A DNA stretch of 64,000 bases from Arthrobacter sp. SLBN-112 (GTDB lineage Bacteria; Actinomycetota; Actinomycetes; Actinomycetales; Micrococcaceae), in assembly GCF_006715225.1 (NCBI RefSeq), contig NZ_VFMU01000001.1, positions 3,100,001 through 3,164,000 of the forward strand, read 5' to 3'. The position numbers were made by a program, and so were the translations under genes. This document shows positions 1 to 64,000 of the stretch, one piece after another; position 1 is the first letter of the stretch, and each line of letters begins with the position of its first letter. The notes under the pieces were generated by a model. That model was not told where the DNA came from and searched no databases. It worked only from the letters and a program-made list of their open reading frames with translations.

Positions 1-203
1 TTCCGGCAACGCCCTTTCTTAATGGGGTGTGAATCTGTTGGGAGCCCTAGGCTACATGCAAGGCTTCAGGACGAATTTGGCATTCGGGTGTAACGGGCCT
101 AGGCGTGTCCGGCGGGCAGGATGGTGCTGGCACCGACCGCGCCTCTTGGCGTAGCTGCTCATCGCCTCGACGATCTGTTCCCCCGGTGCCCGACGGCGCG
201 GGC

Positions 204-515
204 TCACTCCGCGGCGGCGACTCCGAGGTCCGCGGCGTGGCCGCTGATGGTGCGGGCCATGTCGATGTCGCGGCTGGTGATTCCCCCGACATCGTGGCTC
301 GAGAGCGTGACGCCGACCTCGGGGTAGGTGAGCGTGAGGTCGGGGTGGTGGTTGGCCTCCTCGGCGGAGGCGCCGATGCGGTTCACGAACTCCAGCCCGG
401 TGGAGAACTTCCGGGTCCTGAAGGTGGCGGCGAGGGCGTCGCCGGCCACGCGCCAGCCGGTGAGCCCGGCCTCGGCGAGCTCGGCGGCGGACAACTTCCG
501 TTGGGGATCAGTCAT
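204..515 (-). CDS. Pterin-4a-carbinolamine dehydratase
   Basis: A 103-aa protein of the usual family length. Enzymes of this family dehydrate 4a-hydroxytetrahydropterin, recycling the pterin cofactor of aromatic amino acid hydroxylases. The family signature is visible: a His-His-Pro stretch at residues 56-58 (EANHHPDL) and the downstream SSHDVGGIT segment containing His74. The ATG start at 515 has no clear Shine-Dalgarno sequence. CATGAT lies 6 bases before it, so a leaderless message is possible. No hydroxylase gene lies nearby, so the in vivo role (cofactor recycling or a structural role) is open. Family assignment is firm. Confidence 0.9.
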   Translation of the reverse strand: MTDPQRKLSAAELAEAGLTGWRVAGDALAATFRTRKFSTGLEFVNRIGASAEEANHHPDLTLTYPEVGVTLSSHDVGGITSRDIDMARTISGHAADLGVAAAE

Positions 516-910
516 AGAGCCATCATGGCTCCGGATGGCCGCCTTGGGCTACCCCTGGAGGCGCCACCGGCGCCGGCGACTGAGGGTAAAACGTCCGCAC
601 CGCGGCATAACGCGGGTACGCCCTGGCAGGTGAGAGAAAAGGCCCAGTTCGTGGTGCCAGTCGCGTCCTTCTCCGAGCTCCCCCGGCCAAATTCGAAGGC
701 CGGTAATGGACGTTCTGTGAGGGTGGCAGTGATGTTCCAATTTCGGGCACCTGACCATCTCAAGATACAGGCGAACCTACCTGTGCTGTGGCAAAGGGAC
801 CTGACATCATCGTCCCACGACAGGTCCGTTACCCGGCGGGATCATCGACAGTTTCAAGAGGGGATGGTTCGTAAGTCTGGGCGCCAGGGGCTTGGGTTTG
901 GTCGGTGCAC
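516..910. other. Gap without a supported gene
   Basis: Open frames exist on both strands here, but none has a plausible start signal or a recognisable protein sequence. I see no RNA gene. The far end leads into the hairpin at 911-946. Confidence 0.5.
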
Positions 911-946
911 GCGAAAGAGCCCCGGCCGGTGGCCAAGGCTCTTCGC
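911..946 (-). terminator. Hairpin downstream of the small secreted protein gene
   Basis: Inverted repeat GCGAAAGAGCC (911-921) and GGCTCTTCGC (937-946) with one bulged A. It lies about 60 bases beyond the stop codon of the minus-strand gene at 1009-1314. There is no uridine tract, as is common in high-GC actinobacteria. Confidence 0.55.
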
Positions 947-1008
947 ATGATCGGAAAGAGGAAAGACGGCTACGTGTGCTGTGGCTCGTTCCTCATCGCT
1001 CGCGCGTA

Positions 1009-1314
1009 CTAGTTGTTGATAATGCGAACTGGACCGGTGGCGGCATCGCAGACGGTTACCGCGTTGCCGGTGGCATCCACTGCTTCGCCGAGAACTGCTA
1101 TCGATCCGATGTCCGCGACATCGCAGAGATTTGCTGCGACACTGGCGGCTACATTGACGTCAACAGCATCCTCGACGGTGATGTCGCCGACAGTGACACT
1201 CACGAGGCCATCATTCAATGTGTTGTTGTTTGCGGCCTGGGAAGGTCCGGCAACGGCGCCCATCAGGAACAGGCTTCCAGCGGCTGCGACGGTGGCTTTC
1301 TTCAGAACTGACAT
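1009..1314 (-). CDS. Small secreted protein, unknown function
   Basis: A 101-aa protein with a clear N-terminal signal peptide: Lys5-Lys6, then a hydrophobic core, then a signal-peptidase-like site after GPSQA. The mature part is rich in Val, Asn, Asp and Ala, has two cysteines, and has a repetitive beta-prone pattern (VSVTVGDITVEDAVDVNV). ATG at 1314 is preceded by GGGAG, which decides this start over longer alternatives. The composition recalls small surface-assembling actinobacterial proteins such as rodlins or chaplins, but I see no diagnostic motif and that link is only a guess. The gene stands alone, with a hairpin downstream. Confidence 0.7.
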   Translation of the reverse strand: MSVLKKATVAAAGSLFLMGAVAGPSQAANNNTLNDGLVSVTVGDITVEDAVDVNVAASVAANLCDVADIGSIAVLGEAVDATGNAVTVCDAATGPVRIINN

Positions 1315-1573
1315 GTTTCGCTCCCTTGATATCGGCCCTCGTACCCCATCCGGCAGTCCAGTATTAGTTCTTGGGCTGCTGAAGGCCGTGCTGATGCATG
1401 GCGCAGGGGACCGGGCGTCTCTGTGGTTGCTTCTTTTGGCATCCGCCGGTTCGGCGGGGGAAGGCGGTTCAACCGGCTCGGCGCCCAAATGTCGCTTTAG
1501 TCGAGATGGGCATTAGGCCTTGGGAAGGCCCCGGGTTAAACATCTGTATTGCGCTTCCATTAACGAGCCTAAA

Positions 1574-1589
1574 GCTAAGTATGCTTAGC
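1574..1589. promoter_or_regulatory. Palindrome GCTAAG-N4-CTTAGC
   Basis: Perfect 6-base arms around TATG, in intergenic DNA upstream of the secreted-protein gene. The core TAAG-N4-CTTA recurs at 47602-47613 and, degenerate, at 47699-47710 and 47721-47732, suggesting a shared regulator. Function is inferred only from recurrence. Confidence 0.4.
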
Positions 1590-1857
1590 AGTCAAGGGGA
1601 AGTCGCGCCATAAATTAGATTGCCGGTTCTTGCGGCCTCCCAGGAACCTCGGGCACGGTGTATTCCCTCGTCAGGGGCGATTTTGCTTTGACATGTCTAA
1701 AAAGCTGGTGTTCGCGGCATCTAAAGAGTTGGGTCGCGGGCTGTGGCCGGGCTGCCGCGGCCTATTCAGGTGCGTGGCTGGCGGGTTCAAGTCCCTGGCT
1801 GAAGGCCTTCCGCCTGCTGTGGTCGGGTCTGTGCAGTCCTCGTTCCGGTTCTTTCGG

Positions 1858-1875
1858 GTAGGCCGGGGGGCCTAC
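1858..1875. other. GC-rich hairpin in non-coding DNA
   Basis: Perfect inverted repeat GTAGGCC-GGGG-GGCCTAC. No adjoining gene end explains it, and no uridine tract follows on either strand. Confidence 0.4.
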
Positions 1876-2040
1876 ACCTGTTCATGGTTCCGGACTGGGG
1901 TTACAACATGACTTCCTGATTTCGGTGCGGACCCGTACTTGAACCTTGCCTCGGTGCCCACATAGAAGCTGGGGTGTACTGTTGTCCTGCCAAAGAGGGT
2001 GTGGACAGCGCCCTTTGTGAACAGCCGACGAACTCGAGTC

Positions 2041-2080
2041 CATTGCCCGCGGCACCCCTTTGCCGACATTGCCCGCGGCA
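2041..2080. repeat. Two copies of a 14-base direct repeat
   Basis: CATTGCCCGCGGCA occurs at 2041-2054 and 2067-2080, a 26-base period, in DNA without a gene. Each copy contains the small palindrome CCGCGG. It could be paired protein-binding sites or a relic duplication. Confidence 0.5.
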
Positions 2081-2473
2081 ACTGGTGACCCCACGACTGG
2101 TGGACCGCAGGACCACGGCGCCCCGACCGGCTTGAGGACGTCAAAGGCACCCATCGAACGTTCTGCTGCCAGCGGCAGGGGTGCGAAGGGCGTCAAGGCC
2201 GAAGGTGACTATTCCAGGCCATCAACCGACCAGTGACACTGCACTGCGCGAGACCCCTGCCCGTCGTGCCACATCCAGTGCCGCTGCTTTGCGTTTGGCC
2301 ATGCTGATTCATCCCCTGCCTTTGGGCTTGGCATACCTAACTCATGTGAGGGCTAGGTGTACTGCCTTGGTTTGAACCAGGATGAGGTGGCGCCTGCAGG
2401 GTACACGGAACGTTCTAATGCTCTGTCCGTTGACGCCGGGCAATCAGGGGAACGTTCGGCGCTCGTCGGTCGC

Positions 2474-2950
2474 CTATTTCGCCGTCGTCTCAGCGTGTCC
2501 GAACCGCTCCCGGGCAATTTTGACGGACGTGCCGAGGGCAGCACCGATAACCTCCCAGGAGTCCCCGTTTGCGCGGGCGGCGCTGACGGCGGCGTCCAGC
2601 TCGGCCTCGGCCTTCACGGCGGCCGAACGGGCAACGGTGATCCGGCGAAAGCCGGCGGCGTCCCTGTCCACGCGGGGCGCCGGACTCAGGCGAAGGAGCG
2701 TACCATTTACCCGCAACGGCGCGGCTAAGTGCTCGACGTGCAGGACGTACTCTTCTTCGGGCCCGCGCTGAACGTAGAGGGTGAAGACGACCTTTCCCTC
2801 GCCGTCGTCAAAGTCCACTTTCCCGTGGCTCTCACTCGGGCCAACGGGCCACGGGCGCGGCTTCAACCGCCCTCCCGCTTCGTACTGCGTCGGCTCGTGG
2901 AGATGCCCCCCGTGCCGGAAGTCGGGGGCCTGTGCGTCACGAGGTGTCAT
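2474..2950 (-). CDS. Hypothetical protein with a C-terminal helix-turn-helix-like segment
   Basis: A 158-aa protein I do not recognise. ATG at 2950 is preceded by GAAGGAG, a strong ribosome-binding site at slightly long spacing. Residues 40-100 look beta-rich (KVVFTLYVQRGPEEEYVLHV). The C-terminal third is helical and ends in WEVIGAALGTSVKIARERFG, which reads like a helix-turn-helix of the kind that recognises DNA. There is no signal peptide or membrane segment. It stands alone on this strand with about 190 bases of apparently empty DNA upstream. Confidence 0.65.
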   Translation of the reverse strand: MTPRDAQAPDFRHGGHLHEPTQYEAGGRLKPRPWPVGPSESHGKVDFDDGEGKVVFTLYVQRGPEEEYVLHVEHLAAPLRVNGTLLRLSPAPRVDRDAAGFRRITVARSAAVKAEAELDAAVSAARANGDSWEVIGAALGTSVKIARERFGHAETTAK

Positions 2951-3143
2951 GCTGACCGTTCTCCTTCAAGTTAATCTTGCCGCTGCGCCCCGACGGTGTT
3001 CGCAGTGGCATGTGGGCAGCGCTTTGGTACAGATACCAGTAGAAGTTACTGCGGGTTCAGGCACACGAGTACCGGGTACTCGATCCTCCCGCCAAGTGCT
3101 GGAAGACTTTCCCCGTGTATTGGGCCTACCCCGCGCGAGGTAT

Positions 3144-3515
3144 TTAGTCGTACTGCTTGCGCAGCGCTGCCCAGGCCTGGAAACCGCCGATCAGGTCGGT
3201 GGCACGTTTTAGCCCCAGCCGCTGCAGGGTGTGCGCGGCGAGGCTGGAGCTGTAGCCCTCGTTGCAGACAACTATGATCCGGCGGCCAGGGTCGTCAGCG
3301 ATTGGGAGCCTGTGGGGGCTGGAGGGATCGAGCCGCCACTCGAGAACGTTTCGGTCGATGATGACCGCGCCGGGAAGGTCACCGTCGCGGTCCCGCTGAT
3401 CGACCGGGCGTGTGTCAACAACAAGGGCGCCCGCTGCCATCTCCCTGTCGAGATCCGCCGGGTGAACGCGTTCAAGTCCGACGCGGCTCTCCAGCAGTAA
3501 CTCGTTGATCGTCAT
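3144..3515 (-). CDS. Rhodanese-domain protein
   Basis: A 123-aa single-domain rhodanese. Catalytic Cys84 opens the active-site loop CNEGYSS, and the VVDTRP and GFQAW motifs frame the fold at both ends. Such proteins transfer sulfane sulfur through a cysteine persulfide, but the physiological acceptor cannot be told from sequence. I chose ATG at 3515 because the added upstream residues of the longer frame do not resemble rhodanese. The ribosome-binding site is weak. It is an isolated gene with no sulfur-metabolism neighbour. Confidence 0.85.
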   Translation of the reverse strand: MTINELLLESRVGLERVHPADLDREMAAGALVVDTRPVDQRDRDGDLPGAVIIDRNVLEWRLDPSSPHRLPIADDPGRRIIVVCNEGYSSSLAAHTLQRLGLKRATDLIGGFQAWAALRKQYD

Positions 3516-4055
3516 AGTCCCAAGGGAATCACTCGAATCTGAACTCCGCTGACAGACTGCGACCCCATCGTCGGGAATGTCAGACTGATTCACTGTTTGG
3601 CTCGCTTTCTGCTTATCATTCCGTGCTTCCACCCTGAGGCGAACGAGGAGCTGCTCTTTGTAGCCAATTACAAGGGTGTGGGGGAGTCCGGTCAACAGGC
3701 GTCAGCCAGGCGATAAGCATCGTGGCCGGCCCTGTTGTTCCTCCCATTGAACTGCAGACCTCGCCCAGAACCGGCTCGTCAGCGGAAAGGGGGTAATGCA
3801 CATGGCTACCTAACGTGCCCCCTTCAACCTCCCCTTTTTTGCTCCGCTGCGATTCAGGGTATCCCGAGCGGACGAATGGCGGACGTACAGTGTTCCTGCC
3901 TGGAGGTGATGAAATAGCCTCCGCGTCGTATTCCACACATGGCATTCCCATCGCCACTAACTGGGCATCGGCAAATTCATTGTTACGGCCGTTGCACCTG
4001 AAGGAATTTATCAGCAAAAGAATAAGTCCACCGACATAACTCTGAGGGGACCGTT
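3516..4055. other. Gap without a supported gene
   Basis: The short open frames on either strand show no start signal or recognisable product. The right end holds the ribosome-binding site (GAGGGGA) of the secreted protein gene that begins at 4056. Confidence 0.5.
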
Positions 4056-5342
4056 ATGCGTCTGCTACGCCTTTTCATCGCTCTGTTAGTCGCGGCGGCC
4101 GGCACTGTCGCACTTCCCGTGCCGGCCCAGGCCGCCGACGTCGGAATTCCCGGGCCGTCCTATGCGGGCGACGGCGTGAAAACCCCGACGGCGGACAAGG
4201 CCCAAAGCAAGCTTTGGTTTCAGGATGGGAGCTGGTGGGGACTGTTGTGGAGCCCGTCTGCACATGCCACGACGATTCACAGGCTCGACGTCGCAACACA
4301 GGCGTGGCAGAACAAGGATACGGTTGTTGACGCACGGCCCAACGCGCGCGGTGACGCACTCTGGGACGCAAAGGACGGCAAGCTCTACGTCGTGTCGGGC
4401 ACCACGGTGCGCTCGGAGTGGAGTTCGCCGCCTTCCCAGCAGGCAGTGACCTCCGGGTCCGCACTGCTTCACCGCTTCAGCTACAACGCATCGACGAAGA
4501 CCTACTCAGAGGACGCCGGGTTCCCCGTCACCCTCCACAAGGGGAGTACGGAATCGATAACGGTGGCCAAGGACTCCCTCGGCAAGCTGTGGGTCACCTA
4601 CACCACCGTTTCGTCCGACAACAGCAACCGTGTCTACGTCAACCACTCGACCACCAGCGACACGGAGTGGGCCACTCCCTTCGTCCTGCCCACAACCAAC
4701 GCCCAGGTGCACTACGACGACATCTCCGCAGTCACGTCCTTCCAGGGCGACAAGATCGGCATCATGTGGAGTAACCAGAAGCCGGGGCAAAAGAAGTTCT
4801 ACTTTGCCGTTCATCAGGACGGCCAGCCGGACAAGTCGTGGCAGACGGAGGTGGCCTACGGCGGAGGAAAGAACTGCACGGGGGGATGCGCGAACGACCA
4901 TCTGAACCTCAGGCAGCTGACAAGCGACGGCAGCGGCCGTCTTTACGCTGCGATCAAGACAGCCAATCGAAATGCAGGCCAGACGTTGGTGGCGCTCCTG
5001 GTGCGCGACGGCAAAGGCGACTGGACCAGCGCTGAGTTCGGTGAGGTGCAGGACCTCCATACCCGGCCCATGGTCATGATCGACGAGGAACACGGCCAGG
5101 TCTGGATGTTCGCGGTCGCGCCCGAGGTAGGCGGCACCATCTATTACAAGAAATCGCCGCTTAACAACGTTTCCTTCGCACCCGGCGCCGGCACGCCGAT
5201 CATCAGCAGCAGTACCGACACAGACATCAACGACCCCACCTCAACCAAACAAAGCGTCAACAGCCAGACCGGCCTGGTGGTGTTGGCCTCTGCGAGAAAC
5301 AACGCCCGCTACTGGCACGCCAATATAGACCTCAGGGGCTGA
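4056..5342 (+). CDS. Secreted protein, probable beta-propeller, function unknown
   Basis: A 428-aa exported protein. The signal peptide is evident: MRLLR, a hydrophobic core, then cleavage after PAQA at about residue 26. The mature sequence has repeated strand-turn blocks with Trp/Tyr and Asp-Gly turns (KLWFQDGSWWGLLW, GKLWVTYTT, GKIGIMWSN-type), as expected of a sialidase- or BNR-like propeller that binds or cleaves polysaccharide. A Cys pair near CTGGC may form a disulfide. ATG at 4056 is preceded by GAGGGGA. It stands alone, with a terminator-like inverted repeat after its stop codon. Confidence 0.75.
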   Translation: MRLLRLFIALLVAAAGTVALPVPAQAADVGIPGPSYAGDGVKTPTADKAQSKLWFQDGSWWGLLWSPSAHATTIHRLDVATQAWQNKDTVVDARPNARGDALWDAKDGKLYVVSGTTVRSEWSSPPSQQAVTSGSALLHRFSYNASTKTYSEDAGFPVTLHKGSTESITVAKDSLGKLWVTYTTVSSDNSNRVYVNHSTTSDTEWATPFVLPTTNAQVHYDDISAVTSFQGDKIGIMWSNQKPGQKKFYFAVHQDGQPDKSWQTEVAYGGGKNCTGGCANDHLNLRQLTSDGSGRLYAAIKTANRNAGQTLVALLVRDGKGDWTSAEFGEVQDLHTRPMVMIDEEHGQVWMFAVAPEVGGTIYYKKSPLNNVSFAPGAGTPIISSSTDTDINDPTSTKQSVNSQTGLVVLASARNNARYWHANIDLRG

Positions 5343-5368
5343 AGCAGAACGGGAATCTCTGGGGGTGC

Positions 5369-5406
5369 GGCCAAAGTCTGTCATGAGGAACCATGCGTCT
5401 TTGGCC
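5369..5406. terminator. Bidirectional terminator-like inverted repeat
   Basis: Perfect 8-base arms GGCCAAAG (5369-5376) and CTTTGGCC (5399-5406). It lies between the convergent secreted-protein gene and the TMEM175-like gene, so it could end both transcripts. Confidence 0.6.
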
Positions 5407-5418
5407 TGCCCGTGCCGC

Positions 5419-6021
5419 CTAGCTGTTTCCAACGTCACCGTGGTGGGCCGAGGCGACGAAATGCTCCACGCGCCGGTCCGGCACCAGCCAGATCAACGCC
5501 ACGACTGTATAGACGGCAATCCCGAGCAGGGGCTGGGCAAGGGTAAGCGCGATGCCCAGAAGGTAGATCAGCGGGGACGCTTTGCCCTTCCAGTCCCGGC
5601 CGACAGCCTTGGCGAGCGCCCCGTCCCTGCCCTGCACGGCGATCAGCCGGCGTTCGAGGATGAAGTAGGCGATCGCGGCTAACAGCAGATTGATGCCGTA
5701 AAGCAGGACAGGGACCTGGATGAAGCCGGATTCATCCATCCACCGTGTCGTAAACGGGAACAGCGACAGCCAGAACAAAAGGTGAAGGTTGGCCCACAGG
5801 ATCCCGCCGTTCACCCGGCTCGCCAGGTGGATCATGTGGTGGTGGTTGTTCCAGTAGATGCCCACGTACACGAAACTCAGCAAGTAACTGAACAAGGTGG
5901 GCAGAATGCCGGCCACACCTGCCCAAGTTGGTTCCTCGGGGACGTGAAGTTCCAGCACCATGATGGTGATGATGATCGCCAGGACGCCGTCGCTGAATGC
6001 TTCGAGCCGGTTCTTGTTCAT
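5419..6021 (-). CDS. TMEM175-family potassium channel-like membrane protein
   Basis: A 200-aa integral membrane protein with about six transmembrane helices. Residues 3-10 carry the family signature R-x-x-x-F-S-D (RLEAFSDG) at the start of the first helix, which lines the pore in TMEM175-type channels. The motif NNHHHMIH follows in the second or third helix, as in bacterial members. I prefer ATG at 6021, with GAAGGGA upstream. A GTG at 6048 would add nine residues of no obvious value. Bacterial homologues are leaky potassium channels; ion selectivity here is inferred from family only. No partner gene is adjacent. Confidence 0.85.
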   Translation of the reverse strand: MNKNRLEAFSDGVLAIIITIMVLELHVPEEPTWAGVAGILPTLFSYLLSFVYVGIYWNNHHHMIHLASRVNGGILWANLHLLFWLSLFPFTTRWMDESGFIQVPVLLYGINLLLAAIAYFILERRLIAVQGRDGALAKAVGRDWKGKASPLIYLLGIALTLAQPLLGIAVYTVVALIWLVPDRRVEHFVASAHHGDVGNS

Positions 6022-6048
6022 GACGTGGGGTCCCTTCGGAAGGCTCAC

Positions 6049-6395
6049 TGATGCTGTTTCTCAGTGTGCGATCGAGCGTTGCGGCGCCCTGGGCCCGGCA
6101 ATGACGAGCTTGCTGCCCAGCCAGCCTAACGCGAGGCCGGCCAAGGCCATTCCCTCACGTGTTCCCCTGGGCATCCTTCCTGCTTCCGGGGGCATTCCGG
6201 GTTCAGCCAGTGGCCCTGCGAGGATGCCTTCACCGATGGCGAAGGCAACGGGCGAAGGACACCGGGTAAAGCGCCATGGGAGCCTCCTTTGCAGCTCACT
6301 CCACGATGCCCTCACGGTTGCAGGCGGAGTAGAGGCGTTAGCCCTCTACTCAAGTGCAGGCGCCTTCTTACATATGCCGTCCACGACGCCGCCGC
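6049..6395. other. Gap without a supported gene
   Basis: A minus-strand frame of 84 codons (6061-6315) includes a short hydrophobic stretch, but it has no ribosome-binding site and no recognisable sequence. I therefore left it out. Confidence 0.45.
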
Positions 6396-6629
6396 TCATG
6401 ACGCATGCACTCCATGGCGGGAGCACTCCGCCGTCCAGCCCAGCGGTGTTACCTGGACCTTCATCCGGCGCCCGCATGCCGCGCAGTAGCGCGGCGGTTC
6501 CATCGTGAGGCGCTCGCCGCAGCGGTGGTGAACGTCCGACGGCGGCCCGTCGCCGCCGTCGTACGCCTCGCCGCAGTGCCCGCAAAAGTTTCCCGCGGCT
6601 GAACGTGCGGGGAGTGAAACGCTGTTCAC
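6396..6629 (-). CDS. bsaP: Biotin synthase auxiliary protein (BsaP-like)
   Basis: A 77-aa zinc-ribbon-like or iron-sulfur-binding protein with Cys at 16, 19, 37, 49, 52 and 69, arranged as two CxxC pairs plus two single cysteines. The segment [19 protein letters not shown] matches my memory of the mycobacterial BsaP family, which supports the iron-sulfur cluster of biotin synthase. The GTG start overlaps the bioB stop codon (GTGA), so translation is probably coupled. Position and motif support each other well. The bound metal or cluster is inferred, not seen. Confidence 0.85.
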
Positions 6630-7672
6630 AGCGTCTTCTGGAGTTCCTTGATGGGCATGTTGAGGTCCACGAGCAGGTTCAGGTCTGCGGTGGCGGGGCG
6701 GCCCAGCGTGGTGAGGTAATTGCCCACGATCACGGCGTTGATGCCGCCGAGCAGGCCGTCGCGGGTACCGAGGTCGCCCAGGGTGAGTTCACGGCCGCCC
6801 GCGTACCGGAGCACGGTGCGGGGCATGGCCAGGCGGAAGGCGGCGATGGCGCGGAGGGCATCTTTGCCGTCCATGATGCCCTGGTTTTCCAGGGGTGTTC
6901 CCGGCCGGGGGTTGAGGAAGTTGAGCGGTACCTCGTGCGGTTCCAGTGCCGCAAGCTGGGCGGCGAGTTCGGCCCGCTGCTCCAGGCTTTCGCCCATGCC
7001 GATCAGGGCGCCGCAGCACAGTTCCATCCCGGCCTCCTTGACCATGGCGCACGTCTCCAGCCGTTCGTCATAAGTGTGGGTGGTGACCACTTCCGGGAAG
7101 TAGCTGCGGGCTGTTTCCAGGTTGTGGTTGTAGCGGTGCACGCCCCAGTCCTTGAGCTGGTCCACCTGGCGCTGGGTGAGCATGCCCAGGGAGCAGGCGA
7201 TGTTGATGTCCACCTCTGCTGTGATGCGGTCGATGGCGAACTTGATCTGGTTCATCAGCTTGATGTCGGGTCCCCGGACGGCGGCGACGATGCAGAATTC
7301 GGTGGCTCCGGTGGCGGCTGTTTCCTTGGCGGCCTTGACCAGTTCCGGTATATCCAGCCAGACGCCCCGGACGGGGGAGTCGAAGAGGCCGGACTGGCTG
7401 CAGAAGTGGCAGTCCTCCGGGCAGCCGCCGGTCTTGATGGAAATGATGCCTTCCACCTCCACGTCCTCGCCGCAGTGCCGGAGCCGGACCTGGTGTGCCA
7501 GCTCCAGCGCCGCGGGAAGCGCCTCGTCCGGAAGGCGAAGGACCTCTTCGACCTGGGCCTGGGTCAGGCCGATGCCGTCCTTGAGGACCTGCACGCGGGC
7601 GGTCTCGAGGATCTTATACCCGGTGCCGGTGCCGCGGCTCGGTGCGGTGGGAAGGTTTGGCTGGATCGTCAT
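6626..7672 (-). CDS. bioB: Biotin synthase
   Basis: A 348-aa radical SAM enzyme that inserts sulfur into dethiobiotin, the last step of biotin synthesis. The radical SAM cysteines are Cys84, Cys88 and Cys91 in CPEDCHFC. Residues following the family pattern for the auxiliary cluster ([21 protein letters not shown]) are present. ATG at 7672 has GAAGGA seven bases upstream, which decides it over a GTG at 7687. bsaP follows with a 4-base overlap. bioA, bioD and bioF are not in the window, so dethiobiotin must come from elsewhere or from uptake. An inverted repeat sits just before the ribosome-binding site. Confidence 0.97.
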
Positions 7673-7687
7673 TAAGTCGTCCTTCAC

Positions 7688-7716
7688 GTCTGCTTGGAAT
7701 ATCCCTTAGAGCAGAC
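7688..7716 (-). promoter_or_regulatory. Inverted repeat in the bioB leader
   Basis: GTCTGCT (7688-7694) and AGCAGAC (7710-7716) form perfect 7-base arms around 15 bases, immediately upstream of the bioB ribosome-binding site. It could be a repressor operator or an mRNA hairpin. It does not match the TAACTGA operator of the neighbouring TetR cluster. Confidence 0.45.
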
Positions 7717-7805
7717 GCTAGTTCTCCTTTGATGAGCCTATTTTGGAGGGGTTCAACAAAGAATGGGGTGATTGGGCCAACGAAGGCCTCCACTGCAGGA
7801 CCGGC

Positions 7806-8423
7806 TCAGGACTTTCCTGGGTCTCCCGGAAGAAGCAGGCGGACCTGGGTCCTGATGTCCTGCACAATGTCCTCGATGCGGGTGGCGGGATCCGGGCTTC
7901 CTGCCATGCCGAGGAACATGATTGCCGAGACGACGTGCGCCGTGGTGGCGGCATCAGCGGCGCTGAGCCTGCCCTTGCGCGCCAGGACGGCGGCGATGGC
8001 CTCCTCGGTTTGCGCGACGATGTGCAGGGCTTCCCGATGGCGCGGCTCCGAGGAATCGCCGAAGACCATCTCCTTCAGGTAGGTGCGCCCGTTTTCGACC
8101 TGGACCCGGTTGCACTCCACGATCGGCTGCAGGATGGCCATCACGGCATCGAGTTCATCCGGAATGGTTTCAGCAGCGGCGCGGCCCCGCTCCAGCGCTT
8201 CGGCGTAGTGGGCATTCTGCACCAGCAGAAGGAGCTCGCCCTTGGACTTCGCGTAAAGGAACAGGGTCCCGGTGCCGATATCGGCCTTGTCCGCGATCTG
8301 CTGTGTCGTCACTTCCTCAACGCCATGTTCGGTGAACAGCTCACTGGCTGCGGCGGTGATGCGGTCCAGCTTCTGTTGCTTGTTCCGCTCGCGCCGCCCG
8401 GGAGGCTGGGAAGGGACAGGCAC
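7806..8423 (-). CDS. TetR-family transcriptional regulator
   Basis: A 205-aa regulator. The N-terminal helix-turn-helix (about residues 19-65) has the typical TetR pattern: AASELFTEHGVEEVTTQQIADKA then IGTGTLFLYAKSK. The C-terminal ligand domain is variable. The GTG start has an ideal AAGGAG upstream. A perfect 20-base palindrome (8439-8458) lies directly upstream, next to a TATACT -10 element, and a near copy lies before the SDR gene at 11182. The protein therefore probably represses itself and the SDR-oxidoreductase-hydrolase operon. bioB lies downstream on the same strand, but its leader lacks this operator, so a BioQ-like role is unlikely. The inducer is unknown. Confidence 0.92.
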   Translation of the reverse strand: MPVPSQPPGRRERNKQQKLDRITAAASELFTEHGVEEVTTQQIADKADIGTGTLFLYAKSKGELLLLVQNAHYAEALERGRAAAETIPDELDAVMAILQPIVECNRVQVENGRTYLKEMVFGDSSEPRHREALHIVAQTEEAIAAVLARKGRLSAADAATTAHVVSAIMFLGMAGSPDPATRIEDIVQDIRTQVRLLLPGDPGKS

Positions 8424-8438
8424 AGGGACTCCTTGGAT

Positions 8439-8458
8439 TAACTGATTGGACTCAGTTA
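8439..8458. promoter_or_regulatory. Palindromic operator upstream of the TetR gene
   Basis: TAACTGA-N6-TCAGTTA with perfect 7-base arms, 15 bases before the GTG start of the TetR gene and next to a TATACT -10 element (8461-8466, minus strand). A near-identical copy is at 11229-11248. Autoregulation by the TetR protein is the natural inference. Confidence 0.75.
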
Positions 8459-8460
8459 TG

Positions 8461-8466
8461 AGTATA
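8461..8466 (-). promoter_or_regulatory. -10 element of the TetR gene promoter
   Basis: TATACT on the minus strand, two bases upstream of the palindromic operator. A bound repressor would cover the transcription start. No good -35 element is visible. Confidence 0.5.
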
Positions 8467-8486
8467 ACGGCGCGGCTGCACCTGGA

Positions 8487-9353
8487 TCAGTCGCCAAGGA
8501 ATGCGACGGCGGCACGCGCGAACGCAGCATGGTGCTGGAAGATGCCCCCGTGTCCGGAGTCGGGGTAGATGATCAGCTCGGAAGCTTTGATCCGGCGGTG
8601 CAGGTCACTGGAGAGGGCGGAGGGCACCATGCGGTCGTTGTCACCGTTGGCGATAAGGGTGGGAATGGCAAGCGTGGACAGGTCCGACGGCGCGGAGCGG
8701 CCAAACTTTTGGATTGCCTTCAGCTGGGTCTGGAATGCGCTGGTGCTGACCGTCTTGTCACGGTCCTCCGTGCGTTCCTTTAGCCGGTCAATGAAGGCCT
8801 TCGCGGCGGCCTTGCCGGTGGCGTTGCGGTTGAAGAACAGGAACTCCTTGGGGTCTGACCGCGTCAGGGTGGCGCGGAAGATGTCCCAGTAGGTGGTGAA
8901 GACCACCTTGTCCATATCCTTGCCGCCGCGTGGGCCCGTCCCCGCCAGCACAAGCCTGCGGACCAGGTGGGGATGCTTGAGGGCCAGGTCCTGGGCGATC
9001 ATGCCACCCATCGAAAACGAGAAGGCGTCGATCCTGCTCAAACCAAGCGCGGTGACAAAGCTGTAGGCGTCGTCCGCCATTGCCTCGATGCTGTCCGGAA
9101 CCCGCCCGCTCGAGGCGCCGACACCGGGTTGGTCAAAGGTTATGACGTGGCGGTTCCGGGCAATGGGGTCGATGATTCGCGGATCCCAGTTGTCCATCGT
9201 CGCCGCGAGGTGCACGAAGAACACGACAGGGATGCCGCCCTTTGGTCCCAACTCCCGGTAGGAGTAGGTGTTGCCGCCTGCGGAAAGGGATTTGGCTGGT
9301 GCTTTAGCGTACGAGGTGACAGTTGGGTCGTGCGGGGTGCTGGTGCTGTCCAT
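8487..9353 (-). CDS. Alpha/beta hydrolase
   Basis: A 288-aa soluble alpha/beta-hydrolase. The nucleophile is Ser114 in FSMGG. The acid is probably Asp238 or Asp240 (ANGDNDRMV) and the base His268 (DSGHGG). FVHLAAT supplies the oxyanion-hole region near residues 47-52. ATG at 9353 follows AGGAGAAAA. It is the third gene of a four-gene cluster with an SDR and a quinone-oxidoreductase-like protein, all probably controlled by the TetR neighbour. That suggests detoxification or breakdown of an ester or carbonyl compound. The substrate cannot be deduced. Haloperoxidase-like or esterase activity are both possible. Confidence 0.9.
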   Translation of the reverse strand: MDSTSTPHDPTVTSYAKAPAKSLSAGGNTYSYRELGPKGGIPVVFFVHLAATMDNWDPRIIDPIARNRHVITFDQPGVGASSGRVPDSIEAMADDAYSFVTALGLSRIDAFSFSMGGMIAQDLALKHPHLVRRLVLAGTGPRGGKDMDKVVFTTYWDIFRATLTRSDPKEFLFFNRNATGKAAAKAFIDRLKERTEDRDKTVSTSAFQTQLKAIQKFGRSAPSDLSTLAIPTLIANGDNDRMVPSALSSDLHRRIKASELIIYPDSGHGGIFQHHAAFARAAVAFLGD

Positions 9354-9397
9354 GGCAGTTTTCTCCTGAATGGTCTGGGGTGGCTGGTTGACGGCGG

Positions 9398-10396
9398 TCA
9401 GCCGGCGATGGCGATCACTGCTTTGCCGCGGGTTCCGCCCTTGGCCAGGGATTCCAGTGCCTGCGGGGTGTGGTCGAAATCGAAGACTTTTCCCACCACG
9501 GGGCGCAGCACGCCGTCGTCCACTAAGGCGCTGATCGTGCGCAGTTGGTCACCGCTGGCATGCATGAAAAGGAACTCATAGCTGACGCCGAGCTTCCTGG
9601 CCTGCCTCCGCACCTTGCTGCTGAGCATGGTTATCGCCAGCCGGAGCACCGGGTTCAGGCCGGCTTTGCGGGCAAACGCCGGGTCCGGCGGTCCGGAGAT
9701 CCCGATGGCCTTGCCCCCGGGTTTGAGGATGCGGAGCGACTTCTCCAGGTTCTCCCCGCCGAGGCTGTCCAGCACCAGGTCGTAGCCGGTCAGGAGCTTC
9801 CCGAAGTCCTGGTTGCGGTAATCGATCGCGATGTCCGCTCCGAGATCGCGGACGAAGTCGGCGTTGGAGCCGCTGGCTGTGGTCGCGACGGTGGCGCCAA
9901 GGTACTTTGCGAGTTGGATGGCGATCGACCCCACGCCACCGGCGCCGGCATGAATGAGCACTTTCTGCCCGGGCTGCACGTTGCCTTGCTCGACGAGGGC
10001 CTGCCACGCCGTGAGCGCAACGAGTGGCAGGGAGCCGGCCTCCTGCATGCTGGCCGTCGCTGGTTTCAGTGCCAGGTCATCCTCAGCCACGGCGATACGC
10101 TGGGCGAAAGTGCCGATCCTGTCCGTTGCGGGGCGGGCATAGACCTGGTCGCCGGGCTTGAAATCCCGCACCTTGGACCCGGTGCGGATAACGGTACCGG
10201 CGAGGTCGTGGCCGAGGACCAGCGGGAGCTTATAAGGGAGGATCTGCTTGAACTCGCCCAATCGGATCTTGTCGTCCAACTGGTTCAAGCCCGCCGCCTC
10301 CACCCGGACCAGGACATCCCGGTCCCCGACGACCGGTTCAGCGATGTCCGCTTCGCGCAGCGGTTCCCTGTACTTGTTGATGATGAATGCGCGCAT
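9398..10396 (-). CDS. NAD(P)-dependent zinc-free alcohol dehydrogenase / quinone oxidoreductase-like protein
   Basis: A 332-aa medium-chain dehydrogenase/reductase. The GroES-like N-terminal domain has GHDLAGTV at about 62-69. The Rossmann domain carries the nucleotide loop HAGAGGVGS at 149-157. The catalytic zinc Cys/His ligands of alcohol dehydrogenases are absent, which places it in the quinone reductase or enoyl reductase branch using NADPH. ATG at 10396 has GAGGAG upstream. It lies 44 bases before the hydrolase and 72 bases after the SDR gene, consistent with one operon under the 11229-11248 operator. The substrate is unknown; reduction of activated double bonds or quinones is typical of the family. 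Confidence 0.93.
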   Translation of the reverse strand: MRAFIINKYREPLREADIAEPVVGDRDVLVRVEAAGLNQLDDKIRLGEFKQILPYKLPLVLGHDLAGTVIRTGSKVRDFKPGDQVYARPATDRIGTFAQRIAVAEDDLALKPATASMQEAGSLPLVALTAWQALVEQGNVQPGQKVLIHAGAGGVGSIAIQLAKYLGATVATTASGSNADFVRDLGADIAIDYRNQDFGKLLTGYDLVLDSLGGENLEKSLRILKPGGKAIGISGPPDPAFARKAGLNPVLRLAITMLSSKVRRQARKLGVSYEFLFMHASGDQLRTISALVDDGVLRPVVGKVFDFDHTPQALESLAKGGTRGKAVIAIAG

Positions 10397-10468
10397 GCCT
10401 TACTGCTCCTCTTGTTCGGGTTGTTGATTAGGTAGTTGCTGCCGTTGGCGCAGCAATATCCGGAAGTC

Positions 10469-11182
10469 CTACGCCCCGGTGTTCGCCAGCTGTGGGTACA
10501 TCCCCTCAATGGGGGCGCTAAGCTGCGCCTTGAGCTGCATGGAGGTTTCGTCGGCAAGAACCTCGTATGCGCCGGCTTCGACCCCATCCATGACGGTCCG
10601 GACGAAATCGGCTGGATCCATTTTGGGATCAGTGGTGTTGCCAGCCATCGCTGTGTCGACGTATCCCACGTGGGCGCCCACGACATGGACCCCCTTGGGG
10701 GCGAGCTCCAGGCGAAGCGAGTTGGTGGCCGACCAGAGCGCAGCCTTGGTTGCGCTGTAGATGCCACCCACCGCGTACCAGCTCATTGCCGAGTGGATGT
10801 CGATGATCACAGGTTTGGCTTTTGCGGACAGGATCGGCGCGAATGCGCGGGCGAGGAACAGCGGGCCGAGGAAGTTTGTCGCCACGTTGTTCCGGATTTC
10901 CGCGTCGGTGTGGCTGAGGATGCCCGGAGTTGCCACGCCGGCTCCGGCATTGTTGATCAACACCGTCACATCGCCGGCTGCCTGGGCCGCGGCCTCGATG
11001 GAAGCGGGATCTGTGACGTCGAGTGCAAGCGAAACGATGCGGTCGTCCTCCCAGTCACGGGGGTTACGGGCGGTGGCGTAGACCTTGCCCGCGCCCCTCT
11101 CGAGGGCCTCGTGGACGAAGTGCGTGCCGATACCGCCGTTTGCACCGGTGACCAGGACGACTGCTTGGTTGAATGAGGACAT
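10469..11182 (-). CDS. Short-chain dehydrogenase/reductase
   Basis: A 237-aa classical SDR. It has the cofactor loop TGANGGIG (12-19), NNAG (77-80), a catalytic serine at 131 or 134, and the YxxxK pair Tyr142/Lys146 (YSATK). I chose ATG at 11182 because GAAGG lies upstream and the nucleotide-binding motif then starts at the usual distance. It is the first gene of the minus-strand cluster. A palindrome matching the TetR gene operator lies 47 bases upstream. An NAD(P)H-dependent carbonyl reduction is expected, with the substrate unknown. Confidence 0.93.
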   Translation of the reverse strand: MSSFNQAVVLVTGANGGIGTHFVHEALERGAGKVYATARNPRDWEDDRIVSLALDVTDPASIEAAAQAAGDVTVLINNAGAGVATPGILSHTDAEIRNNVATNFLGPLFLARAFAPILSAKAKPVIIDIHSAMSWYAVGGIYSATKAALWSATNSLRLELAPKGVHVVGAHVGYVDTAMAGNTTDPKMDPADFVRTVMDGVEAGAYEVLADETSMQLKAQLSAPIEGMYPQLANTGA

Positions 11183-11228
11183 TGCGTAAACCTTCTTCTG
11201 ATGGGGCAGCAAAGACTGATACTGCTCA

Positions 11229-11248
11229 TAACTGAGCGTACTCAGGTA
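11229..11248. promoter_or_regulatory. Operator upstream of the SDR operon, matching the TetR gene operator
   Basis: TAACTGA-N6-TCAGGTA differs from the 8439-8458 palindrome in one arm base only and has the same 6-base spacer. It overlaps a TATTAC -10-like hexamer on the minus strand, 47 bases before the SDR start codon. Confidence 0.75.
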
Positions 11249-11296
11249 ATATTCCCGCCGGAAGCTGACACTGGCTCTGCGACCGGGAGGCACGCC

Positions 11297-11839
11297 TCAA
11301 CCGGTCACGCGTACTCCGCCCACTGCACCTGTCCACGGTGTATCGCCCGGGGCCGGCAGCACCAAATGAGCGAAAACGTACCCCTGCTCAAATGCGATCA
11401 CCCGCGAGGTAACCCGCGTGCAATCCAGCACCAGCTCCACGGGCTGAAAGGGGGCACCTGGATGCTCCTGGCCAATGGAGACTCTCGCACCGGAAGCGCC
11501 GACGCAGGCTGAGGTGACGGTGTACTGCCCGCCTGCAGGCACTTTCGCCATCGCCCCGAAGCCCCTCACTGGGCCGTCGAGGGGTCCTTCCTCAAGAAGG
11601 ACTACTGGCCCCTGGGCAGCCCCAAGGAGCCGATCCAGCTCGGCGTAGTTCTCTACCTCGCGCTCCAGCACCAGCGGGTCAATGTAGGGAACAGCGGACA
11701 CCGCCGACGGCGCTGGGCCGGTTGCGGGACTGCGAACGGGCTCGTTGTATTCATAAGAGCACCCCGCGGCTCCGCCCAGGGCAATCAGCAGGCACACGGC
11801 ATAGGCAAGACCGGGTTGTTGCCTTTCCTTCCTTCCCAC
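11297..11839 (-). CDS. Putative lipoprotein, unknown function
   Basis: With the GTG start at 11839 the product is 180 aa and opens with a textbook lipoprotein signal: a positively charged MGRKERQQ stretch, a hydrophobic core, and lipobox AAGC with Cys27 as lipidation site. The mature part is probably a beta-rich extracellular domain with two cysteines (SACVG, LDCTR) that may pair. The frame continues open far upstream, but that part runs antisense to the gene at 12041 and has no start signal. The true start is therefore uncertain (a GTG at 11914 is another option). No family was recognised. It is anchored on the outer face of the membrane. Confidence 0.7.
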   Translation of the reverse strand: MGRKERQQPGLAYAVCLLIALGGAAGCSYEYNEPVRSPATGPAPSAVSAVPYIDPLVLEREVENYAELDRLLGAAQGPVVLLEEGPLDGPVRGFGAMAKVPAGGQYTVTSACVGASGARVSIGQEHPGAPFQPVELVLDCTRVTSRVIAFEQGYVFAHLVLPAPGDTPWTGAVGGVRVTG

Positions 11840-12040
11840 ATTTCCATGGTGGCGATGCCCGCGGCCGGAGGCAATGGTGCGGCGATTGACAGCACCCGCG
11901 GGCCGGAGTAACACAGCCAATGGCGGTTCCAATTTCGGACCGTCGCAGACAATCGTGCATGCACCGGCAGGGCAGGGGTGCCGCTCCCATTGAGGGACCG
12001 GGCCAGCCAACGGTGCGGCATGCTTCAAAGGAGAAGCGCC

Positions 12041-12304
12041 ATGACCGTTGCCCATATCCTTCACCGTGTTGCCGACTACGACGCGTGGCGCAGGGTCTAC
12101 GACTCCGTCGGCGACATGCAGCAAGACGGCGGGGTAACCCAGGAATCGGTCCACCGTATGATCGACGATCCGAACAATGTCCTCGTCATTCATCATTTCG
12201 ACACCCTGGAAACCGCCAAAGCGTTCCTCGGCAGAAGTGACCTCAGGGACGCCATGCACCGCAGCGGCGTCCAGGGCGAACCACGAATTGAACTTTTCGA
12301 ATAG
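12041..12304 (+). CDS. Dimeric alpha-beta barrel (ABM/cyclase-like) small protein
   Basis: An 87-aa protein with the beta-alpha-beta pattern of ferredoxin-like dimeric barrels: HILHRVADYDAWRRVYDS, then VLVIHHFDTLETAKAFL. Similar small proteins include antibiotic-biosynthesis monooxygenase-like and cyclase-like families. ATG at 12041 follows AAAGGAG at good spacing. No catalytic residue can be assigned. It sits divergent from the lipoprotein gene and alone on its strand. Confidence 0.8.
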   Translation: MTVAHILHRVADYDAWRRVYDSVGDMQQDGGVTQESVHRMIDDPNNVLVIHHFDTLETAKAFLGRSDLRDAMHRSGVQGEPRIELFE

Positions 12305-12516
12305 CGTCAACCTTGAGGTCCTGCCAGGGCCTATGCCCGTCGCTCAGGCCTTGGTGATGGCCGGTCAACTGTCGACAACAAGGCCAACCTCAAGATTGAA
12401 GCAATAAATCCCCATGCTGGACAAAATACCTTCCCTCTGCCCGTGGTGGTTTTTAGAGTGTCCGTACATGCATTACCTCGGGGTATCCCCCCGAAAGAGC
12501 AGGTCAAGGGGAGGCC
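12305..12516. other. Intergenic stretch
   Basis: No gene recognised. The right end contains the strong ribosome-binding site AAGGGGAGG of the small gene at 12517. Confidence 0.5.
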
Positions 12517-12729
12517 ATGAGCACAAGCAAGCCGGTGACACCCAAGGAAGCACGTCCTGCGGCCCCGGTATCGGGCGGATTTCCTGTGCCCGCACCACCC
12601 AAACAGCCCCTGGCAACACCCGGTGCCGTTCAGCAAAGTTCGACGTCGAGCGGACGGGAACATGAGGTGCGGCGCCTGATCCGTGATCTCGCCGTCCTTG
12701 CTGCCAGGAATCGCCGGCAGGCCTCGTGA
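12517..12729 (+). CDS. Small hypothetical protein upstream of formate dehydrogenase
   Basis: A 70-aa protein beginning MSTSKPVTPKEARP. The first two thirds are rich in Pro, Ala, Ser and Gln and look disordered. The last 25 residues form a charged helix (EHEVRRLIRDLAVLAARNRRQ). ATG at 12517 is preceded by AAGGGGAGG, one of the best ribosome-binding sites in the window, which is the main reason to call it. The formate dehydrogenase gene begins 87 bases later on the same strand, so co-function is possible. I know no family for it. Confidence 0.55.
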   Translation: MSTSKPVTPKEARPAAPVSGGFPVPAPPKQPLATPGAVQQSSTSSGREHEVRRLIRDLAVLAARNRRQAS

Positions 12730-12804
12730 GGGGTCTGCCGCTGGACCGCGTCGCGGTGCAGGACGCGCCCAACTTGGTTCTGTCACTGCCGCTGTCCTTT
12801 GGGA

Positions 12805-12810
12805 TATGCT
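12805..12810 (+). promoter_or_regulatory. -10 element for a leaderless formate dehydrogenase transcript
   Basis: TATGCT ends exactly 6 bases before the ATG at 12817, and no Shine-Dalgarno sequence is present. This is the spacing expected when transcription starts at the start codon. Confidence 0.5.
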
Positions 12811-12816
12811 CCTGAA

Positions 12817-15800
12817 ATGGCACCGCGAAGTTTTCTTCAATGGCCGGTCGTCCGTCAACTGACCACGGGCGACCTACTGGGGCGCGGGCCATCTGTCACC
12901 TCGCCCCGCACGCAGGCAATAGCTCCACGGACGGCCACCGCGGACCGCGTGGTGCAAAGTGTGTGCCCCTACTGTGCTGTTGGATGCGGGCAGCGGGTTT
13001 ACGTCAAAGACGAAAAAGTTGTCCAGATCGAGGGAGATCCGGATTCACCCATTTCCCGCGGTCGGCTCTGCCCCAAGGGCTCTGCCAGCGAGCAGTTGGT
13101 GAACTCGCCCGGCCGGCAGACCCGGGTGCTCTACCGTGCACCGCGCTCCAGTGAGTGGGAATATCTGGACCTGGCTACGGCAGTTGAGATGGTGGCGGAC
13201 CGCTTCATCGAAACCCGGCGCAGGACGTGGCAGCAGGAAGATGACCAAGGCAGGCTTCTGCGCCGCACCATGGGCATAGCCTCGCTGGGCGGGGCCACCC
13301 TGGACAACGAAGAAAACTACCTGATCAAGAAACTCTTCACAGCTGCAGGGGCGGTGCAGACCGAGAACCAGGCCCGCATATGACACTCCGCCACGGTTCC
13401 CAGTTTGGGAGCCTCGTTTGGACGCGGTGGTGCAACGCAATCACTGCAGGACATGGCTAACGCTGACTGCATCATCATTCAGGGTTCCAACATGGCCGAG
13501 TGCCACCCGGTGGGGTACCAGTGGGTGGCGGAAGCGAAGGCCCGTGGTGCGAAGGTTATCCACATTGATCCGCGGTTCACGCGCACGTCGGCGGTTTCGG
13601 ATAAGCACATTCCCATCCGTGCAGGTTCTGATGTTGTGCTCCTGGGCGCCCTGATTAACTACGTCATCACCAACGACCTCTGGTTCAAGGAGTACGTCGG
13701 CGCGTACACCAACGCAGCCACACTGGTTCACGAGGACTACCGTGATGCCGAGGACCTGGGCGGCCTCTTCTCCGGCTTCGATCCCGAGAAGCGGGCGTAC
13801 GACACGTCGTCGTGGTCTTATGCAGAACAAGGGGAGGGAAGTATTGACGATCCCGGGCCCGGCTCGGAACACGGCGAGGATGCCACGGCCCGTGCTGCCG
13901 GCCATGCCTACGGCAGCGGCGGCCCGCCCTTGGAGCATGCCGAAGTGCAGCGTGACGATACCCTGCAGGACCCCCGGACGGTCTTCCAGATCGTAAAGCG
14001 GCACTACGCCCGCTACACCGCGGAGATGGTCAGGGACATGTGCGGTATCGACGTCGCTGACTTCGAGTACCTGGCCCGTGCCATTACGGAAAACTCAGGA
14101 CGCGACCGGACCACCTGTTTCGCCTATGCTGTCGGCTGGACCCAGCACTCCCTGGGAGCCCAGTTCATCAGGGCCGCAGCCATCCTGCAGCTTCTGCTGG
14201 GAAACATGGGACGCCCGGGCGGCGGAATCATGGCCCTGCGCGGCCATGCCAGTATCCAGGGTTCCACCGACATCCCCACCCTGTTCAACCTGCTGCCCGG
14301 ATACCTGCCGATGCCCAGTGCCGGCCGCCATGACAGCCTTGGCGAATACCTGGAAGCGGTGGGGTCGAAACAGCAGAAGGGCTACTGGGCTGATGCCGAC
14401 GCCTACACAATCAGCCTGCTCAAGGCCTGGTGGGGCGACGCCGCCAACGAGGACAACGATTGGGCCTACGACTACCTGCCCAGGCTCACCGGTGCCCACG
14501 GTACCTACGAGACGGTCATGGGCATGCTCGAGGACGAAGTGGAGGGCTACTTCCTGCTCGGGCAGAACCCTGCTGTGGGCTCTGCCCACGGCCGCATGCA
14601 ACGGCTGGGCATGTCGCATTTGAAGTGGCTCGTGGTGCGCGACCTGAATCTCATTGAGTCGGCAACCTGGTGGAAGGACGGCCCGGAAATCGAATCCGGC
14701 GAGCTGCGCACCGAGGACATCGAGACTGAGGTGTTCTTCCTGCCCGCAGCAACCCATGTGGAGAAAGCCGGCTCGTTCACGCAAACCCAGCGGCTGCTGC
14801 AGTGGCGGCACCAGGCGGTGGCACCGCCGGGGGAGTGCCAAAGCGAACTGCAGTTCTTCTTTGAGCTGGGCCAACGGATCCGGGAGAAGCTGGCCGATTC
14901 ACAGGACGAGCGCGACCGTCCGCTGCTGGACCTGACCTGGGACTATCCCGTGGACGAACATGGAGATCCGGACGCCGAGGCGGTGCTTGCCGAAATCAAC
15001 GGCCGTCACTTGGCGGGCCCGGAGGCCGGAAAACCCCTCTCCGCATACACCGAACTCCGCGCCGACGGTTCCACGTCGGCCGGCTGCTGGATCTACACCG
15101 GGGTATACGCCGACGGCTTCAACCACGCCGCAAACCGCAAGCCGGGCCAGGAACAGGGGCCCGCGGCGTCGGAATGGGGCTGGGCATGGCCGGCCAACCG
15201 CAGGATCCTCTACAACCGGGCGTCGGCCGACCCCGCGGGTAAACCCTGGAGCGAACGGAAGAAGTACATCTGGTGGGACCAGGAGCAGGGTAAATGGATC
15301 GGGGACGACGTGCCCGACTTCCCGGTGGACCGGGCACCAGGCAGCCACCCGGACCCCTCCGTTGGTGGGGCAGCCGCCCTGAGCGGTGATGATCCCTTCA
15401 TCATGCAGGCGGACGGCAAGGGCTGGCTGTTCGCGCCGAAGGGACTCATGGACGGGCCCCTTCCCACCCACTACGAGGCTCAGGAATCGCCAGTGGCCAA
15501 CGCGCTCTACCCGCAACAGCAGAGCCCGGCGCGGCTGGTGTTCCCCCGCACTGATAACCTCAGTGCGCCAAGCGCCGGCACCCCCGGTGCAGACGTGTAC
15601 CCGTACGTCTTCACCACCTACCGCCTCACCGAGCACCATACGGCGGGCGGGATGAGCCGCTGGCTGCCGTATCTGTCGGAGCTGCAACCGGAGATGTTCT
15701 GCGAGGTCTCGCCCGAACTGGCCGCTGAGCGCGGACTTGAGCCCTATGGGTGGGCCACCATCATTTCACCCCGCTCCGCCATCGAGGCGAAGGTGCTTGT

Positions 15801-16131
15801 CACCGACCGGATGAGGCCCCTGGCCGTCGGCGGGCATACCGTGCATCAGATCGGGCTGCCTTACCACTGGGGTGTCGGCAGCAATGCCGTGGTCAGCGGT
15901 GACGCGGCCAACGATCTGCTGGGTGTGACGCTGGATCCCAACGTCCAGATCCAGGAATCCAAGGTGGCCTCCTGCGACATCCGGCCGGGCCGCCGGCCCC
16001 GCGGAAGGGAGCTGCTTGCCTTGGTTGCCGAGTACCAGACGCGCGCCGGACTGACCACCGAGACCGGTAACCGGGCCGTCACCGACCAGCCCGGCAGTGT
16101 TCCGGGTACCGAACCGACGTTGGAGGACTAG
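12817..16131 (+). CDS. fdhA: Formate dehydrogenase catalytic subunit, selenocysteine-containing
   Basis: A 1104-aa molybdopterin oxidoreductase oxidising formate to CO2. Residues 50, 53, 57 and 85 (CPYCAVGC...RLCPKG) bind the N-terminal [4Fe-4S] cluster. Codon 189 (13381-13383) is an in-frame TGA in the context ARI-U-HSATVPSLG...FGRG, matching my memory of the E. coli FdnG active-site segment (U-H-x-x-T-V-x-S-L). It should be selenocysteine, the molybdenum or tungsten ligand. A SECIS-like hairpin starts 11 bases downstream. selA, selB, selD and the selenocysteine tRNA are nearby. Unlike FdnG it has no twin-arginine signal, so it probably faces the cytoplasm. Standard gene callers would split it into 12817-13383 and 13405-16131. 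The start ATG is preceded by TATGCT and no ribosome-binding site. Confidence 0.95.
13381..13413 (+). promoter_or_regulatory. Selenocysteine UGA codon and SECIS-like hairpin
   Basis: TGA at 13381-13383 is followed by 11 bases and then a hairpin at 13395-13413: GGTTCCCA pairs with TGGGAGCC (one G-U pair) around a GTT apex. The 11-base spacing and the GGTT start are the same as I recall for the E. coli fdhF element. A G-U in the apical loop is what SelB contacts in that system. Pairing is read directly; SelB binding is inferred. Confidence 0.85.
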
Positions 16132-17139
16132 ATGGGCCAGTTGTCCGGACCGACCGACCCTACCGCCGATGCCCATTGGGAGCACAACCACCCGCGCAAG
16201 GGGTTTTTCACCGACACCTCAATCTGCATTGGCTGCAAGGCCTGTGAGGTTGCCTGCAAGGAGTGGAACCACAACCCGCAGGACGGCAACCTGGAACTGC
16301 TCGGGTCCTCCTATGACAACACCGGCTCCCTGGGGGCCAGCACCTGGCGGCATGTGGCGTTCATTGAACAGGGCCAGGAACGCATCGAGGAGGCGCGGGA
16401 ATCAGGACGGGCCCTGGTCAGCCTTGGCATGCCGCGCATCGGTCCGCCCCAGGCGGCGCCTGCTGGGACCGATTTGGCGGGCGCGGACACCACACCCCCG
16501 GACACGGCAGACTTCCGGTGGCTGATGTCCTCTGATGTCTGCAAGCATTGCACGCACGCCGGATGCCTGGACGTCTGCCCCACCGGAGCGCTGTTCCGCA
16601 CCGAATTCGGCACCGTGGTGGTCCAGGACGATGTCTGCAACGGCTGCGGAACCTGCGTGGCCGGGTGCCCCTTCGGCGTGATCGAGCGTCGCAGTAACGG
16701 CACGGTCAAGGTCGCCGCCAGCAGGGAGGAACAGCACGCCAAGCATCCCACGGTGCCGAACGAGGGCATCGCCCAGAAGTGCACGCTGTGCTACGACCGG
16801 CTGGTGGCAGACGAGACGCCTGCCTGCGCCAAGGCATGCCCGACGACGTCCATCAAGTTTGGCGATCACGACGACATGGTGGACACGGCCCGGGAACGCG
16901 TCGCCGCGCTGCATGCGCAGGGCATGACCGAAGCGAGGCTTTACGGCGCGAACGAGAACGACGGGGTCGGCGGAACCGGATCAGTCTTCCTGCTGCTGGA
17001 CGAACCCGAAGTCTATGGACTGCCGCCGGACCCGCGGGTGCCCACCGCGGATCTGCCCCGGATGTACCGCCGGGCCGGCATGGCAGTAGCGGGCATGGCC
17101 GCGGCAGCTGCCCTGGCTTTCCTGGGAGGACGTGCGTGA
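16132..17139 (+). CDS. fdhB: Formate dehydrogenase iron-sulfur subunit
   Basis: A 335-aa electron-transfer subunit with four ferredoxin-type [4Fe-4S] motifs. The first is Cys32/35/38/42 (CIGCKACEVAC). The others are in CKHCTHAGCLDVCP, CNGCGTCVAGCP and CTLCYDRL...CAKACP. It carries electrons from the catalytic subunit toward the membrane. The C-terminus ends in an Ala/Gly-rich hydrophobic helix (about residues 310-333) that can anchor it. The ATG at 16132 directly follows the fdhA stop codon, and the fdhC start overlaps its stop (GTGA), so the three genes form a tightly coupled operon. It resembles the E. coli FdnH family. Confidence 0.95.
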   Translation: MGQLSGPTDPTADAHWEHNHPRKGFFTDTSICIGCKACEVACKEWNHNPQDGNLELLGSSYDNTGSLGASTWRHVAFIEQGQERIEEARESGRALVSLGMPRIGPPQAAPAGTDLAGADTTPPDTADFRWLMSSDVCKHCTHAGCLDVCPTGALFRTEFGTVVVQDDVCNGCGTCVAGCPFGVIERRSNGTVKVAASREEQHAKHPTVPNEGIAQKCTLCYDRLVADETPACAKACPTTSIKFGDHDDMVDTARERVAALHAQGMTEARLYGANENDGVGGTGSVFLLLDEPEVYGLPPDPRVPTADLPRMYRRAGMAVAGMAAAAALAFLGGRA

Positions 17140-18227
17140 CCCTCTCAGAGTTCGACAGCTTCCGGCCATCCGAGCCTGCCCGCCGCGGCCGGCAGGGCGT
17201 CAAGCGCGGCACGGGCCGGCGACGGGACAACAGTGACGGCTCCCGGGAAATGCCCATGGTGCCGGAGCCGGACTTCACCTCGTACTACGGCCGTCCGGTG
17301 GTCAAGCCGGCGCCATGGGGCGATGACGTCGCCATCTACCTGTTCCTGGGCGGCGTTGCAGCCGGGTCAGCCCTGCTAGGCCTCGGCGGTCAACTGACCG
17401 GACGGCCAATCCTCTGCCGCAATGCCAGGCTAAGCGCGCTGACGGCGGTGAGCGCCGGCGCCGTTGCTTTGGTGAAGGACCTGGGCAGGCCGGAGCGTTT
17501 CCTGCACATGTTGCGGACCTTCAAGGTGACCTCGCCCATGAGTGTGGGCTCGTGGATTCTCAGCGCCTTCAGCGCCGGCACTGCCGTCACTGCCGTGGCG
17601 GAAATCGACCGGCTCAGCGGAACGCGGCTTCCGTTGGGTTTGTTGCGAAAAGTGCTGCAGGCTGTTGAGGGACCGGCCGGGTTTGAAGCTGCCGTGTTCG
17701 CGGGGCCGTTGGCGGCCTACACCGCGGTCCTGCTTGGCGATACCGCCACACCCACATGGAACGCCGCCCACGAAGAACTGCCTTTTGTCTTCGTGAGTTC
17801 GGCCTGCCTCGCGTCTGCCGGGCTCGCCATGGTCACCACACCCGTACGGGAGACCGGGCCTGCACGCAAACTCGCCGTGCTGGGCGTCCTGGGTGACGTC
17901 GCTGCCATGAAGGTGATGGAACGCCGGATGGATCCGATAGCAGCCGAGCCCCTTCACCAGGGCAAGGCGGGCGTCATGCTGAAGTGGAGCGAGCGGTTGG
18001 CGGTGGCCGGTGGCTTGGGGACTCTGCTGGGCGGACGTAACCGTGTGGTGGCCGCGGCTTCGGGACTGGCGCTGCTTTCCGCGTCGGCCCTGACCCGCTT
18101 CGGGGTATTCGAAGCGGGGCTGGCCTCTGCCAGGGATCCCCGCTACACGATAGAACCGCAAAAGAACCGGCTTGCGGCCCGCCGTGCCGCGGGCGTTACC
18201 GGCGACGCGATCACTACTGCCGGCTGA
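17136..18227 (+). CDS. NrfD/PsrC-type membrane subunit of formate dehydrogenase
   Basis: A 363-aa polytopic membrane protein. After a charged N-terminal tail of about 60 residues come roughly eight hydrophobic helices, beginning DVAIYLFLGGVAAGSALLGL. The motif LGRPERFLHMLRTFK followed by SPMSVGSWIL is typical of NrfD-like quinone-reacting subunits. These proteins lack haem and exchange electrons with menaquinone. The GTG start overlaps the fdhB stop and has GGGAGGA upstream. With the iron-sulfur subunit it would connect formate oxidation to the respiratory chain. Haem-binding FdnI-type histidines are not expected in this family. Confidence 0.9.
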   Translation: MTLSEFDSFRPSEPARRGRQGVKRGTGRRRDNSDGSREMPMVPEPDFTSYYGRPVVKPAPWGDDVAIYLFLGGVAAGSALLGLGGQLTGRPILCRNARLSALTAVSAGAVALVKDLGRPERFLHMLRTFKVTSPMSVGSWILSAFSAGTAVTAVAEIDRLSGTRLPLGLLRKVLQAVEGPAGFEAAVFAGPLAAYTAVLLGDTATPTWNAAHEELPFVFVSSACLASAGLAMVTTPVRETGPARKLAVLGVLGDVAAMKVMERRMDPIAAEPLHQGKAGVMLKWSERLAVAGGLGTLLGGRNRVVAAASGLALLSASALTRFGVFEAGLASARDPRYTIEPQKNRLAARRAAGVTGDAITTAG

Positions 18228-18242
18228 GCGCGTTGCCCGGCT

Positions 18243-19253
18243 TCAGCGGACCTGGATGCCCTGGCCCGCGGTGGTGTGGCCAATCACGGGGTGACCCGGC
18301 AGCTCACCGACCACCAGCAGGCCGCCGGAGGTCTGGGCATCGGCCAGTACCAGCAGATCGTCCTCGGTGACGCCGGGACCGGCCTCCAAGTGCGGCCGCA
18401 CCCAATCGAGATTGCGCCGGGTCCCACCGGAGACGAAGCCATCCCGCAGCGCCTCACGCGCTCCTTCGATCAGCGGTACCGCTGATCGGTCAATCACGGC
18501 GCCCACTTCCGAGGCACGGACCATCTTGTACAGGTGTCCAAGCAGGCCAAAACCCGTCACGTCTGTCGCTGCCCGGACCCCGGCGGCCACCGCGGCCTCG
18601 GCTGCGTCGCGGTTCAACGCCGCCATCGTCTCGACGGCTTCGGCGAACACCTCGCCGGTCTGCTTGTGCCGGTTGTTGAGAAGCCCGACGCCGAGTGGTT
18701 TGGTCAGCGTGATCGGCATCCCGGGCTGGGCGGCATCATTGCGAAGCAGGCGGTCGGGGTGGGCGACCCCGGTTACGGCCATTCCGTACTTTGGCTCCGG
18801 ATCGTCGATGGAGTGCCCGCCGAGCACCGGACACCCTGCTTCTGATGCGACGCTCAGGCCGCCCCGGAGTACCTCCGTCATCAACTCCAGCGGCAGGACT
18901 CCGCGGGGCCAGCCAACCAGGTTGATCGCGGTGACCGGCCGGCCGCCCATCGCGTAAATGTCCGAGAGGGCATTGGCGGCAGCGATGCGGCCCCAGTCAA
19001 ACGCATCGTTGACAACGGGAGTGAAGAAATCGGCGGTGGTAAGGACCGCAAGGTCATCGCGGACCAGGACCGCCGCCGCGTCGTCACCGCTGTCAAGGCC
19101 AACCAGGACCTCCGCGCCCTGTTGGCCGATCAGCCCCCGCACCGCATCTTCGAGCTCGCCGGGCGGAATTTTGCAGGCACAGCCCCCGCCGTGGGCGTAT
19201 TCGGTGAGCCGGAGCGTTCCGACGGCGGCATGATCGAGTTGCTGAACTGACAT
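18243..19253 (-). CDS. selD: Selenide, water dikinase (selenophosphate synthetase)
   Basis: A 336-aa enzyme making selenophosphate from selenide and ATP, the selenium donor for selenocysteine synthesis. The catalytic region is GGGCACKI: Cys25, Cys27 and Lys28 (cysteine form, not selenocysteine). ATP-binding motifs include DDAAAV, TTADFFTP, LGGHSIDDPEPKYG and the glycine-rich SGG near the C-terminus. ATG at 19253 with GAGG upstream is preferred to a GTG at 19268. It is convergent with the formate dehydrogenase operon (15 bases between stop codons) and divergent from the selC-selA-selB set, so it is transcribed on its own. Confidence 0.97.
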   Translation of the reverse strand: MSVQQLDHAAVGTLRLTEYAHGGGCACKIPPGELEDAVRGLIGQQGAEVLVGLDSGDDAAAVLVRDDLAVLTTADFFTPVVNDAFDWGRIAAANALSDIYAMGGRPVTAINLVGWPRGVLPLELMTEVLRGGLSVASEAGCPVLGGHSIDDPEPKYGMAVTGVAHPDRLLRNDAAQPGMPITLTKPLGVGLLNNRHKQTGEVFAEAVETMAALNRDAAEAAVAAGVRAATDVTGFGLLGHLYKMVRASEVGAVIDRSAVPLIEGAREALRDGFVSGGTRRNLDWVRPHLEAGPGVTEDDLLVLADAQTSGGLLVVGELPGHPVIGHTTAGQGIQVR

Positions 19254-19298
19254 CTGAGCCTCATTCACCCGCCCAGCCTACCCCGCAGGACAACCTGC

Positions 19299-19304
19299 TA
19301 TATT
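19299..19304 (+). promoter_or_regulatory. -10 element of the selC-selA-selB transcript
   Basis: TATATT ends 7 bases before the first base of the tRNA, the spacing expected for a transcript that begins at or just before the mature 5' end. No clear -35 element is visible. Confidence 0.5.
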
Positions 19305-19311
19305 GAGGCGC

Positions 19312-19406
19312 GGTGGCGTCCGGGTCCTGGTGGGCCCCCCGGTCTTCAAAACCGGTGCGGCTGAGCATCTCGGCCTGGCGGGTTCGATTCCCGTCCGCCA
19401 CCGCCA
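19312..19406 (+). tRNA. selC: Selenocysteine tRNA (anticodon TCA)
   Basis: A 95-base tRNA with encoded CCA and discriminator G. The D stem is 6 bp (GGGTCC/GGGCCC). The anticodon arm is CCGGT-CTTCAAA-ACCGG with TCA at 19346-19348. The long variable arm is 7 bp (GGCTGAG-CAT-CTCGGCC), and the T arm is GCGGG-TTCGATT-CCCGT. The acceptor stem is 8 positions long, giving the 8+5 helix that SelB requires, but its last position is a T-C mismatch (19319 with 19395). The UCA anticodon, 6-bp D stem and long variable arm together identify the selenocysteine tRNA. selA starts about 25 bases downstream. Confidence 0.97.
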
Positions 19407-19430
19407 ACTTTCGGCAGTGAATGCCGCGAC

Positions 19431-20774
19431 ATGAGGAGGGCTGTGGACCAGGTCGATCCCCGGCGCCTGATTCCCCGCACGAACGACCTGCTGGCACTGC
19501 CGGCCGTTCACGAGGCCCGGACAAGGCTGCACGAGCGCGTCATCCGCGAACTGGTCCGGCAAGTCCAGGAGCAGGCCCGGTGCGGCGATCTCCCTCCGGG
19601 CGATGTGGAACCAGCCCTGCTCGCCGCTCTGGGTTCACGAACCGCAACGACCCTGCGCCCGGTGCTCAACGCCACCGGCGTCATCGTCCACACGAACCTG
19701 GGGCGTGCGCCCCTTTCGACAGCCGCGGTGGAGGCCCTTCTGACGGCCAGCGGCTACGTCGACGTGGAGCTGGACCTGGCAGACGGCAGCCGCTCCCGAC
19801 GCGGCGCGGGCGCCCGGGCTGCATTGCTCGCCGCCTGTCCCGCCGCCGAGGACGCCCTGGTGGTCAACAATGGAGCTGCGGCGCTGGTGTTGGCCACCAC
19901 AGCCCTGGCCGCCGACCGGGAAGTAGTGGTGAGTCGGGGCGAACTCGTCGAGATCGGTGCAGGCTTTCGGTTGACCGATTTGATGGAGTCGACCGGTGCC
20001 AGGCTGCACGAAGTGGGCACCACCAACCGAACGCACCTGCATGACTACGCCGGCGCCCTCGGGCCGGACACCGGTTGCGTCCTGAAGGTCCACCCCAGCA
20101 ACTTCCGAGTGGACGGATTCACGTCCGCTGTTCCGCTCGACGAACTGAGCCGGCTGACGGTGGCGCACGGCGTACCACTCGTGGCCGACCTGGGCAGCGG
20201 GCTGCTGGCCCCCGACCCGTACCTGCCCGATGAACCCGATGCTGCCACCGCTTTGGCAAGCGGGGCCGACGTCGTCATAGCCAGTGGTGACAAACTGCTG
20301 GGCGGCCCCCAAGCGGGCCTGTTGCTTGGCCGCAAGGAGATCATCACCCGCCTGGCCCGCCACCCGCTCGCCCGTGCGGTCCGTGCCGACAAACTTGCCC
20401 TCGCCGCCCTGGAAGCGACCCTCGCGGGGCCAGCGGCGCCGGTTGTCCAGGCCCTGCACGCCGACGTCGAACAGTTGCGCCAACGTACGGAGCGGCTCGC
20501 CCAGGCCCTGGGTGTAGCCGTTGTGGCCCATGACGGCAGGGTAGGGGGCGGCGGCGCCCCCGGAGTTCCCCTGCCGGGATGGGCCCTCCGGCTCCCTGAG
20601 AATATCGCAGGCCACCTGCGCACAGGCAACCCGGCCGTCCTGCCTCGGGTCAATGACGGTTCCTGCCTGATCGACCTGCGCTGCGTGCCGGCAGCGGACG
20701 ACGACAGGATTCTCAATGCGGTACGGCAGGCATTGGCAACCCGCGAGGGCGCCGATGCAGGCAGGGCAGGCTGA
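19431..20774 (+). CDS. selA: L-seryl-tRNA(Sec) selenium transferase
   Basis: A 447-aa PLP enzyme converting seryl-tRNA(Sec) to selenocysteyl-tRNA(Sec) using selenophosphate. The PLP lysine is Lys288 in ASGDKLLGGPQAG. Other conserved blocks are HTNLGRAPLS, VVNNGAAAL, SRGELVEIG, EVGTTNRTH and VADLGSGL, and they align closely with E. coli SelA. The ATG at 19431 lacks a ribosome-binding site. A GTG four codons later (19443) has GAGG upstream and may be the real start. It follows the tRNA and runs into selB, with 3 bases between stop and start. Confidence 0.97.
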   Translation: MRRAVDQVDPRRLIPRTNDLLALPAVHEARTRLHERVIRELVRQVQEQARCGDLPPGDVEPALLAALGSRTATTLRPVLNATGVIVHTNLGRAPLSTAAVEALLTASGYVDVELDLADGSRSRRGAGARAALLAACPAAEDALVVNNGAAALVLATTALAADREVVVSRGELVEIGAGFRLTDLMESTGARLHEVGTTNRTHLHDYAGALGPDTGCVLKVHPSNFRVDGFTSAVPLDELSRLTVAHGVPLVADLGSGLLAPDPYLPDEPDAATALASGADVVIASGDKLLGGPQAGLLLGRKEIITRLARHPLARAVRADKLALAALEATLAGPAAPVVQALHADVEQLRQRTERLAQALGVAVVAHDGRVGGGGAPGVPLPGWALRLPENIAGHLRTGNPAVLPRVNDGSCLIDLRCVPAADDDRILNAVRQALATREGADAGRAG

Positions 20775-20777
20775 TCA

Positions 20778-22580
20778 GTGCACGTCGTTGCCACCTCCGG
20801 ACATGTCGATTCCGGTAAAAGCACCCTGGTTCGCGCGCTCACCGGCATGGAGCCGGACCGTTGGGAGGAAGAACGGCGCCGCGGGCTGACCATTGACCTG
20901 GGCTATGCCTGGACAACCCTCCCGTCCGGACAAGATGTTGCGTTCGTTGATGTACCGGGCCACGAACGGTTCCTCGGCAACATGCTTGCAGGAATCGGGC
21001 CGGCGCCGGTGGTCTGCTTCGTCGTAGCCGCGGATGAGGGCTGGCAGGCGCAGTCAAGCGATCACCGGGACGCCGTCGCTGCGCTCGGCATCGAACACGG
21101 CGTCGTGGTCCTCAGCCGCGCGGACCGGGCATCCCGGGAGCGGGTTGCAGACGTACTCGCCCGGACCCGCAGTGAGTTGGCCGGAACCGGTTTGAAGGAC
21201 GCGCCCGCCGTAGCTGTGTCGGCCATCGACGGAACAGGCCTTGCTGACCTGCGGACAGCGCTCGACGACGTCCTGTCCCAGGTGCCGGCCCCCGCCACCA
21301 CCGGGCGGGTCAGGTTGTGGGTGGACCGCTCGTTCACCATCACCGGTTCCGGAACGGTGGTGACCGGAACACTGGCAGCAGGCGCACTCGCCCAGGGCGA
21401 CCGGCTTCAGCTGCTGGGCCACGCCGGTTCCCGCACCGTCACAGTCCGCGGCCTGCAAAGCCGGGACACCTCCTACGCCTCAGTGGAGCCTGTCAGCAGG
21501 GTTGCGTTGAACGTGCGCGACGTTGCCCCAACGGATATCCGCCGCGGGGATGCGCTGGTGACTCCCGATGCGTGGCCCGCCACCGGCGTGGTCGGCATCC
21601 AGCGGATCACCGGCGTCGCCTATATGGACGTGCCGGAACAACTCATGGTGCATGTTGGCACTGCCTCCGTGCCTGCCCGGCTGCGACCGTTCGGAACCGA
21701 TCATGCCCGGCTCGTCCTGGACAGGCCCCTGCCGCTTGTTCTCGGAGACCGGATGGTGCTGCGTGACCCCGGAAGCCGCTCCGTGCTGGGCGGCGCACGC
21801 GTCCTCGATGCCGACCCTCCGGCCTTGGAGCGGCGCGGCGATGGCGCCCGCTGGGCGGAACGGCTTGCAGGCATGGACCCCGCCGGAGATCTACTGGGAG
21901 AAGTAGCAGCCCGCGGAGCCGTCCAGGTGCAGCATCTGCGCAGGCTCGGGCTGCTGCCCGGGCAGGACGCGGACGCGGATGCGCCGTCGGGCGTACGGAC
22001 ATTGGGCGATTGGTGGGTGCATGCCCCCGTCCTCGAGGCATGGCAGGATCGGCTGCGCAATGCGGTCCAGGCGCTGCAGGAGCGCGATCCCTTGGCGCCC
22101 GGCCTTTCCATGGGCGCGGCGCGGGACCTGCTGAGGCTGCCCGACGAGAGGCTTCTGCCCCACGTCATCCATGGGGCAGCCCTTGATCAGGACAGCGGCC
22201 ACATCCGGCTGCCAGGCAGCCAAGGCAACCTCGGCCCCGTGGAGCCCGCCATCGCCGAGTTGGAGCGCAGGCTCGGCGCAAACGCGTTCCATGCCCCGGA
22301 AGCCGATGAGCTGGCTGCACTGGGCCTCGGTGCCCGGGAACTCGCCGCCGCCGAACGCACGGGGCGTTTGCTGCGGCTGCGCGACGGCGTGGTGTTGCTG
22401 CCTACGGCGCCGGCCCTGGCCATGCGCACCCTGGCGCGCCTGGACCAGCCCTTCACCACAAGCGAGGCACGCCAGGCACTCGACACAACACGCCGGATCG
22501 CCGTTCCGCTGCTGGAACATCTCGATTCCCGGGGCTGGACCCGGCGGCTCGATGCCGGTCACCGCTCGGTGGTGCGCTGA
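20778..22580 (+). CDS. selB: Selenocysteine-specific translation elongation factor
   Basis: A 600-aa GTPase that delivers selenocysteyl-tRNA to UGA codons marked by a SECIS hairpin. G1 is GHVDSGKST (residues 8-16) and G3 is DVPGHE. The sequence continues through EF-Tu-like domains II and III (RLWVDRSFTITGSGTVVTGTL) and ends in the winged-helix repeats that bind the mRNA hairpin. The N-terminus and length match the SelB family. The GTG start at 20778 is separated from the selA stop by 3 bases, so the two are probably translationally coupled. A strong inverted repeat follows the stop codon. Confidence 0.97.
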   Translation: MHVVATSGHVDSGKSTLVRALTGMEPDRWEEERRRGLTIDLGYAWTTLPSGQDVAFVDVPGHERFLGNMLAGIGPAPVVCFVVAADEGWQAQSSDHRDAVAALGIEHGVVVLSRADRASRERVADVLARTRSELAGTGLKDAPAVAVSAIDGTGLADLRTALDDVLSQVPAPATTGRVRLWVDRSFTITGSGTVVTGTLAAGALAQGDRLQLLGHAGSRTVTVRGLQSRDTSYASVEPVSRVALNVRDVAPTDIRRGDALVTPDAWPATGVVGIQRITGVAYMDVPEQLMVHVGTASVPARLRPFGTDHARLVLDRPLPLVLGDRMVLRDPGSRSVLGGARVLDADPPALERRGDGARWAERLAGMDPAGDLLGEVAARGAVQVQHLRRLGLLPGQDADADAPSGVRTLGDWWVHAPVLEAWQDRLRNAVQALQERDPLAPGLSMGAARDLLRLPDERLLPHVIHGAALDQDSGHIRLPGSQGNLGPVEPAIAELERRLGANAFHAPEADELAALGLGARELAAAERTGRLLRLRDGVVLLPTAPALAMRTLARLDQPFTTSEARQALDTTRRIAVPLLEHLDSRGWTRRLDAGHRSVVR

Positions 22581-22607
22581 CCGCGGACCGGGTCAACGGG
22601 TGATCAT

Positions 22608-22639
22608 GCCGGCCCGGCGGGAGACTACGCCGGGCCGGC
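22608..22639. terminator. Strong bidirectional terminator hairpin after selB
   Basis: Perfect 12-base arms GCCGGCCCGGCG (22608-22619) and CGCCGGGCCGGC (22628-22639) with an 8-base loop. It overlaps the last codons of the convergent kinase gene and can serve both genes. Confidence 0.75.
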
Positions 22640-23140
22640 CCTGTGGACACGGCTTAGGATGTCGTCCACAACGCGCGGGAGCGGCGCCGTGGCGTCGATC
22701 GTAATGCCACCGGGTGGGATTTCTTCCCGTGTTTGATGCAGGCGCTCGATCAACTCCCGTTCCTCTTGGCGTCTTCCCCATTCATCCTCCGGGCGCCCGT
22801 CAAGCCGTTGATGCAGCGTGGCGAGGTCCACCTCAAGAACGAATACCGCGTCAAACAGGCGAATGAACTTCGAGAGGTTTCTGGAGCCGCCACAGAAGAA
22901 CGTCAGCGCCTCCCGTTGGTCCGCGATCAGGGCCTTCACCTTGTCCACCCGCCAGATGTGGTGGTGGTGCACGGAGACGCCTGTAATGCCGGCCAACGGT
23001 TCACCGGTTTCCGGATCGCCTTGATAGGCCAGTTCGCGGTCACCATTGATGGCCTGATAGCCCCGCCGCCGCAATTCGTTGCAGACCGCGGTCTTGCCGG
23101 TTCCGGAGCCACCCTCGATGAGGTAGTTCTTTCTGCCCAT
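22625..23140 (-). CDS. Small P-loop nucleotide kinase-like protein
   Basis: A 171-aa ATPase of the AAA_18/adenylate-kinase-like fold. The Walker A motif GGSGTGKT is at residues 10-17, and DAVFVLEVD near residue 95 is a Walker-B-like strand. A His-rich stretch HHHHIW precedes it. The substrate is not evident; such proteins phosphorylate nucleosides, gluconate or other small molecules. The ATG at 23140 lacks a ribosome-binding site, but TACCAT lies 5 bases upstream, so the message may be leaderless. It converges with selB, which is probably incidental. Confidence 0.82.
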   Translation of the reverse strand: MGRKNYLIEGGSGTGKTAVCNELRRRGYQAINGDRELAYQGDPETGEPLAGITGVSVHHHHIWRVDKVKALIADQREALTFFCGGSRNLSKFIRLFDAVFVLEVDLATLHQRLDGRPEDEWGRRQEERELIERLHQTREEIPPGGITIDATAPLPRVVDDILSRVHRAGPA

Positions 23141-23255
23141 GCCTGATGGTAACGATTCCAGGTGCCGTGGAATCAGTCATGTCCTTGGACCCCAGGTGGG
23201 GTGTTGGAAACCGTTCCGGTCACCGGGCGTGGAAGCTTGATGGTTTGATTAGTCA

Positions 23256-24008
23256 GTGCTCCGTGTAAAACGCTTTGTGGTCTTTGGCCTGTTCGTGGTT
23301 TGCGTCAGCACGGCATTCTCCTTCTGGTTCCTGCGGCAGCCCGGTGCGGACGCCCGGATCGCCTTCTCCGCACCGCCGCAGGCCCGGGTGATCTTCGAGG
23401 CCCGGCCCACCGGCATGGATACCGCCGTGAACGTAGCGCGGAGCCCGGACGCCGAGTGGCTGATGCGGTCCACGGCACAGACAGGGATCCCTGCCCGGGC
23501 GCTGCGGGCCTACGTGGCTGCCGCCGACACGGCCAATCGTTCCACTCCGGGGTGCGGAATCGGCTGGAATACGCTCGCGGCGGTGGGCTTCGTCGAATCA
23601 GCCCACGGAACTTATGGCGGCGGCAGACTTAGCGCCGACGGGCAGGCGAGCGGGCCCATCGTGGGTCCAAGCCTCAACGGCGATGGATTCGCGGCCATCG
23701 CGGACACCGATGGGGGTGCGTTGGACGACGACGCCCTTTGGGACCACGCCGTGGGGCCGATGCAGTTCATTCCCTCCACGTGGCGGCTTGCAGGAAGGGA
23801 CGGGAACGGCGACGGAACCGCGGATCCCTCCAACATTGACGACGCAGCCCTCAGCGCCGCCACGTATTTGTGCGGCCACGGCCGAAACCTGACAACCCCG
23901 CGGGGTTGGACAGAGGCCGTCCACTCCTACAACCAGTCCGATGCCTATATGCGCCAGGTGCGGGCCCAGGCCGCCGACTATGCCGCAAAAACGGACACTC
24001 CGGAATAG
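23256..24008 (+). CDS. Membrane-anchored or secreted lytic transglycosylase
   Basis: A 250-aa protein with an N-terminal hydrophobic helix (RFVVFGLFVVCVSTAFSFWF) serving as signal or anchor. An SLT/MltB-type domain follows: VGFVESAHGTYGGG holds the candidate catalytic Glu, and then come GPMQFIPSTW and the DGNGDGTADP calcium-loop-like segment, all typical of this family. It cleaves the peptidoglycan glycan strand. The GTG start at 23256 has no ribosome-binding site. The gene is divergent from the kinase gene, with about 115 bases for promoters between them. Confidence 0.92.
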   Translation: MLRVKRFVVFGLFVVCVSTAFSFWFLRQPGADARIAFSAPPQARVIFEARPTGMDTAVNVARSPDAEWLMRSTAQTGIPARALRAYVAAADTANRSTPGCGIGWNTLAAVGFVESAHGTYGGGRLSADGQASGPIVGPSLNGDGFAAIADTDGGALDDDALWDHAVGPMQFIPSTWRLAGRDGNGDGTADPSNIDDAALSAATYLCGHGRNLTTPRGWTEAVHSYNQSDAYMRQVRAQAADYAAKTDTPE

Positions 24009-24030
24009 GTCGGGCGGCCCCACCTGCCGG

Positions 24031-25197
24031 TCAGGCGGGCTGCCACCTGACGGGAAGTGCCTTCAGCCCGTAAACAATGGTGCTTTCCATTCGTTCCAGC
24101 TGTGCTTCGTGTGCCAGGGAAAGCCCGGGCAAGCGGGCGAGTAGTGCCTCCAGGGCAATCCTGGCCTCCAGCCGGGCCAGTGGTGCGCCGAGGCAAAAGT
24201 GGATTCCGTGCCCAAAGGCCAGATGCCGGTTCGGGGTGCGGTCAATGTCGAACTCGGCCGGCCGCTGGAATTGCTGCTCATCGCGGTTTGCGGAGCCGAT
24301 CCAGGCCACGATCGGTGCCCCTGCCGGAATACGCTGATCACCCAGGACTGTCTCCGCCACGCTCACCCGGTACATCGACTGGACCGGCGACCGGAAGCGC
24401 AGCACCTCTTCGAGGGTCTGGGGAAGCAATGCGGGCTCTTCAAGGACACGCTCGAGTGTGCCAGGCGACTCTGTCAAACATAGAACGGCGTTGCCGATCA
24501 GGTTGGTGGTGGTCTCATTGCCGGCGACGAGCAGCAGGCTGCAGAAGCCGAGCAGTTCAGGCACCGTCAGTTTTTGGCCATCTATTTCGGCGGCCAGCAA
24601 GGTGCTGATCAGGTCCTTGCCGGGCCGGCTCCGGCGTTCGTCGATGAGGGCCAGGAAGTACCCGATCATCTCTGCGGCGGTGGCATCATCTCCGCTGCCG
24701 GCAGGACCAGTCCGGGTCTGGCTGACGATCACGTCCGACCATTGTTTGAAACGCTCGCGGTCCTCCGCCGGGATGCCCATGAGCTCGGAAATCACGATGA
24801 CCGGCAGCGGATATGCAAGTTCCCTGATCAGGTCGGCGCTCCCGCGAACGGCGATCCCATCCAGAAGCTCCTCTGTTAATTCGGCAATGCGCGGCGCCAG
24901 CGCGTCCACGGCTTTCGGGGTGAACGCCTGCGTGACCAGGGAGCGCAGCTGCCGGTGCCTTGGGGGATCGGTGGTGATGAGGCTTGCGGCGAAGAGCTGT
25001 CCGGAGCCGGATGGACTATCACCGCCCATGCGGGACGAGAACGTGGCGTGCTCGGACAGCACGCGCTGGACATCGTCGTACCGCAAGACATGCCAGCTCC
25101 CCGACCGGTCATCCTGAAAGACCGGGGCTGCCGCCCGCATCCGTTCATAGAGGGGAAATGGGTCAAGCGAATATTCGGCGAGCTGTGTGACGTCCAT
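24031..25197 (-). CDS. Cytochrome P450
   Basis: A 388-aa soluble P450 of bacterial class I type. The haem ligand is Cys335 in AFGHGIHFCLGAP. The I-helix carries AGNETTT, with the oxygen-activating acid/threonine pair, and the K-helix E-x-x-R is EEVLR. Length and sequence are similar to the CYP107-like group, which hydroxylates macrolides, steroids or terpenoid-like substrates. No ferredoxin or ferredoxin reductase gene is adjacent, so redox partners must come from elsewhere. The ATG at 25197 has a GGGAGG sequence at long spacing. The substrate is unknown. Confidence 0.95.
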   Translation of the reverse strand: MDVTQLAEYSLDPFPLYERMRAAAPVFQDDRSGSWHVLRYDDVQRVLSEHATFSSRMGGDSPSGSGQLFAASLITTDPPRHRQLRSLVTQAFTPKAVDALAPRIAELTEELLDGIAVRGSADLIRELAYPLPVIVISELMGIPAEDRERFKQWSDVIVSQTRTGPAGSGDDATAAEMIGYFLALIDERRSRPGKDLISTLLAAEIDGQKLTVPELLGFCSLLLVAGNETTTNLIGNAVLCLTESPGTLERVLEEPALLPQTLEEVLRFRSPVQSMYRVSVAETVLGDQRIPAGAPIVAWIGSANRDEQQFQRPAEFDIDRTPNRHLAFGHGIHFCLGAPLARLEARIALEALLARLPGLSLAHEAQLERMESTIVYGLKALPVRWQPA

Positions 25198-25451
25198 GAT
25201 GGACTCTGCCTCCCTGGCGCTCTGCCGGCACGACGGGCCGCCATACCCTTAAATGACTGAGCGTGGAACCTTGATCGTAACCAAAGCCTGCGCGTGGGTC
25301 ATTAGTCCCGGCGTCGAACGTCCTGGTAATTTGCGGCCGAAAGTATCTGCAGGCCTGAAGCATCTACTGCAGCGGGATCAGACCGCTCCCGTGCAGGACC
25401 TGAGCGTCGGTTTTGTGCTAGGGATTTCCAAGCCTCTAAGGTTGATGCTCG

Positions 25452-26015
25452 ATGAAAGCCCCTGAGAAGACATCCGATCAGCCGCGCCCCGTACCGGCGC
25501 GCGGGCCCATCTTCGTTGATGCCTCAGGACGGCGCTTCCGGCGGGTCCGGCTTATGGGTTTGGCTGTTCTGGGACTCGTGGGAGGCTACGTGGTCCTGCT
25601 GATGGCCGCCTTCATTGGCGGTTCCGGCGTCTCCGCACCGTTCCTGCCCCTGCCGGCCGCGGCCGGGCCGCCCCCGGAGCCGTCCCGGACTGCTGCGCCG
25701 GTGCCCGGTGCCGTCAGCTCCCAAAGTGCCGCACCGCCGTCGGCTGCCGCCGTGCCCGTTGTTGCGCAGTCGCCGGCGTCTGTGCCCCAGCTAGCGCCCG
25801 CCGTGCCGCCCGCGCCAGAGGCCGCGCCGGCACCAGCGGCACCTCCTGTCCCCGCCGCGGTGCCGGCGCCCGTTCCCGTTCCTTCGGGACCGGGAATGGG
25901 CGGGACTGCACCGGGCTCAAGCGGCACGGCACCCGGCTCAAGTGCAACGGCGCCAGGCGTGAACGGCGCAGCGCCGGGCCAAGCAACGAAGCCGACCGCC
26001 CCCGCACACCCTTAG
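25452..26015 (+). CDS. Proline/alanine-rich single-pass membrane protein
   Basis: A 187-aa protein with a cytoplasmic basic N-terminus and one transmembrane helix at about residues 34-55 (LMGLAVLGLVGGYVVLLMAAF). An extracellular tail follows, made almost wholly of Pro, Ala, Val, Ser and Gly, with short repeats such as GTAPGSS. No catalytic domain is present. Its stop codon lies one base before the start of the NodB-glycosyltransferase gene, so the two are surely co-transcribed. It may act as a cell-wall-spanning spacer or scaffold for that enzyme. The start is supported by AAGG upstream. I know no named family. Confidence 0.8.
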   Translation: MKAPEKTSDQPRPVPARGPIFVDASGRRFRRVRLMGLAVLGLVGGYVVLLMAAFIGGSGVSAPFLPLPAAAGPPPEPSRTAAPVPGAVSSQSAAPPSAAAVPVVAQSPASVPQLAPAVPPAPEAAPAPAAPPVPAAVPAPVPVPSGPGMGGTAPGSSGTAPGSSATAPGVNGAAPGQATKPTAPAHP

Positions 26016-26016
26016 T

Positions 26017-28194
26017 ATGCATCGCCGGAACAAGGGCTTGGCGCCCGCCAAAAGCAATGTCCCCACCAATGTCAAAGCGCATTGGTTGGTCCTTATGGCC
26101 ACCTTGATCGCCTTGGGCCTCGCCCTGGCCGTGCAGGGGTATATGCATCACCTGGGCGGAATCGGTGTGGACTCCGTGCCGGTCGGCGCATCTGCCAGCC
26201 AGGTCCCGGAGGCGGTATCCCACGGCGGGCCGGTAGTCGACTCACGCGCCGGGACGGTGCGTACGGTCAGTCCCCCCGACCATACCGTCGCGCTCACCTT
26301 CGATGACGGCCCGGACCCGGCGTGGACGCCCCGCATCCTCGATATCCTTCGGGAACACCACGTCCACGCAACGTTCTTCGTCGTCGGTTCGGCCGCGGTG
26401 GATCATCCGGATCTGTTGAGGCGCATAGCGGCCGAAGGTCACGAAATAGGAGTCCATACGCTGACCCATGCCGATCTCGGCGCTGCCGGCGAATGGCGCC
26501 GCGAACTCGAGGTGCAGGGCGGCCAGGACGCGATCGTGGGAATCACCGGCCAGACGGCCTCCCTGCTGCGTCCGCCTTACACGGCCGGCAACGGCGCGCT
26601 CACCAACGGCATGTGGTCTGCAATGCAAGGACTGGCGGATGAGGGCTATCTCACCGTTTTGAGCAGCATGGACAGCAAGGACTGGCAGTTGCCGGGCGTC
26701 GGGGCAATCGAGAAGAACCTCACCCCCGCGGGGTCGCAGGGCCGGGTAGTCCTGATGCATGACGGCGGCGGCGACAGGGAACAGACAGCCGCCGCGCTGG
26801 ATTCCGCCCTGTCGCGTTTCTCCGAGCAGGGCTACCGCGTGACCACGGTCGGTGACGCAGTCGGCGTCGAGAGCATGCGCCCCGCCTCCACCATCGAACA
26901 GGTCCGCGGCGGAGCGTTGGTATGGGGCATCCGCCTCAGCGACCTTGTGGTCACCGGTATCTCGTGGGCGCTCGTTGCGGCCGGCGTCGTGACTTTCGTC
27001 CGTGCCATCCTGGTGATGTTTTTCGCCGCGCGGCACAGCCGCGCCGCCCGGCGCCTTGGGAGCCACGGGCGTGGCCGGCGGCGGGTTGACGTGGCACCCC
27101 GGCCCGGGGTTACGGAGCCGGCCACCGTGATTGTCCCCGCGTACAACGAGTCCGCCGGCATCGAAGCCGCCGTCCGGTCCATCGTGGCTTCCTCACATCC
27201 GGTTGAGGTCATCGTGGTCGACGACGGCTCGTCAGACGGGACAGCGGACATCGTGGAAGCCCTCGACCTGCCCGGGGTGACAGTTATCCGGAAAGAAAAC
27301 GGCGGAAAGCCGTCCGCGCTGAACGCCGGCATCGAGGCCGCGAGCCACGATCTTGTGGTCATGGTTGACGGTGACACCGTCTTCGAACCGGACACCGCAC
27401 GTGCCCTCATCCAGCCCTTCGCTGACCCGCGGGTGGGGGCAATCTCGGGAAACACCAAGGTGGCCAACCGCGGCGGCATCCTGGGTGCGTGGCAGCACAT
27501 TGAGTACGTCGTCGGCTTCAACCTCGACCGCCGGCTGTTCGACGTGGCCGAGTGCATGCCTACCGTCCCCGGCGCAATTGGTGCCTTCCGCCTCGGTGCC
27601 CTCCAAAAGGTCGGGGGTGTCAGTGATGACACGCTTGCCGAGGATACGGACCTGACGATGGCCCTGTGCAGGGACGGCTGGCGCGTGGTGTACCAGGAGG
27701 ATGCCAGGGCCTGGACGGAGGCGCCGGCAAGCCTCGGTGCCCTGTGGCGCCAGCGGTACCGCTGGTGCTACGGCACGTTGCAGGCCATGTGGAAACACCG
27801 GGGCGCGGTGGTGCAGGGAGGACAGGCCGGCAAGCTCGGCCGGCGCGGGCTCGGTTACCTGATGGTACTGCAGGTGCTGCTTCCGCTCTTCGCGCCCATC
27901 GTCGATGTCTTCGCTGTCTACGGCCTGGTCTTCCTTGATCCACTCCGGATCGCGGCGCTCTGGCTTGTTTTCCTTCTGGTTCAGTTCCTCATGGCTGCTT
28001 ACGCCTTCCGGCTCGACAAGGAACGGCTTGGCCCGCTGTGGACGTTGCCCCTCCAGCAGTTCGTCTACCGGCAGCTGATGTATCTGGTGGTCATCCAGGC
28101 AGTTGTCACGGCAGTGGCAGGGGTGCACCTGCGGTGGCACCGGATGGAAAGGTACGGCAGCCTGCGCGTCCCGCAGACCCAAAACCAGGCCTAG
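26017..28194 (+). CDS. Fusion of polysaccharide deacetylase (NodB) and family 2 glycosyltransferase
   Basis: A 725-aa membrane protein. After a transmembrane helix (about 22-42) comes an extracellular NodB domain with TFDDGP at 94-99 and the metal motif HTLTH at 147-151. A second helix pair (about 300-335) brings the chain to the cytoplasm, where a GT2 domain starts with VIVPAYNES. It has DGDTVF as the D-x-D site, EDTDLT as the base region and QRYRW as the processive-synthase motif. Several C-terminal helices follow. This layout suggests synthesis, export and N-deacetylation of a poly-N-acetylglucosamine-like polymer by one protein. The upstream proline-rich membrane protein is its operon partner. 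Confidence 0.93.
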   Translation: MHRRNKGLAPAKSNVPTNVKAHWLVLMATLIALGLALAVQGYMHHLGGIGVDSVPVGASASQVPEAVSHGGPVVDSRAGTVRTVSPPDHTVALTFDDGPDPAWTPRILDILREHHVHATFFVVGSAAVDHPDLLRRIAAEGHEIGVHTLTHADLGAAGEWRRELEVQGGQDAIVGITGQTASLLRPPYTAGNGALTNGMWSAMQGLADEGYLTVLSSMDSKDWQLPGVGAIEKNLTPAGSQGRVVLMHDGGGDREQTAAALDSALSRFSEQGYRVTTVGDAVGVESMRPASTIEQVRGGALVWGIRLSDLVVTGISWALVAAGVVTFVRAILVMFFAARHSRAARRLGSHGRGRRRVDVAPRPGVTEPATVIVPAYNESAGIEAAVRSIVASSHPVEVIVVDDGSSDGTADIVEALDLPGVTVIRKENGGKPSALNAGIEAASHDLVVMVDGDTVFEPDTARALIQPFADPRVGAISGNTKVANRGGILGAWQHIEYVVGFNLDRRLFDVAECMPTVPGAIGAFRLGALQKVGGVSDDTLAEDTDLTMALCRDGWRVVYQEDARAWTEAPASLGALWRQRYRWCYGTLQAMWKHRGAVVQGGQAGKLGRRGLGYLMVLQVLLPLFAPIVDVFAVYGLVFLDPLRIAALWLVFLLVQFLMAAYAFRLDKERLGPLWTLPLQQFVYRQLMYLVVIQAVVTAVAGVHLRWHRMERYGSLRVPQTQNQA

Positions 28195-28209
28195 GGTAAG
28201 TTCGGACCC

Positions 28210-29097
28210 ATGGAACTGACGACCGCCGGCCTGGAGTGCCTTTTTACGGGCTCCGTATGGGCGGAGGGACCTTTGTGGGTACCGTCGTCGCATACAGTGC
28301 GATGGAGTGACATCCCCAACAACCGCATCCTCGAGTTTGACCCGGCCACCGGGACCACCCGGGAATACGCAGTTGGCGTCGAGTTCACCAACGGCCGCAC
28401 CCTGGATGATGACGGCAGCGTGGTGCAGTGCAGCCACGGCCTCCGCCGCGTGGAGCGCGACCGTGAAGGAACAGTAACCGGCCTGGTGGATTCCTTCCAG
28501 GGACGCAGGCTGAATTCACCCAACGACGTGGTGATTGCCCGTGACGGCAGCATCTGGTTCACCGACCCGCCGTACGGGATTCTTCCGGGGACAAAAGAAG
28601 GCCACGAAGGCGAGCAGGAATACGGCGGGTGCCATGTGTTCCGCTATGAGCCCGCCTCGGGATCAATGACGGCGGAAGTCACCGACCTGGTGCACCCCAA
28701 CGGGCTCGCCTTCTCGCCTGACGAATCCGTCCTCTATGTCGCCGATACCGCCGGTTCCCGTTATGGCGTACCCCTGCGGATCGCCACCTACAGCGTGCAT
28801 GAGGGCCGCTGCAGCCGCAGGACAGGGGCGCTGGAGTTGGAAGAGGGTTTTCCGGCTGACGGACTGCGGGTCGACGTCGAGGGCAGGATCTGGACCTCCG
28901 CCGGTCCGTCCATAAGGATCTACTCACCGTCCTTTGAGCTCCTGGACGCCGTTGCCGTGCCCGAAACCGTTTCGAACCTGTGCTTCGGCGGGTCTGACGG
29001 CCAGGACCTCTATGTCACGGCAACCACCAGCCTGTACCGGATCCGCACCACCACCAGGGACGCGGCCGGCCGAAGCTTTCCGCCTATCCACCACTGA
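28210..29097 (+). CDS. SMP-30/gluconolactonase-like protein
   Basis: A 295-aa six-bladed beta-propeller hydrolase. Family landmarks are WAEGPLW near the N-terminus (metal-ligand Glu), NSPNDVV (metal-ligand Asn), HPNGLAFSPDES, and FPADGLRVD (metal-ligand Asp). Members hydrolyse sugar lactones or other lactones with a divalent metal. It lies 15 bases after the glycosyltransferase fusion and 14 bases before an aldo/keto reductase, so it could be transcribed with either. The actual substrate is unknown. Confidence 0.92.
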   Translation: MELTTAGLECLFTGSVWAEGPLWVPSSHTVRWSDIPNNRILEFDPATGTTREYAVGVEFTNGRTLDDDGSVVQCSHGLRRVERDREGTVTGLVDSFQGRRLNSPNDVVIARDGSIWFTDPPYGILPGTKEGHEGEQEYGGCHVFRYEPASGSMTAEVTDLVHPNGLAFSPDESVLYVADTAGSRYGVPLRIATYSVHEGRCSRRTGALELEEGFPADGLRVDVEGRIWTSAGPSIRIYSPSFELLDAVAVPETVSNLCFGGSDGQDLYVTATTSLYRIRTTTRDAAGRSFPPIHH

Positions 29098-29111
29098 TTG
29101 CGAGGACAACC

Positions 29112-30143
29112 ATGCAATATCGAACCCTGGGCCACAGCGGCACTGTCGTCACCAGCTATGCACTGGGCACCATGACCTTCGGCGCGGAGGCCACGGAGGA
29201 AGCTTCCCACGCCATCCTGGACAGCTACTTTGAAGCCGGCGGGAACTTCATCGACACCGCTGATGTCTACAGTGCTGGAGTCTCGGAAGAAATCATCGGC
29301 CGCTGGCTGGCCAACCGGCCCGAGGTGAGGGATAAAGCGGTGATCGCCACCAAGGGACGCTTTCCCATGGGGACGGCACCGAACGACGTCGGAACGTCCC
29401 GGCGGCGCCTGACCCGCGCCCTGGATAATTCCCTCCGCCGCCTTGGCGTGGAACAGATCGACCTGTACCAGATGCACGCGTGGGATCCGATCACGCCCCT
29501 GGAGGAAACGCTCCGTTTCCTGGATGACGCGGTGACCCGCGGAAAGATCGCCTACTACGGCTTCTCGAACTTCCTGGGTTGGCAACTCACCAAGGCCGTG
29601 CATGTGGCACGCAACCAGGGGTGGAACCCGCCCGTCAGCCTGCAGCCCCAGTACAGCCTGCTGGTCCGGGACATCGAATTCGAGATCGTCCCGGCGGCGC
29701 TTGATGCCGGCATCGGCCTGCTGCCATGGTCGCCCCTGGGCGGGGGCTGGCTGTCCGGCAAGTACAAGCGCGACCAGCACCCTTCCGGGGCAACACGCCT
29801 CGGCGAAAACCCCGAACGTGGCATGGAGGCCTGGAAGGCGCGCAACGGGAACCCGCGGACGTGGGCTGTCATCGACGCTGTCCAGGACATCGCGGACGCC
29901 CACGGCGTGAGCCCGTCCCAGGTGGCCCTGGCCTGGCTGGCGGACCGCCCTGCCGTGACGTCCGTGATCCTGGGGGCCCGGACCACGCAACAGCTCGCCG
30001 ACAACCTCGCCGCCGCTGAACTGCAGCTCGATGCCGATGAAGTTGACAGGCTCACCTTGGCCAGCCAGCCGGAGACGGGCGTTTATCCCTATGGGCCGAT
30101 GGCGCAGGAGCAGCGCAGCCGCAAAATGGAGGGCGGCCGGTAG
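29112..30143 (+). CDS. Aldo/keto reductase
   Basis: A 343-aa NADPH-dependent oxidoreductase with the TIM-barrel family pattern: FIDTADVYSAG (catalytic Asp and Tyr), AVIATKGRF (Lys), YQMHAWD (His) and a C-terminal cofactor region. It reduces aldehydes and ketones. ATG at 29112 has GCGAGGA upstream. It follows the SMP-30 gene at 14 bases, so the pair could act together on a sugar or lactone, but that is a guess from position. A short CCTTC-CAA-GAAGG hairpin lies after the stop codon. Confidence 0.95.
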   Translation: MQYRTLGHSGTVVTSYALGTMTFGAEATEEASHAILDSYFEAGGNFIDTADVYSAGVSEEIIGRWLANRPEVRDKAVIATKGRFPMGTAPNDVGTSRRRLTRALDNSLRRLGVEQIDLYQMHAWDPITPLEETLRFLDDAVTRGKIAYYGFSNFLGWQLTKAVHVARNQGWNPPVSLQPQYSLLVRDIEFEIVPAALDAGIGLLPWSPLGGGWLSGKYKRDQHPSGATRLGENPERGMEAWKARNGNPRTWAVIDAVQDIADAHGVSPSQVALAWLADRPAVTSVILGARTTQQLADNLAAAELQLDADEVDRLTLASQPETGVYPYGPMAQEQRSRKMEGGR

Positions 30144-30145
30144 CT

Positions 30146-30158
30146 CCTTCCAAGAAGG
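30146..30158. terminator. Short hairpin between convergent genes
   Basis: CCTTC-CAA-GAAGG lies in the 24 bases between the aldo/keto reductase and NfeD-like stop codons. The stem is only 5 bp, so terminator function is tentative. Confidence 0.3.
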
Positions 30159-30167
30159 GGGGAGGGC

Positions 30168-30410
30168 CTACTCCGGGTGCTTCAGCACGTCCGGAAGCTC
30201 GTCCACATACACCGTTTGTGGCGGCTCGAAGTAGATCACCAGCACCTCAGTACCCGCCGGGAACACGCTGGTTTTGTCGTACGGGTGGGCATGGAATGCC
30301 ATGATGCCGCCCAGGTAGGGCAACATGACTTCGCCGATGGTGCCCGGGCCGATGCGCCCGGTCACCCGGCCGATCTTCCCGGTCAGGCTCCGGTCAACGT
30401 CCTTGTGCAC
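30168..30410 (-). CDS. NfeD-like C-terminal domain protein
   Basis: An 80-aa protein with one beta-barrel of the NfeD/OB-fold kind: GKIGRVTGRIGPGTIGEV, then FPAGTEVLVIYFEPPQTVYVDEL. The start is GTG, 8 bases after the flotillin stop codon. Flotillin-NfeD pairs are common, and the NfeD domain is thought to interact with the SPFH protein. This copy lacks the membrane helices and protease domain of full-length NfeD, so it would be a soluble short version. Assignment rests on context as much as sequence. Confidence 0.7.
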   Translation of the reverse strand: MHKDVDRSLTGKIGRVTGRIGPGTIGEVMLPYLGGIMAFHAHPYDKTSVFPAGTEVLVIYFEPPQTVYVDELPDVLKHPE

Positions 30411-30418
30411 CGGCAGCC

Positions 30419-31852
30419 CTACGCACCCGGTGCCTTGGATGGATGCTTGGTGTCCTCGCCTTTTCGGAGCGCGGACGCGAGGGCAGGCAGGTAGTCGCCC
30501 GCCTGCGCCAGGATGCCGCCCAGCATCTTGTTGACGCCCTCGCCGCCGTTGAGGACGGTCATGTTGCCCACGTGGGAGAAAGGCTCAGCTGCTGCGGCGA
30601 TGATGGCGGGCATGTTCTCGGCAAGCTGCTGGGAGATGACCGCGTCCTGGTTGGTGCCCAGCGCCTCGGCCCGGGCCTTGATGCCGTCCGCCTCGGCCAG
30701 GGCCTTGGCCTTGATGGCGGACGCCGCGGCGTCGCCCTTGGCCCTGGTTGCTGCGGCTTCGGCCTCGCCGGTCACCTTCGTCGCGCCAGCCGCCGCGGCA
30801 GCGGCGGTGGCATTCGCCTGGGCCTGCAGTTCCGTGCGCCGGGCGTTCGCCTGGGCCTCAAGCTCGGTGCGGCGCGCCAGCGCCTCGGCGGCGCTGATGT
30901 CCGCCGCCTTTTGGCCTTCAGCGTCGGTGCGCTTGGCGTACGCTTTCGCGTCAGCAGGCTTCCGGATGCTCGTCTGCAGCTTTTGCTCCTCACGGTCCGC
31001 CTCAAGCTTGGCAACTTCGGTTTCCTGGACCACCACCTGCTGCCGTGCTGTGGCCTCGGCCAGAGGCCCGGCCTGGGCGGCGTTTGCCCTGGCGCGTTCG
31101 GCGTTGGCCTGCGCCACAGACTGCCGGATTGCCGAAACGCTCTGGGCGTCCGCGATCAGGGCCGCCGCTTCCGCCTCCTTCTCCGCCGCTTCCCGGTTGC
31201 GGGTGGCCTCGGCAATCCGCGCCTCCATCTTCACCTGGGCAATATGCGGCTTTGCGATGTTCTGGATGTAGCCGGTGGGGTCCTGCAGGTCCTTGATCTG
31301 GAGCGAATCCACCACCAGGCCCAGCTTTTCCATTTCCACGCCGCTGGCGCTGCGGACCTGCGACCCCAGCTTGTCCCGTTCCCGGATGATCTCCTCCACG
31401 GTCATGCTGCCGATAATGGAGCGGAGGTGACCTTCAAAGACGTTGTATACCTGGCTCTGCATTTTGGGCTGCTGGCCCAGGAACCGGCGGGCGGCATTGG
31501 CAATGAAGGGAGGGGCATCGCCGATCTTGTAAATGACGACCCCCTCGACAATGACCTGGATGCCCTGCGAGGTGACGCAGGAAACCTTGAGTTCGGTTTC
31601 ATTCAATGTGAGTGACAATGGCCGCACGGTCTGGAGGCCGGGGAGGACCAGGGCGCCTTTGCCGGTCACAATCTTGAAGTCCATTCCTGCCCTGGTTTCC
31701 AGGGTTCCCCTGGTCAGTCCGGAGATGATCAGTGCCTCGTTGGGTTCTGCCACCTTCCACATCAGCTTTGTTGCCACCCAGATAAAAACAATGGCAACCA
31801 GCACGCCCAAGATAATGGCAATCAGCGGGAAGAACGGTGCAAAGTCCGGCAT
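30419..31852 (-). CDS. Flotillin-like SPFH-domain membrane protein
   Basis: A 477-aa protein. One N-terminal transmembrane helix (FFPLIAIILGVLVAIVFIWVA) is followed by an SPFH/Band 7 domain (about 30-200). A long Ala/Glu/Arg-rich coiled coil (about 210-400, AATRNREAAEKEAEAAALIA) and a flotillin-type C-terminus complete it. Such proteins oligomerise into membrane microdomain scaffolds. ATG at 31852 has AAAGGA upstream. The NfeD-like gene follows in the same operon. The family call is firm; the local cargo is unknown. Confidence 0.93.
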   Translation of the reverse strand: MPDFAPFFPLIAIILGVLVAIVFIWVATKLMWKVAEPNEALIISGLTRGTLETRAGMDFKIVTGKGALVLPGLQTVRPLSLTLNETELKVSCVTSQGIQVIVEGVVIYKIGDAPPFIANAARRFLGQQPKMQSQVYNVFEGHLRSIIGSMTVEEIIRERDKLGSQVRSASGVEMEKLGLVVDSLQIKDLQDPTGYIQNIAKPHIAQVKMEARIAEATRNREAAEKEAEAAALIADAQSVSAIRQSVAQANAERARANAAQAGPLAEATARQQVVVQETEVAKLEADREEQKLQTSIRKPADAKAYAKRTDAEGQKAADISAAEALARRTELEAQANARRTELQAQANATAAAAAAGATKVTGEAEAAATRAKGDAAASAIKAKALAEADGIKARAEALGTNQDAVISQQLAENMPAIIAAAAEPFSHVGNMTVLNGGEGVNKMLGGILAQAGDYLPALASALRKGEDTKHPSKAPGA

Positions 31853-32045
31853 GGCCAGGTCCTTTCAATGCCGTGAAGAATGCCTCACGGTAAAACCCCA
31901 ATAAATGCAGCCGTCCATTTACGCGGGCATTGAAAGCGCAGACAATTCGGGCGCGGTGGCCAACTGTTGTAGACAGTCTGATGTGCCCCCGGCCAAGAGT
32001 CCAGAGCGGGACAGATATTTGCCTGCAGCAACGAAAAAGGACTGA

Positions 32046-32345
32046 TCAGCGGCGGTTCAGAAAGCCCGAACCCATAGCAAGGAGTGCTTCCACTTCCGCC
32101 AAGCGGTGGGCCTCAAAGACGCGGTCTGCATTGGAACGTGTGCTGGCAAGGAATGGTATTGGCAGGCTGGCGTTGCACCCCCTGCAGCGGATCTCATCGG
32201 TCCAGACCCAGTTGTAGGCCACGTGACGTTCCAGGACGCTTTGCATGGTGGCGGCTATGGCGGTGGCGATAACGTCGGCTGCGGGCCCGAAACGCGCCGA
32301 ATCCCCGGTGCTGCAGATGGACCCAACCTCAATATCGATGCTCAT
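32046..32345 (-). CDS. Hypothetical protein
   Basis: A 99-aa protein beginning MSIDIEVGSIC. I chose ATG at 32345 because GGAAGAGG lies upstream; the same frame is open for 24 more codons without a signal. It contains a CRGC motif (two cysteines) in the middle and a long helical C-terminus (ADRVFEAHRLAEVEALLAM). I recognise no family. Its role is unknown. Confidence 0.6.
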   Translation of the reverse strand: MSIDIEVGSICSTGDSARFGPAADVIATAIAATMQSVLERHVAYNWVWTDEIRCRGCNASLPIPFLASTRSNADRVFEAHRLAEVEALLAMGSGFLNRR

Positions 32346-32459
32346 GGTGCCTCTTCCCGCGATCCGGATGGTGCTGTCGAGCATAGTGTGTTCCGCGTCA
32401 CAACCCTGCATCGACAAGGTCTCGGTTACCTAACGGAGGCCGGTGGAGGGTCGCCCCCA

Positions 32460-33323
32460 TCAGGGCTGCGGGTCCGGATGCACCACGGTGACCTGCAGCG
32501 GCATCCTGTTTGTCCTGCGCAGGCGTCCGCCCAGTATGTTCCGTAACCCGTGGGTCACCAGGCGCCTTTTAGTCAGGAACCGGAATTCCCCGGCGTCGGA
32601 TGTCACAAGATCCACGATGGGCCGTGCCGCCTGCCCGGCGCTCTGTCCCCACAGTCCCACCACCACCTGCAGGGCCCCGAGGCGGTGCTCGAACCCCGCC
32701 TGGGATGCCACCCGCCCCAGGAGGTCCGTCTCCACCAGTCCGGGATTCATAGCGTGCACCCGGACTCCTGTACCTTTGGTTTCCAGCCGCAGCGTTTCCG
32801 TGAACTGGCGGACCCACCGCTTGCTTGATGCATACGCGTTCTGCAGCGCCACGGGTCCCCGGTCACCCTGGCCATAGAGGTTCACCAGGTCACCGTGGCC
32901 TTGTGCCAGGAACACCGGCAGGGCCACCCTGGCCCCGTGGAATGTGCCCAGGATGTTGGTCCGCACCACACGTGTGAAGTCATCCACGGGCGTTGACGCG
33001 GTGGGCCCGTAGACCCCCGATGTGCCGGCGTTGTTGATCCAGATGTCCAGCGTCCCGCGGCTGATGGCCTCGTCCCGGAGTGCTTCCACGTCGGCGAGGT
33101 CGCCGGTGTCGCAGCGCCTCCCGGACGCCGCGATGCCCTCAGCACGCAGACGTTCGACGGCGGCAGCAACGGCGTCGTCCGATCTTGCTCCCAGCACTAC
33201 GGCCGCACCGCGCAGGCCCAGCTCCCGGGCCATGGCGAACCCAAGGCCACGGCTTGAGCCGGTCACCACCGCCACGCGGCCGCTAAGCACGTCGTGTGGA
33301 AGCACCGTCCGGGGGGAACGCAT
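32460..33323 (-). CDS. Short-chain dehydrogenase/reductase
   Basis: A 287-aa SDR with cofactor loop TGSSRGLG (about 21-28), INNAGTSG, and the catalytic YxxxK motif YASSK. The C-terminal extension (about residues 235-287) is longer than in minimal SDRs and basic. It lies 48 bases downstream of the UvrA-like gene on the same strand. It should be an NAD(P)-linked oxidoreductase with an unknown substrate. Confidence 0.92.
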   Translation of the reverse strand: MRSPRTVLPHDVLSGRVAVVTGSSRGLGFAMARELGLRGAAVVLGARSDDAVAAAVERLRAEGIAASGRRCDTGDLADVEALRDEAISRGTLDIWINNAGTSGVYGPTASTPVDDFTRVVRTNILGTFHGARVALPVFLAQGHGDLVNLYGQGDRGPVALQNAYASSKRWVRQFTETLRLETKGTGVRVHAMNPGLVETDLLGRVASQAGFEHRLGALQVVVGLWGQSAGQAARPIVDLVTSDAGEFRFLTKRRLVTHGLRNILGGRLRRTNRMPLQVTVVHPDPQP

Positions 33324-33371
33324 TCCTCTGTCCTACGCCCGCGCACGAGCGGGGGCAAGAGCCCAAAGCCG

Positions 33372-35978
33372 CTACCCTTCCGCCCCGGCGTAACGGTCCC
33401 GGAGGGCGGCGGCCAGGTAGGGGGCGGTGCGGCTGCTGCGGGAACCCGCGACGGCGGCCGGGCTGCCGGCGGCGACGAGCTTACCGCCGGCGTCGCCACC
33501 GGCGGGCCCCAGGTCCATCACCCAGTCCGCCCCGGCCACCACGTCCATGGCGTGTTCCACGACGATCACCGTGTTGCCGGCGTCCACCAGGCGGTTGAGC
33601 TGGGCCATCAACAGTTCGACGTCGGCCGGGTGGAGTCCCGTGGTGGGTTCGTCCAGCAGGTAGAGCGTGTGGCCGCGCCGGGCCCGCTGCAGTTCAGTGG
33701 CCAGCTTGATCCGCTGCGCCTCACCGCCGGAAAGCTCGGTGGCCGGCTGGCCCAGCCGGAGGTAGCCCAGGCCCACTTCCTGGAGGGTCTGCAGGGAACG
33801 CGCCGCGGCGGGAACCCCTGCCAGGAAACCGGCTGCGGCATCGACCGTCATTCCCAGCACCTCCGCAATGTTCCTGCCCTGGTAGGTGACCTCCAGGGTG
33901 TCCGGGTTGTAGCGCGATCCGTTGCATTCCGGGCAGGGACCGTAGCTTCCGGGAAGGAAGAGCAGCTCCACGGCCACGAAGCCCTCGCCCTGGCACGTCT
34001 CGCACCGTCCGCCGGCCACGTTGAAGGAAAAGCGCCCGGGGCCGAAACCCCGGCTCCTGGCGGCATCGGTGGCAGCGAACTCCTTGCGGACCGCATCGAA
34101 GAGCCCCGTATATGTGGCCAGGTTGGAGCGGGGTGTGCGCCCGATCGGTTTCTGGTCCACCGTGACTGCGCGGTCGATCCGCTCCAGGCCGGCAATGTGC
34201 CCCACACTGCCCGGGCCGCCGTCCTCGTCGATCCCAACGCCCGGCTCTTCACGTGGCTCCCGGCTGTCATCGCTGGCCCGCCGGGAGGTGCCGGCAACGT
34301 CCGCGAGGACCTTGCTCACCAGCGTGGACTTACCGGACCCTGATACGCCCGTGACGGCCGTCAGGACACCGAGCGGAAAGGCCACGTCCAGGTTCCGCAG
34401 GTTGTGGCGGCTGATGCCGCGCAGTTCCAGCCACCCGGCGGCCTCCCGCGCCGCACCCATGCCGCTCCCGCCGTCGGCCATGACCCCTGCTGAATCCCTG
34501 GGGAACAGGAACGGCCGTGTCACTGACCCTGGCACAGCGTCGAGGCCCTGGACGGGCCCGCTGTACAGCACCTGCCCGCCGTCCTCGCCGGCGCGGGGAC
34601 CCACATCCACGAGCCAGTCGGCGCGGCGGACCACGTCCATGTTGTGCTCCACCACGAACACGGAATTTCCTGATGCCTTCAACTGGTCCAGGACCGCAAG
34701 GAGGGGTTCGGCATCCGCGGGGTGCAGGCCGGCTGACGGTTCGTCCAGCACGTAGATCACGCCGAACAGCCCGGACCGGAGCTGGGTGGCAATCCGGAGG
34801 CGCTGCATTTCGCCCGGCGAGAGTGTCGGCGTGGCCCGGCCTAGCGCCAGGTACCCAAGGCCAAGGTCAAGCAGGACGTTGATGCGGTGCAGCAGGTCGC
34901 GGGTAATGGCCACGGCCACTTTATTGGATTCGGAGGACTGCTTCCGCGACGCGGTGCCTGCCGTGGCCAGCAGGGTTGTGGGGCGGATGATCTCCGCCAG
35001 TTCTGTCATGGGCACGGCATTGAGTCCGGCAATGGTCTGCCCGGCGAAGGTCACCGCAAGGGCCTCGGGCCGAAGCCCGGTACCATCGCACCGCGGGCAC
35101 GGTCCCGTCTCCATGAAGCGCAGCACCTTCTCCCGCATGGCAGGGCTTTTGGAGTCAAGGAGGGTGTGCATGACGTAGCTCCTGGCGCTCCAGAACCGGC
35201 CCTTGTACGGTTTGGCCACGCGGTCCCGCTGCGGCGTCACTTCCACCACGGGCTGGTCCTCGGTAAAAAGGATCCAGTCCCGCTGTTCGCGGGGCAACTG
35301 CTGCCAGGGAACGTCGACGTCGTAGCCCAGGTGGGTCAGGATGTCGCGCAGGTTCTTGCCTTGCCAGGCGCCGGGCCAGGCGGCGATCGCGCCGTCACGA
35401 ATGCTGAGGGACGTGTCCGGCACCAGTGATGCTTCGGTGACCGCGTGGGCCGTTCCCAGGCCGTGGCATTCGGGGCAGGCGCCTGCCGCGGTGTTGGGGG
35501 AGAAGGCATCCGAATCCAGTGGGGCAGCGCCGTCCGGGTAGCTGCCTGCGCGGGAGAACAGCATGCGCAGCGAATTGGAGAGCGTGGTCACGGTCCCCAC
35601 GGTGGACCTTGAGGTGGCGGTGCCGCGCCGCTGTTGGAGTGCGACGGCGGGCGGCAAACCGCTGATCTGCTCCACCTTGGGGTTGTGGCCCTGCTGGATC
35701 AGCCGGCGGGCATAGGGCGCCACCGATTCGAAAAAGCGGCGCTGCGCCTCGGCGTAGATGGTGCCAAAGGCCAGCGACGACTTGCCCGAGCCCGAGACTC
35801 CGGTGAACGCCACAATCGCGTCCCGCGGCACGTCGACGCTGACGTTGCGCAGGTTGTTCTCACGGGCACCGCGCACCCGGACGAAGCCGTCTTCGCCCTG
35901 GCCGGCCAACTCTGCGGGCAGGCTCAACATGTCTGGGTTCAGGGCGGTCAGCTGGTCAACGTTCTGTTCGGCATGCAC
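33372..35978 (-). CDS. UvrA-like ABC ATPase (excinuclease subunit A paralogue)
   Basis: An 868-aa protein with two ABC ATPase modules. The Walker A motifs are in TGVSGSGKSSLAFG and TGVSGSGKSTLV, the signatures LSPGEMQRLRIA and LSGGEAQRIKLA, and the Walker B motifs VLDEPSAGLHPAD and LLDEPTTGLHPAD. Zinc-binding pairs include CPECHGLG, CPRCDGTG and CETCQGEG...CPECNGSR. It is shorter than standard UvrA (about 940 aa), which fits the UvrA2 class thought to lack the UvrB-binding part. DNA binding in damage or drug resistance is likely. The GTG start is preceded by TAGAGT at 7 bases and no ribosome-binding site. Confidence 0.9.
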   Translation of the reverse strand: MHAEQNVDQLTALNPDMLSLPAELAGQGEDGFVRVRGARENNLRNVSVDVPRDAIVAFTGVSGSGKSSLAFGTIYAEAQRRFFESVAPYARRLIQQGHNPKVEQISGLPPAVALQQRRGTATSRSTVGTVTTLSNSLRMLFSRAGSYPDGAAPLDSDAFSPNTAAGACPECHGLGTAHAVTEASLVPDTSLSIRDGAIAAWPGAWQGKNLRDILTHLGYDVDVPWQQLPREQRDWILFTEDQPVVEVTPQRDRVAKPYKGRFWSARSYVMHTLLDSKSPAMREKVLRFMETGPCPRCDGTGLRPEALAVTFAGQTIAGLNAVPMTELAEIIRPTTLLATAGTASRKQSSESNKVAVAITRDLLHRINVLLDLGLGYLALGRATPTLSPGEMQRLRIATQLRSGLFGVIYVLDEPSAGLHPADAEPLLAVLDQLKASGNSVFVVEHNMDVVRRADWLVDVGPRAGEDGGQVLYSGPVQGLDAVPGSVTRPFLFPRDSAGVMADGGSGMGAAREAAGWLELRGISRHNLRNLDVAFPLGVLTAVTGVSGSGKSTLVSKVLADVAGTSRRASDDSREPREEPGVGIDEDGGPGSVGHIAGLERIDRAVTVDQKPIGRTPRSNLATYTGLFDAVRKEFAATDAARSRGFGPGRFSFNVAGGRCETCQGEGFVAVELLFLPGSYGPCPECNGSRYNPDTLEVTYQGRNIAEVLGMTVDAAAGFLAGVPAAARSLQTLQEVGLGYLRLGQPATELSGGEAQRIKLATELQRARRGHTLYLLDEPTTGLHPADVELLMAQLNRLVDAGNTVIVVEHAMDVVAGADWVMDLGPAGGDAGGKLVAAGSPAAVAGSRSSRTAPYLAAALRDRYAGAEG

Positions 35979-35985
35979 CGCTTCG

Positions 35986-35991
35986 ACTCTA
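35986..35991 (-). promoter_or_regulatory. -10 element of the UvrA-like gene (leaderless layout)
   Basis: TAGAGT on the minus strand ends 7 bases before the GTG start at 35978, and no ribosome-binding site is present. Confidence 0.45.
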
Positions 35992-36137
35992 GTGGTGATC
36001 CGTCCGTGGCCCGAACTTTGCGGGATCTGTCGGGACGGCGCGGACGGATTTACACTGAATCATCCGGCGGGGCCGGCAGGCACGAGACCCCGCCTGGGGG
36101 ACCGAGAGATCAACTGCATAAAGTGGAAGGGCCGGCC

Positions 36138-36962
36138 ATGGGCAACGCGTCGCAGGGAGCGAACAGGGCAGTATCCGAGGCCGCATCGGCGAGCCGCAGC
36201 CCTGCGGTCCGTGTTCTGGCCCGTGCCGGATTTGTCTTCATCGGCCTGGTCCACATCCTGATCGGCGTCATCGCATTGCAGCTGGACAGGGGCCAGGGCG
36301 GTGAAGCCGACCAGTCCGGAGCAATCGGAACCCTGGCGTCCAAACCTGGCGGCGGGATCCTGCTCTGGGTGGGAGCTGTTGCCTGCGCTGCGCTTGCCCT
36401 GTGGATGCTAAGCGAGGCCGTTTTTGGGGCCCGCTCCGAGACTGATTCCAAGAAGAAGCTGAAAAAGGCTGCCAGTGCCGTGGGCAAAGCTGTTGTCTTC
36501 GGTGTCCTGGCCTTCACCTTTGCCGTCTTTGCCTCCGGCGGCAGCAAGAACTCCAGCCAGTCCGCCAGCGATTTCACGGCAAAGCTCATGGGAGCGCCCT
36601 CAGGGGTGGTGCTTTTGATCGCGGTGGGGCTGGCGATCATCGGCGCCGGCGGCTATTACGCCTATCGCGGCATCACACGGAAATTCATGAAAGACCTGCA
36701 GGACCCCGGCAATGCCCGCACAGCCGTGGAGTGGATTGGAACCATCGGCTACGCCGCCAAGGGCGTGGTGCTCGCCGTCGTCGGTGTGCTGATTATCGTG
36801 GCCGCCGCAACCGCCGATCCGTCCAAGTCCTCCGGCCTGGATGGCGGGCTGAAGACCCTCGGCGCGCAGCCGTATGGAGTGTTTCTCCTGGGCGCCATTG
36901 CCGCAGGGCTTATTTGTTACGGCGTGTATTCCATGGCCCGGGCACGCTACGGAAAGTTTTAG
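36138..36962 (+). CDS. DUF1206 membrane protein
   Basis: A 274-aa protein with three repeated two-helix units, the DUF1206 architecture. The units start VRVLARAGFVFIGLVHILIG, GKAVVFGVLAFTFAVFA and TIGYAAKGVVLAVVGVLI-type segments with conserved Gly and Arg/Tyr at helix ends. ATG at 36138 has GAAGGG upstream. The frame is open much further 5', but that part is not membrane-like and is antisense to the UvrA-like gene. Function is unknown in the family. The stop codon overlaps the convergent metallo-beta-lactamase gene by 4 bases. Confidence 0.88.
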   Translation: MGNASQGANRAVSEAASASRSPAVRVLARAGFVFIGLVHILIGVIALQLDRGQGGEADQSGAIGTLASKPGGGILLWVGAVACAALALWMLSEAVFGARSETDSKKKLKKAASAVGKAVVFGVLAFTFAVFASGGSKNSSQSASDFTAKLMGAPSGVVLLIAVGLAIIGAGGYYAYRGITRKFMKDLQDPGNARTAVEWIGTIGYAAKGVVLAVVGVLIIVAAATADPSKSSGLDGGLKTLGAQPYGVFLLGAIAAGLICYGVYSMARARYGKF

Positions 36963-37786
36963 CCTGCACCCTTGAGCCCGGTGCGGCGGGTTCGCCGGGA
37001 TGCGCGTGAACCTGTTCGCGGCTGGCCGGTCACACTGCTTGCCGCCTGGGCCAGCGGGATGCGCAAGGCAGGCCCATGGCCCGGCAGGACAACGGCGGCG
37101 TCGACGCCGGCAAGGTTCCGCAGGGCAGCATGCGCTGCGTCCGGATCTGAGTGATACATGGAATGCAGCATCTGCGGACCGGAGGTGCGGCTGATCGGGT
37201 GGCCGCTGACAAACGAATCACCGACGGCGATGGCGCCGGCTTCCGGAAGCAGGATTGCCGCATTGCCGGGCGTATGTCCCGGCAGGGAGATGGCCACAGG
37301 CCGGCCGGGCAGGGCCCGGAGTGTGGCAGCGTCCCACGCCTCCGCGCGCGTGGCGGGCCTTGACGCCAAGGCGCCCGCCCTGATGGCGTGCACCATCCAG
37401 CGGAACACACGCGGCCGCCAGGCCCGGATGAGGACCTGTCCCAGGGTGACCTGGTGCTTTTCCTTCCCCTGGACGTGTGCCAACTCGCCGCGGGCGCACA
37501 GGACCGGGGTTCCAAAGGACTCGGAGAAGAAGGCCGCGGAGCCCGTATGGTCCACGTGGCCGTGCGTAACCAGCAGGGCCATGGCGTGCGCGGGTTCCAG
37601 GCCCAGGTAGCGGAGTGAGGCAAGGACGTGTCGGCGGTCACCGGGATAACCGCTGTCAATGAGGATGAACCCCTTTCCGTCCCGGACCACCATCCAGTTG
37701 GAGGCCGGCCCTTCAGCGAAATAGACGCCGGGTGCCTGCTCGGAAAGGCTGGTTGCGGGGTCCCACCCGATGGTTTGCGGCCGCAC
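36959..37786 (-). CDS. Metallo-beta-lactamase-fold hydrolase
   Basis: A 275-aa enzyme with the binuclear zinc motif HGHVDH (in VTHGHVDHTG), SLPGHTPGNAA and AVGDSFVSG, the standard ligands of the fold. It could be a lactonase, thioesterase or other hydrolase; nothing fixes the substrate. The C-terminus ends in a basic tail. The GTG at 37786 is preceded by TACGCT at 6 bases and no ribosome-binding site, which indicates a leaderless message. Confidence 0.92.
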   Translation of the reverse strand: MRPQTIGWDPATSLSEQAPGVYFAEGPASNWMVVRDGKGFILIDSGYPGDRRHVLASLRYLGLEPAHAMALLVTHGHVDHTGSAAFFSESFGTPVLCARGELAHVQGKEKHQVTLGQVLIRAWRPRVFRWMVHAIRAGALASRPATRAEAWDAATLRALPGRPVAISLPGHTPGNAAILLPEAGAIAVGDSFVSGHPISRTSGPQMLHSMYHSDPDAAHAALRNLAGVDAAVVLPGHGPALRIPLAQAASSVTGQPRTGSRASRRTRRTGLKGAG

Positions 37787-37792
37787 AGGTTA

Positions 37793-37798
37793 AGCGTA
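37793..37798 (-). promoter_or_regulatory. -10 element of the metallo-beta-lactamase gene (leaderless layout)
   Basis: TACGCT on the minus strand ends 6 bases before the GTG start at 37786. Confidence 0.45.
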
Positions 37799-38016
37799 GC
37801 CCGCAGGCAACCGCGTAAAGCGGATGCCGGATCGCACGCGCACCGGGTACCTAACGCCCCTAAAGTTCCTGTGCAGTGGCTGTGCATCCTTTGATCCTGG
37901 TCACCTTGGCCCTACAGTATTCCCACCATTGCCTACGATGGGACACGGACAGAGGACGGATAGGCGGCGCGCAGCCGCCGCCGGCCCGCGACGATTTGCA
38001 GGCAGGAGGTGGACCG

Positions 38017-38760
38017 ATGCATCACGGCGTGCTGCCGCAGGGCCATCCCGTGCACCGGCATCCCGGCCGGGTAATGGCTGCGGGTGCGGTTGGCCTGGTC
38101 CTGGCCGTAACGTCAGGGAGTACGGCCCAGACACAGCCACCGGTCACGGCGGCACCTCCGGTCCGCGTTGTGGTTGTGGGGGACTCGTTGAGTACCGGCC
38201 ACGGCACGTCGCCGCAGCAGGCGTGGCCGGCGTTATTGCGCAAAGACCCGCTGGGCGCAGGCCTGGAGGTGGTTAATGCCGCCGAGAACGGCAGCGGTTA
38301 CCTCAGCACCGGTGACCTTGACGGTACTTTCGGCACCGAGGTTGAAAGCTTCGTGACCCCGGATACTGGCATCGTTGTCTTTTTCGGGTCGGAGAATGAC
38401 CTGGGCCGTGCGCCCGCAGATATTGGTGACGCTGCCTTGGCGGCGATGGACCGTGCCGAGGCCCTGGCCCCGGCAGCGAAGCTCATTGTGGTGGGGCCGC
38501 CGTCGTACTCTGAAATCCCCGATCCCGCCCTGGTGGACATCAGCGACCAGCTCAGGGCCGCTGCCCGGCAGGCGGGCGGTGAGTTCGTCGACCCCATCGC
38601 CGAGGGCTGGATCAGCAATGATTTTGACGATCTCATCGGCCCGGACGGTGACCACCCCACCGTGCTGGGACAGCACTACCTGCTGGAGCACATCGGCGCC
38701 CACCTAGAACAGGCGGCCCCTGCGGCAGCCGCAGCGCAAGGACGTCCGGACGCCCAGTGA
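38017..38760 (+). CDS. Secreted SGNH/GDSL-family hydrolase
   Basis: A 247-aa exported esterase-like protein. It has a basic, His-rich N-terminus, a hydrophobic helix (VMAAGAVGLVLAVTSG), block I VVGDSLSTG with the catalytic Ser, block III GSENDLG (oxyanion Asn), and block V DGDHPT with the Asp-His pair. ATG at 38017 has GGCAGGAGG upstream. Possible substrates include acyl groups on polysaccharides or lipids. It has a Pro/Ala-rich C-terminal tail. Confidence 0.88.
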   Translation: MHHGVLPQGHPVHRHPGRVMAAGAVGLVLAVTSGSTAQTQPPVTAAPPVRVVVVGDSLSTGHGTSPQQAWPALLRKDPLGAGLEVVNAAENGSGYLSTGDLDGTFGTEVESFVTPDTGIVVFFGSENDLGRAPADIGDAALAAMDRAEALAPAAKLIVVGPPSYSEIPDPALVDISDQLRAAARQAGGEFVDPIAEGWISNDFDDLIGPDGDHPTVLGQHYLLEHIGAHLEQAAPAAAAAQGRPDAQ

Positions 38761-38794
38761 GGGTGCCGGTGCACGCTGCTTGGACCAAAATGAT

Positions 38795-39538
38795 TCACAC
38801 CAAGGGCCAGGGGTAGCGCATGCCGGTGTGGTCAACCGGAAGTACTTTGTCCTGAAGCACCCGCTGGACGCGGCGCTGGAGTGCTGCCACTTCGGCATGG
38901 TCGAGCAGTGCACCTACATCGGCGGGCACCGTGGTGGCCAGCGGACTGATGTCCTCGAGCAGGTTGTCCGGAATGGGGTCACCCGCGAAGTCCCAGATCA
39001 CGGTGCGCAGTTTGAACGCGGCGGAAAAGCACAGTCCGTGGTCGATGCCCCAGATGCGGGCGTCAGTGCCACGCAGCACATGCCCGCTTTTCCGGTCCGT
39101 ATTGTTCGCCACGTAGTCGAACAGTGCGATGCGGGCGAGTTCGGCGTGGGTCCCGGGGGAGTCCGCGTACAGCGTGAAGTAATGCTCCTGGAGGTCCCCC
39201 TCGATGAACCACTGCAGCGATCCCACCCCAAGCGGCGCGTCTGTGCGGACCACCGTAGGCGGTACCATTCCCCACCCCAATCCTTCGCTGAGCAGGTAGG
39301 CGGCGCGCTCCCGGCGGTACAGGCCGGCGTCGAAATCAGCGAGTGGGCGTTCCCCGGCTTCCGGCTTGTAGACCGCCCAAGCGGAATCGTCCGCGGAGGT
39401 AACATCCACCAGGAACGTGGCGTTGCTGCCGCTCATGATCCGGCCCAACAGCTCGACGCCGCCCTCATTAAGGAGGGTCAGCTCCCGCCCGGACACCGGA
39501 TGCCCCGCGCGGCCGCGTTCCGTGGCCATCCACTCCAT
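38795..39538 (-). CDS. SCO1664-family protein (phosphatidylinositol-kinase-like fold)
   Basis: A 247-aa protein of an actinobacterial family named after Streptomyces SCO1664. Kinase-like features are VYKPEAGERP near residue 55 (candidate ATP lysine), FDYVANNTDRKSGH (catalytic-loop-like Asn/Asp) and GIDHGLCF (metal-binding Asp). This layout resembles HipA or PI3/4-kinase folds, so ATP-dependent phosphorylation is possible but unproven. In other actinomycetes the family often lies near mycothiol genes; here it is isolated, beside an SGNH hydrolase and the MoxR-VWA pair. Confidence 0.85.
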   Translation of the reverse strand: MEWMATERGRAGHPVSGRELTLLNEGGVELLGRIMSGSNATFLVDVTSADDSAWAVYKPEAGERPLADFDAGLYRRERAAYLLSEGLGWGMVPPTVVRTDAPLGVGSLQWFIEGDLQEHYFTLYADSPGTHAELARIALFDYVANNTDRKSGHVLRGTDARIWGIDHGLCFSAAFKLRTVIWDFAGDPIPDNLLEDISPLATTVPADVGALLDHAEVAALQRRVQRVLQDKVLPVDHTGMRYPWPLV

Positions 39539-39681
39539 GCCAAGCCGTTAACTGTCACGCCCGCCTCCGTCCGCTCAGGGTTCCGACGTCGAAGCTGCAG
39601 TCATTAGCAACCAGCCTATGCCGGACAATGGCCGAACAGAGGAATCTGGAGGAAACTCTCGATTAGCTGCAGGGCGGGGCT

Positions 39682-39687
39682 TACCGT
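39682..39687 (+). promoter_or_regulatory. -10 element of the MoxR-VWA operon (leaderless layout)
   Basis: TACCGT ends 6 bases before the GTG start at 39694. Confidence 0.45.
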
Positions 39688-39693
39688 AGAGGG

Positions 39694-41082
39694 GTGACTG
39701 ATCGCCCCGATATTTTTACCGTTGGTGAACTGCGTGCCGCAGGGTATGTCCACAAGGACCTGCGCCACGAGATCCGCGACAATCTCCTCGCCGCCCTGGC
39801 CGCGGGGCAGGACCCTTGGCCCGGTTTGTTCGGCTTCAGCCGGACGGTGATTCCACAGCTCGAGCGGGCCCTCATCGCTGGGCACGACATCGTCCTGCTC
39901 GGTGAGCGGGGACAGGGCAAGACCCGCCTGCTGCGAACCTTGGCCGGGCTGCTGGATGAGTGGTCTCCGGTCATCGAGGGCTCTGAGCTGAACGAGCACC
40001 CCTTCGAACCGATTACCGAACAGTCCCGTGCCCGGGTCCTGACCGAGGGCGACCGGCTGCGGGTTGCCTGGCGGCACCGGTCGGAGCGGTACGTGGAAAA
40101 GCTGGCCACGCCGGATACGTCGGTGGCCGACCTGGTGGGGGACGTGGATCCGATGCGGGTGGCCGAGGGCCGCCGCCTGGGGGACCCCGAGACCATCCAC
40201 TACGGGCTCATTCCCCGCTCCAACCGCGGCATCATCGCCATCAACGAGCTGCCGGATCTTGCCGAGCGCATCCAGGTGGCGATGCTCAACGTCATGGAGG
40301 AACGGGACATCCAGATCCGCGGCTACGTGCTGCGGCTGCCGCTTGACGTGCTGGTTGTCGCGTCCGCCAACCCCGAGGACTACACCAACCGCGGCCGCAT
40401 CATCACACCGCTGAAAGACCGCTTTGGTGCGGAGATCCGGACCCACTACCCGATTGAACTGGAGGACGAGGTCTCCGTCATCCTGCAGGAGGGCCGGCTG
40501 GTGGCGGACGTCCCGCCCTTCATCCTGGAGATCCTGGCCCGCTACACCCGCGCGTTGCGGCAGTCCCCGGCCATTAACCAGACTTCCGGCGTTTCCGCCC
40601 GGTTCGCCATCGCCGGGGCTGAGACCGTGGCCGCCGCCGCACTGCGCCGGGCAAGCCTGCGGGGCGAGGACCAGGCGGTGGCACGGATTATCGACCTCGA
40701 ACCGGCCGTGGAAGTCCTGACAGGCAAAATCGAGTTCGAATCGGGCGAGGAAGGACGCGAACAGGGGGTCCTCGACCACCTCCTGCGCACCGCCACCGCC
40801 GAAGCTGTCAGGGCGCACTTCCAGGGCCTGGACATGGGTCCCCTCGTGGCCGCCCTCGACGGGCACCGGACCGTCACCACCGGGGAACAGGTGACCGCGC
40901 AGGAGTTCCTGGGCAACCTCCCGTCCCTGAACGGCTCGGGCCTCTACGACGAAATCGGCCGGCGCCTGGGCGCCACAAATGACGGACAGCTCGCAGCCGC
41001 CGTCGAACTGGCGCTGGAAGGCCTGTACCTCGGCCGGCGGATCTCCAAGGAATCCGACGACGAGGAAACCATCTACGGCTAG
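39694..41082 (+). CDS. MoxR/magnesium-chelatase-like AAA+ ATPase
   Basis: A 462-aa AAA+ ATPase. Walker A is GERGQGKT (70-77), Walker B and the adjacent region are GIIAINELPDLAERIQVAML, and sensor 1 lies in VVASANPEDYTNRG. It is closest to the ChlI/MoxR branch, which works with VWA-domain partners to load metals or remodel proteins. The partner is the next gene, 14 bases downstream. No bacteriochlorophyll genes are present, so it is not a real magnesium chelatase. A GTG start preceded by TACCGT at 6 bases suggests a leaderless mRNA. Confidence 0.92.
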   Translation: MTDRPDIFTVGELRAAGYVHKDLRHEIRDNLLAALAAGQDPWPGLFGFSRTVIPQLERALIAGHDIVLLGERGQGKTRLLRTLAGLLDEWSPVIEGSELNEHPFEPITEQSRARVLTEGDRLRVAWRHRSERYVEKLATPDTSVADLVGDVDPMRVAEGRRLGDPETIHYGLIPRSNRGIIAINELPDLAERIQVAMLNVMEERDIQIRGYVLRLPLDVLVVASANPEDYTNRGRIITPLKDRFGAEIRTHYPIELEDEVSVILQEGRLVADVPPFILEILARYTRALRQSPAINQTSGVSARFAIAGAETVAAAALRRASLRGEDQAVARIIDLEPAVEVLTGKIEFESGEEGREQGVLDHLLRTATAEAVRAHFQGLDMGPLVAALDGHRTVTTGEQVTAQEFLGNLPSLNGSGLYDEIGRRLGATNDGQLAAAVELALEGLYLGRRISKESDDEETIYG

Positions 41083-41096
41083 GCACAGGAGGCACC

Positions 41097-43097
41097 ATGG
41101 CCATCCACAAGCGGTCCGCCAGGTACGGCCGGTACACCGGCGGCCCGGACCCGCTCGCCCCGCCGGTTGACCTGGCCGAGGCGCTCGACGCCGTCGCCGA
41201 AGACGTGATGGCAGGCTACTCGCCGCGCCATGCCCTCCAGGAGTTCCTGCGGCGCGGCGGGCAGAACCGCGACGGGCTGGACGACCTCGCCCGGCGCGTC
41301 CAGGAGCGGCGGCGCGACCTGCTCAGCCGCCACCGGCTGGACGGCACCCTGGATGAAGTGAAGAAACTCCTGGACACCGCCGTGCTGGAGGAACGCAAGC
41401 AGCTGGCCCGGGACGCCATGATGAATGACACCGACCGTGCCTTCCGGGAGATGCAGCTGCAGAACCTGCCGCCCTCCACGGCGGCCGCCGTCAATGAGCT
41501 TGCGTCCTACGACTGGCAGTCAAGCGCGGCCAGGGAAGCGTACGACCGGATCAAGGACCTGCTGGGCCGGGAGGTCCTTGAACAGCGGTTCGCCGGCATG
41601 AAGCAGGCGCTGGAGAGCGCCACCGACGAGGACCGCGAAGCAGTAAGTGCCGTGCTCCGGGACCTCAATGAGCTGCTGGGCAAACACCGGCGGGGCGAAG
41701 ACACGGACGCCGATTTCCAGGAGTTCATGGCCAGGCACGGCCAATACTTTCCGGAGAATCCGCAATCCGTGGAGGAATTGGTGGATGCCCTGGCCCAGCG
41801 AGCGGCGGCGGCCCAACGGCTCCTGCAGTCCATGTCCCCTGAGCAGCGTGACGAGCTGATGCGGTTGTCTGCGCAGGCATTCGGCTCGCCGGAACTGATG
41901 GCGCAGCTCAGCGAGCTGGACGCCGCCCTGCAGGCTCTGCGTCCCGGCGAAGACTGGACGGGATCGGAACGCTTCGAGGGGCAGGAGGGCCTGGGGCTGG
42001 GTGACGGGACCGGTGTGCTGCAGGACATCGCAGAGCTCGACGAACTGTCCGAGCAACTGTCGCAGTCCTACAACGGCTCCCGGCTTGATGACCTGGACCT
42101 CGATGCCCTGGCACGCCAGCTCGGCGAGAATGCCGCCGTGAGCGCCCGCACCCTCGCCGAAATCGAGCGGGCCATGCAGGACGGCGGCTACCTGCGGCGC
42201 GGCACCGATGGCGACCTGCGGCTGTCTCCGCAGGCCATGCGGCGGCTGGGGAAATCGCTGCTCCGGGACACTGCAAGGCAGCTCTCCGGGCGGCAGGGAA
42301 ACCGGGACACCAGGATGGCGGGGGCCGCCGGGGAACAGACAGGCTCCAGCCGACAGTGGGAGTTCGGTGACCGCGAGCCCTGGGACGTCACCCGCACCAT
42401 GACCAACGCCATCCGGCGCATCATGGCCGACGGCGGTGACCCGGGCCGCGGACTGCGCCTCGCCGTCGGCGACATCGAAGTGGCGGAGACGGAGGCACGG
42501 ACCCAGGCGGCGGTTGCCCTGCTGGTGGACGTCTCCTTCTCCATGGCTGCCGAAGGGCGGTGGGTTCCAATGAAGCGGACCGCGCTCGCACTGCACCACC
42601 TGGTCTCCACCCGCTTCCGCGGCGACAGACTGCAACTGATCACGTTCGGCCGTTACGCGCAGTCCATGGACATCGCCGAACTTACTGCCCTCCCGGCGCT
42701 CCGCGAGCAGGGCACCAACCTGCACCACGGCTTGCTGCTGGCGGGACGCTTCTTCCGAAGCCACCCATCCATGCAGCCCGTCCTGCTGGTAGTCACCGAT
42801 GGCGAGCCCACCGCGCACCTGCTGCCGGACGGGGACTCCTGGTTCAACTGGCCGCCGGATGCGGAGACCATCCGTGCCACCGTTGCCGAACTGGACCGCC
42901 TGGGCCGCTCCGGTGTCCAGACCACATTCTTCCGCCTGGGCACCGACCCCGGCCTGGAGCGGTTCATCCAGCGGATGGCGCGGCGCGTGGACGGCCGGGT
43001 GGTGGCGCCGGAGGTGGGCGACCTGGGCGCAGCCGTGGTGGGGGAGTACCTGCGGGCCCATGTCCGCAGCGCCTACGCCGACGGCGACTGGTTCTGA
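41097..43097 (+). CDS. VWA-domain partner of the MoxR-like ATPase
   Basis: A 666-aa protein. The long N-terminal part is helical and rich in Arg, Glu and Gln (residues about 40-450, with many RDL and ELL repeats). The C-terminal von Willebrand A domain has the MIDAS motif DVSFS at about residue 477, then a Thr in FGRYAQSMD-like context and VVTDGEPTAHL. Metal-dependent adhesion of this kind links the ATPase to a client. ATG at 41097 has AGGAGG. The operon with the AAA+ gene is clear; the client protein is unknown. Confidence 0.92.
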   Translation: MAIHKRSARYGRYTGGPDPLAPPVDLAEALDAVAEDVMAGYSPRHALQEFLRRGGQNRDGLDDLARRVQERRRDLLSRHRLDGTLDEVKKLLDTAVLEERKQLARDAMMNDTDRAFREMQLQNLPPSTAAAVNELASYDWQSSAAREAYDRIKDLLGREVLEQRFAGMKQALESATDEDREAVSAVLRDLNELLGKHRRGEDTDADFQEFMARHGQYFPENPQSVEELVDALAQRAAAAQRLLQSMSPEQRDELMRLSAQAFGSPELMAQLSELDAALQALRPGEDWTGSERFEGQEGLGLGDGTGVLQDIAELDELSEQLSQSYNGSRLDDLDLDALARQLGENAAVSARTLAEIERAMQDGGYLRRGTDGDLRLSPQAMRRLGKSLLRDTARQLSGRQGNRDTRMAGAAGEQTGSSRQWEFGDREPWDVTRTMTNAIRRIMADGGDPGRGLRLAVGDIEVAETEARTQAAVALLVDVSFSMAAEGRWVPMKRTALALHHLVSTRFRGDRLQLITFGRYAQSMDIAELTALPALREQGTNLHHGLLLAGRFFRSHPSMQPVLLVVTDGEPTAHLLPDGDSWFNWPPDAETIRATVAELDRLGRSGVQTTFFRLGTDPGLERFIQRMARRVDGRVVAPEVGDLGAAVVGEYLRAHVRSAYADGDWF

Positions 43098-43105
43098 CCG
43101 GTCCC

Positions 43106-43134
43106 TTGCCGGGTTTCCGGGCCGGGAATAGCAT
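43106..43134 (+). promoter_or_regulatory. Promoter with leaderless layout for the RibD-like gene
   Basis: -35 TTGCCG (43106-43111), a 17-base spacer, and -10 TAGCAT (43129-43134), which ends 6 bases before the ATG at 43141. No ribosome-binding site is present. Confidence 0.65.
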
Positions 43135-43140
43135 GGCGCC

Positions 43141-43749
43141 ATGAGCCAGCTGATGGTGGATCTGATCATCACCCTGGACGGCTTCGCGTCCGGTGATGGG
43201 TGGCCGGGCTGGTGGGGCCTGGAGGGTCCGGAATACCTGGCCTGGCTCCAGCAGGAGGCCGGAAAGGACTATACGTTCCTGCTGGGGGCGAACACCTACC
43301 GCCTCATGTCAGGGATGTCGGAGGATGCTGCAGCCGGAGGAACCGGATATTCGCAGGACGAAAGCTCAACCCTGACGGGCCTTGCCGCCGTTCCCAAGAT
43401 GGTGTTCTCCTCCACCCTGAAAGCACCCCTCCGGTGGCCAAACTCCGAACTGGTGGCCGGGGACGCGGTCCAGGCCGTGAGGCGGATGAAACAGACCCAT
43501 CCCGGGCCCTTGAGTACCCTCGGCAGCCTCAGCCTCTGCCGTTCCCTGATGGCAGCAAACCTCGTGGACCGGTTCCGCCTGGTGGTCTTCCCCCTGATCA
43601 CCGGGCGCACGGGACGCGAACGGATCTACGACGGCTACCCTGACGTCGCCCTGGACCTGGTGGACAGCAGGATCTTCGACGGACGCCTCCAGCTGCTCGA
43701 GTACATCCCCCGCGTGATAGACCGTCCGCCGCTCAGCGGCCAGCCCTGA
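43141..43749 (+). CDS. Dihydrofolate-reductase-like (RibD C-terminal) protein
   Basis: A 202-aa protein with the fold of the RibD reductase domain: LIITLDGFASGDG near the N-terminus, FLLGANTYRLM, and a cofactor region including LSTLGSLSLCRSLMAANLVD. Family members bind NADPH, but their substrates are mostly unknown. The flavin-pathway genes are not here. A second, distinct paralogue is at 57833. The promoter at 43106-43134 is of the leaderless type. Confidence 0.9.
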   Translation: MSQLMVDLIITLDGFASGDGWPGWWGLEGPEYLAWLQQEAGKDYTFLLGANTYRLMSGMSEDAAAGGTGYSQDESSTLTGLAAVPKMVFSSTLKAPLRWPNSELVAGDAVQAVRRMKQTHPGPLSTLGSLSLCRSLMAANLVDRFRLVVFPLITGRTGRERIYDGYPDVALDLVDSRIFDGRLQLLEYIPRVIDRPPLSGQP

Positions 43750-43794
43750 CACCCCGTGGTGACTGCCCGGATCGGCAGTATTCCGGCCCGTGGG

Positions 43795-45117
43795 TCAGCG
43801 CAGCACCACCACTTCCGTTTCATACGCCTGGGACGAGCGCATGGTGCCCCGGAACCAGCAGACGGCGTGGACGGAAGGATTCCCCGGCGCAACGATGGGG
43901 CGGAGGTTGTCCACGTGGGAGTTCCCGGTTATTGCCTCCCACTCCCACGACCCGCCTTCGTCAACGGTCCTTCCGCGGTAAATCTCGTAGTGTGCCGTGG
44001 AGCGGCCGGTCCGGGGATCCACCGGAGTGGAAATGTACACCCGGTCCAAATCGTAGGGGTCCACCGCCCCGAGCCCGGTGTAGTCCTGCTCGTGGGGCAG
44101 CAGGCCGGGGCCCGCGACGGCTAAACGGTGCAGCCGCCAGCGCGTTCCGTCGAAGCGCGCGTACAGCAGGCGGTGATCATCGACGTCGAGCATCTGCTCA
44201 CGTTCAAGGGCGCCGTTGGCGTCGTTCGCCCGGCAACTGATGATGGCGGCGAGGTGCCCGTCCCGGCCCCGCAGGTCAACCGTCCAGCCGTGGGTGAGGA
44301 CGTCCCCGTCCAGTTCGGTACCGGCCTCGAAGACGGTGGTCAGGGAGGCCTGGTCGACGCCGGGTGAGCCGATCAGCGGCTTTCCCACCACCCGCCCTTG
44401 GGTGTCGTGCAGCGCATCGTCCCTGATGTAGCCGTGATAAATCCTGTTGTTGAAGTCACGCGGGTGGTGGTCGGTGGTGATGAGGTCAATGCGGTCCGTG
44501 CCGTTGCCGTAGTAGCGGGTGTAGCCGTTCACATAGCCCACTTTGGGCCGGGTGAAGAGCTTGCCGCCGAAAGTCCAGCTGCTGCCGTCGTCCCCGGACA
44601 CCATCAGGGTGGGGTCGTCGTTGATGGCGCGGACAAAGTTGTACACCCGCGACTCCGCGTCCAGCCGGTGCAGGTTGGAGTAGGTGGCGCCGCGTCCTGC
44701 GGCCAGTTCCGTCCAGTCGAAGCGCTGCTCGGGGCCCCATTCGGAGGCATCGTGGGGACGGACGGAGATCCGCCAGCGGGAGTAGTTGTCTGTTTTGTGC
44801 CTGGCGTACATGGCAAGGTACCGGCCGTCCGGCCTGACCAGCAGCGCCGGGGCGTCATGGTCGTCAGGCTCCAGCCTCTGGTGCAGGACGTGGACCGTGC
44901 TGGTCCCGGAAGCCAGGTCCAGGACGGCGACTTCGATGTTGCCGCCCCGGCGCTCGCCGTCCGGGCCCTCCGGAGCGGCTACCGAACCCACCAGCAGGGT
45001 GTTGTTGACGGGGTCCACCAGGGCCCGCTCGTCCTGGAACCAGCACCACGCGCCGTTGTCGTTGATGGTTTCCGGCGCGCCATGCCCGAATTCCCTGCCT
45101 TCGATACTGGATGTCAT
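43795..45117 (-). CDS. BNR-repeat (sialidase-fold) protein
   Basis: A 440-aa soluble protein that looks like a beta-propeller, with repeated Asp-box-like turns (SGDDGSSWTFGG, VDEGGSWEWEA). The opening NDNGAWCWFQDERALVD and the block HYEIYRGRTVDEGG are typical of the BNR_4 group, which includes polysaccharide lyases and hydrolases. There is no signal peptide, so it may act in the cytoplasm on oligosaccharides. The ATG at 45117 has AACGAT 6 bases upstream and no ribosome-binding site. Enzyme activity is inferred from fold alone. Confidence 0.78.
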   Translation of the reverse strand: MTSSIEGREFGHGAPETINDNGAWCWFQDERALVDPVNNTLLVGSVAAPEGPDGERRGGNIEVAVLDLASGTSTVHVLHQRLEPDDHDAPALLVRPDGRYLAMYARHKTDNYSRWRISVRPHDASEWGPEQRFDWTELAAGRGATYSNLHRLDAESRVYNFVRAINDDPTLMVSGDDGSSWTFGGKLFTRPKVGYVNGYTRYYGNGTDRIDLITTDHHPRDFNNRIYHGYIRDDALHDTQGRVVGKPLIGSPGVDQASLTTVFEAGTELDGDVLTHGWTVDLRGRDGHLAAIISCRANDANGALEREQMLDVDDHRLLYARFDGTRWRLHRLAVAGPGLLPHEQDYTGLGAVDPYDLDRVYISTPVDPRTGRSTAHYEIYRGRTVDEGGSWEWEAITGNSHVDNLRPIVAPGNPSVHAVCWFRGTMRSSQAYETEVVVLR

Positions 45118-45343
45118 CCCGTCATCGTTACGTATTGGATTCGGAGGGTCAACGACAACACGGCCGTCGATCGTGGTCGGTCAGCAACCCGATCAAGGGG
45201 CTGTGCCAGGGGCAGTCTGCATGACCTTGGAAGAGCCCGGCCGTGGCCTGCTGGGCATGAAATTCACCATGCGGTCCTTCCAGCTGCCACGGCGCCGGGT
45301 CCGGCTGCTGCCCCGCCGGCCATTTCCATGTCAGGATCAAGGT

Positions 45344-46300
45344 ATGCCCCAGCGCCTCATGCTGCTCGACACTGCCTCCCTGTACTTCCGTGCCTTCTAT
45401 GGCCTGCCGGACACCATCCGGCGCCCCGACGGAACGCCGGTGAATGCCGTTCGCGGCCTGCTGGACATGATCGCCCGGCTCAGCACCGACTACCACGCCA
45501 CCCACTTGGTGGCCTGCTGGGACGATGACTGGCGGCCGCAATGGCGGGTGGACCTGCTCCCCACCTACAAGGCCCACCGGGTGGCCGAAGCAGTTCCGGG
45601 CGGGGCCGACGTCGAAGTGGTGCCCGAGGGCCTCCAGGCGCAGCTGCCCATGATCCGCCGCGTACTGGAGTTGGCCGGCATCGCCATTGTGGGCGCGGCA
45701 CACCACGAGGCCGACGACGTAGTGGGCACCTACGCCAGCCATGCCGGCTTCCCGGTGGACGTGGTCACGGGCGACCGCGACCTGTTCCAGGTATGCGACG
45801 ACGAACGGGCGGTCCGGGTGATCTACACCGCCCGCGGCATGAAGAACCTCGAAGTCATCACGGAAGAAACCGTGGTAACCAAATACAAGGTCCTGCCCCA
45901 GCAGTACGCGGACTATGCCACCCTCCGGGGGGACGCCTCAGACGGCTTGCCCGGCGTGGCCGGGATCGGCGAGAAGACGGCCGCGTCCCTGCTGCTGAAA
46001 TACGGGACTCTCGAACGCCTGCTGGCGGCCGCGGAGGAGCCGGGCGCGGGCGTGTCCGCGCCTGTCCGGGCCAAACTCTCAGCCGCCGCTGCCTACCTGG
46101 AAGCAGCCCCCGCCGTCGTCCGGCTGGTGCGTAACCTGGAGCTGCCCACCCTTGAGGAGGCGGGCGCCCGCCTGCAGCCCGTCACAGGTGACCGGCGCGC
46201 AGAGCTGGAGCAACTGGCTGCCGACTGGAACCTGGGCGGCTCGGTCCGCCGCCTGCTCGCCGCCCTGGACCTGCAGCAGCAGCCTGCGGCGTCGTCCTGA
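45344..46300 (+). CDS. 5'-3' exonuclease (PolA N-terminal-like), stand-alone
   Basis: A 318-aa FEN-type nuclease. LLDTASLYFRAF holds the first metal Asp. HHEADDVVGTYA and VVTGDRDLFQV carry acidic ligands, and SDGLPGVAGIGEKTAASLL is the helix-hairpin-helix DNA-binding motif. It removes RNA primers or flaps. The same fold occurs as a domain of polA at 58888, so the genome has both fused and separate copies. ATG at 45344 is preceded by CAGGAT at 6 bases. The frame is open further 5' without a recognisable continuation. Confidence 0.93.
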   Translation: MPQRLMLLDTASLYFRAFYGLPDTIRRPDGTPVNAVRGLLDMIARLSTDYHATHLVACWDDDWRPQWRVDLLPTYKAHRVAEAVPGGADVEVVPEGLQAQLPMIRRVLELAGIAIVGAAHHEADDVVGTYASHAGFPVDVVTGDRDLFQVCDDERAVRVIYTARGMKNLEVITEETVVTKYKVLPQQYADYATLRGDASDGLPGVAGIGEKTAASLLLKYGTLERLLAAAEEPGAGVSAPVRAKLSAAAAYLEAAPAVVRLVRNLELPTLEEAGARLQPVTGDRRAELEQLAADWNLGGSVRRLLAALDLQQQPAASS

Positions 46301-46487
46301 TCACCAGGCACCTCATTCTGTTGCGATAAAGGACGGTGTTCCGGCGCCGGCAGCGAGGCGCCGATGACGCCGAAAGTACGGACATGACAATTCGTTGCGC
46401 CCCGGGTCGGCGCGTTTCAGGCGGCTTGAATGAGCTGAATCGCTGATGGTTTGGTGAGGTAACGATCCAGATGAGAGGCCATTTTCC

Positions 46488-47003
46488 ATGTCAGTCAGTT
46501 CAGATCTTGCCCCGCGCCGGCTTCGGGATATTTTTGGAACATTTGCCAGCGGCCTGACCGTCATCACCGGGACCACCCCGGGCGGGCCCGCCGGCTTCAC
46601 CTGCCAGTCCTTCGCGTCCCTGTCGCTGGAGCCGGCGCTGGTCACGTTCAGCCCGGCCCGGACGTCAACCACCTGGCCCGCGCTGCGAAGGGCAGGCTCG
46701 TTCACCGTGAACATCCTCCCTGCGGAACACCAGCATCTGGCGGGGCAGTTCGCCCGCTCGGGGACGGATAAATTCGCCGGCGTCAGCCATGCATCCTCGC
46801 CGCTGGGAAACCCCGTGCTGGATGACGCCCTCGCCTGGATCGACTGCGAGCTCCATGAAGAGTACGACGGCGGCGACCACACCATCGTGGTGGCAGCGGT
46901 ACGGCACCTCGATGCCCGGAATGACGCCGAGCCGCTGGTGTTCTTCAAAGGCCGGTACGCCGGTCTCACCCCGCTGGAACGCCTGCTCGAAGCGGCGGGC
47001 TGA
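46488..47003 (+). CDS. Flavin reductase (FMN-binding) family protein
   Basis: A 171-aa protein with the split-barrel flavin reductase fold: FASGLTVITG near the N-terminus, GFTCQSFASLSLEPALVTFSP and FTVNILPAEHQHLAGQFA. It binds FMN or FAD and reduces it with NAD(P)H, often for a partner monooxygenase. No such monooxygenase is adjacent. ATG at 46488 has GAGAGG upstream. A strong terminator hairpin follows. Confidence 0.93.
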   Translation: MSVSSDLAPRRLRDIFGTFASGLTVITGTTPGGPAGFTCQSFASLSLEPALVTFSPARTSTTWPALRRAGSFTVNILPAEHQHLAGQFARSGTDKFAGVSHASSPLGNPVLDDALAWIDCELHEEYDGGDHTIVVAAVRHLDARNDAEPLVFFKGRYAGLTPLERLLEAAG

Positions 47004-47016
47004 GCCGGGACAGGAG

Positions 47017-47056
47017 AAGCCGGTCATTTCCCATGCAGCGGGCATGACCGGCTTCA
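47017..47056. terminator. Bidirectional terminator hairpin
   Basis: Perfect 12-base arms GAAGCCGGTCAT (47017-47028) and ATGACCGGCTTC (47045-47056), between the convergent flavin reductase and CBS-domain genes. Confidence 0.75.
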
Positions 47057-47077
47057 GAATGTATCCAGGCGGAGGAC

Positions 47078-47491
47078 TCAGTAGGAGATGAATGCCACGA
47101 GTTCGCCCACCCGGTCCTCGGGGTAGTTCCGGGCAATGTCGGCCTGGCTGATCACGCCAACCAGCTTGTGCCCGTCAATCACGGGAAGCCTGCGCACCTG
47201 GTGGTCCTGCATGGTGCGGATCGCTTCCTCAATTGAGTCGTCGGCTCCAATGGTGACCGGCTTGCCTTCAGCCAGGTCGCCCGCCTTGGCACTGCGCGGG
47301 TCGCCGCCTTCGGCCAGGCACTTCACCACGATGTCACGGTCCGTCAGCATCCCCTTGAGCCGGTCGTCCTCGCCGCAAATGGGGAGGGAACCAACGTCAA
47401 GTTCCTTCATTTTGCGGGCAGCTGCTTCCAGGCTCTCGTTTTCACCGACGCACTCCACGCCGCCAGTCATGATTTCGCGCGCCTTTGCCAT
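47078..47491 (-). CDS. CBS-pair domain protein
   Basis: A 137-aa protein made of two CBS domains. The first is AREIMTGGVECVGENESLEAAARKM and on to GMLTDRDIVV. The second is ADDSIEEAIRTMQDHQVRRLP then GVISQADIA. The pair typically binds adenosine nucleotides as an energy or stress sensor. ATG at 47491 has AAGGAG at 7 bases, which decides against a GTG five codons upstream. Its upstream region carries the TAAG-N4-CTTA palindrome and repeats, so it may be stress-regulated. Confidence 0.93.
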   Translation of the reverse strand: MAKAREIMTGGVECVGENESLEAAARKMKELDVGSLPICGEDDRLKGMLTDRDIVVKCLAEGGDPRSAKAGDLAEGKPVTIGADDSIEEAIRTMQDHQVRRLPVIDGHKLVGVISQADIARNYPEDRVGELVAFISY

Positions 47492-47601
47492 GTTCGTCTC
47501 CTTCATTCCTGCTGGTGTGCCGTATCTGCGGCCGGATCGGATGGCCCTTCTGGTGTCATTCGTGAGGCGGATGGCTCCGGAGAGCTGCCGATGAAAAAAT
47601 G

Positions 47602-47613
47602 CTAAGACTACTT
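47602..47613. promoter_or_regulatory. Palindrome TAAG-ACTA-CTTA
   Basis: TAAGACTACTTA lies between the divergent CBS gene and small membrane protein gene. It has the same TAAG-N4-CTTA core as 1576-1587. Confidence 0.4.
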
Positions 47614-47695
47614 ATTATCAGTGTCCAGACTCTTCGAAAGGCGCAGTGCGCTGCACTTGCTGAATTCGTCGAACGCTTGCCATGGGCCCATCAAG

Positions 47696-47732
47696 TAGTA
47701 AGCTTGCTGAGCATTACTAGTAAGCTTGCTGA
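47696..47732. repeat. Two direct repeats upstream of the small membrane protein gene
   Basis: TAGTAAGCTTGCTGA occurs at 47696-47710 and again at 47718-47732, a 22-base period (about two helical turns). Each copy contains TAAG-CTTG-CTGA, a degenerate form of TAAG-N4-CTTA, so a regulator could bind both on one DNA face. Confidence 0.55.
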
Positions 47733-47756
47733 TTAAATGGGATTGGAGCAGGAGCT

Positions 47757-48059
47757 ATGGGCGCAATTTTCGGGACGGCCCTGTCACTGATGTTGACCGT
47801 TGGGGGAGCGGCGGTGGCCGCCGACCGGGGCGCCGGAGCCGCACAGCACTATCTCGCCGGACACGTGCTCCTCGGAGTGGGCATCGGCCTGCTGATCGCC
47901 ACCGTCCTGCGCACCGGCCTCCGGCTTCTCCTGGCACGGCCCGCCTCGCCAGCGCGGACCGCTCCCGTGGCGCCCCCGGAAGCTGGGTACGCCCCCGTGA
48001 CTGTCCTCCCTGTCCGGACCGCCTCCGCTGCCCCGCTTCGGGGCCGGCATGCCGCTTAA
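47757..48059 (+). CDS. Small membrane protein, unknown function
   Basis: A 100-aa protein with two hydrophobic helices (about 5-22 and 35-56) and a Pro/Ala/Arg-rich tail. ATG at 47757 has GGAGCAGGAGC upstream. The repeats at 47696-47732 lie in its promoter region. The next gene overlaps its 3' end by 11 bases, so the two are coupled. I recognise no family. Confidence 0.7.
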   Translation: MGAIFGTALSLMLTVGGAAVAADRGAGAAQHYLAGHVLLGVGIGLLIATVLRTGLRLLLARPASPARTAPVAPPEAGYAPVTVLPVRTASAAPLRGRHAA

Positions 48060-48666
48060 GGTGCGGCCACGCATGGAGCCGGTGCGGCCTGCTATGGCCG
48101 GACCGGCGCAGTCCGTACCGCAGGGCCGTCGCGGAGCCCGCGCGCTGATCGTCCTATGCTGCGCCGTTGTTGCGGCCGCCCTGGTTGCCGGCGCGGCCGG
48201 CATCCGTTCGGGCGATGCCGACGAAAACGTCCTGCGGGGTTTCCAAATCCGGGTGCTGAGCATCAGCCAGGCCGCAGCCGAGAACAGGATGGACGGGGCG
48301 CTGGCCGCCCTGCATGCCCTGGAGAAAGACCTGGGGGATGCGGCAGCCAATGGACGGCTCTCCGCGTCGCGGTACCGCAGCATCGAGAACGCGCTGTCGG
48401 CCGTCCGGACTGATCTCGCCACACAGGTAGCGGCAGCCTCCGCGGCGGCACCCCCTGACACAGTGGCGGACGCCGTCGCGCCCGCCCCTGCCCTCGCCGG
48501 CACCGGGCAGGACCAGCCCGCTCCCGTCGAACCGGCCGTCCCCGCCGTCGCGCCGGCGCCGGCTGCCCCCGCGCCCGAAGAGACCGCGCCGGAAGCTCCC
48601 GCCCAGGAGCGGTCGGAGGCCGCGAAGGAAGCCAAAGGCAAGGGCAAAGGTCCGGGCAAGCCCTGA
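48049..48666 (+). CDS. Membrane-anchored Ala/Pro-rich protein, unknown function
   Basis: A 205-aa protein. One transmembrane helix (about residues 31-50, ALIVLCCAVVAAALVAGAAG) follows a basic N-terminus. A helical segment comes next (about 58-120, RVLSISQAAAENRMDGALAAL). The tail is an Ala/Pro/Glu-rich low-complexity stretch ending in Lys/Gly repeats. Alternative starts lie within the first 30 residues. It overlaps the preceding small membrane protein gene. No family is recognised; a surface or wall-associated role is a guess. Confidence 0.68.
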   Translation: MPLKVRPRMEPVRPAMAGPAQSVPQGRRGARALIVLCCAVVAAALVAGAAGIRSGDADENVLRGFQIRVLSISQAAAENRMDGALAALHALEKDLGDAAANGRLSASRYRSIENALSAVRTDLATQVAAASAAAPPDTVADAVAPAPALAGTGQDQPAPVEPAVPAVAPAPAAPAPEETAPEAPAQERSEAAKEAKGKGKGPGKP

Positions 48667-48708
48667 CCACAGCAATGAACAGCCTCTTGGTCAGGGCAGA
48701 ATGGACGG

Positions 48709-51330
48709 ATGGTTTCTCCCGACGTCCGCCCCGGAGCCGGCGCCTTCGACCTTGGCGCCATCGGTGCCGGACTTGCCTTCGAAGGATCCCTTTCCATACT
48801 GCGGAATGCGCTGGAAAGCGCTGGTGCACCCGGCGCCGCCGTGGTGCAGGCACCGCCGGGGACGGGCAAAACCACGCTCGTGCCGCCGCTGCTGGCAAAC
48901 CTTTACGGCCGGCGGGGCCGGGTGGTGGTCACCCAGCCGCGGCGGGTTGCGGCCCGGGCCGCCGCGCGGCGTCTCTCCGCACTCGATGGCAGCCGGCCGG
49001 CCGGGCGCGTGGGCTATACGGTTCGGGGGGAACGACAGGCCGGCCCGGACACCCTGATCGAATTTGTCACCCCGGGTATCCTGTTGCGCCGCCTGCTGGC
49101 TGACCCCGGGCTGGAAGGCACTGCCGCCGTCGTCCTGGATGAGGTGCACGAGCGCGGCCTGGAAACGGACCTCCTGCTCGGCATGATCGCGGAGGTCCGT
49201 GCGCTGCGGGGGGACCTCGCCGTCGTCGCCATGTCCGCAACCCTGGACGCACCCCGGTTCGCCGCCCTGCTGGGCGATGCCGACGGCGGCGGGCCGGCAC
49301 CCGTCGTCGACTGCCCTTCCGTGAACCATCCACTGGAAGTGCAGTGGCTCCCCGCGCCCGCCCCGCGGCTGGATGCGAGGGGTGTGGCGCGCGCCTTCCT
49401 GGACCACGTCGCCGCGAGCGCCGCGGATGCCCATGTCCATGCTGTTGCCGCTGACAGGTCCGTGGACGCACTCGTGTTCCTGCCGGGTGCCAGGGAGGTT
49501 TCGCAGGTTGCAGCCTCCCTGCGCAGCAGGCTGGGCAGCCGGGTGGACGTGCTGGAGCTTCACGGCCAGGTGGGCCCGGCGGAGCAGGACAGGGCAGTGT
49601 CGGGGCGCGGTCCCGGGGATCTCCCGCGGATCATCGTCTCCACGGATCTTGCCGAGTCGTCCCTCACTGTGCCCGGTGTCCGGTTGGTCATTGACTCCGG
49701 TTTGGCCCGGGAACCGCGGCGGGACGCGGGCCGGGGCATGAGCGGCCTGGTTACCGTCTCCTGTTCAAGGGCCTCCGCGGACCAACGGGCAGGGCGCGCA
49801 GCACGGCAGGGCCCGGGGACAGTGGTCCGCTGCTACTCCCAGCAGGCCTACGGTGCGGCTTCCGCCCACGTGACGCCGGAAATCAACGTGGCGGACCTGA
49901 CCGGCGCTGCCCTGGTCCTTGCCTGTTGGGGCGCGCCCGGTGGAAAGGGGATCGTTTTACCGGACCCGCCGCCCCGGCAGGCCATGGACGACGCCGTCGA
50001 GGTGCTCCGGGAGCTGGGCGCCGTCTCCGATGAAGGCTTGGTGACGGCAGCCGGCCTGGCCCTCGCCCGCGTCCCCGCCGATCCACGGCTTGCGCGGGCT
50101 TTGCTCGACGGCGGCAGCTCCACCGGCCACCAGTTTGCTGCCGACGTGGTGGCCGCACTCTCCGGGGACCACCGCGCGCCCGGAGCGGACCTGCCCCGCC
50201 TGCTGGCCCAGCTCCGTACCGACACAGGCCCGGCCGGAAGGCGGTGGGCGGAGGAGTCCAGACGGCTGGCCGCACTGGCACGGCGGCAACAGGACGGCGC
50301 GGCGGTGGTTCCCGCCATTCCCGCCGCTGGAGGCGAAGCTGTTGGGGCCGTCGTCGCGCTCGCCTTTCCTGACCGCGTGGCCCGCCGGGTGCCCGGCAGC
50401 GACGGCGCTGGCCAATACCTGCTGACCTCCGGCACCAGGGCAGGCCTGCCGGCCGGCAGCACCCTGTCAGGCCACGAGTGGATCGCCGTTGCCGACGTGA
50501 CCCGCGCCGAAGGCAGGGACGCGGCCGGCACCGGCGCCGTCATCCGTGCCGCTGCCCCCCTTTCCCTCGGCGTTGCAGAGACAGCGGCGTCACATTTGCT
50601 GGCCGACACCGTGGAAGCGGAATTCACCGGGGGCCGCCTCAGCGCACGCAGGACCAGGCGGCTGGGATCGATCGTGCTCTCCACAACACCGGTGCGCGCC
50701 ACCGCTGAACAGGGCAGGAGGGCGGTGGCGGCCGCGCTGCAGTCCGGCGGGCTTGCAGCCCTGTCATGGTCGACGGCGGCGGCGTCCTTCCGGCGCCGCC
50801 TCGCGTTCCTGCACCGGGAGTTGGGAGCGCCTTGGCCTGATGTGTCGGACGGGTCACTGCTGGACCGGATCGAAGAGTGGCTGGGACCCGAACTGGGGGA
50901 CCTTGCCGCCGGGAAACCGGTCACCTCGGTTGACCTGTCGCACCCTTTGCACCGGCTGCTGCCCTGGCCCGAGGCTGCGCGGCTGGACGAGCTTGCGCCG
51001 GAGAACCTTGAGGTCCCCAGCGGGTCCCGGGTCAGGATCGACTATCCGGAACCAGGAGACGACCCCGCAGCGCCCGTGGTGGCGGTGAAACTGCAGGAGT
51101 GCTTCGGGCTGGCTGAGTCCCCAAGACTGGTGGGCGGCCGTGTTCCGGTCCTGCTCCACCTGCTGTCCCCGGCGCGCCGGCCCCTCGCCGTGACAGATGA
51201 CCTGACCTCGTTCTGGTCCGGCCCGTACCTGCAGGTGCGCGCGGAGATGCGGGGCCGCTATCCCAAGCATCCGTGGCCGGAGGACCCTTGGTCGGCCCCC
51301 GCCACCGCACACACCAAGCAGCGCAGGTAG
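48709..51330 (+). CDS. hrpB: ATP-dependent helicase HrpB
   Basis: An 873-aa DEAH-box helicase. Motif I is APPGTGKT (49-56), motif II DEVH (144-147) followed by ER, motif III SATLDAP, motif V region STDLAESSLTVPGVR, and motif VI QRAGRAARQGPG. The C-terminal HrpB-specific domain follows, ending near the conserved GRYPKHPWPEDP. Length and layout match HrpB. Its cellular function is not well established in the family. The ATG at 48709 has CAGAAT 6 bases upstream and no ribosome-binding site. Confidence 0.95.
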   Translation: MVSPDVRPGAGAFDLGAIGAGLAFEGSLSILRNALESAGAPGAAVVQAPPGTGKTTLVPPLLANLYGRRGRVVVTQPRRVAARAAARRLSALDGSRPAGRVGYTVRGERQAGPDTLIEFVTPGILLRRLLADPGLEGTAAVVLDEVHERGLETDLLLGMIAEVRALRGDLAVVAMSATLDAPRFAALLGDADGGGPAPVVDCPSVNHPLEVQWLPAPAPRLDARGVARAFLDHVAASAADAHVHAVAADRSVDALVFLPGAREVSQVAASLRSRLGSRVDVLELHGQVGPAEQDRAVSGRGPGDLPRIIVSTDLAESSLTVPGVRLVIDSGLAREPRRDAGRGMSGLVTVSCSRASADQRAGRAARQGPGTVVRCYSQQAYGAASAHVTPEINVADLTGAALVLACWGAPGGKGIVLPDPPPRQAMDDAVEVLRELGAVSDEGLVTAAGLALARVPADPRLARALLDGGSSTGHQFAADVVAALSGDHRAPGADLPRLLAQLRTDTGPAGRRWAEESRRLAALARRQQDGAAVVPAIPAAGGEAVGAVVALAFPDRVARRVPGSDGAGQYLLTSGTRAGLPAGSTLSGHEWIAVADVTRAEGRDAAGTGAVIRAAAPLSLGVAETAASHLLADTVEAEFTGGRLSARRTRRLGSIVLSTTPVRATAEQGRRAVAAALQSGGLAALSWSTAAASFRRRLAFLHRELGAPWPDVSDGSLLDRIEEWLGPELGDLAAGKPVTSVDLSHPLHRLLPWPEAARLDELAPENLEVPSGSRVRIDYPEPGDDPAAPVVAVKLQECFGLAESPRLVGGRVPVLLHLLSPARRPLAVTDDLTSFWSGPYLQVRAEMRGRYPKHPWPEDPWSAPATAHTKQRR

Positions 51331-51473
51331 GCGTCCTTCCCGCGCCTGGAACCGAGCGTGAAAAGTCCGATACACGGCCGAAACCTCCTGTCGACGTGCT
51401 GAAACATCGCTGGCCTAGGCTCAGTCCAACGCGGACGACGCAGTCCGCAACCACCTACGGAAGGACGCACGCC

Positions 51474-51620
51474 ATGTTTCTCTTGAACAGCCTCAACCTC
51501 CTGCTGGACGGCCGCCGCAGCGACGCCGGTGCTTTCCGCAACAGCGACACGGGCTCATTTCCCGAAGGCAAGCTCACCTCGGCCGCCTGGGAAGGCTGGT
51601 GGCACGAGGACGCTGCCTAG
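51474..51620 (+). CDS. Small hypothetical protein
   Basis: A 48-aa protein starting MFLLNSLNLLLDGRR and ending WEGWWHEDAA. It has a good GGAAGGA ribosome-binding site upstream of ATG at 51474. It is amphipathic at the N-terminus, with a Trp-rich end, and its stop overlaps that of the convergent hydrolase gene. The coding claim rests on the ribosome-binding site and open frame alone. Confidence 0.5.
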   Translation: MFLLNSLNLLLDGRRSDAGAFRNSDTGSFPEGKLTSAAWEGWWHEDAA

Positions 51621-52303
51621 CCGCCTGATCCCTGCGCTGCGATGAAGGCTGCTACGGCGGCTGCCAGGGACGCACCCACCTCATCGGTGGCCCGCTTCTT
51701 CCCCGCCACCGCGAACGAGTGGTCCCCGCCCTCCACCCACTGCAGCACGGCGTTGGACCCGATCCGGGCCACGACGTCCGCCAGGATGCCGGGCGTTGCA
51801 AAATTGTCGCGGGTTCCCTGCAGGAACAGCATCGGTGTGGTCATCCCGTACAGGTGCTCATCACGCAGTTTCTCCGGCTTTCCGGGGGCATGCAGGGGGT
51901 AGCCCAGATACACCAGGCCGGAGGCCTCCATCCCCTCGGCGACAGCCATGGAGGCCATCCTGCCGCCGAACGACTTGCCCGCCGCCCAGACCGGGCCGCT
52001 GTCACCGTTGGCATCCGCCCGGGCGCGGGCAGTATCCATGGCGGCCCGCCAGGCGGCGATGGCGGCAGGCGGGCGGTCAGGGAACTTCCGCCCTGCCTCA
52101 CGGTACGGGAAGTTGAAGCGGAGGGTGGCCAGGCCCAGGCCGTTCAGGGCGTCGGTGAATCCACGGAGGAACGGGTGGTCCATCCCTGCACCCGCACCGT
52201 GTGCCACCACCACAGTGGCGGTGGGATCTGCGGGGCGGAGATAGGCTGCAGAAAACGTGGTGTCACTAACCGTAACGGTGAGCTGTTGATCGGCTGCGGG
52301 CAT
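51617..52303 (-). CDS. Alpha/beta hydrolase (dienelactone-hydrolase-like, KANL3/Tex30 type)
   Basis: A 228-aa protein. VVVAHGAGAGMDHPF provides the oxyanion-hole region. GKSFGGRMAS contains the nucleophile Ser. FLQGTRDNFA holds the acid and GDHSF the catalytic His. This is typical of the small Tex30-like hydrolase family. I chose ATG at 52303, where the fold begins; the longer frame runs antisense over the start of the primase-polymerase gene. CATGAT is found 6 bases upstream and no ribosome-binding site. The substrate is unknown. Confidence 0.9.
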   Translation of the reverse strand: MPAADQQLTVTVSDTTFSAAYLRPADPTATVVVAHGAGAGMDHPFLRGFTDALNGLGLATLRFNFPYREAGRKFPDRPPAAIAAWRAAMDTARARADANGDSGPVWAAGKSFGGRMASMAVAEGMEASGLVYLGYPLHAPGKPEKLRDEHLYGMTTPMLFLQGTRDNFATPGILADVVARIGSNAVLQWVEGGDHSFAVAGKKRATDEVGASLAAAVAAFIAAQGSGG

Positions 52304-52379
52304 GGATCCATCATGCCGGAGTGCTGCCCGATCCGCCCGAGCCATGCATGATGTTCCGGTTCCTGCCCATGGCGGGGTG

Positions 52380-52385
52380 TACGTT
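52380..52385 (+). promoter_or_regulatory. -10 element of the primase-polymerase gene (leaderless layout)
   Basis: TACGTT ends 6 bases before the ATG at 52392, which lacks a ribosome-binding site. Confidence 0.45.
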
Positions 52386-52391
52386 GTCCCC

Positions 52392-53414
52392 ATGGCGAGT
52401 GAACAGACCACCATCACCGTGCAGGGTCCCAACGGGCCGCGCGAGATGCGCATCTCCAGTCCCAGCCGCGTCCTCTGGCCGGATCTGGGCCTTACCAAGC
52501 TGGACCTGGTCAACTACATCTGCGACGTGGGGGAGGCGTTCATCGCCGCCAACGGCGACCGGCCCGTGGCGCTGCAGCGGTTCTCCGGCACCATCGACGG
52601 CGAGCAATTCTTCTCCAAGAATCCACCCAAGGGCACACCGGATTTCATCCGCTCCGTCAAAGTGGTGTACCCCAGCGCACGGTCCCACCCGCAACTTGTC
52701 TTCGACGAGCCCGCGGCAGCCGTTTGGGCCGCGCAGATGAACACGGTGGTGTTCCACCCCTGGCCGTCCCGGGCGGAAAACACTGACAACCCGGACCAGT
52801 TGCGCATCGATCTTGACCCGCAGCCGGGAACCGACTTCGACGACGCCGTCCCCGCCGCGCTGGTGCTCAAGGACGTCCTGGCCGAGGCGGGCCTGACCTG
52901 CTTCATCAAGACCTCCGGAAACCGCGGACTGCATGTCTACGCACCCATCGAAGCAACCCACGAGTTCCTGGACGTGCGGCATGCCGTCATTGCGGCGGCC
53001 CGGGAAGTGGAGCGCCGCATCCCGGACAAGGTGACCACGGCCTGGTGGAAGGAAGAACGCGGCCGGCGGGTGTTCCTGGACTTCAACCAGGCCAACCGCG
53101 ACCGCACCATCGCCGGCGCCTACAGCCCCCGCGCCCTGCCCCACGCTCCCGTATCCTGCCCCGTCACCTGGGCGGAGCTGGAGAACGCGGATCCCAAGAA
53201 CTTCACCATCCTGACGGTTCCCGACCGGTTGAAGACGGTGGGGGATCCCTGGGCGGATTTCAGCGCCCACCCGGGCACCATCGACACCCTGCTGGAGTGG
53301 TGGGACCGGGACTGCAAAGCCGGCCTGGGGGAGATGCCCTTCCCGCCGGACTACCCCAAGATGCCGGGCGAGCCGCCCCGGGTCCAGCCCAGCCGCGCCC
53401 GCAAGCAGGACTGA
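52392..53414 (+). CDS. ligD: LigD-type primase-polymerase domain protein
   Basis: A 340-aa protein equal to the polymerase domain of LigD, the bacterial non-homologous end-joining enzyme. The metal-binding pair is Asp140/Asp142 in RIDLDPQPG. KTSGNRGLHVYAPI and the basic FLDFNQANRDRTIAGAYSPR segment are family hallmarks. The domain fills gaps with ribonucleotides or deoxynucleotides at broken ends. No ATP-dependent ligase domain, 3'-phosphoesterase or Ku gene is adjacent, so those parts, if present, are encoded elsewhere. Confidence 0.95.
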   Translation: MASEQTTITVQGPNGPREMRISSPSRVLWPDLGLTKLDLVNYICDVGEAFIAANGDRPVALQRFSGTIDGEQFFSKNPPKGTPDFIRSVKVVYPSARSHPQLVFDEPAAAVWAAQMNTVVFHPWPSRAENTDNPDQLRIDLDPQPGTDFDDAVPAALVLKDVLAEAGLTCFIKTSGNRGLHVYAPIEATHEFLDVRHAVIAAAREVERRIPDKVTTAWWKEERGRRVFLDFNQANRDRTIAGAYSPRALPHAPVSCPVTWAELENADPKNFTILTVPDRLKTVGDPWADFSAHPGTIDTLLEWWDRDCKAGLGEMPFPPDYPKMPGEPPRVQPSRARKQD

Positions 53415-53462
53415 CCCCAACAACGCTGAGCCAGCCAGGACCCACCATTGCGCTCCCAAGAA

Positions 53463-53530
53463 GGGGCACTTTGGCGCGGACACGCCCGGCGTCGTCGGAA
53501 ATTACGACGGCGGCGCCGCCAAAGTGCCCC
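53463..53530. terminator. Long imperfect palindrome between convergent genes
   Basis: Perfect 14-base outer arms GGGGCACTTTGGCG (53463-53476) and CGCCAAAGTGCCCC (53517-53530), with a nearly paired inner hairpin CCGGCGTCGT / ACGACGGCGG. It lies in the gap between the primase-polymerase and YciO genes. It could be a terminator or a mobile palindromic repeat. Confidence 0.6.
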
Positions 53531-53568
53531 GGGACCGCAGGTGCGGCCCGGGTTTGCTCGAAGCAGGG

Positions 53569-54189
53569 TTACTCGAACCGGGATGGATCGCCCATGCCGC
53601 GCCGGACAACCTCGGCCACCCCGCTGGAGAAATCGACCACGGTGGTGGGCTCGGCGCCGCAGTCCCCGGCGTCGATCACGGCGTCCACCTGGTGGTCCAG
53701 CCGCTCCTTGATCTCCCAGCCAACGGTCAGCGGCTCTTCCTCATCCGGCAGCAGCAGCGTGCTGGACAGCAGCGGCTCGCCCAGTTCGGCCAGCAGCGCC
53801 TGGACAACGCGGTTGTCCGGGATCCGCACCCCGACAGTCTTCTTTTTGGGGTGGAGCAGGCGCTTGGGGACCTCCCTGGTGGCGGGCAGGATGAAGGTGT
53901 AGCTGCCCGGGGTGACGGCCTTGATGCTGCGGAAGACATCATTGCCGATGTTCACGAACTGGCCCAGCTGCGCGAAATCCCGGCAGACCAGGGTGAAGTG
54001 GTGCTTGTCGTCCAGGTGCCGGATGCTCCTGATTCTGTCCAGGGCCTCCCGGTTGCCCATCTGCGCCCCCAGCGCGTAGCAGGAATCCGTTGGGTAGGCG
54101 ATCAGGCCGCCGTCCCGGATGATGTTCACCGCCTGCGAGATGGCGCGCGGCTGGGGGTCCTGGGGATGAACGTCAAAGAATCTGGCCAT
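53569..54189 (-). CDS. YciO/Sua5-type putative threonylcarbamoyl-AMP synthase
   Basis: A 206-aa protein of the YrdC/Sua5 fold. GGLIAYPTDSCYALGAQ is the nucleotide-binding signature and HHFTLVCRDF the next strand. GSYTFILPATREVPKRL, VGVRIPDN and LLSSTLL are also conserved. Closest to YciO, which is related to enzymes making the t6A tRNA modification; YciO may have another role. The ATG at 54189 is preceded by TAGGCT at 7 bases and no ribosome-binding site. Confidence 0.92.
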   Translation of the reverse strand: MARFFDVHPQDPQPRAISQAVNIIRDGGLIAYPTDSCYALGAQMGNREALDRIRSIRHLDDKHHFTLVCRDFAQLGQFVNIGNDVFRSIKAVTPGSYTFILPATREVPKRLLHPKKKTVGVRIPDNRVVQALLAELGEPLLSSTLLLPDEEEPLTVGWEIKERLDHQVDAVIDAGDCGAEPTTVVDFSSGVAEVVRRGMGDPSRFE

Positions 54190-54196
54190 GTCCCCG

Positions 54197-54202
54197 AGCC
54201 TA
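54197..54202 (-). promoter_or_regulatory. -10 element of the YciO-like gene (leaderless layout)
   Basis: TAGGCT on the minus strand ends 7 bases before the ATG at 54189. The same hexamer and spacing recur before polA and the Eis-like gene. Confidence 0.5.
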
Positions 54203-54365
54203 CGTTCCCGCGCGACCCGCCGCACCATATGCCGCGGGCGGGCGTCTTGAAATACGGGGTGAACAGGGGAGGCTTCCCCTACCGGGTTGCCGCAGGATGG
54301 GGCAGGATGTTGTCTGCCCACGTTCCGGCCGGCGCAGTTCCGGCCCCTGTGAAGGAGAGCTCCCG

Positions 54366-54797
54366 ATGCCAACAATCCTCAACCCCTACATCAGTTTCAG
54401 GGACAATGCCCGTGAGGCGATGAACTTCTACCAGTCGGTGTTCGGCGGCGAGCTGACACTCAGTACTTTTGGTGACTTCCAGGCCAGCGAGGATCCGGCG
54501 GAAGCGGAAAAGATCATGCACGGCATGCTGACCACCACCCAGGGCCTGGTGATCATGGGCGCTGACACCCCCAACACTATGGAGTACCGCCCGGGTTCCG
54601 CCATTTCCATCTCCGTCAGCGGCGACGACGAGGTGGAGCTGCGCGGCTACTACCAGAAGTTGAGCGCTGATGGGGGAGCGGTGACTGTTCCCATGGAACA
54701 GTCGCCGTGGGGTGATGTCTTTGGCATGTGCACCGACCGGTACGGAGTCGCCTGGCTGGTCAACGTCAACGCAGCCCAGCCCGCGCCGGCACAGTAA
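54366..54797 (+). CDS. VOC-superfamily (PhnB-like glyoxalase) protein
   Basis: A 143-aa protein with the PhnB-like VOC fold: LNPYISFRDNAREAMNFYQSVFGGEL, HGMLTTTQGLVIMGAD, and WGDVFGMCTDRYGVAWLVN at the C-terminus. Related proteins bind metals and act on diverse small molecules; this subgroup is of unknown function. ATG at 54366 has AAGGAG upstream. It stands alone. Confidence 0.92.
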   Translation: MPTILNPYISFRDNAREAMNFYQSVFGGELTLSTFGDFQASEDPAEAEKIMHGMLTTTQGLVIMGADTPNTMEYRPGSAISISVSGDDEVELRGYYQKLSADGGAVTVPMEQSPWGDVFGMCTDRYGVAWLVNVNAAQPAPAQ

Positions 54798-54912
54798 CCG
54801 GCACAGTAAGCGGAGGGGGCTTTGACGGCGAGTCCGGTGAGTGCCTCCCGGCCGCCCGCCTGGATCTGTGCTTTGCCTTGAGGCCGGGCCTCCGGGCTGG
54901 GAGGATTAATGC

Positions 54913-55599
54913 GTGAGGTTCCTCATGGAGTTCCTGTCCGACAAATGGTGGATGGTGTTTCCACTGATGGCGCTGGCCGGCCGCTGGGCGGGCGGCTGGC
55001 GGCGCGGCGCCGGGCGCCGGTACCGGCGCAGGGCTGAACTGTACAACCTCCGGAACCAGGCACGTGAAGCCGAAAGGGCGTCCGTGGCCGAGGTGCAGTT
55101 GCTGATGGACACCCACGACGCCACGAACCGGCGATGGCTTGAATATGAGCTCGACGTGGGCAAGCTCATCGATTTTCCCATGATGACGGACGTGCGGGAA
55201 CCGCTCACGGTGGCCTTCCTGCGCGCCAAGCGGGAAGCCGACGGCCAGCGGCCCCCTTCCGCCGAACACCTCACATCACTGTCCGGCCTTGACGCCTACC
55301 GGCAGGCAGTGAACAACTTCGCGGTGGCCCTGGACGTGGCCGAACGTGAAGCCAGGCGGGTCAGGGACAGCAAGTTCAGCGGACCCGAACGTGAACGGCT
55401 GGCCACGGCACGGAAACTGCTGATGATCGCGGAGAACCACGCGGCCACCCCGGCCGAACGGCAGGCAGCGTACAAACGGGCACGCCGCGAACTGGACGGG
55501 CTCATCGTCCTGCCGGACGTCACCCTTGCGGCCCTTGAGGAAAAAATTGCCCCGCAACTGGATGCCGGCTCCAGGCCGCCCCAGTTCCACCAGGGCTGA
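54913..55599 (+). CDS. Hypothetical protein with N-terminal membrane helix
   Basis: A 228-aa protein starting from GTG, with GGGAGGA upstream. A hydrophobic segment (about residues 12-28, WWMVFPLMALAGRWAGG) is followed by a strongly basic stretch (RRGAGRRYRRR). The remainder is a long helical region rich in Ala, Arg, Glu and Leu (about 45-220) that may form a coiled coil. It is conserved-looking but I do not recognise it. The HAD phosphatase gene follows 18 bases later, perhaps in the same operon. Confidence 0.75.
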   Translation: MRFLMEFLSDKWWMVFPLMALAGRWAGGWRRGAGRRYRRRAELYNLRNQAREAERASVAEVQLLMDTHDATNRRWLEYELDVGKLIDFPMMTDVREPLTVAFLRAKREADGQRPPSAEHLTSLSGLDAYRQAVNNFAVALDVAEREARRVRDSKFSGPERERLATARKLLMIAENHAATPAERQAAYKRARRELDGLIVLPDVTLAALEEKIAPQLDAGSRPPQFHQG

Positions 55600-55617
55600 A
55601 GTCCTTTTAGGTGCAGC

Positions 55618-56124
55618 GTGGGGCGAATGCTTTACCTGGATGTCGACGGCGTCGTTTGTCCATTCGGCCCGGATGGAACCACCGGCTGGGGGTCCGCCTG
55701 GCAGCACGCCGACGCCGGACTGCTGCCCGTCACATTCGCCGCCGAACTCGTGGCCGGGCTCAACGCCCTTGCCCTGACGCCCGGGCTGCGTTGTGTCTGG
55801 CTTACCAGCTGGGAGGAGCTGGCGCCCCAATACCTTTGCCCCGCCGTCGGACTTAACGGCAGCAGCTGGCCTTATCTTGCCGGGGACGGGGCAGCGGGCG
55901 GGACCGGCTGGTGGAAGCTTCGGGCCATCCAGGAGGACGTCGAGAAGACCGGACCCGACGCCGTCGCATGGGTGGACGACCAGCTGGGCTTCGAGGCTGA
56001 GGCGCAGTCATGGGCACGCTTCCTGGGCAGGCGCATCGTCACGGTGTCACCGCATCCGCGGCAGGGAATCACACCCGCGGAACTGGACCTGCTCCGCTCT
56101 TTCCTGTCCCGGTCCGTGTTTTGA
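55618..56124 (+). CDS. HAD-like phosphatase-fold protein
   Basis: A 168-aa protein with HAD motif I DVDGVV near residue 8, motif II in WLTSWEE, and motif IV in AWVDDQLG. There is no cap domain, and the layout resembles the HAD domain found in the Swiss-Army-Knife RNA-repair family. It is expected to be a phosphatase with unknown substrate. GTG at 55618 or ATG at 55627 could be the start; the difference is three residues. Confidence 0.85.
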   Translation: MGRMLYLDVDGVVCPFGPDGTTGWGSAWQHADAGLLPVTFAAELVAGLNALALTPGLRCVWLTSWEELAPQYLCPAVGLNGSSWPYLAGDGAAGGTGWWKLRAIQEDVEKTGPDAVAWVDDQLGFEAEAQSWARFLGRRIVTVSPHPRQGITPAELDLLRSFLSRSVF

Positions 56125-56277
56125 CCTCATGCCCGGGACGCGTACGATCGATAAGGTTTCCCGCCGGTTGTGCCAGTACCGCAAGTCATTCCTAAGCAAA
56201 CAGCTGGTGAACTATGCTGTGCAAGGCAGCCTGGTAAGAGAAACTGCTGAACGTCGACTCTGCAGATTGGGCAACAG

Positions 56278-57525
56278 GTGGATATCACCTTCATGGTGGC
56301 GCTGGTCATCGCACTGGCACTATTTTTCGACTTCACGAACGGCTTCCACGACACCGCGAACGCCATGGCAACGCCCATCGCAACGGGTGCCATCAAACCG
56401 AAAACCGCGGTTGCCCTGGCAGCCGTCCTGAACCTGGTGGGCGCCTTCCTTTCCACCGAGGTGGCCAAGACGGTATCCGGCGGCATCATCCGTGAGGGGT
56501 CCGGCGGTGTCCAGATCACCCCGGACATCATCTTCGCCGGCCTGATGGGAGCCGTCCTGTGGAACATGGTCACGTGGCTGAAGGGGTTGCCATCCAGCTC
56601 GTCCCATGCGCTGTTCGGCGGATTGATCGGGGCCGCAATCGTCGGTGCGGGATTCAGCTCCGTCAATCTTGAGACGCTGCTGCAGAAGGTCATTCTGCCG
56701 GCCGTTTTCGCGCCGTTGATTGCAGGACTTGCCGCATACGTGTGCACACGCCTTGCCTACGCCCTCACCTCACGCCACGATCCCGAGACGGGAACCAAGC
56801 TCACCCAGAAGCGCGGTGGTTTCCGCACCGGCCAGATCTTCACGTCCAGCCTGGTGGCGCTGGCGCACGGAACCAATGACGCCCAGAAGACCATGGGTAT
56901 CATCACGCTGGTCCTGATCGCCGCCGGAACCCAGACGCCCGGATCCGGTCCGCAGCTCTGGGTGATCACCGCCTGCGCCCTGGCCATCGCCATCGGTACT
57001 TATGCCGGCGGCTGGCGGATCATCCGCACCATGGGTTCCGGCCTGACCGAGGTCAAGCCGGCCCAGGGTTTCGCGGCCGAGTCCAGCACAGCCTCAGCCA
57101 TCCTCGCCTCGTCCCACCTGGGCTTCGCCCTGTCCACCACGCAGGTGGCGTCGGGTTCCGTCATCGGTTCCGGGATGGGACGCCGCGGAACCACCGTCCG
57201 CTGGAACATGGTGGGCAAGATCGCCCTGGGCTGGCTCTTTACCCTTCCTGCCGCCGGGATCGTCGGTGCTCTAACCGCCCTGCTGGTCAAGACCGGCGTC
57301 GTGGGCGTACTCATTGCCGCCATCGCCGGCACCGGCGCAGTGCTCTTCATGTTCTTCTACTCACGCAAGTCCTCCGTGAGCCACCAGAATGCCGTCGAGG
57401 TGGAGGAAGCCGGCCAGGCCGTCCGGTTCGCCAAGAAAAAGGCCATGGCCCGCGCCCGGGCCGAAGCCAAGGCAAAAGCCAAGGCCGACGCCAAAGCCAA
57501 CAACCCCAAGGAGAATCGGCGATGA
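56278..57525 (+). CDS. PiT-family inorganic phosphate transporter
   Basis: A 415-aa membrane protein. The signature NGFHDTANAMAT is in the N-terminal half and its repeat VALAHGTNDAQKTMG is in the second half, as in low-affinity Pit transporters driven by proton symport. About ten hydrophobic helices surround them. The C-terminal tail is very Ala/Lys-rich (KAKAKADAKANNPKE). GTG at 56278 is the likely start; ATG at 56293 is an alternative. The 73-aa membrane gene follows with a 4-base overlap (ATGA). Confidence 0.95.
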   Translation: MDITFMVALVIALALFFDFTNGFHDTANAMATPIATGAIKPKTAVALAAVLNLVGAFLSTEVAKTVSGGIIREGSGGVQITPDIIFAGLMGAVLWNMVTWLKGLPSSSSHALFGGLIGAAIVGAGFSSVNLETLLQKVILPAVFAPLIAGLAAYVCTRLAYALTSRHDPETGTKLTQKRGGFRTGQIFTSSLVALAHGTNDAQKTMGIITLVLIAAGTQTPGSGPQLWVITACALAIAIGTYAGGWRIIRTMGSGLTEVKPAQGFAAESSTASAILASSHLGFALSTTQVASGSVIGSGMGRRGTTVRWNMVGKIALGWLFTLPAAGIVGALTALLVKTGVVGVLIAAIAGTGAVLFMFFYSRKSSVSHQNAVEVEEAGQAVRFAKKKAMARARAEAKAKAKADAKANNPKENRR

Positions 57526-57743
57526 AGTGGTTGGAACTCCTGGCCGTTGCCGGCTCTACCCTGGTAGCTTCCGCAACAGTGGTAACCCTCTACTCGCTCG
57601 GCGTCCGGCTGACGGCCATCGCCGCTGACGCGGAACAGACCTCTCCGGGCCTGAAGCGCTCCTTCGCCTACGTCTGCTTCGGCCTCTGCGGCCTGGCTGT
57701 CATGGTGGGGCTGTACCTGATCATTCCGTACTTCTCGAAGTAG
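57522..57743 (+). CDS. Small two-helix membrane protein, partner of Pit
   Basis: A 73-aa protein with two hydrophobic segments (about 3-25 and 48-69). Its ATG overlaps the pit stop codon (ATGA), so translation is coupled. The pairing suggests a Pit accessory subunit or regulator, different from the PhoU-like DUF47 partners seen elsewhere. I recognise no family; the functional link comes only from position. Confidence 0.82.
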   Translation: MKWLELLAVAGSTLVASATVVTLYSLGVRLTAIAADAEQTSPGLKRSFAYVCFGLCGLAVMVGLYLIIPYFSK

Positions 57744-57797
57744 CAAATCCGGGCCGCTTGCCGGGCAGGTGCAGGGTTGTTGACTGGGATTGGCCCC

Positions 57798-57826
57798 TTG
57801 GCTGGGCCGGGGCGCTTGTCTAGGCT
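57798..57826 (+). promoter_or_regulatory. Promoter with leaderless layout for the reductase-like gene
   Basis: -35 TTGGCT (57798-57803), a 17-base spacer, and -10 TAGGCT (57821-57826), ending 6 bases before the ATG at 57833. No ribosome-binding site is present. Confidence 0.7.
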
Positions 57827-57832
57827 GGGGCC

Positions 57833-58393
57833 ATGCCGCGCATCCAATACTTTGTGGCCGCGTCCCTGGATGGGTTCATCGCCACCTCCACCGACGACCT
57901 CGGCTGGCTCCTGCAGTTCGACGGCTTCGAGGGCGGTGCAGAGAGTTACAACGGGTTCATGGCCGGTGTCGGATGCATCGTCATGGGCGGGGAAACCTAC
58001 GCCTGGCTGATGGAACATGAGCCAGGCAAGTGGCCCTACACCGGGACGCCCAGCTACGTCTTCACGCACCACGAATACCGTGCCCCGGACGGGGCCGACA
58101 TCACGTTCGTCCGCGGTGACATCCAGGAATTCGTCATGGACTTCCGCAGTGCTGCCGGGGACAGGAACATCTGGGTGGTGGGCGGCGGCAACCTGGCCGC
58201 CCAGTTCGCGGACGCCGGGCTGCTGGATGAGATCATCCTCTCCGTCATCCCGGTGGTGCTGGGCAGCGGGAAGCGGCTGCTGCCGATGAAGGGTCCGACG
58301 CCGCCCCTTGAGCTGGCAGCCTCCAGCACCCTGGGCAGGGGAATCGTCGAGCTGCGCTACCTGATGCCCGGAAGGACAGGCCCGCAGCCCTGA
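57833..58393 (+). CDS. Dihydrofolate-reductase-like (RibD C-terminal) protein
   Basis: A 186-aa member of the RibD-reductase-like family: QYFVAASLDGFIATSTDDLGWL near the N-terminus, GVGCIVMGGETYAWL, NIWVVGGGNLAAQFADAGLLDE and SVIPVVLGSGKRLLP. It is more typical of YyaP/YwjB-like proteins than the 43141 gene. Function is unknown. The promoter at 57798-57826 is of the leaderless type. Its stop codon is 10 bases from that of the convergent thioesterase. Confidence 0.92.
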   Translation: MPRIQYFVAASLDGFIATSTDDLGWLLQFDGFEGGAESYNGFMAGVGCIVMGGETYAWLMEHEPGKWPYTGTPSYVFTHHEYRAPDGADITFVRGDIQEFVMDFRSAAGDRNIWVVGGGNLAAQFADAGLLDEIILSVIPVVLGSGKRLLPMKGPTPPLELAASSTLGRGIVELRYLMPGRTGPQP

Positions 58394-58403
58394 CGCCGCT
58401 GCC

Positions 58404-58868
58404 TCAGCCGGCGTTGTCCCTGAGCATGTTGGTGATCCGTGCCGTTGACAGGCGCCGTCCCTGGCCGTCGGTCATGACAATTTCATGGGTGGCCAGCGTG
58501 CGCCCCAGATGGATCGCCGTGCAGGTACCCGTGACCAGGCCCTTCGCGATGGACCGGTGGTGGGTCGCGTTGACCTCAATGCCTACGGCGTGCCGGCCCG
58601 GGCCCGCATGCATTCCCGCCGCGAACGAGCCCAGCGTTTCTGCCAGCACCACATGCGCCCCGCCATGCAGGATCCCTGCCACCTGCGTGTTCCCCTCCAC
58701 GGGCATGGTGGCAACGGTGCGTTCCGGGCTCATCTCCAGGAAATGGATGCCCATCTTGACCACCAGGGCGCCGACGCCAAACCTCCCCAGCCAGCCGTGC
58801 ATGTGGTCGGGAATTCCGGCGGCTGCGAGCTCTTCAGCGAAAGCACCCGGCGTGAAATTGTCTGTCAT
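58404..58868 (-). CDS. Hotdog-fold thioesterase (PaaI-like)
   Basis: A 154-aa protein with the hotdog motif GILHGGAHVVLAETLGSFA and the later strand VGIEVNATHHRSIAKGLVTG. Such enzymes hydrolyse aryl- or acyl-CoA thioesters. I chose ATG at 58868, where the fold starts. The divergent polA start is only 19 bases away, so their control regions overlap. The substrate is not evident. Confidence 0.92.
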   Translation of the reverse strand: MTDNFTPGAFAEELAAAGIPDHMHGWLGRFGVGALVVKMGIHFLEMSPERTVATMPVEGNTQVAGILHGGAHVVLAETLGSFAAGMHAGPGRHAVGIEVNATHHRSIAKGLVTGTCTAIHLGRTLATHEIVMTDGQGRRLSTARITNMLRDNAG

Positions 58869-58874
58869 GGCAAC

Positions 58875-58880
58875 TAGGCT
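58875..58880 (+). promoter_or_regulatory. -10 element of polA (leaderless layout)
   Basis: TAGGCT ends 7 bases before the GTG start of polA at 58888, in the 19-base space shared with the divergent thioesterase gene. Confidence 0.45.
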
Positions 58881-58887
58881 GGCACCT

Positions 58888-61728
58888 GTGAGTGAAACAA
58901 CCAAACCGGCCCCTTTCCCGACTTCGGCCATCGAAGAGGAGGCTGCCCTGCAGCTTTCGTCCTCCACGCTCCGGCCTGCCGCAAAGGCTGCCGCCCCCGC
59001 TGCCGGCGGTTCTGTTTCAGCCACGGAAGCACCCGTCATTCCCATCACCGGCCAGCCGCGGCTGCTGGTCCTTGACGGCCACTCCATGGCCTTCCGCGCC
59101 TTCTTCGCCCTGCCCGCGGACAAGTTCTCCACCTCCAACGGCCAGCACACCAACGCCATCCACGGCTTCACCTCCATGCTGATCAACCTCATCAAGGAGC
59201 AGCAGCCCACCCACATCGCGGTGGCTTTCGACGTTTCGGACGAATCCACCCACCGGAAGACCCAGTACAGCGAGTACAAGGGCGGCCGGAACGAAACCCC
59301 CCGCGAAATGAGCGGCCAGATTGACCTCATCGGGCAGGTCATGGAGGCCTGGGGCATCAAGACCATCAAAATGCCCGGCTACGAGGCTGATGACATCCTG
59401 GCCACCCTGGCCACCATGGGTGACAAAGCCGGGTTCGAAGTGCTGCTCGTCTCCGGCGACCGGGATGCCTTCCAGCTCATCACGGACAACGTCTTTGTGC
59501 TTTACCCCCGGAAGGGCGTCAGCGACATCCCCCGGATGGACGCCGCCGCCATTGAAGCAAAGTACTTCGTCAGCCCGTCCCGCTATTCGGACCTCGCCGC
59601 CCTGGTGGGGGAGACCGCGGACAACCTCCCCGGCGTGCCGGGCGTCGGGCCCAAGACTGCTGCGAAATGGATCAACCAGTACGGCGGCCTGGAAGGCGTC
59701 CTGGAACACCTTGACTCCATCGGCGGCAAGGTAGGGGACGCCCTGCGGGAGAACGTCGACGCCGTCAAGCGCAACCGCCGGCTGAACCAGCTCCACACCG
59801 ATCTTGATCTTCCCGTCACCCTGGACGACCTCTACCAGCCCCGCCCGGACCAGGCGGCCATCGAAGACCTCTTCGACCAGCTCGAGTTCAAAGCCATCCG
59901 CGGGCGGCTGTTTGCCCTTTACGGCGAGGCTGACGCGCCCGCCGCCGAGCGCGAAAGCATCGAAACCCCGGATTACACCACCCCGGCCGGCGCCGACGAG
60001 TTGGCCGCCTTCCTGGCAGCCGGTGCCGGTCAGCGGGCCGCCCTCGCCGTGGACCTCGTGCCCGGCCGGATCGGTGAGGACGCCGCCGCGCTGGCCATTG
60101 TGCGCGGCGACGCCGCAGTGTACGTCGACCTCGCCGGCCAGGACGCAGAGACCGAGAATGCGCTGGCCGCCTGGCTGCGCGACCCCGAAGCACCCAAAGT
60201 GATGCACGGCTTCAAAGCTGCGCTTAAGGCACTTACGGCCCGTGGCCTGGAGCTGGAGGGCGTAGTGGATGACACCTCCATCTCCGGCTACCTCATCCAG
60301 CCGGACCGCCGCACTTACGAACTCGCAGAACTCGCCCAGCACCACCTCAATGTGGGAATCCCGGCAGCCACCGCCAAAGCCGGGCAGCTGGAACTGTCGT
60401 TCGACGGCGACGACAACGCGGCCGCCGACGCCCTGGTCCAGGCAGGCGCAGTGGTGCTGGCCCTGAGCCGCTACTTCGAGGACGAGCTCAAGGAACGCCG
60501 GGCGGAGGAACTGCTGTCCACCCTCGAATTGCCGGTCAGCCGCGTCCTTGCGGACATGGAGCTCGCCGGCATCGCGATCGACATGGACAAAATGGACGAG
60601 CAACTTGCCGACCTGGCGCGGGTCATCGACCAGGCGCAGGAACAGGCGTTCGCGGCCATCGGCCACGAGGTCAACCTGGGCTCGCCCAAGCAGCTGCAGA
60701 CCGTCCTGTTCGATGAACTGCAGCTCCCCAAGACCAAGAAGATCAAGTCCGGCTACACCACGGATGCTGCGTCCCTGAAGAACCTTTTGGAAAAGACCGG
60801 GCACGAGTTCCTGGTGCAGCTCATGGCGCACCGGGAGGCCGCCAAGCTGCGGCAGATGCTCGAGTCGCTCAAGAAGTCCGTGGCGGAAGACGGCCGGATC
60901 CACACCACCTATGCACAGAACGTGGCAGCCACGGGCCGGATCTCGTCCAACAACCCCAACCTGCAGAACATCCCCATCCGCAGCGAGGAGGGCCGGCGCG
61001 TCCGCGGCATCTTCGTGGTCAGCGATGGCTACGAATGCCTCTTGTCCGCCGACTACTCCCAGATCGAGATGCGCATCATGGCGCACCTCTCCGGGGACGC
61101 CGGCCTGATCCAGGCGTACAAGGACGGCGAGGACCTGCACCGCTTCGTCGGCTCCAATATCTTCCACGTCCCCACGGACCAGGTCACCAGCGCCATGCGC
61201 TCAAAGGTAAAGGCCATGTCCTACGGCCTTGCCTACGGATTGACCTCATTCGGCCTGTCCAAGCAGCTGGAGATCTCCGTTGACGAGGCCCGCAGCCTCA
61301 TGAAGGACTACTTCGACCGCTTCGGCGCCGTCCGCGACTACCTCCGGGGCGTGGTGGACCAGGCCAGGGTGGACGGCTATACCGCAACCATCGAGGGACG
61401 CCGCCGCTACCTTCCGGACCTCACCAGCACCGACCGCCAGCTGCGCGAGAACGCAGAGCGCATTGCCCTCAACAGCCCCATCCAGGGCTCCGCAGCGGAC
61501 ATCATCAAGCGCGCCATGCTGGGTGTCCACGCCGAACTGCAGGCCCAGGGCCTGAAATCCCGGATGCTGCTCCAGGTCCACGACGAACTGGTCCTGGAAG
61601 TTGCCGCCGGGGAGCGGGCCGCGGTGGAGAAACTCGTCACCGAACAGATGGCCGCAGCTGCCGACCTGAGCGTGCCCCTGGAAGTCCAGATCGGCGTCGG
61701 ACCCAGCTGGTACGACGCCGGGCACTAG
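58888..61728 (+). CDS. polA: DNA polymerase I
   Basis: A 946-aa polymerase. An N-terminal low-complexity leader of about 50 residues precedes the 5'-3' nuclease domain (LLVLDGHSMAFRAF, YEADDILATLA, VSGDRDAFQL, NLPGVPGVGPKTAAKW). The middle 3'-5' exonuclease-like domain lacks the DxE metal motif (AVDLVPGRIG instead), so proofreading is probably absent, as in many actinobacteria. The polymerase domain has motif A DYSQIEMRIMAHLSGD, motif B RSKVKAMSYGLAYG and motif C VHDELVLEV. The start is GTG with TAGGCT at 7 bases and no ribosome-binding site. It acts in DNA repair and Okazaki fragment maturation. Confidence 0.97.
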   Translation: MSETTKPAPFPTSAIEEEAALQLSSSTLRPAAKAAAPAAGGSVSATEAPVIPITGQPRLLVLDGHSMAFRAFFALPADKFSTSNGQHTNAIHGFTSMLINLIKEQQPTHIAVAFDVSDESTHRKTQYSEYKGGRNETPREMSGQIDLIGQVMEAWGIKTIKMPGYEADDILATLATMGDKAGFEVLLVSGDRDAFQLITDNVFVLYPRKGVSDIPRMDAAAIEAKYFVSPSRYSDLAALVGETADNLPGVPGVGPKTAAKWINQYGGLEGVLEHLDSIGGKVGDALRENVDAVKRNRRLNQLHTDLDLPVTLDDLYQPRPDQAAIEDLFDQLEFKAIRGRLFALYGEADAPAAERESIETPDYTTPAGADELAAFLAAGAGQRAALAVDLVPGRIGEDAAALAIVRGDAAVYVDLAGQDAETENALAAWLRDPEAPKVMHGFKAALKALTARGLELEGVVDDTSISGYLIQPDRRTYELAELAQHHLNVGIPAATAKAGQLELSFDGDDNAAADALVQAGAVVLALSRYFEDELKERRAEELLSTLELPVSRVLADMELAGIAIDMDKMDEQLADLARVIDQAQEQAFAAIGHEVNLGSPKQLQTVLFDELQLPKTKKIKSGYTTDAASLKNLLEKTGHEFLVQLMAHREAAKLRQMLESLKKSVAEDGRIHTTYAQNVAATGRISSNNPNLQNIPIRSEEGRRVRGIFVVSDGYECLLSADYSQIEMRIMAHLSGDAGLIQAYKDGEDLHRFVGSNIFHVPTDQVTSAMRSKVKAMSYGLAYGLTSFGLSKQLEISVDEARSLMKDYFDRFGAVRDYLRGVVDQARVDGYTATIEGRRRYLPDLTSTDRQLRENAERIALNSPIQGSAADIIKRAMLGVHAELQAQGLKSRMLLQVHDELVLEVAAGERAAVEKLVTEQMAAAADLSVPLEVQIGVGPSWYDAGH

Positions 61729-61790
61729 GCTCGGCGGCGCACTCTCCCAAGAGGGGATGTTTGTGCTGGTCAGTGGCGGGATCCATTGAC

Positions 61791-61796
61791 TAGGCT
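61791..61796 (+). promoter_or_regulatory. -10 element of the Eis-like gene (leaderless layout)
   Basis: TAGGCT ends 7 bases before the ATG at 61804, which has no ribosome-binding site. Confidence 0.5.
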
Positions 61797-61803
61797 CGGG
61801 TAA

Positions 61804-63102
61804 ATGGGTGATCTGAGCGGAAACTATGAAATCCGGCGCTTCGAACCGGCCGCCAAAGACGATCCTGCGTACGCACAAACGGTTGCCTGGATGCGGGCCG
61901 TAGCGTTCGGTTTCCACGACGCGCGCCGCACGGACGAACGGGTGGACAGGGGCATCGGAATGCAGCGTGCCGACCGGCGCGTGCTGAGCGGGGCCTACCA
62001 AACCGGGCCGGTCGCCGGGTATGCCCTGGGTGCCGACGTTCCGGTCGCGACCTTCGCTGCCTTCGATAAGACACTGAACATCGGCTTTGGGCGGATGCTT
62101 GATACCCGGCTTGTCACCGCCGTGACGGTGCGCACCTCACACCGCCGCCGGGGACTGCTGCGCCGCATGATGGTCGAGGAACTCGCGCTGGCGCGCCGGG
62201 AAGGCCTGGCGATGGCGGCGCTGACTGCCTCCGAGGCCTCGATCTATCGCCGGTTCGGATACGGGGTGGCGACGCGGGAACAGTCCATCAAGGTCGACAC
62301 CACCCGGCGCTTCGTGCTGAACCACGCAGCCACGGGGTGTACCGAGGTGGCCGACCCCAAGGTTCTCCTTGAGCTGGCCCCCAAGGTCTTTGAAAAGCTG
62401 CACCGCCAAACCCCCGGTTCGGTCGGCCGGCACGAGTTCTACCGCCAGCTCGCCTCCGGATCCATCAGCCGTGCCGAGGACGACGATCCAAAGGTGAAGG
62501 TTGCGCTGCACTACGGCACCGACGGCGAGGTGGACGGCTACGTCTCCTACAAGTTCGCCGGCTGGGACACCGCCCCGTACACCATGGAGGTTGTCGACTT
62601 GGTGGCCGCCTCCCGGGAGGCCTATCTCGAACTGTGGCAGTACCTTGGCGCCATCGACCTTGTTGAGCGTGTCACGTGGGAAGAAGCGCCGGTGGATGAC
62701 CCGCTGCCGTGGGCACTTGAGGACCCCCGCTGCGTGGAAGCCTCCGAACCCCGCGACATGCTGTGGCTTCGGATCCTGGATGTCCCGCAGGCCTTGTCGG
62801 CGCGGCACTACCCGGCCGACGGCCGGCTGGTCCTCGACGTGGCGGACCCGCTGGGCCTCACGGCAGGAACTTTCGCCTTGGATGTCAAAGGCGGCCAGGC
62901 CGCCGTCGAACCTGTGGCCGCGGGGGAGAAGGCCGACCTGGCTCTGGACGTCTCGGCGCTGTCCTCGATCTACCTCGGCGGAATCAGCCCCGTAACGCTC
63001 AAGGCGGCAGGCAAGGTCGGCGAGGCAACTCCCGGCGCAGCGTTCAAGGCGCAGCAGATGTTCACGGTGGAACGGGCAACACACTGCCTGACCCACTTCT
63101 GA
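61804..63102 (+). CDS. Eis-like GNAT-family N-acetyltransferase
   Basis: A 432-aa protein with the Eis architecture: an N-terminal GNAT domain with the acetyl-CoA loop RTSHRRRGLLRRMM near residue 110, a second degenerate GNAT-like domain, and a C-terminal sterol-carrier-like domain. Mycobacterial Eis acetylates aminoglycosides and other amines; substrate here is unknown. The ATG at 61804 is preceded by TAGGCT at 7 bases. It lies between polA and rpsA. Confidence 0.93.
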   Translation: MGDLSGNYEIRRFEPAAKDDPAYAQTVAWMRAVAFGFHDARRTDERVDRGIGMQRADRRVLSGAYQTGPVAGYALGADVPVATFAAFDKTLNIGFGRMLDTRLVTAVTVRTSHRRRGLLRRMMVEELALARREGLAMAALTASEASIYRRFGYGVATREQSIKVDTTRRFVLNHAATGCTEVADPKVLLELAPKVFEKLHRQTPGSVGRHEFYRQLASGSISRAEDDDPKVKVALHYGTDGEVDGYVSYKFAGWDTAPYTMEVVDLVAASREAYLELWQYLGAIDLVERVTWEEAPVDDPLPWALEDPRCVEASEPRDMLWLRILDVPQALSARHYPADGRLVLDVADPLGLTAGTFALDVKGGQAAVEPVAAGEKADLALDVSALSSIYLGGISPVTLKAAGKVGEATPGAAFKAQQMFTVERATHCLTHF

Positions 63103-63129
63103 TCTCCCCACGCGTCCCTGACACCCGCT

Positions 63130-63159
63130 TTGACCCGAATTGCGGGCAGCGACTAGAAT
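63130..63159 (+). promoter_or_regulatory. Housekeeping-type promoter of rpsA
   Basis: -35 TTGACC (63130-63135), an 18-base spacer, and -10 TAGAAT (63154-63159). It would give a leader of about 175 bases before the rpsA start, long enough for autoregulation by ribosomal protein S1, although I see no defined structure. Confidence 0.7.
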
Positions 63160-63340
63160 AAACGGGCGTGTACCACGTGCACGCACTTGCGGTCCCTTGA
63201 GGGCTGCATTGAAAGCAATCCACAAAATCAGGATGACCCGGAGGATCCGTCGGATCCACCGCGAATCGCGCCTGCGTTCCATAACGCGGGCGTGCCGGTT
63301 TGCCTGACCGACTAACTATCCACAACGGAGCCCCTACTAC

Positions 63341-64000
63341 ATGACCATCACCTCCACCGAGAAGCCCGGTACCCCCGTAGTCGCGATTAACGACATCGGT
63401 ACCGCTGAGGACTTCCTCGCAGCTGTCGACGCCACCATCAAGTACTTCAACGACGGAGACCTCGTCGAAGGTACCGTCGTCAAGGTCGACCGCGACGAAG
63501 TCCTGCTCGACATCGGTTACAAGACCGAAGGTGTCATCCCCTCCCGCGAGCTTTCCATCAAGCACGACGTTGACCCCGGGGACGTTGTCTCCGTTGGCGA
63601 TCAGGTCGAAGCCCTGGTGCTCACCAAGGAAGACAAAGAAGGCCGTCTGATCCTCTCCAAGAAGCGCGCGCAGTACGAGCGTGCCTGGGGCGACATCGAG
63701 AAGGTCAAGGAAGAAGACGGTGTCGTCACCGGTACCGTCATCGAGGTTGTCAAGGGTGGTCTTATCCTCGACATCGGCCTGCGCGGCTTCCTGCCCGCAT
63801 CCCTCGTCGAGATGCGCCGTGTGCGCGACCTGGCTCCGTACATCGGTCAGCAGATCGAAGCCAAGATCATCGAGCTGGACAAGAACCGCAACAACGTGGT
63901 CCTGTCCCGCCGTGCATGGCTCGAGCAGACCCAGTCCGAGGTCCGCTCCACCTTCCTCAACAAGCTGGAAAAGGGCCAGGTCCGTCCCGGCGTTGTTTCC
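63341..64000 (+). CDS. rpsA: 30S ribosomal protein S1 (partial, cut by the window end)
   Basis: The first 220 codons are present and the gene continues past the end of the window. They begin MTITSTEKPGTPVVAIND and contain two S1 RNA-binding repeats: GDLVEGTVVKVDRDEVLLDIGYK, then DGVVTGTVIEVVKGGLILDIG with LSRRAWLE after it. S1 binds mRNA and helps start translation on messages with weak ribosome-binding sites. ATG at 63341 has CGGAG upstream at slightly long spacing. Confidence 0.97.
   Translation, partial: MTITSTEKPGTPVVAINDIGTAEDFLAAVDATIKYFNDGDLVEGTVVKVDRDEVLLDIGYKTEGVIPSRELSIKHDVDPGDVVSVGDQVEALVLTKEDKEGRLILSKKRAQYERAWGDIEKVKEEDGVVTGTVIEVVKGGLILDIGLRGFLPASLVEMRRVRDLAPYIGQQIEAKIIELDKNRNNVVLSRRAWLEQTQSEVRSTFLNKLEKGQVRPGVVS

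Follow-up and report, generated by a model that had tools for sequence, protein, structure and literature searches.

A predicted selenoprotein formate dehydrogenase clustered with a complete set of selenocysteine genes in Arthrobacter sp. SLBN-112

The use of selenocysteine (Sec) in Actinobacteria and in FdhA has been surveyed by earlier work (PMC1794560). In Corynebacterium aurimucosum, the relevant part of a 2010 paper describes one cluster that comprises fdnG (with an opal UGA), fdxH, selD, selA, selB, and selC (PMC2830990). Actinomycetospora chiangmaiensis, according to the portion of the paper devoted to its formate dehydrogenases, accumulates formate without added selenite and hardly does so with it, and its FdhA1, SelA, and SelB were found by proteomics at low abundance; FDH3, which is a Sec enzyme of the cytoplasm, may contribute to formate removal or account for the selenium effect (PMC7176365). 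Because such clusters have been published, a selenoprotein formate dehydrogenase cluster is already of a known kind, and the finding presented here is correct but known: it adds one more to the described actinobacterial selenoenzyme clusters. Its use lies in correct annotation and in its being a compact UGA-recoding cassette.

The window, that is, the whole stretch of DNA that was analysed, comprises 64,000 nucleotides of the genome of Arthrobacter sp. SLBN-112, an actinobacterium of soil type, and all coordinates refer to it. The features of the locus are the following:

12817 to 16131, + strand: fdhA, formate dehydrogenase alpha subunit, predicted selenoprotein of 1104 residues with Sec189 (NF041513, domains, PDB relatives)
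13381 to 13383, + strand: in-frame UGA, putative Sec codon (conserved in homologues; opposite X (Sec) or Cys in solved enzymes)
13395 to 13413, + strand: candidate bacterial SECIS hairpin, 8-bp stem and GUU loop (covariation, synonymous constraint, own-genome search)
16132 to 17139, + strand: fdhB, iron-sulfur subunit whose C-terminal part contains a segment judged hydrophobic by eye (Fer4 domains)
17136 to 18227, + strand: nrfD-like membrane anchor subunit (PF03916, 69.8 bits, cut-off 25.8, on the open reading frame 16779-18227)
18243 to 19268, - strand: selD, selenide, water dikinase (TIGR00476, 388 bits, cut-off 125)
19312 to 19406, + strand: selC, tRNA-Sec with anticodon UCA and encoded CCA (RF01852, 73.5 bits; ARAGORN)
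19431 to 20774, + strand: selA, L-seryl-tRNA(Sec) selenium transferase (TIGR00474, 416.8 bits, cut-off 267.9)
20778 to 22580, + strand: selB, Sec-specific elongation factor with a SelB winged-helix domain (TIGR00475, 276.7 bits, cut-off 242.25; PF09107)

The GTG start of the nrfD-like gene is a probable one, placed by analogy with a plasmid homologue (see below). The best NCBIfam match of FdhB, TIGR01582, reaches 164.1 bits against a cut-off of 334.7, so that FdhB does not qualify as an FDH-N beta subunit.

The fdhA frame contains a single TGA, at codon 189, and is open elsewhere. That it runs on past this codon with molybdopterin-oxidoreductase sequence, as originally predicted, is borne out by its length and by profile matches to molybdopterin and Fe4S4 domains. 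FdhA belongs to the NCBI family NF041513 (formate_DH_Act), which it matches over residues 6-1075 with 1966 bits (cut-off 1400), and it also lies above the cut-off of TIGR01553 (FDH-N alpha; 927.3 versus 814.2 bits). Its relatives in the PDB include 1kqf, 1h0h, and 8cm4, and X or Cys faces codon 189 in the three solved relatives for which alignments are shown (1kqf, 1h0h, and 9qm0). The original prediction had put the UGA where E. coli FdnG has Sec, and the 1kqf alignment places it there; the accompanying claim that the flanking residues match those of FdnG does not hold exactly (FdnG has NQARV-U-HGPTVASL), the residues around Sec in 1h0h (ARI-X-HSATVAAL) and 9qm0 (ARI-C-HSPTVPAL) being closer to the window FdhA. 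Nor is it general that annotation splits such a gene or calls it a pseudogene, as had been expected: the plasmid homologue is annotated as a single 3333-bp CDS, 'fdh', to which one protein accession is assigned, in a table that does not show joins.

The strongest support for the Sec reading, which the original prediction had overlooked, is the presence of selD, the tRNA-Sec gene, selA, and selB within 6.5 kb downstream. The genome thus holds selA, selB, selC, and selD, all of them downstream of fdhA. SelD itself has Cys, not Sec, in GGGCACKI, which we take to be its active-site stretch. Of 82 sources compared (80 loci plus the window and the plasmid), 54 share the order fdhA-fdhB-nrfD-selD(-)-selC-selA-selB, the window and the plasmid being two of these. 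Another 16 carry the sel block on the opposite flank of fdhA, and the remaining 12 have a partial cluster, five of them with sel genes on that opposite flank. The gene fdhD, which such formate dehydrogenases need, scores 153 bits (cut-off 140.9) at a site elsewhere in the genome. The observation of the UGA at 13381 is confirmed as real, and its original interpretation is supported: the codon, its position, the hairpin distance, and the protein family all hold, and a complete sel set follows directly downstream. The internal UGA of FdhA is almost certainly read as selenocysteine.

A homologue scan of genome contigs matched at least 593 stretches, and the best 80, all from other assemblies, were kept. 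Among these best 80, which span Arthrobacter, Paenarthrobacter, Sinomonas, Kocuria, Mycobacterium, and others, the Sec codon is TGA without exception, although Cys forms are less likely to show in this set because it consists of the nearest homologues. Six relatives, namely four stop-less copies from the family (L147-L150) and two from a phylum search (L134 and L135), have TGC instead; such Cys-type homologues are about 65% identical. The codon is hence a conserved UGA at a Sec/Cys site, as in UGA-Sec selenoproteins. In a sample of 149 family genomes, a formate dehydrogenase match is present in 43, and in 41 of these the matched stretch contains an in-frame TGA; one genome (G104) has the stop-less form only, and another (G125) has, at the threshold used, the C-terminal part only. 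Three genomes of this sample (G018, G084, and G121) carry both a Sec form and a Cys form. Some distant matches contain, besides TGA, a TAG (G287, G353, G374, G200, and G384) or a TAA (G223, G338, G252, G273, G489, and G201), which could be due to overrun of the match, decay, or other recoding.

The hairpin that follows the UGA has the sequence GGUUCCCA GUU UGGGAGCC. Its apex is GUU, as claimed in the original prediction, and the claimed spacing is likewise that of E. coli fdhF: 11 nt (13384-13394) separate the UGA from the hairpin, and 11 nt separate TGA from GGTT in fdhF. Folding, which had been proposed as a check, gives an ordinary energy (z of -1.4 to -1.9, with 10 to 15 of 200 shuffles equally good) and is unconvincing as proof by itself; the hairpin is upheld by sequence comparison, on which the case rests because the energy is unremarkable. 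In 37 distinct actinobacterial sequences, picked for diversity from 100 Sec-type sequences, 98.3% of 296 stem cells are paired, both sides have changed in a compensatory manner in three of the eight pairs, and the covariation score was reached by none of 500 shuffles. The outermost pair is broken in five of the 37, and pairing falls to 62-70% when the 3' partners are shifted by one column. Synonymous variation averages 0.18 at codons +5 to +11, which cover most of the stem, versus 0.39 at 245 other codons. When 255 stretches of seven codons are ranked, the seven with the least variation all start between -1 and +5 and overlap the hairpin. Covariation and synonymous constraint thus both place a hairpin directly after the UGA.

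The original prediction had regarded homologues with Cys and no hairpin at this codon as evidence against it. Cys homologues do exist, in the six TGC relatives, and in the four of them that were compared the stem is broken, with 68.8% of 32 cells paired and 10 of 32 unpaired; the one family genome with only the TGC form is outside the set of genomes with tRNA-Sec. Slid versions of these four sequences pair at 38-53%, below the unslid value, so the pairing that is left may owe something to a remnant of the stem or to the protein sequence held in common. Among the Cys relatives that were folded, L134 forms a strong hairpin of another kind (z of -3.65, with none of 200 shuffles as good), and the other three have no stand-out energy. 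The alignment to the Rfam family SECIS_3 (RF01989) begins one codon ahead of the UGA and takes in the hairpin; it scores 29.9 bits (E 0.0014), whereas the gathering score of the family is 63, and at the gathering threshold the only Rfam match was tRNA-Sec. The hairpin lies outside SECIS_3 and yet appears to work like a SECIS.

A model, R1, built from the 37 sequences was used to search the genome itself, with 150 of 4431 first-look candidates scored. Among those scored, the hairpin at 13395-13413 had an E value of 1e-12 and the next match one of 1.06, which was taken as chance and rejected as a further SECIS-like site.

Two other readings of the UGA can be set against these data. Read conventionally, the frame ends at the TGA, and an internal stop of this sort usually marks a pseudogene; the TGA could stem from faulty sequencing or from a nonsense mutation that arose recently in an enzyme of the Cys or Trp type. 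However, TGA stands at this codon in all 80 of the best of at least 593 homologues, which come from other assemblies; moreover, the hairpin is conserved, the sel genes are present, and the frame is otherwise open over 1104 codons. The conserved TGA refutes this reading, to which we attach practically no probability. Alternatively, a near-cognate tRNA (Trp or Cys) might read the UGA while the sel genes serve another protein, for which there would be room in that hairpins unlike the model would escape a search that scored 150 of 4431 candidates. Against this, the fdhA hairpin is the only site below E 1 among those scored, the relatives without Sec have TGC together with a broken stem in the four compared, and solved structures have Sec or Cys at this position. 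On these grounds, near-cognate read-through was rejected as highly improbable, and decoding as Sec is retained.

The distribution of the tRNA is in keeping with that of the enzyme in the family. tRNA-Sec occurs in 40 of the 149 genomes, and every one of these has a formate dehydrogenase match, with TGA seen in 39, the fortieth being the genome with the C-terminal part only at the threshold used. Conversely, 39 of the 41 genomes with a TGA-bearing gene have tRNA-Sec; in the other two, G021 and G148, the contig extends 0.1 and 1.4 kb, respectively, beyond the 3' end of the gene. In a sample of 396 genomes from the phylum, this link is looser: 259 have a tRNA-Sec that scores above the cut-off, and a formate dehydrogenase match at E 1e-100 is present in 122.

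The tRNA-Sec pairing and a plasmid copy are more interesting than the gene cluster itself. The plasmid, pYA7-1a of Arthrobacter sp. YA7-1, is typed as conjugative and covers 100% of 12817-22580 at 82.9% identity (L270, NZ_CP110115.1 29536-39409). It keeps the tRNA-Sec and the UGA with the hairpin sequence, and an integrase gene and a Tn3-family transposase lie near the cassette. Another plasmid record, from Tsukamurella, matches the cassette over 19% of its length. A search of the open-licence literature for a conjugative plasmid with selB gave no match, from which no absence in print is claimed; one study, in its pertinent part, lists two Arthrobacter strains as having received the Sec trait by transfer (PMC5029168). 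Within the genus, selB is present in 12 of 31 genomes and the downstream neighbour gene (22625-23140) in 11 of 31. Apart from the window genome, six have this neighbour and selB on one contig (G543, G544, G550, G552, G558, and G567), within 0.4 kb of each other in five and 6.6 kb apart in G543. As the two are close together in five other genomes, the junction is common to several species. Four genomes (G546, G553, G563, and G568) have the neighbour gene without selB.

Bacterial tRNA-Sec is given, in the relevant passages of one paper, as 8/5 (acceptor stem/T stem), with 7/5 exceptions of 12 bp (PMC5330540), and in those of another as 8/5, where SelB is said to depend chiefly on the 8-bp acceptor stem (PMC7609411); no 7/6 form was seen in these parts of the two papers. 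In the window tRNA-Sec, the acceptor stem pairs over 7 bp (19312-19318 with 19396-19402) and the T stem over 6 bp (19377-19382 with 19390-19395), with U8 at 19319. It therefore departs from the textbook 8/5, whereas the same script gives 8 + 5 for E. coli selC; the distance from the T loop to the discriminator is 13 nt in both. A search of the open-licence literature for a 6-bp T stem in tRNA-Sec gave no match, and absence in print is again not claimed.

The pairing was compared in 158 distinct tRNA-Sec sequences, E. coli included, of which 148 have the regular 13-nt branch; because the sample consists of the best-scoring matches plus relatives of the window, the class frequencies are rough. 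The 7/6 pairing is found in 107 of the 148 (107 of 147 actinobacterial ones) and the 8/5 pairing in 20, one of them E. coli. In the 21 others (L170, L192, L202, L236, and others), the acceptor stem has no eighth pair and the T stem no sixth, nucleotide 8 being G facing G or A in 19. Ten sequences are irregular: two are like that of the window with one acceptor mismatch, and eight fall outside the 13-nt register and have perhaps 12 bp. The 7/6 form occurs in 21 of 41 families sampled, three f18 sequences labelled 7/6 being irregular and not counted.

These classes reflect pairing potential, as read from the sequences, and the facing base alone (C or U versus G or A) decides between them. One proposal is that many Actinomycetota have kept the 13-bp branch and moved its hinge from 8/5 to 7/6, leaving nucleotide 8 unpaired, in which case SelB, SelA, and SerRS would read the 13-bp stack plus the long D stem and not an 8-bp acceptor stem; we give this an even chance. 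It is also possible, if rather doubtful, that the 7 + 6 is only apparent and that these are normal 8 + 5 molecules in which the eighth pair of the acceptor stem is a mismatch. Every one of the 148 regular sequences, also those of the 8 + 5 class, has G just ahead of the T stem, so that this G is no proof of pairing, and the 21 sequences with neither pair indicate that the branch tolerates a mismatch there. In the 107 sequences, however, the facing base is C or U, which can pair with this G, and nucleotide 8 is U, A, or C, never a standard partner of that facing base. Were the 7/6 tRNA-Sec to work, the SelB rule on an 8-bp acceptor stem would become a rule on a 13-bp branch.

We hold with very high confidence that the locus is a self-contained selenoprotein cassette in which FdhA with Sec189 would be read via the sel set and the hairpin and would pass electrons from formate to quinone. 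The codon, the covariation and synonymous constraint of the hairpin, the complete sel set, and the broken stem of the Cys relatives compared are direct observations; the chemical steps, selenium insertion, membrane attachment, and cytoplasmic orientation follow what is known of the families concerned. SelD would supply selenophosphate, with which SelA would convert Ser-tRNA(Sec) to Sec-tRNA(Sec), and SelB would bind both Sec-tRNA(Sec) and the hairpin 11 nt past the UGA, so that, in this proposal, ribosomes would insert Sec and not stop. Sec189 would then be a ligand of the Mo/W-bis-MGD centre, and FdhA, together with FdhB and the NrfD-like membrane subunit, would oxidise formate and send the electrons through these two subunits towards quinone. 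A twin-arginine-like sequence pattern occurs in 6 of 81 N termini; since the window FdhA is without it, the active site probably faces the cytoplasm.

Comparison with known systems shows both likenesses and differences. E. coli FDH-N (FdnG, 1kqf) has Sec at the same place, and E. coli FdhF shares the spacing between UGA and hairpin. The active site of FDH-N does not face the cytoplasm and its gamma subunit is FdnI, a cytochrome b, whereas the partner in the window is NrfD-like and does not qualify as the FDH-N cytochrome b gamma subunit. Given this partner and the lack of a twin-arginine pattern, a better name than FDH-N is actinobacterial FdnG-like formate dehydrogenase. Overall similarity to FdhA is about equal for FdnG (682 bits), 1h0h (678 bits), and 8cm4/9qm0 (658-663 bits); 1h0h and 8cm4/9qm0 are formate dehydrogenases of sulfate reducers and have partner subunits that differ from those of the window. 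The C. aurimucosum cluster, in a different genus and likened here through its published description, similarly brings together a UGA-bearing formate dehydrogenase gene and sel genes including selC, as the relevant passages relate (PMC2830990). FDH1 of A. chiangmaiensis is described, in the part of the paper concerned, as membrane-bound, with a 1078-residue FdhA predicted to contain Sec and with SelA and SelB in its cluster; SelD is listed there apart from that cluster, whereas selD of the window lies inside it, and three Sec formate dehydrogenase systems are described there, compared with one SECIS match below E 1 among the 150 of 4431 candidates scored here (PMC7176365).
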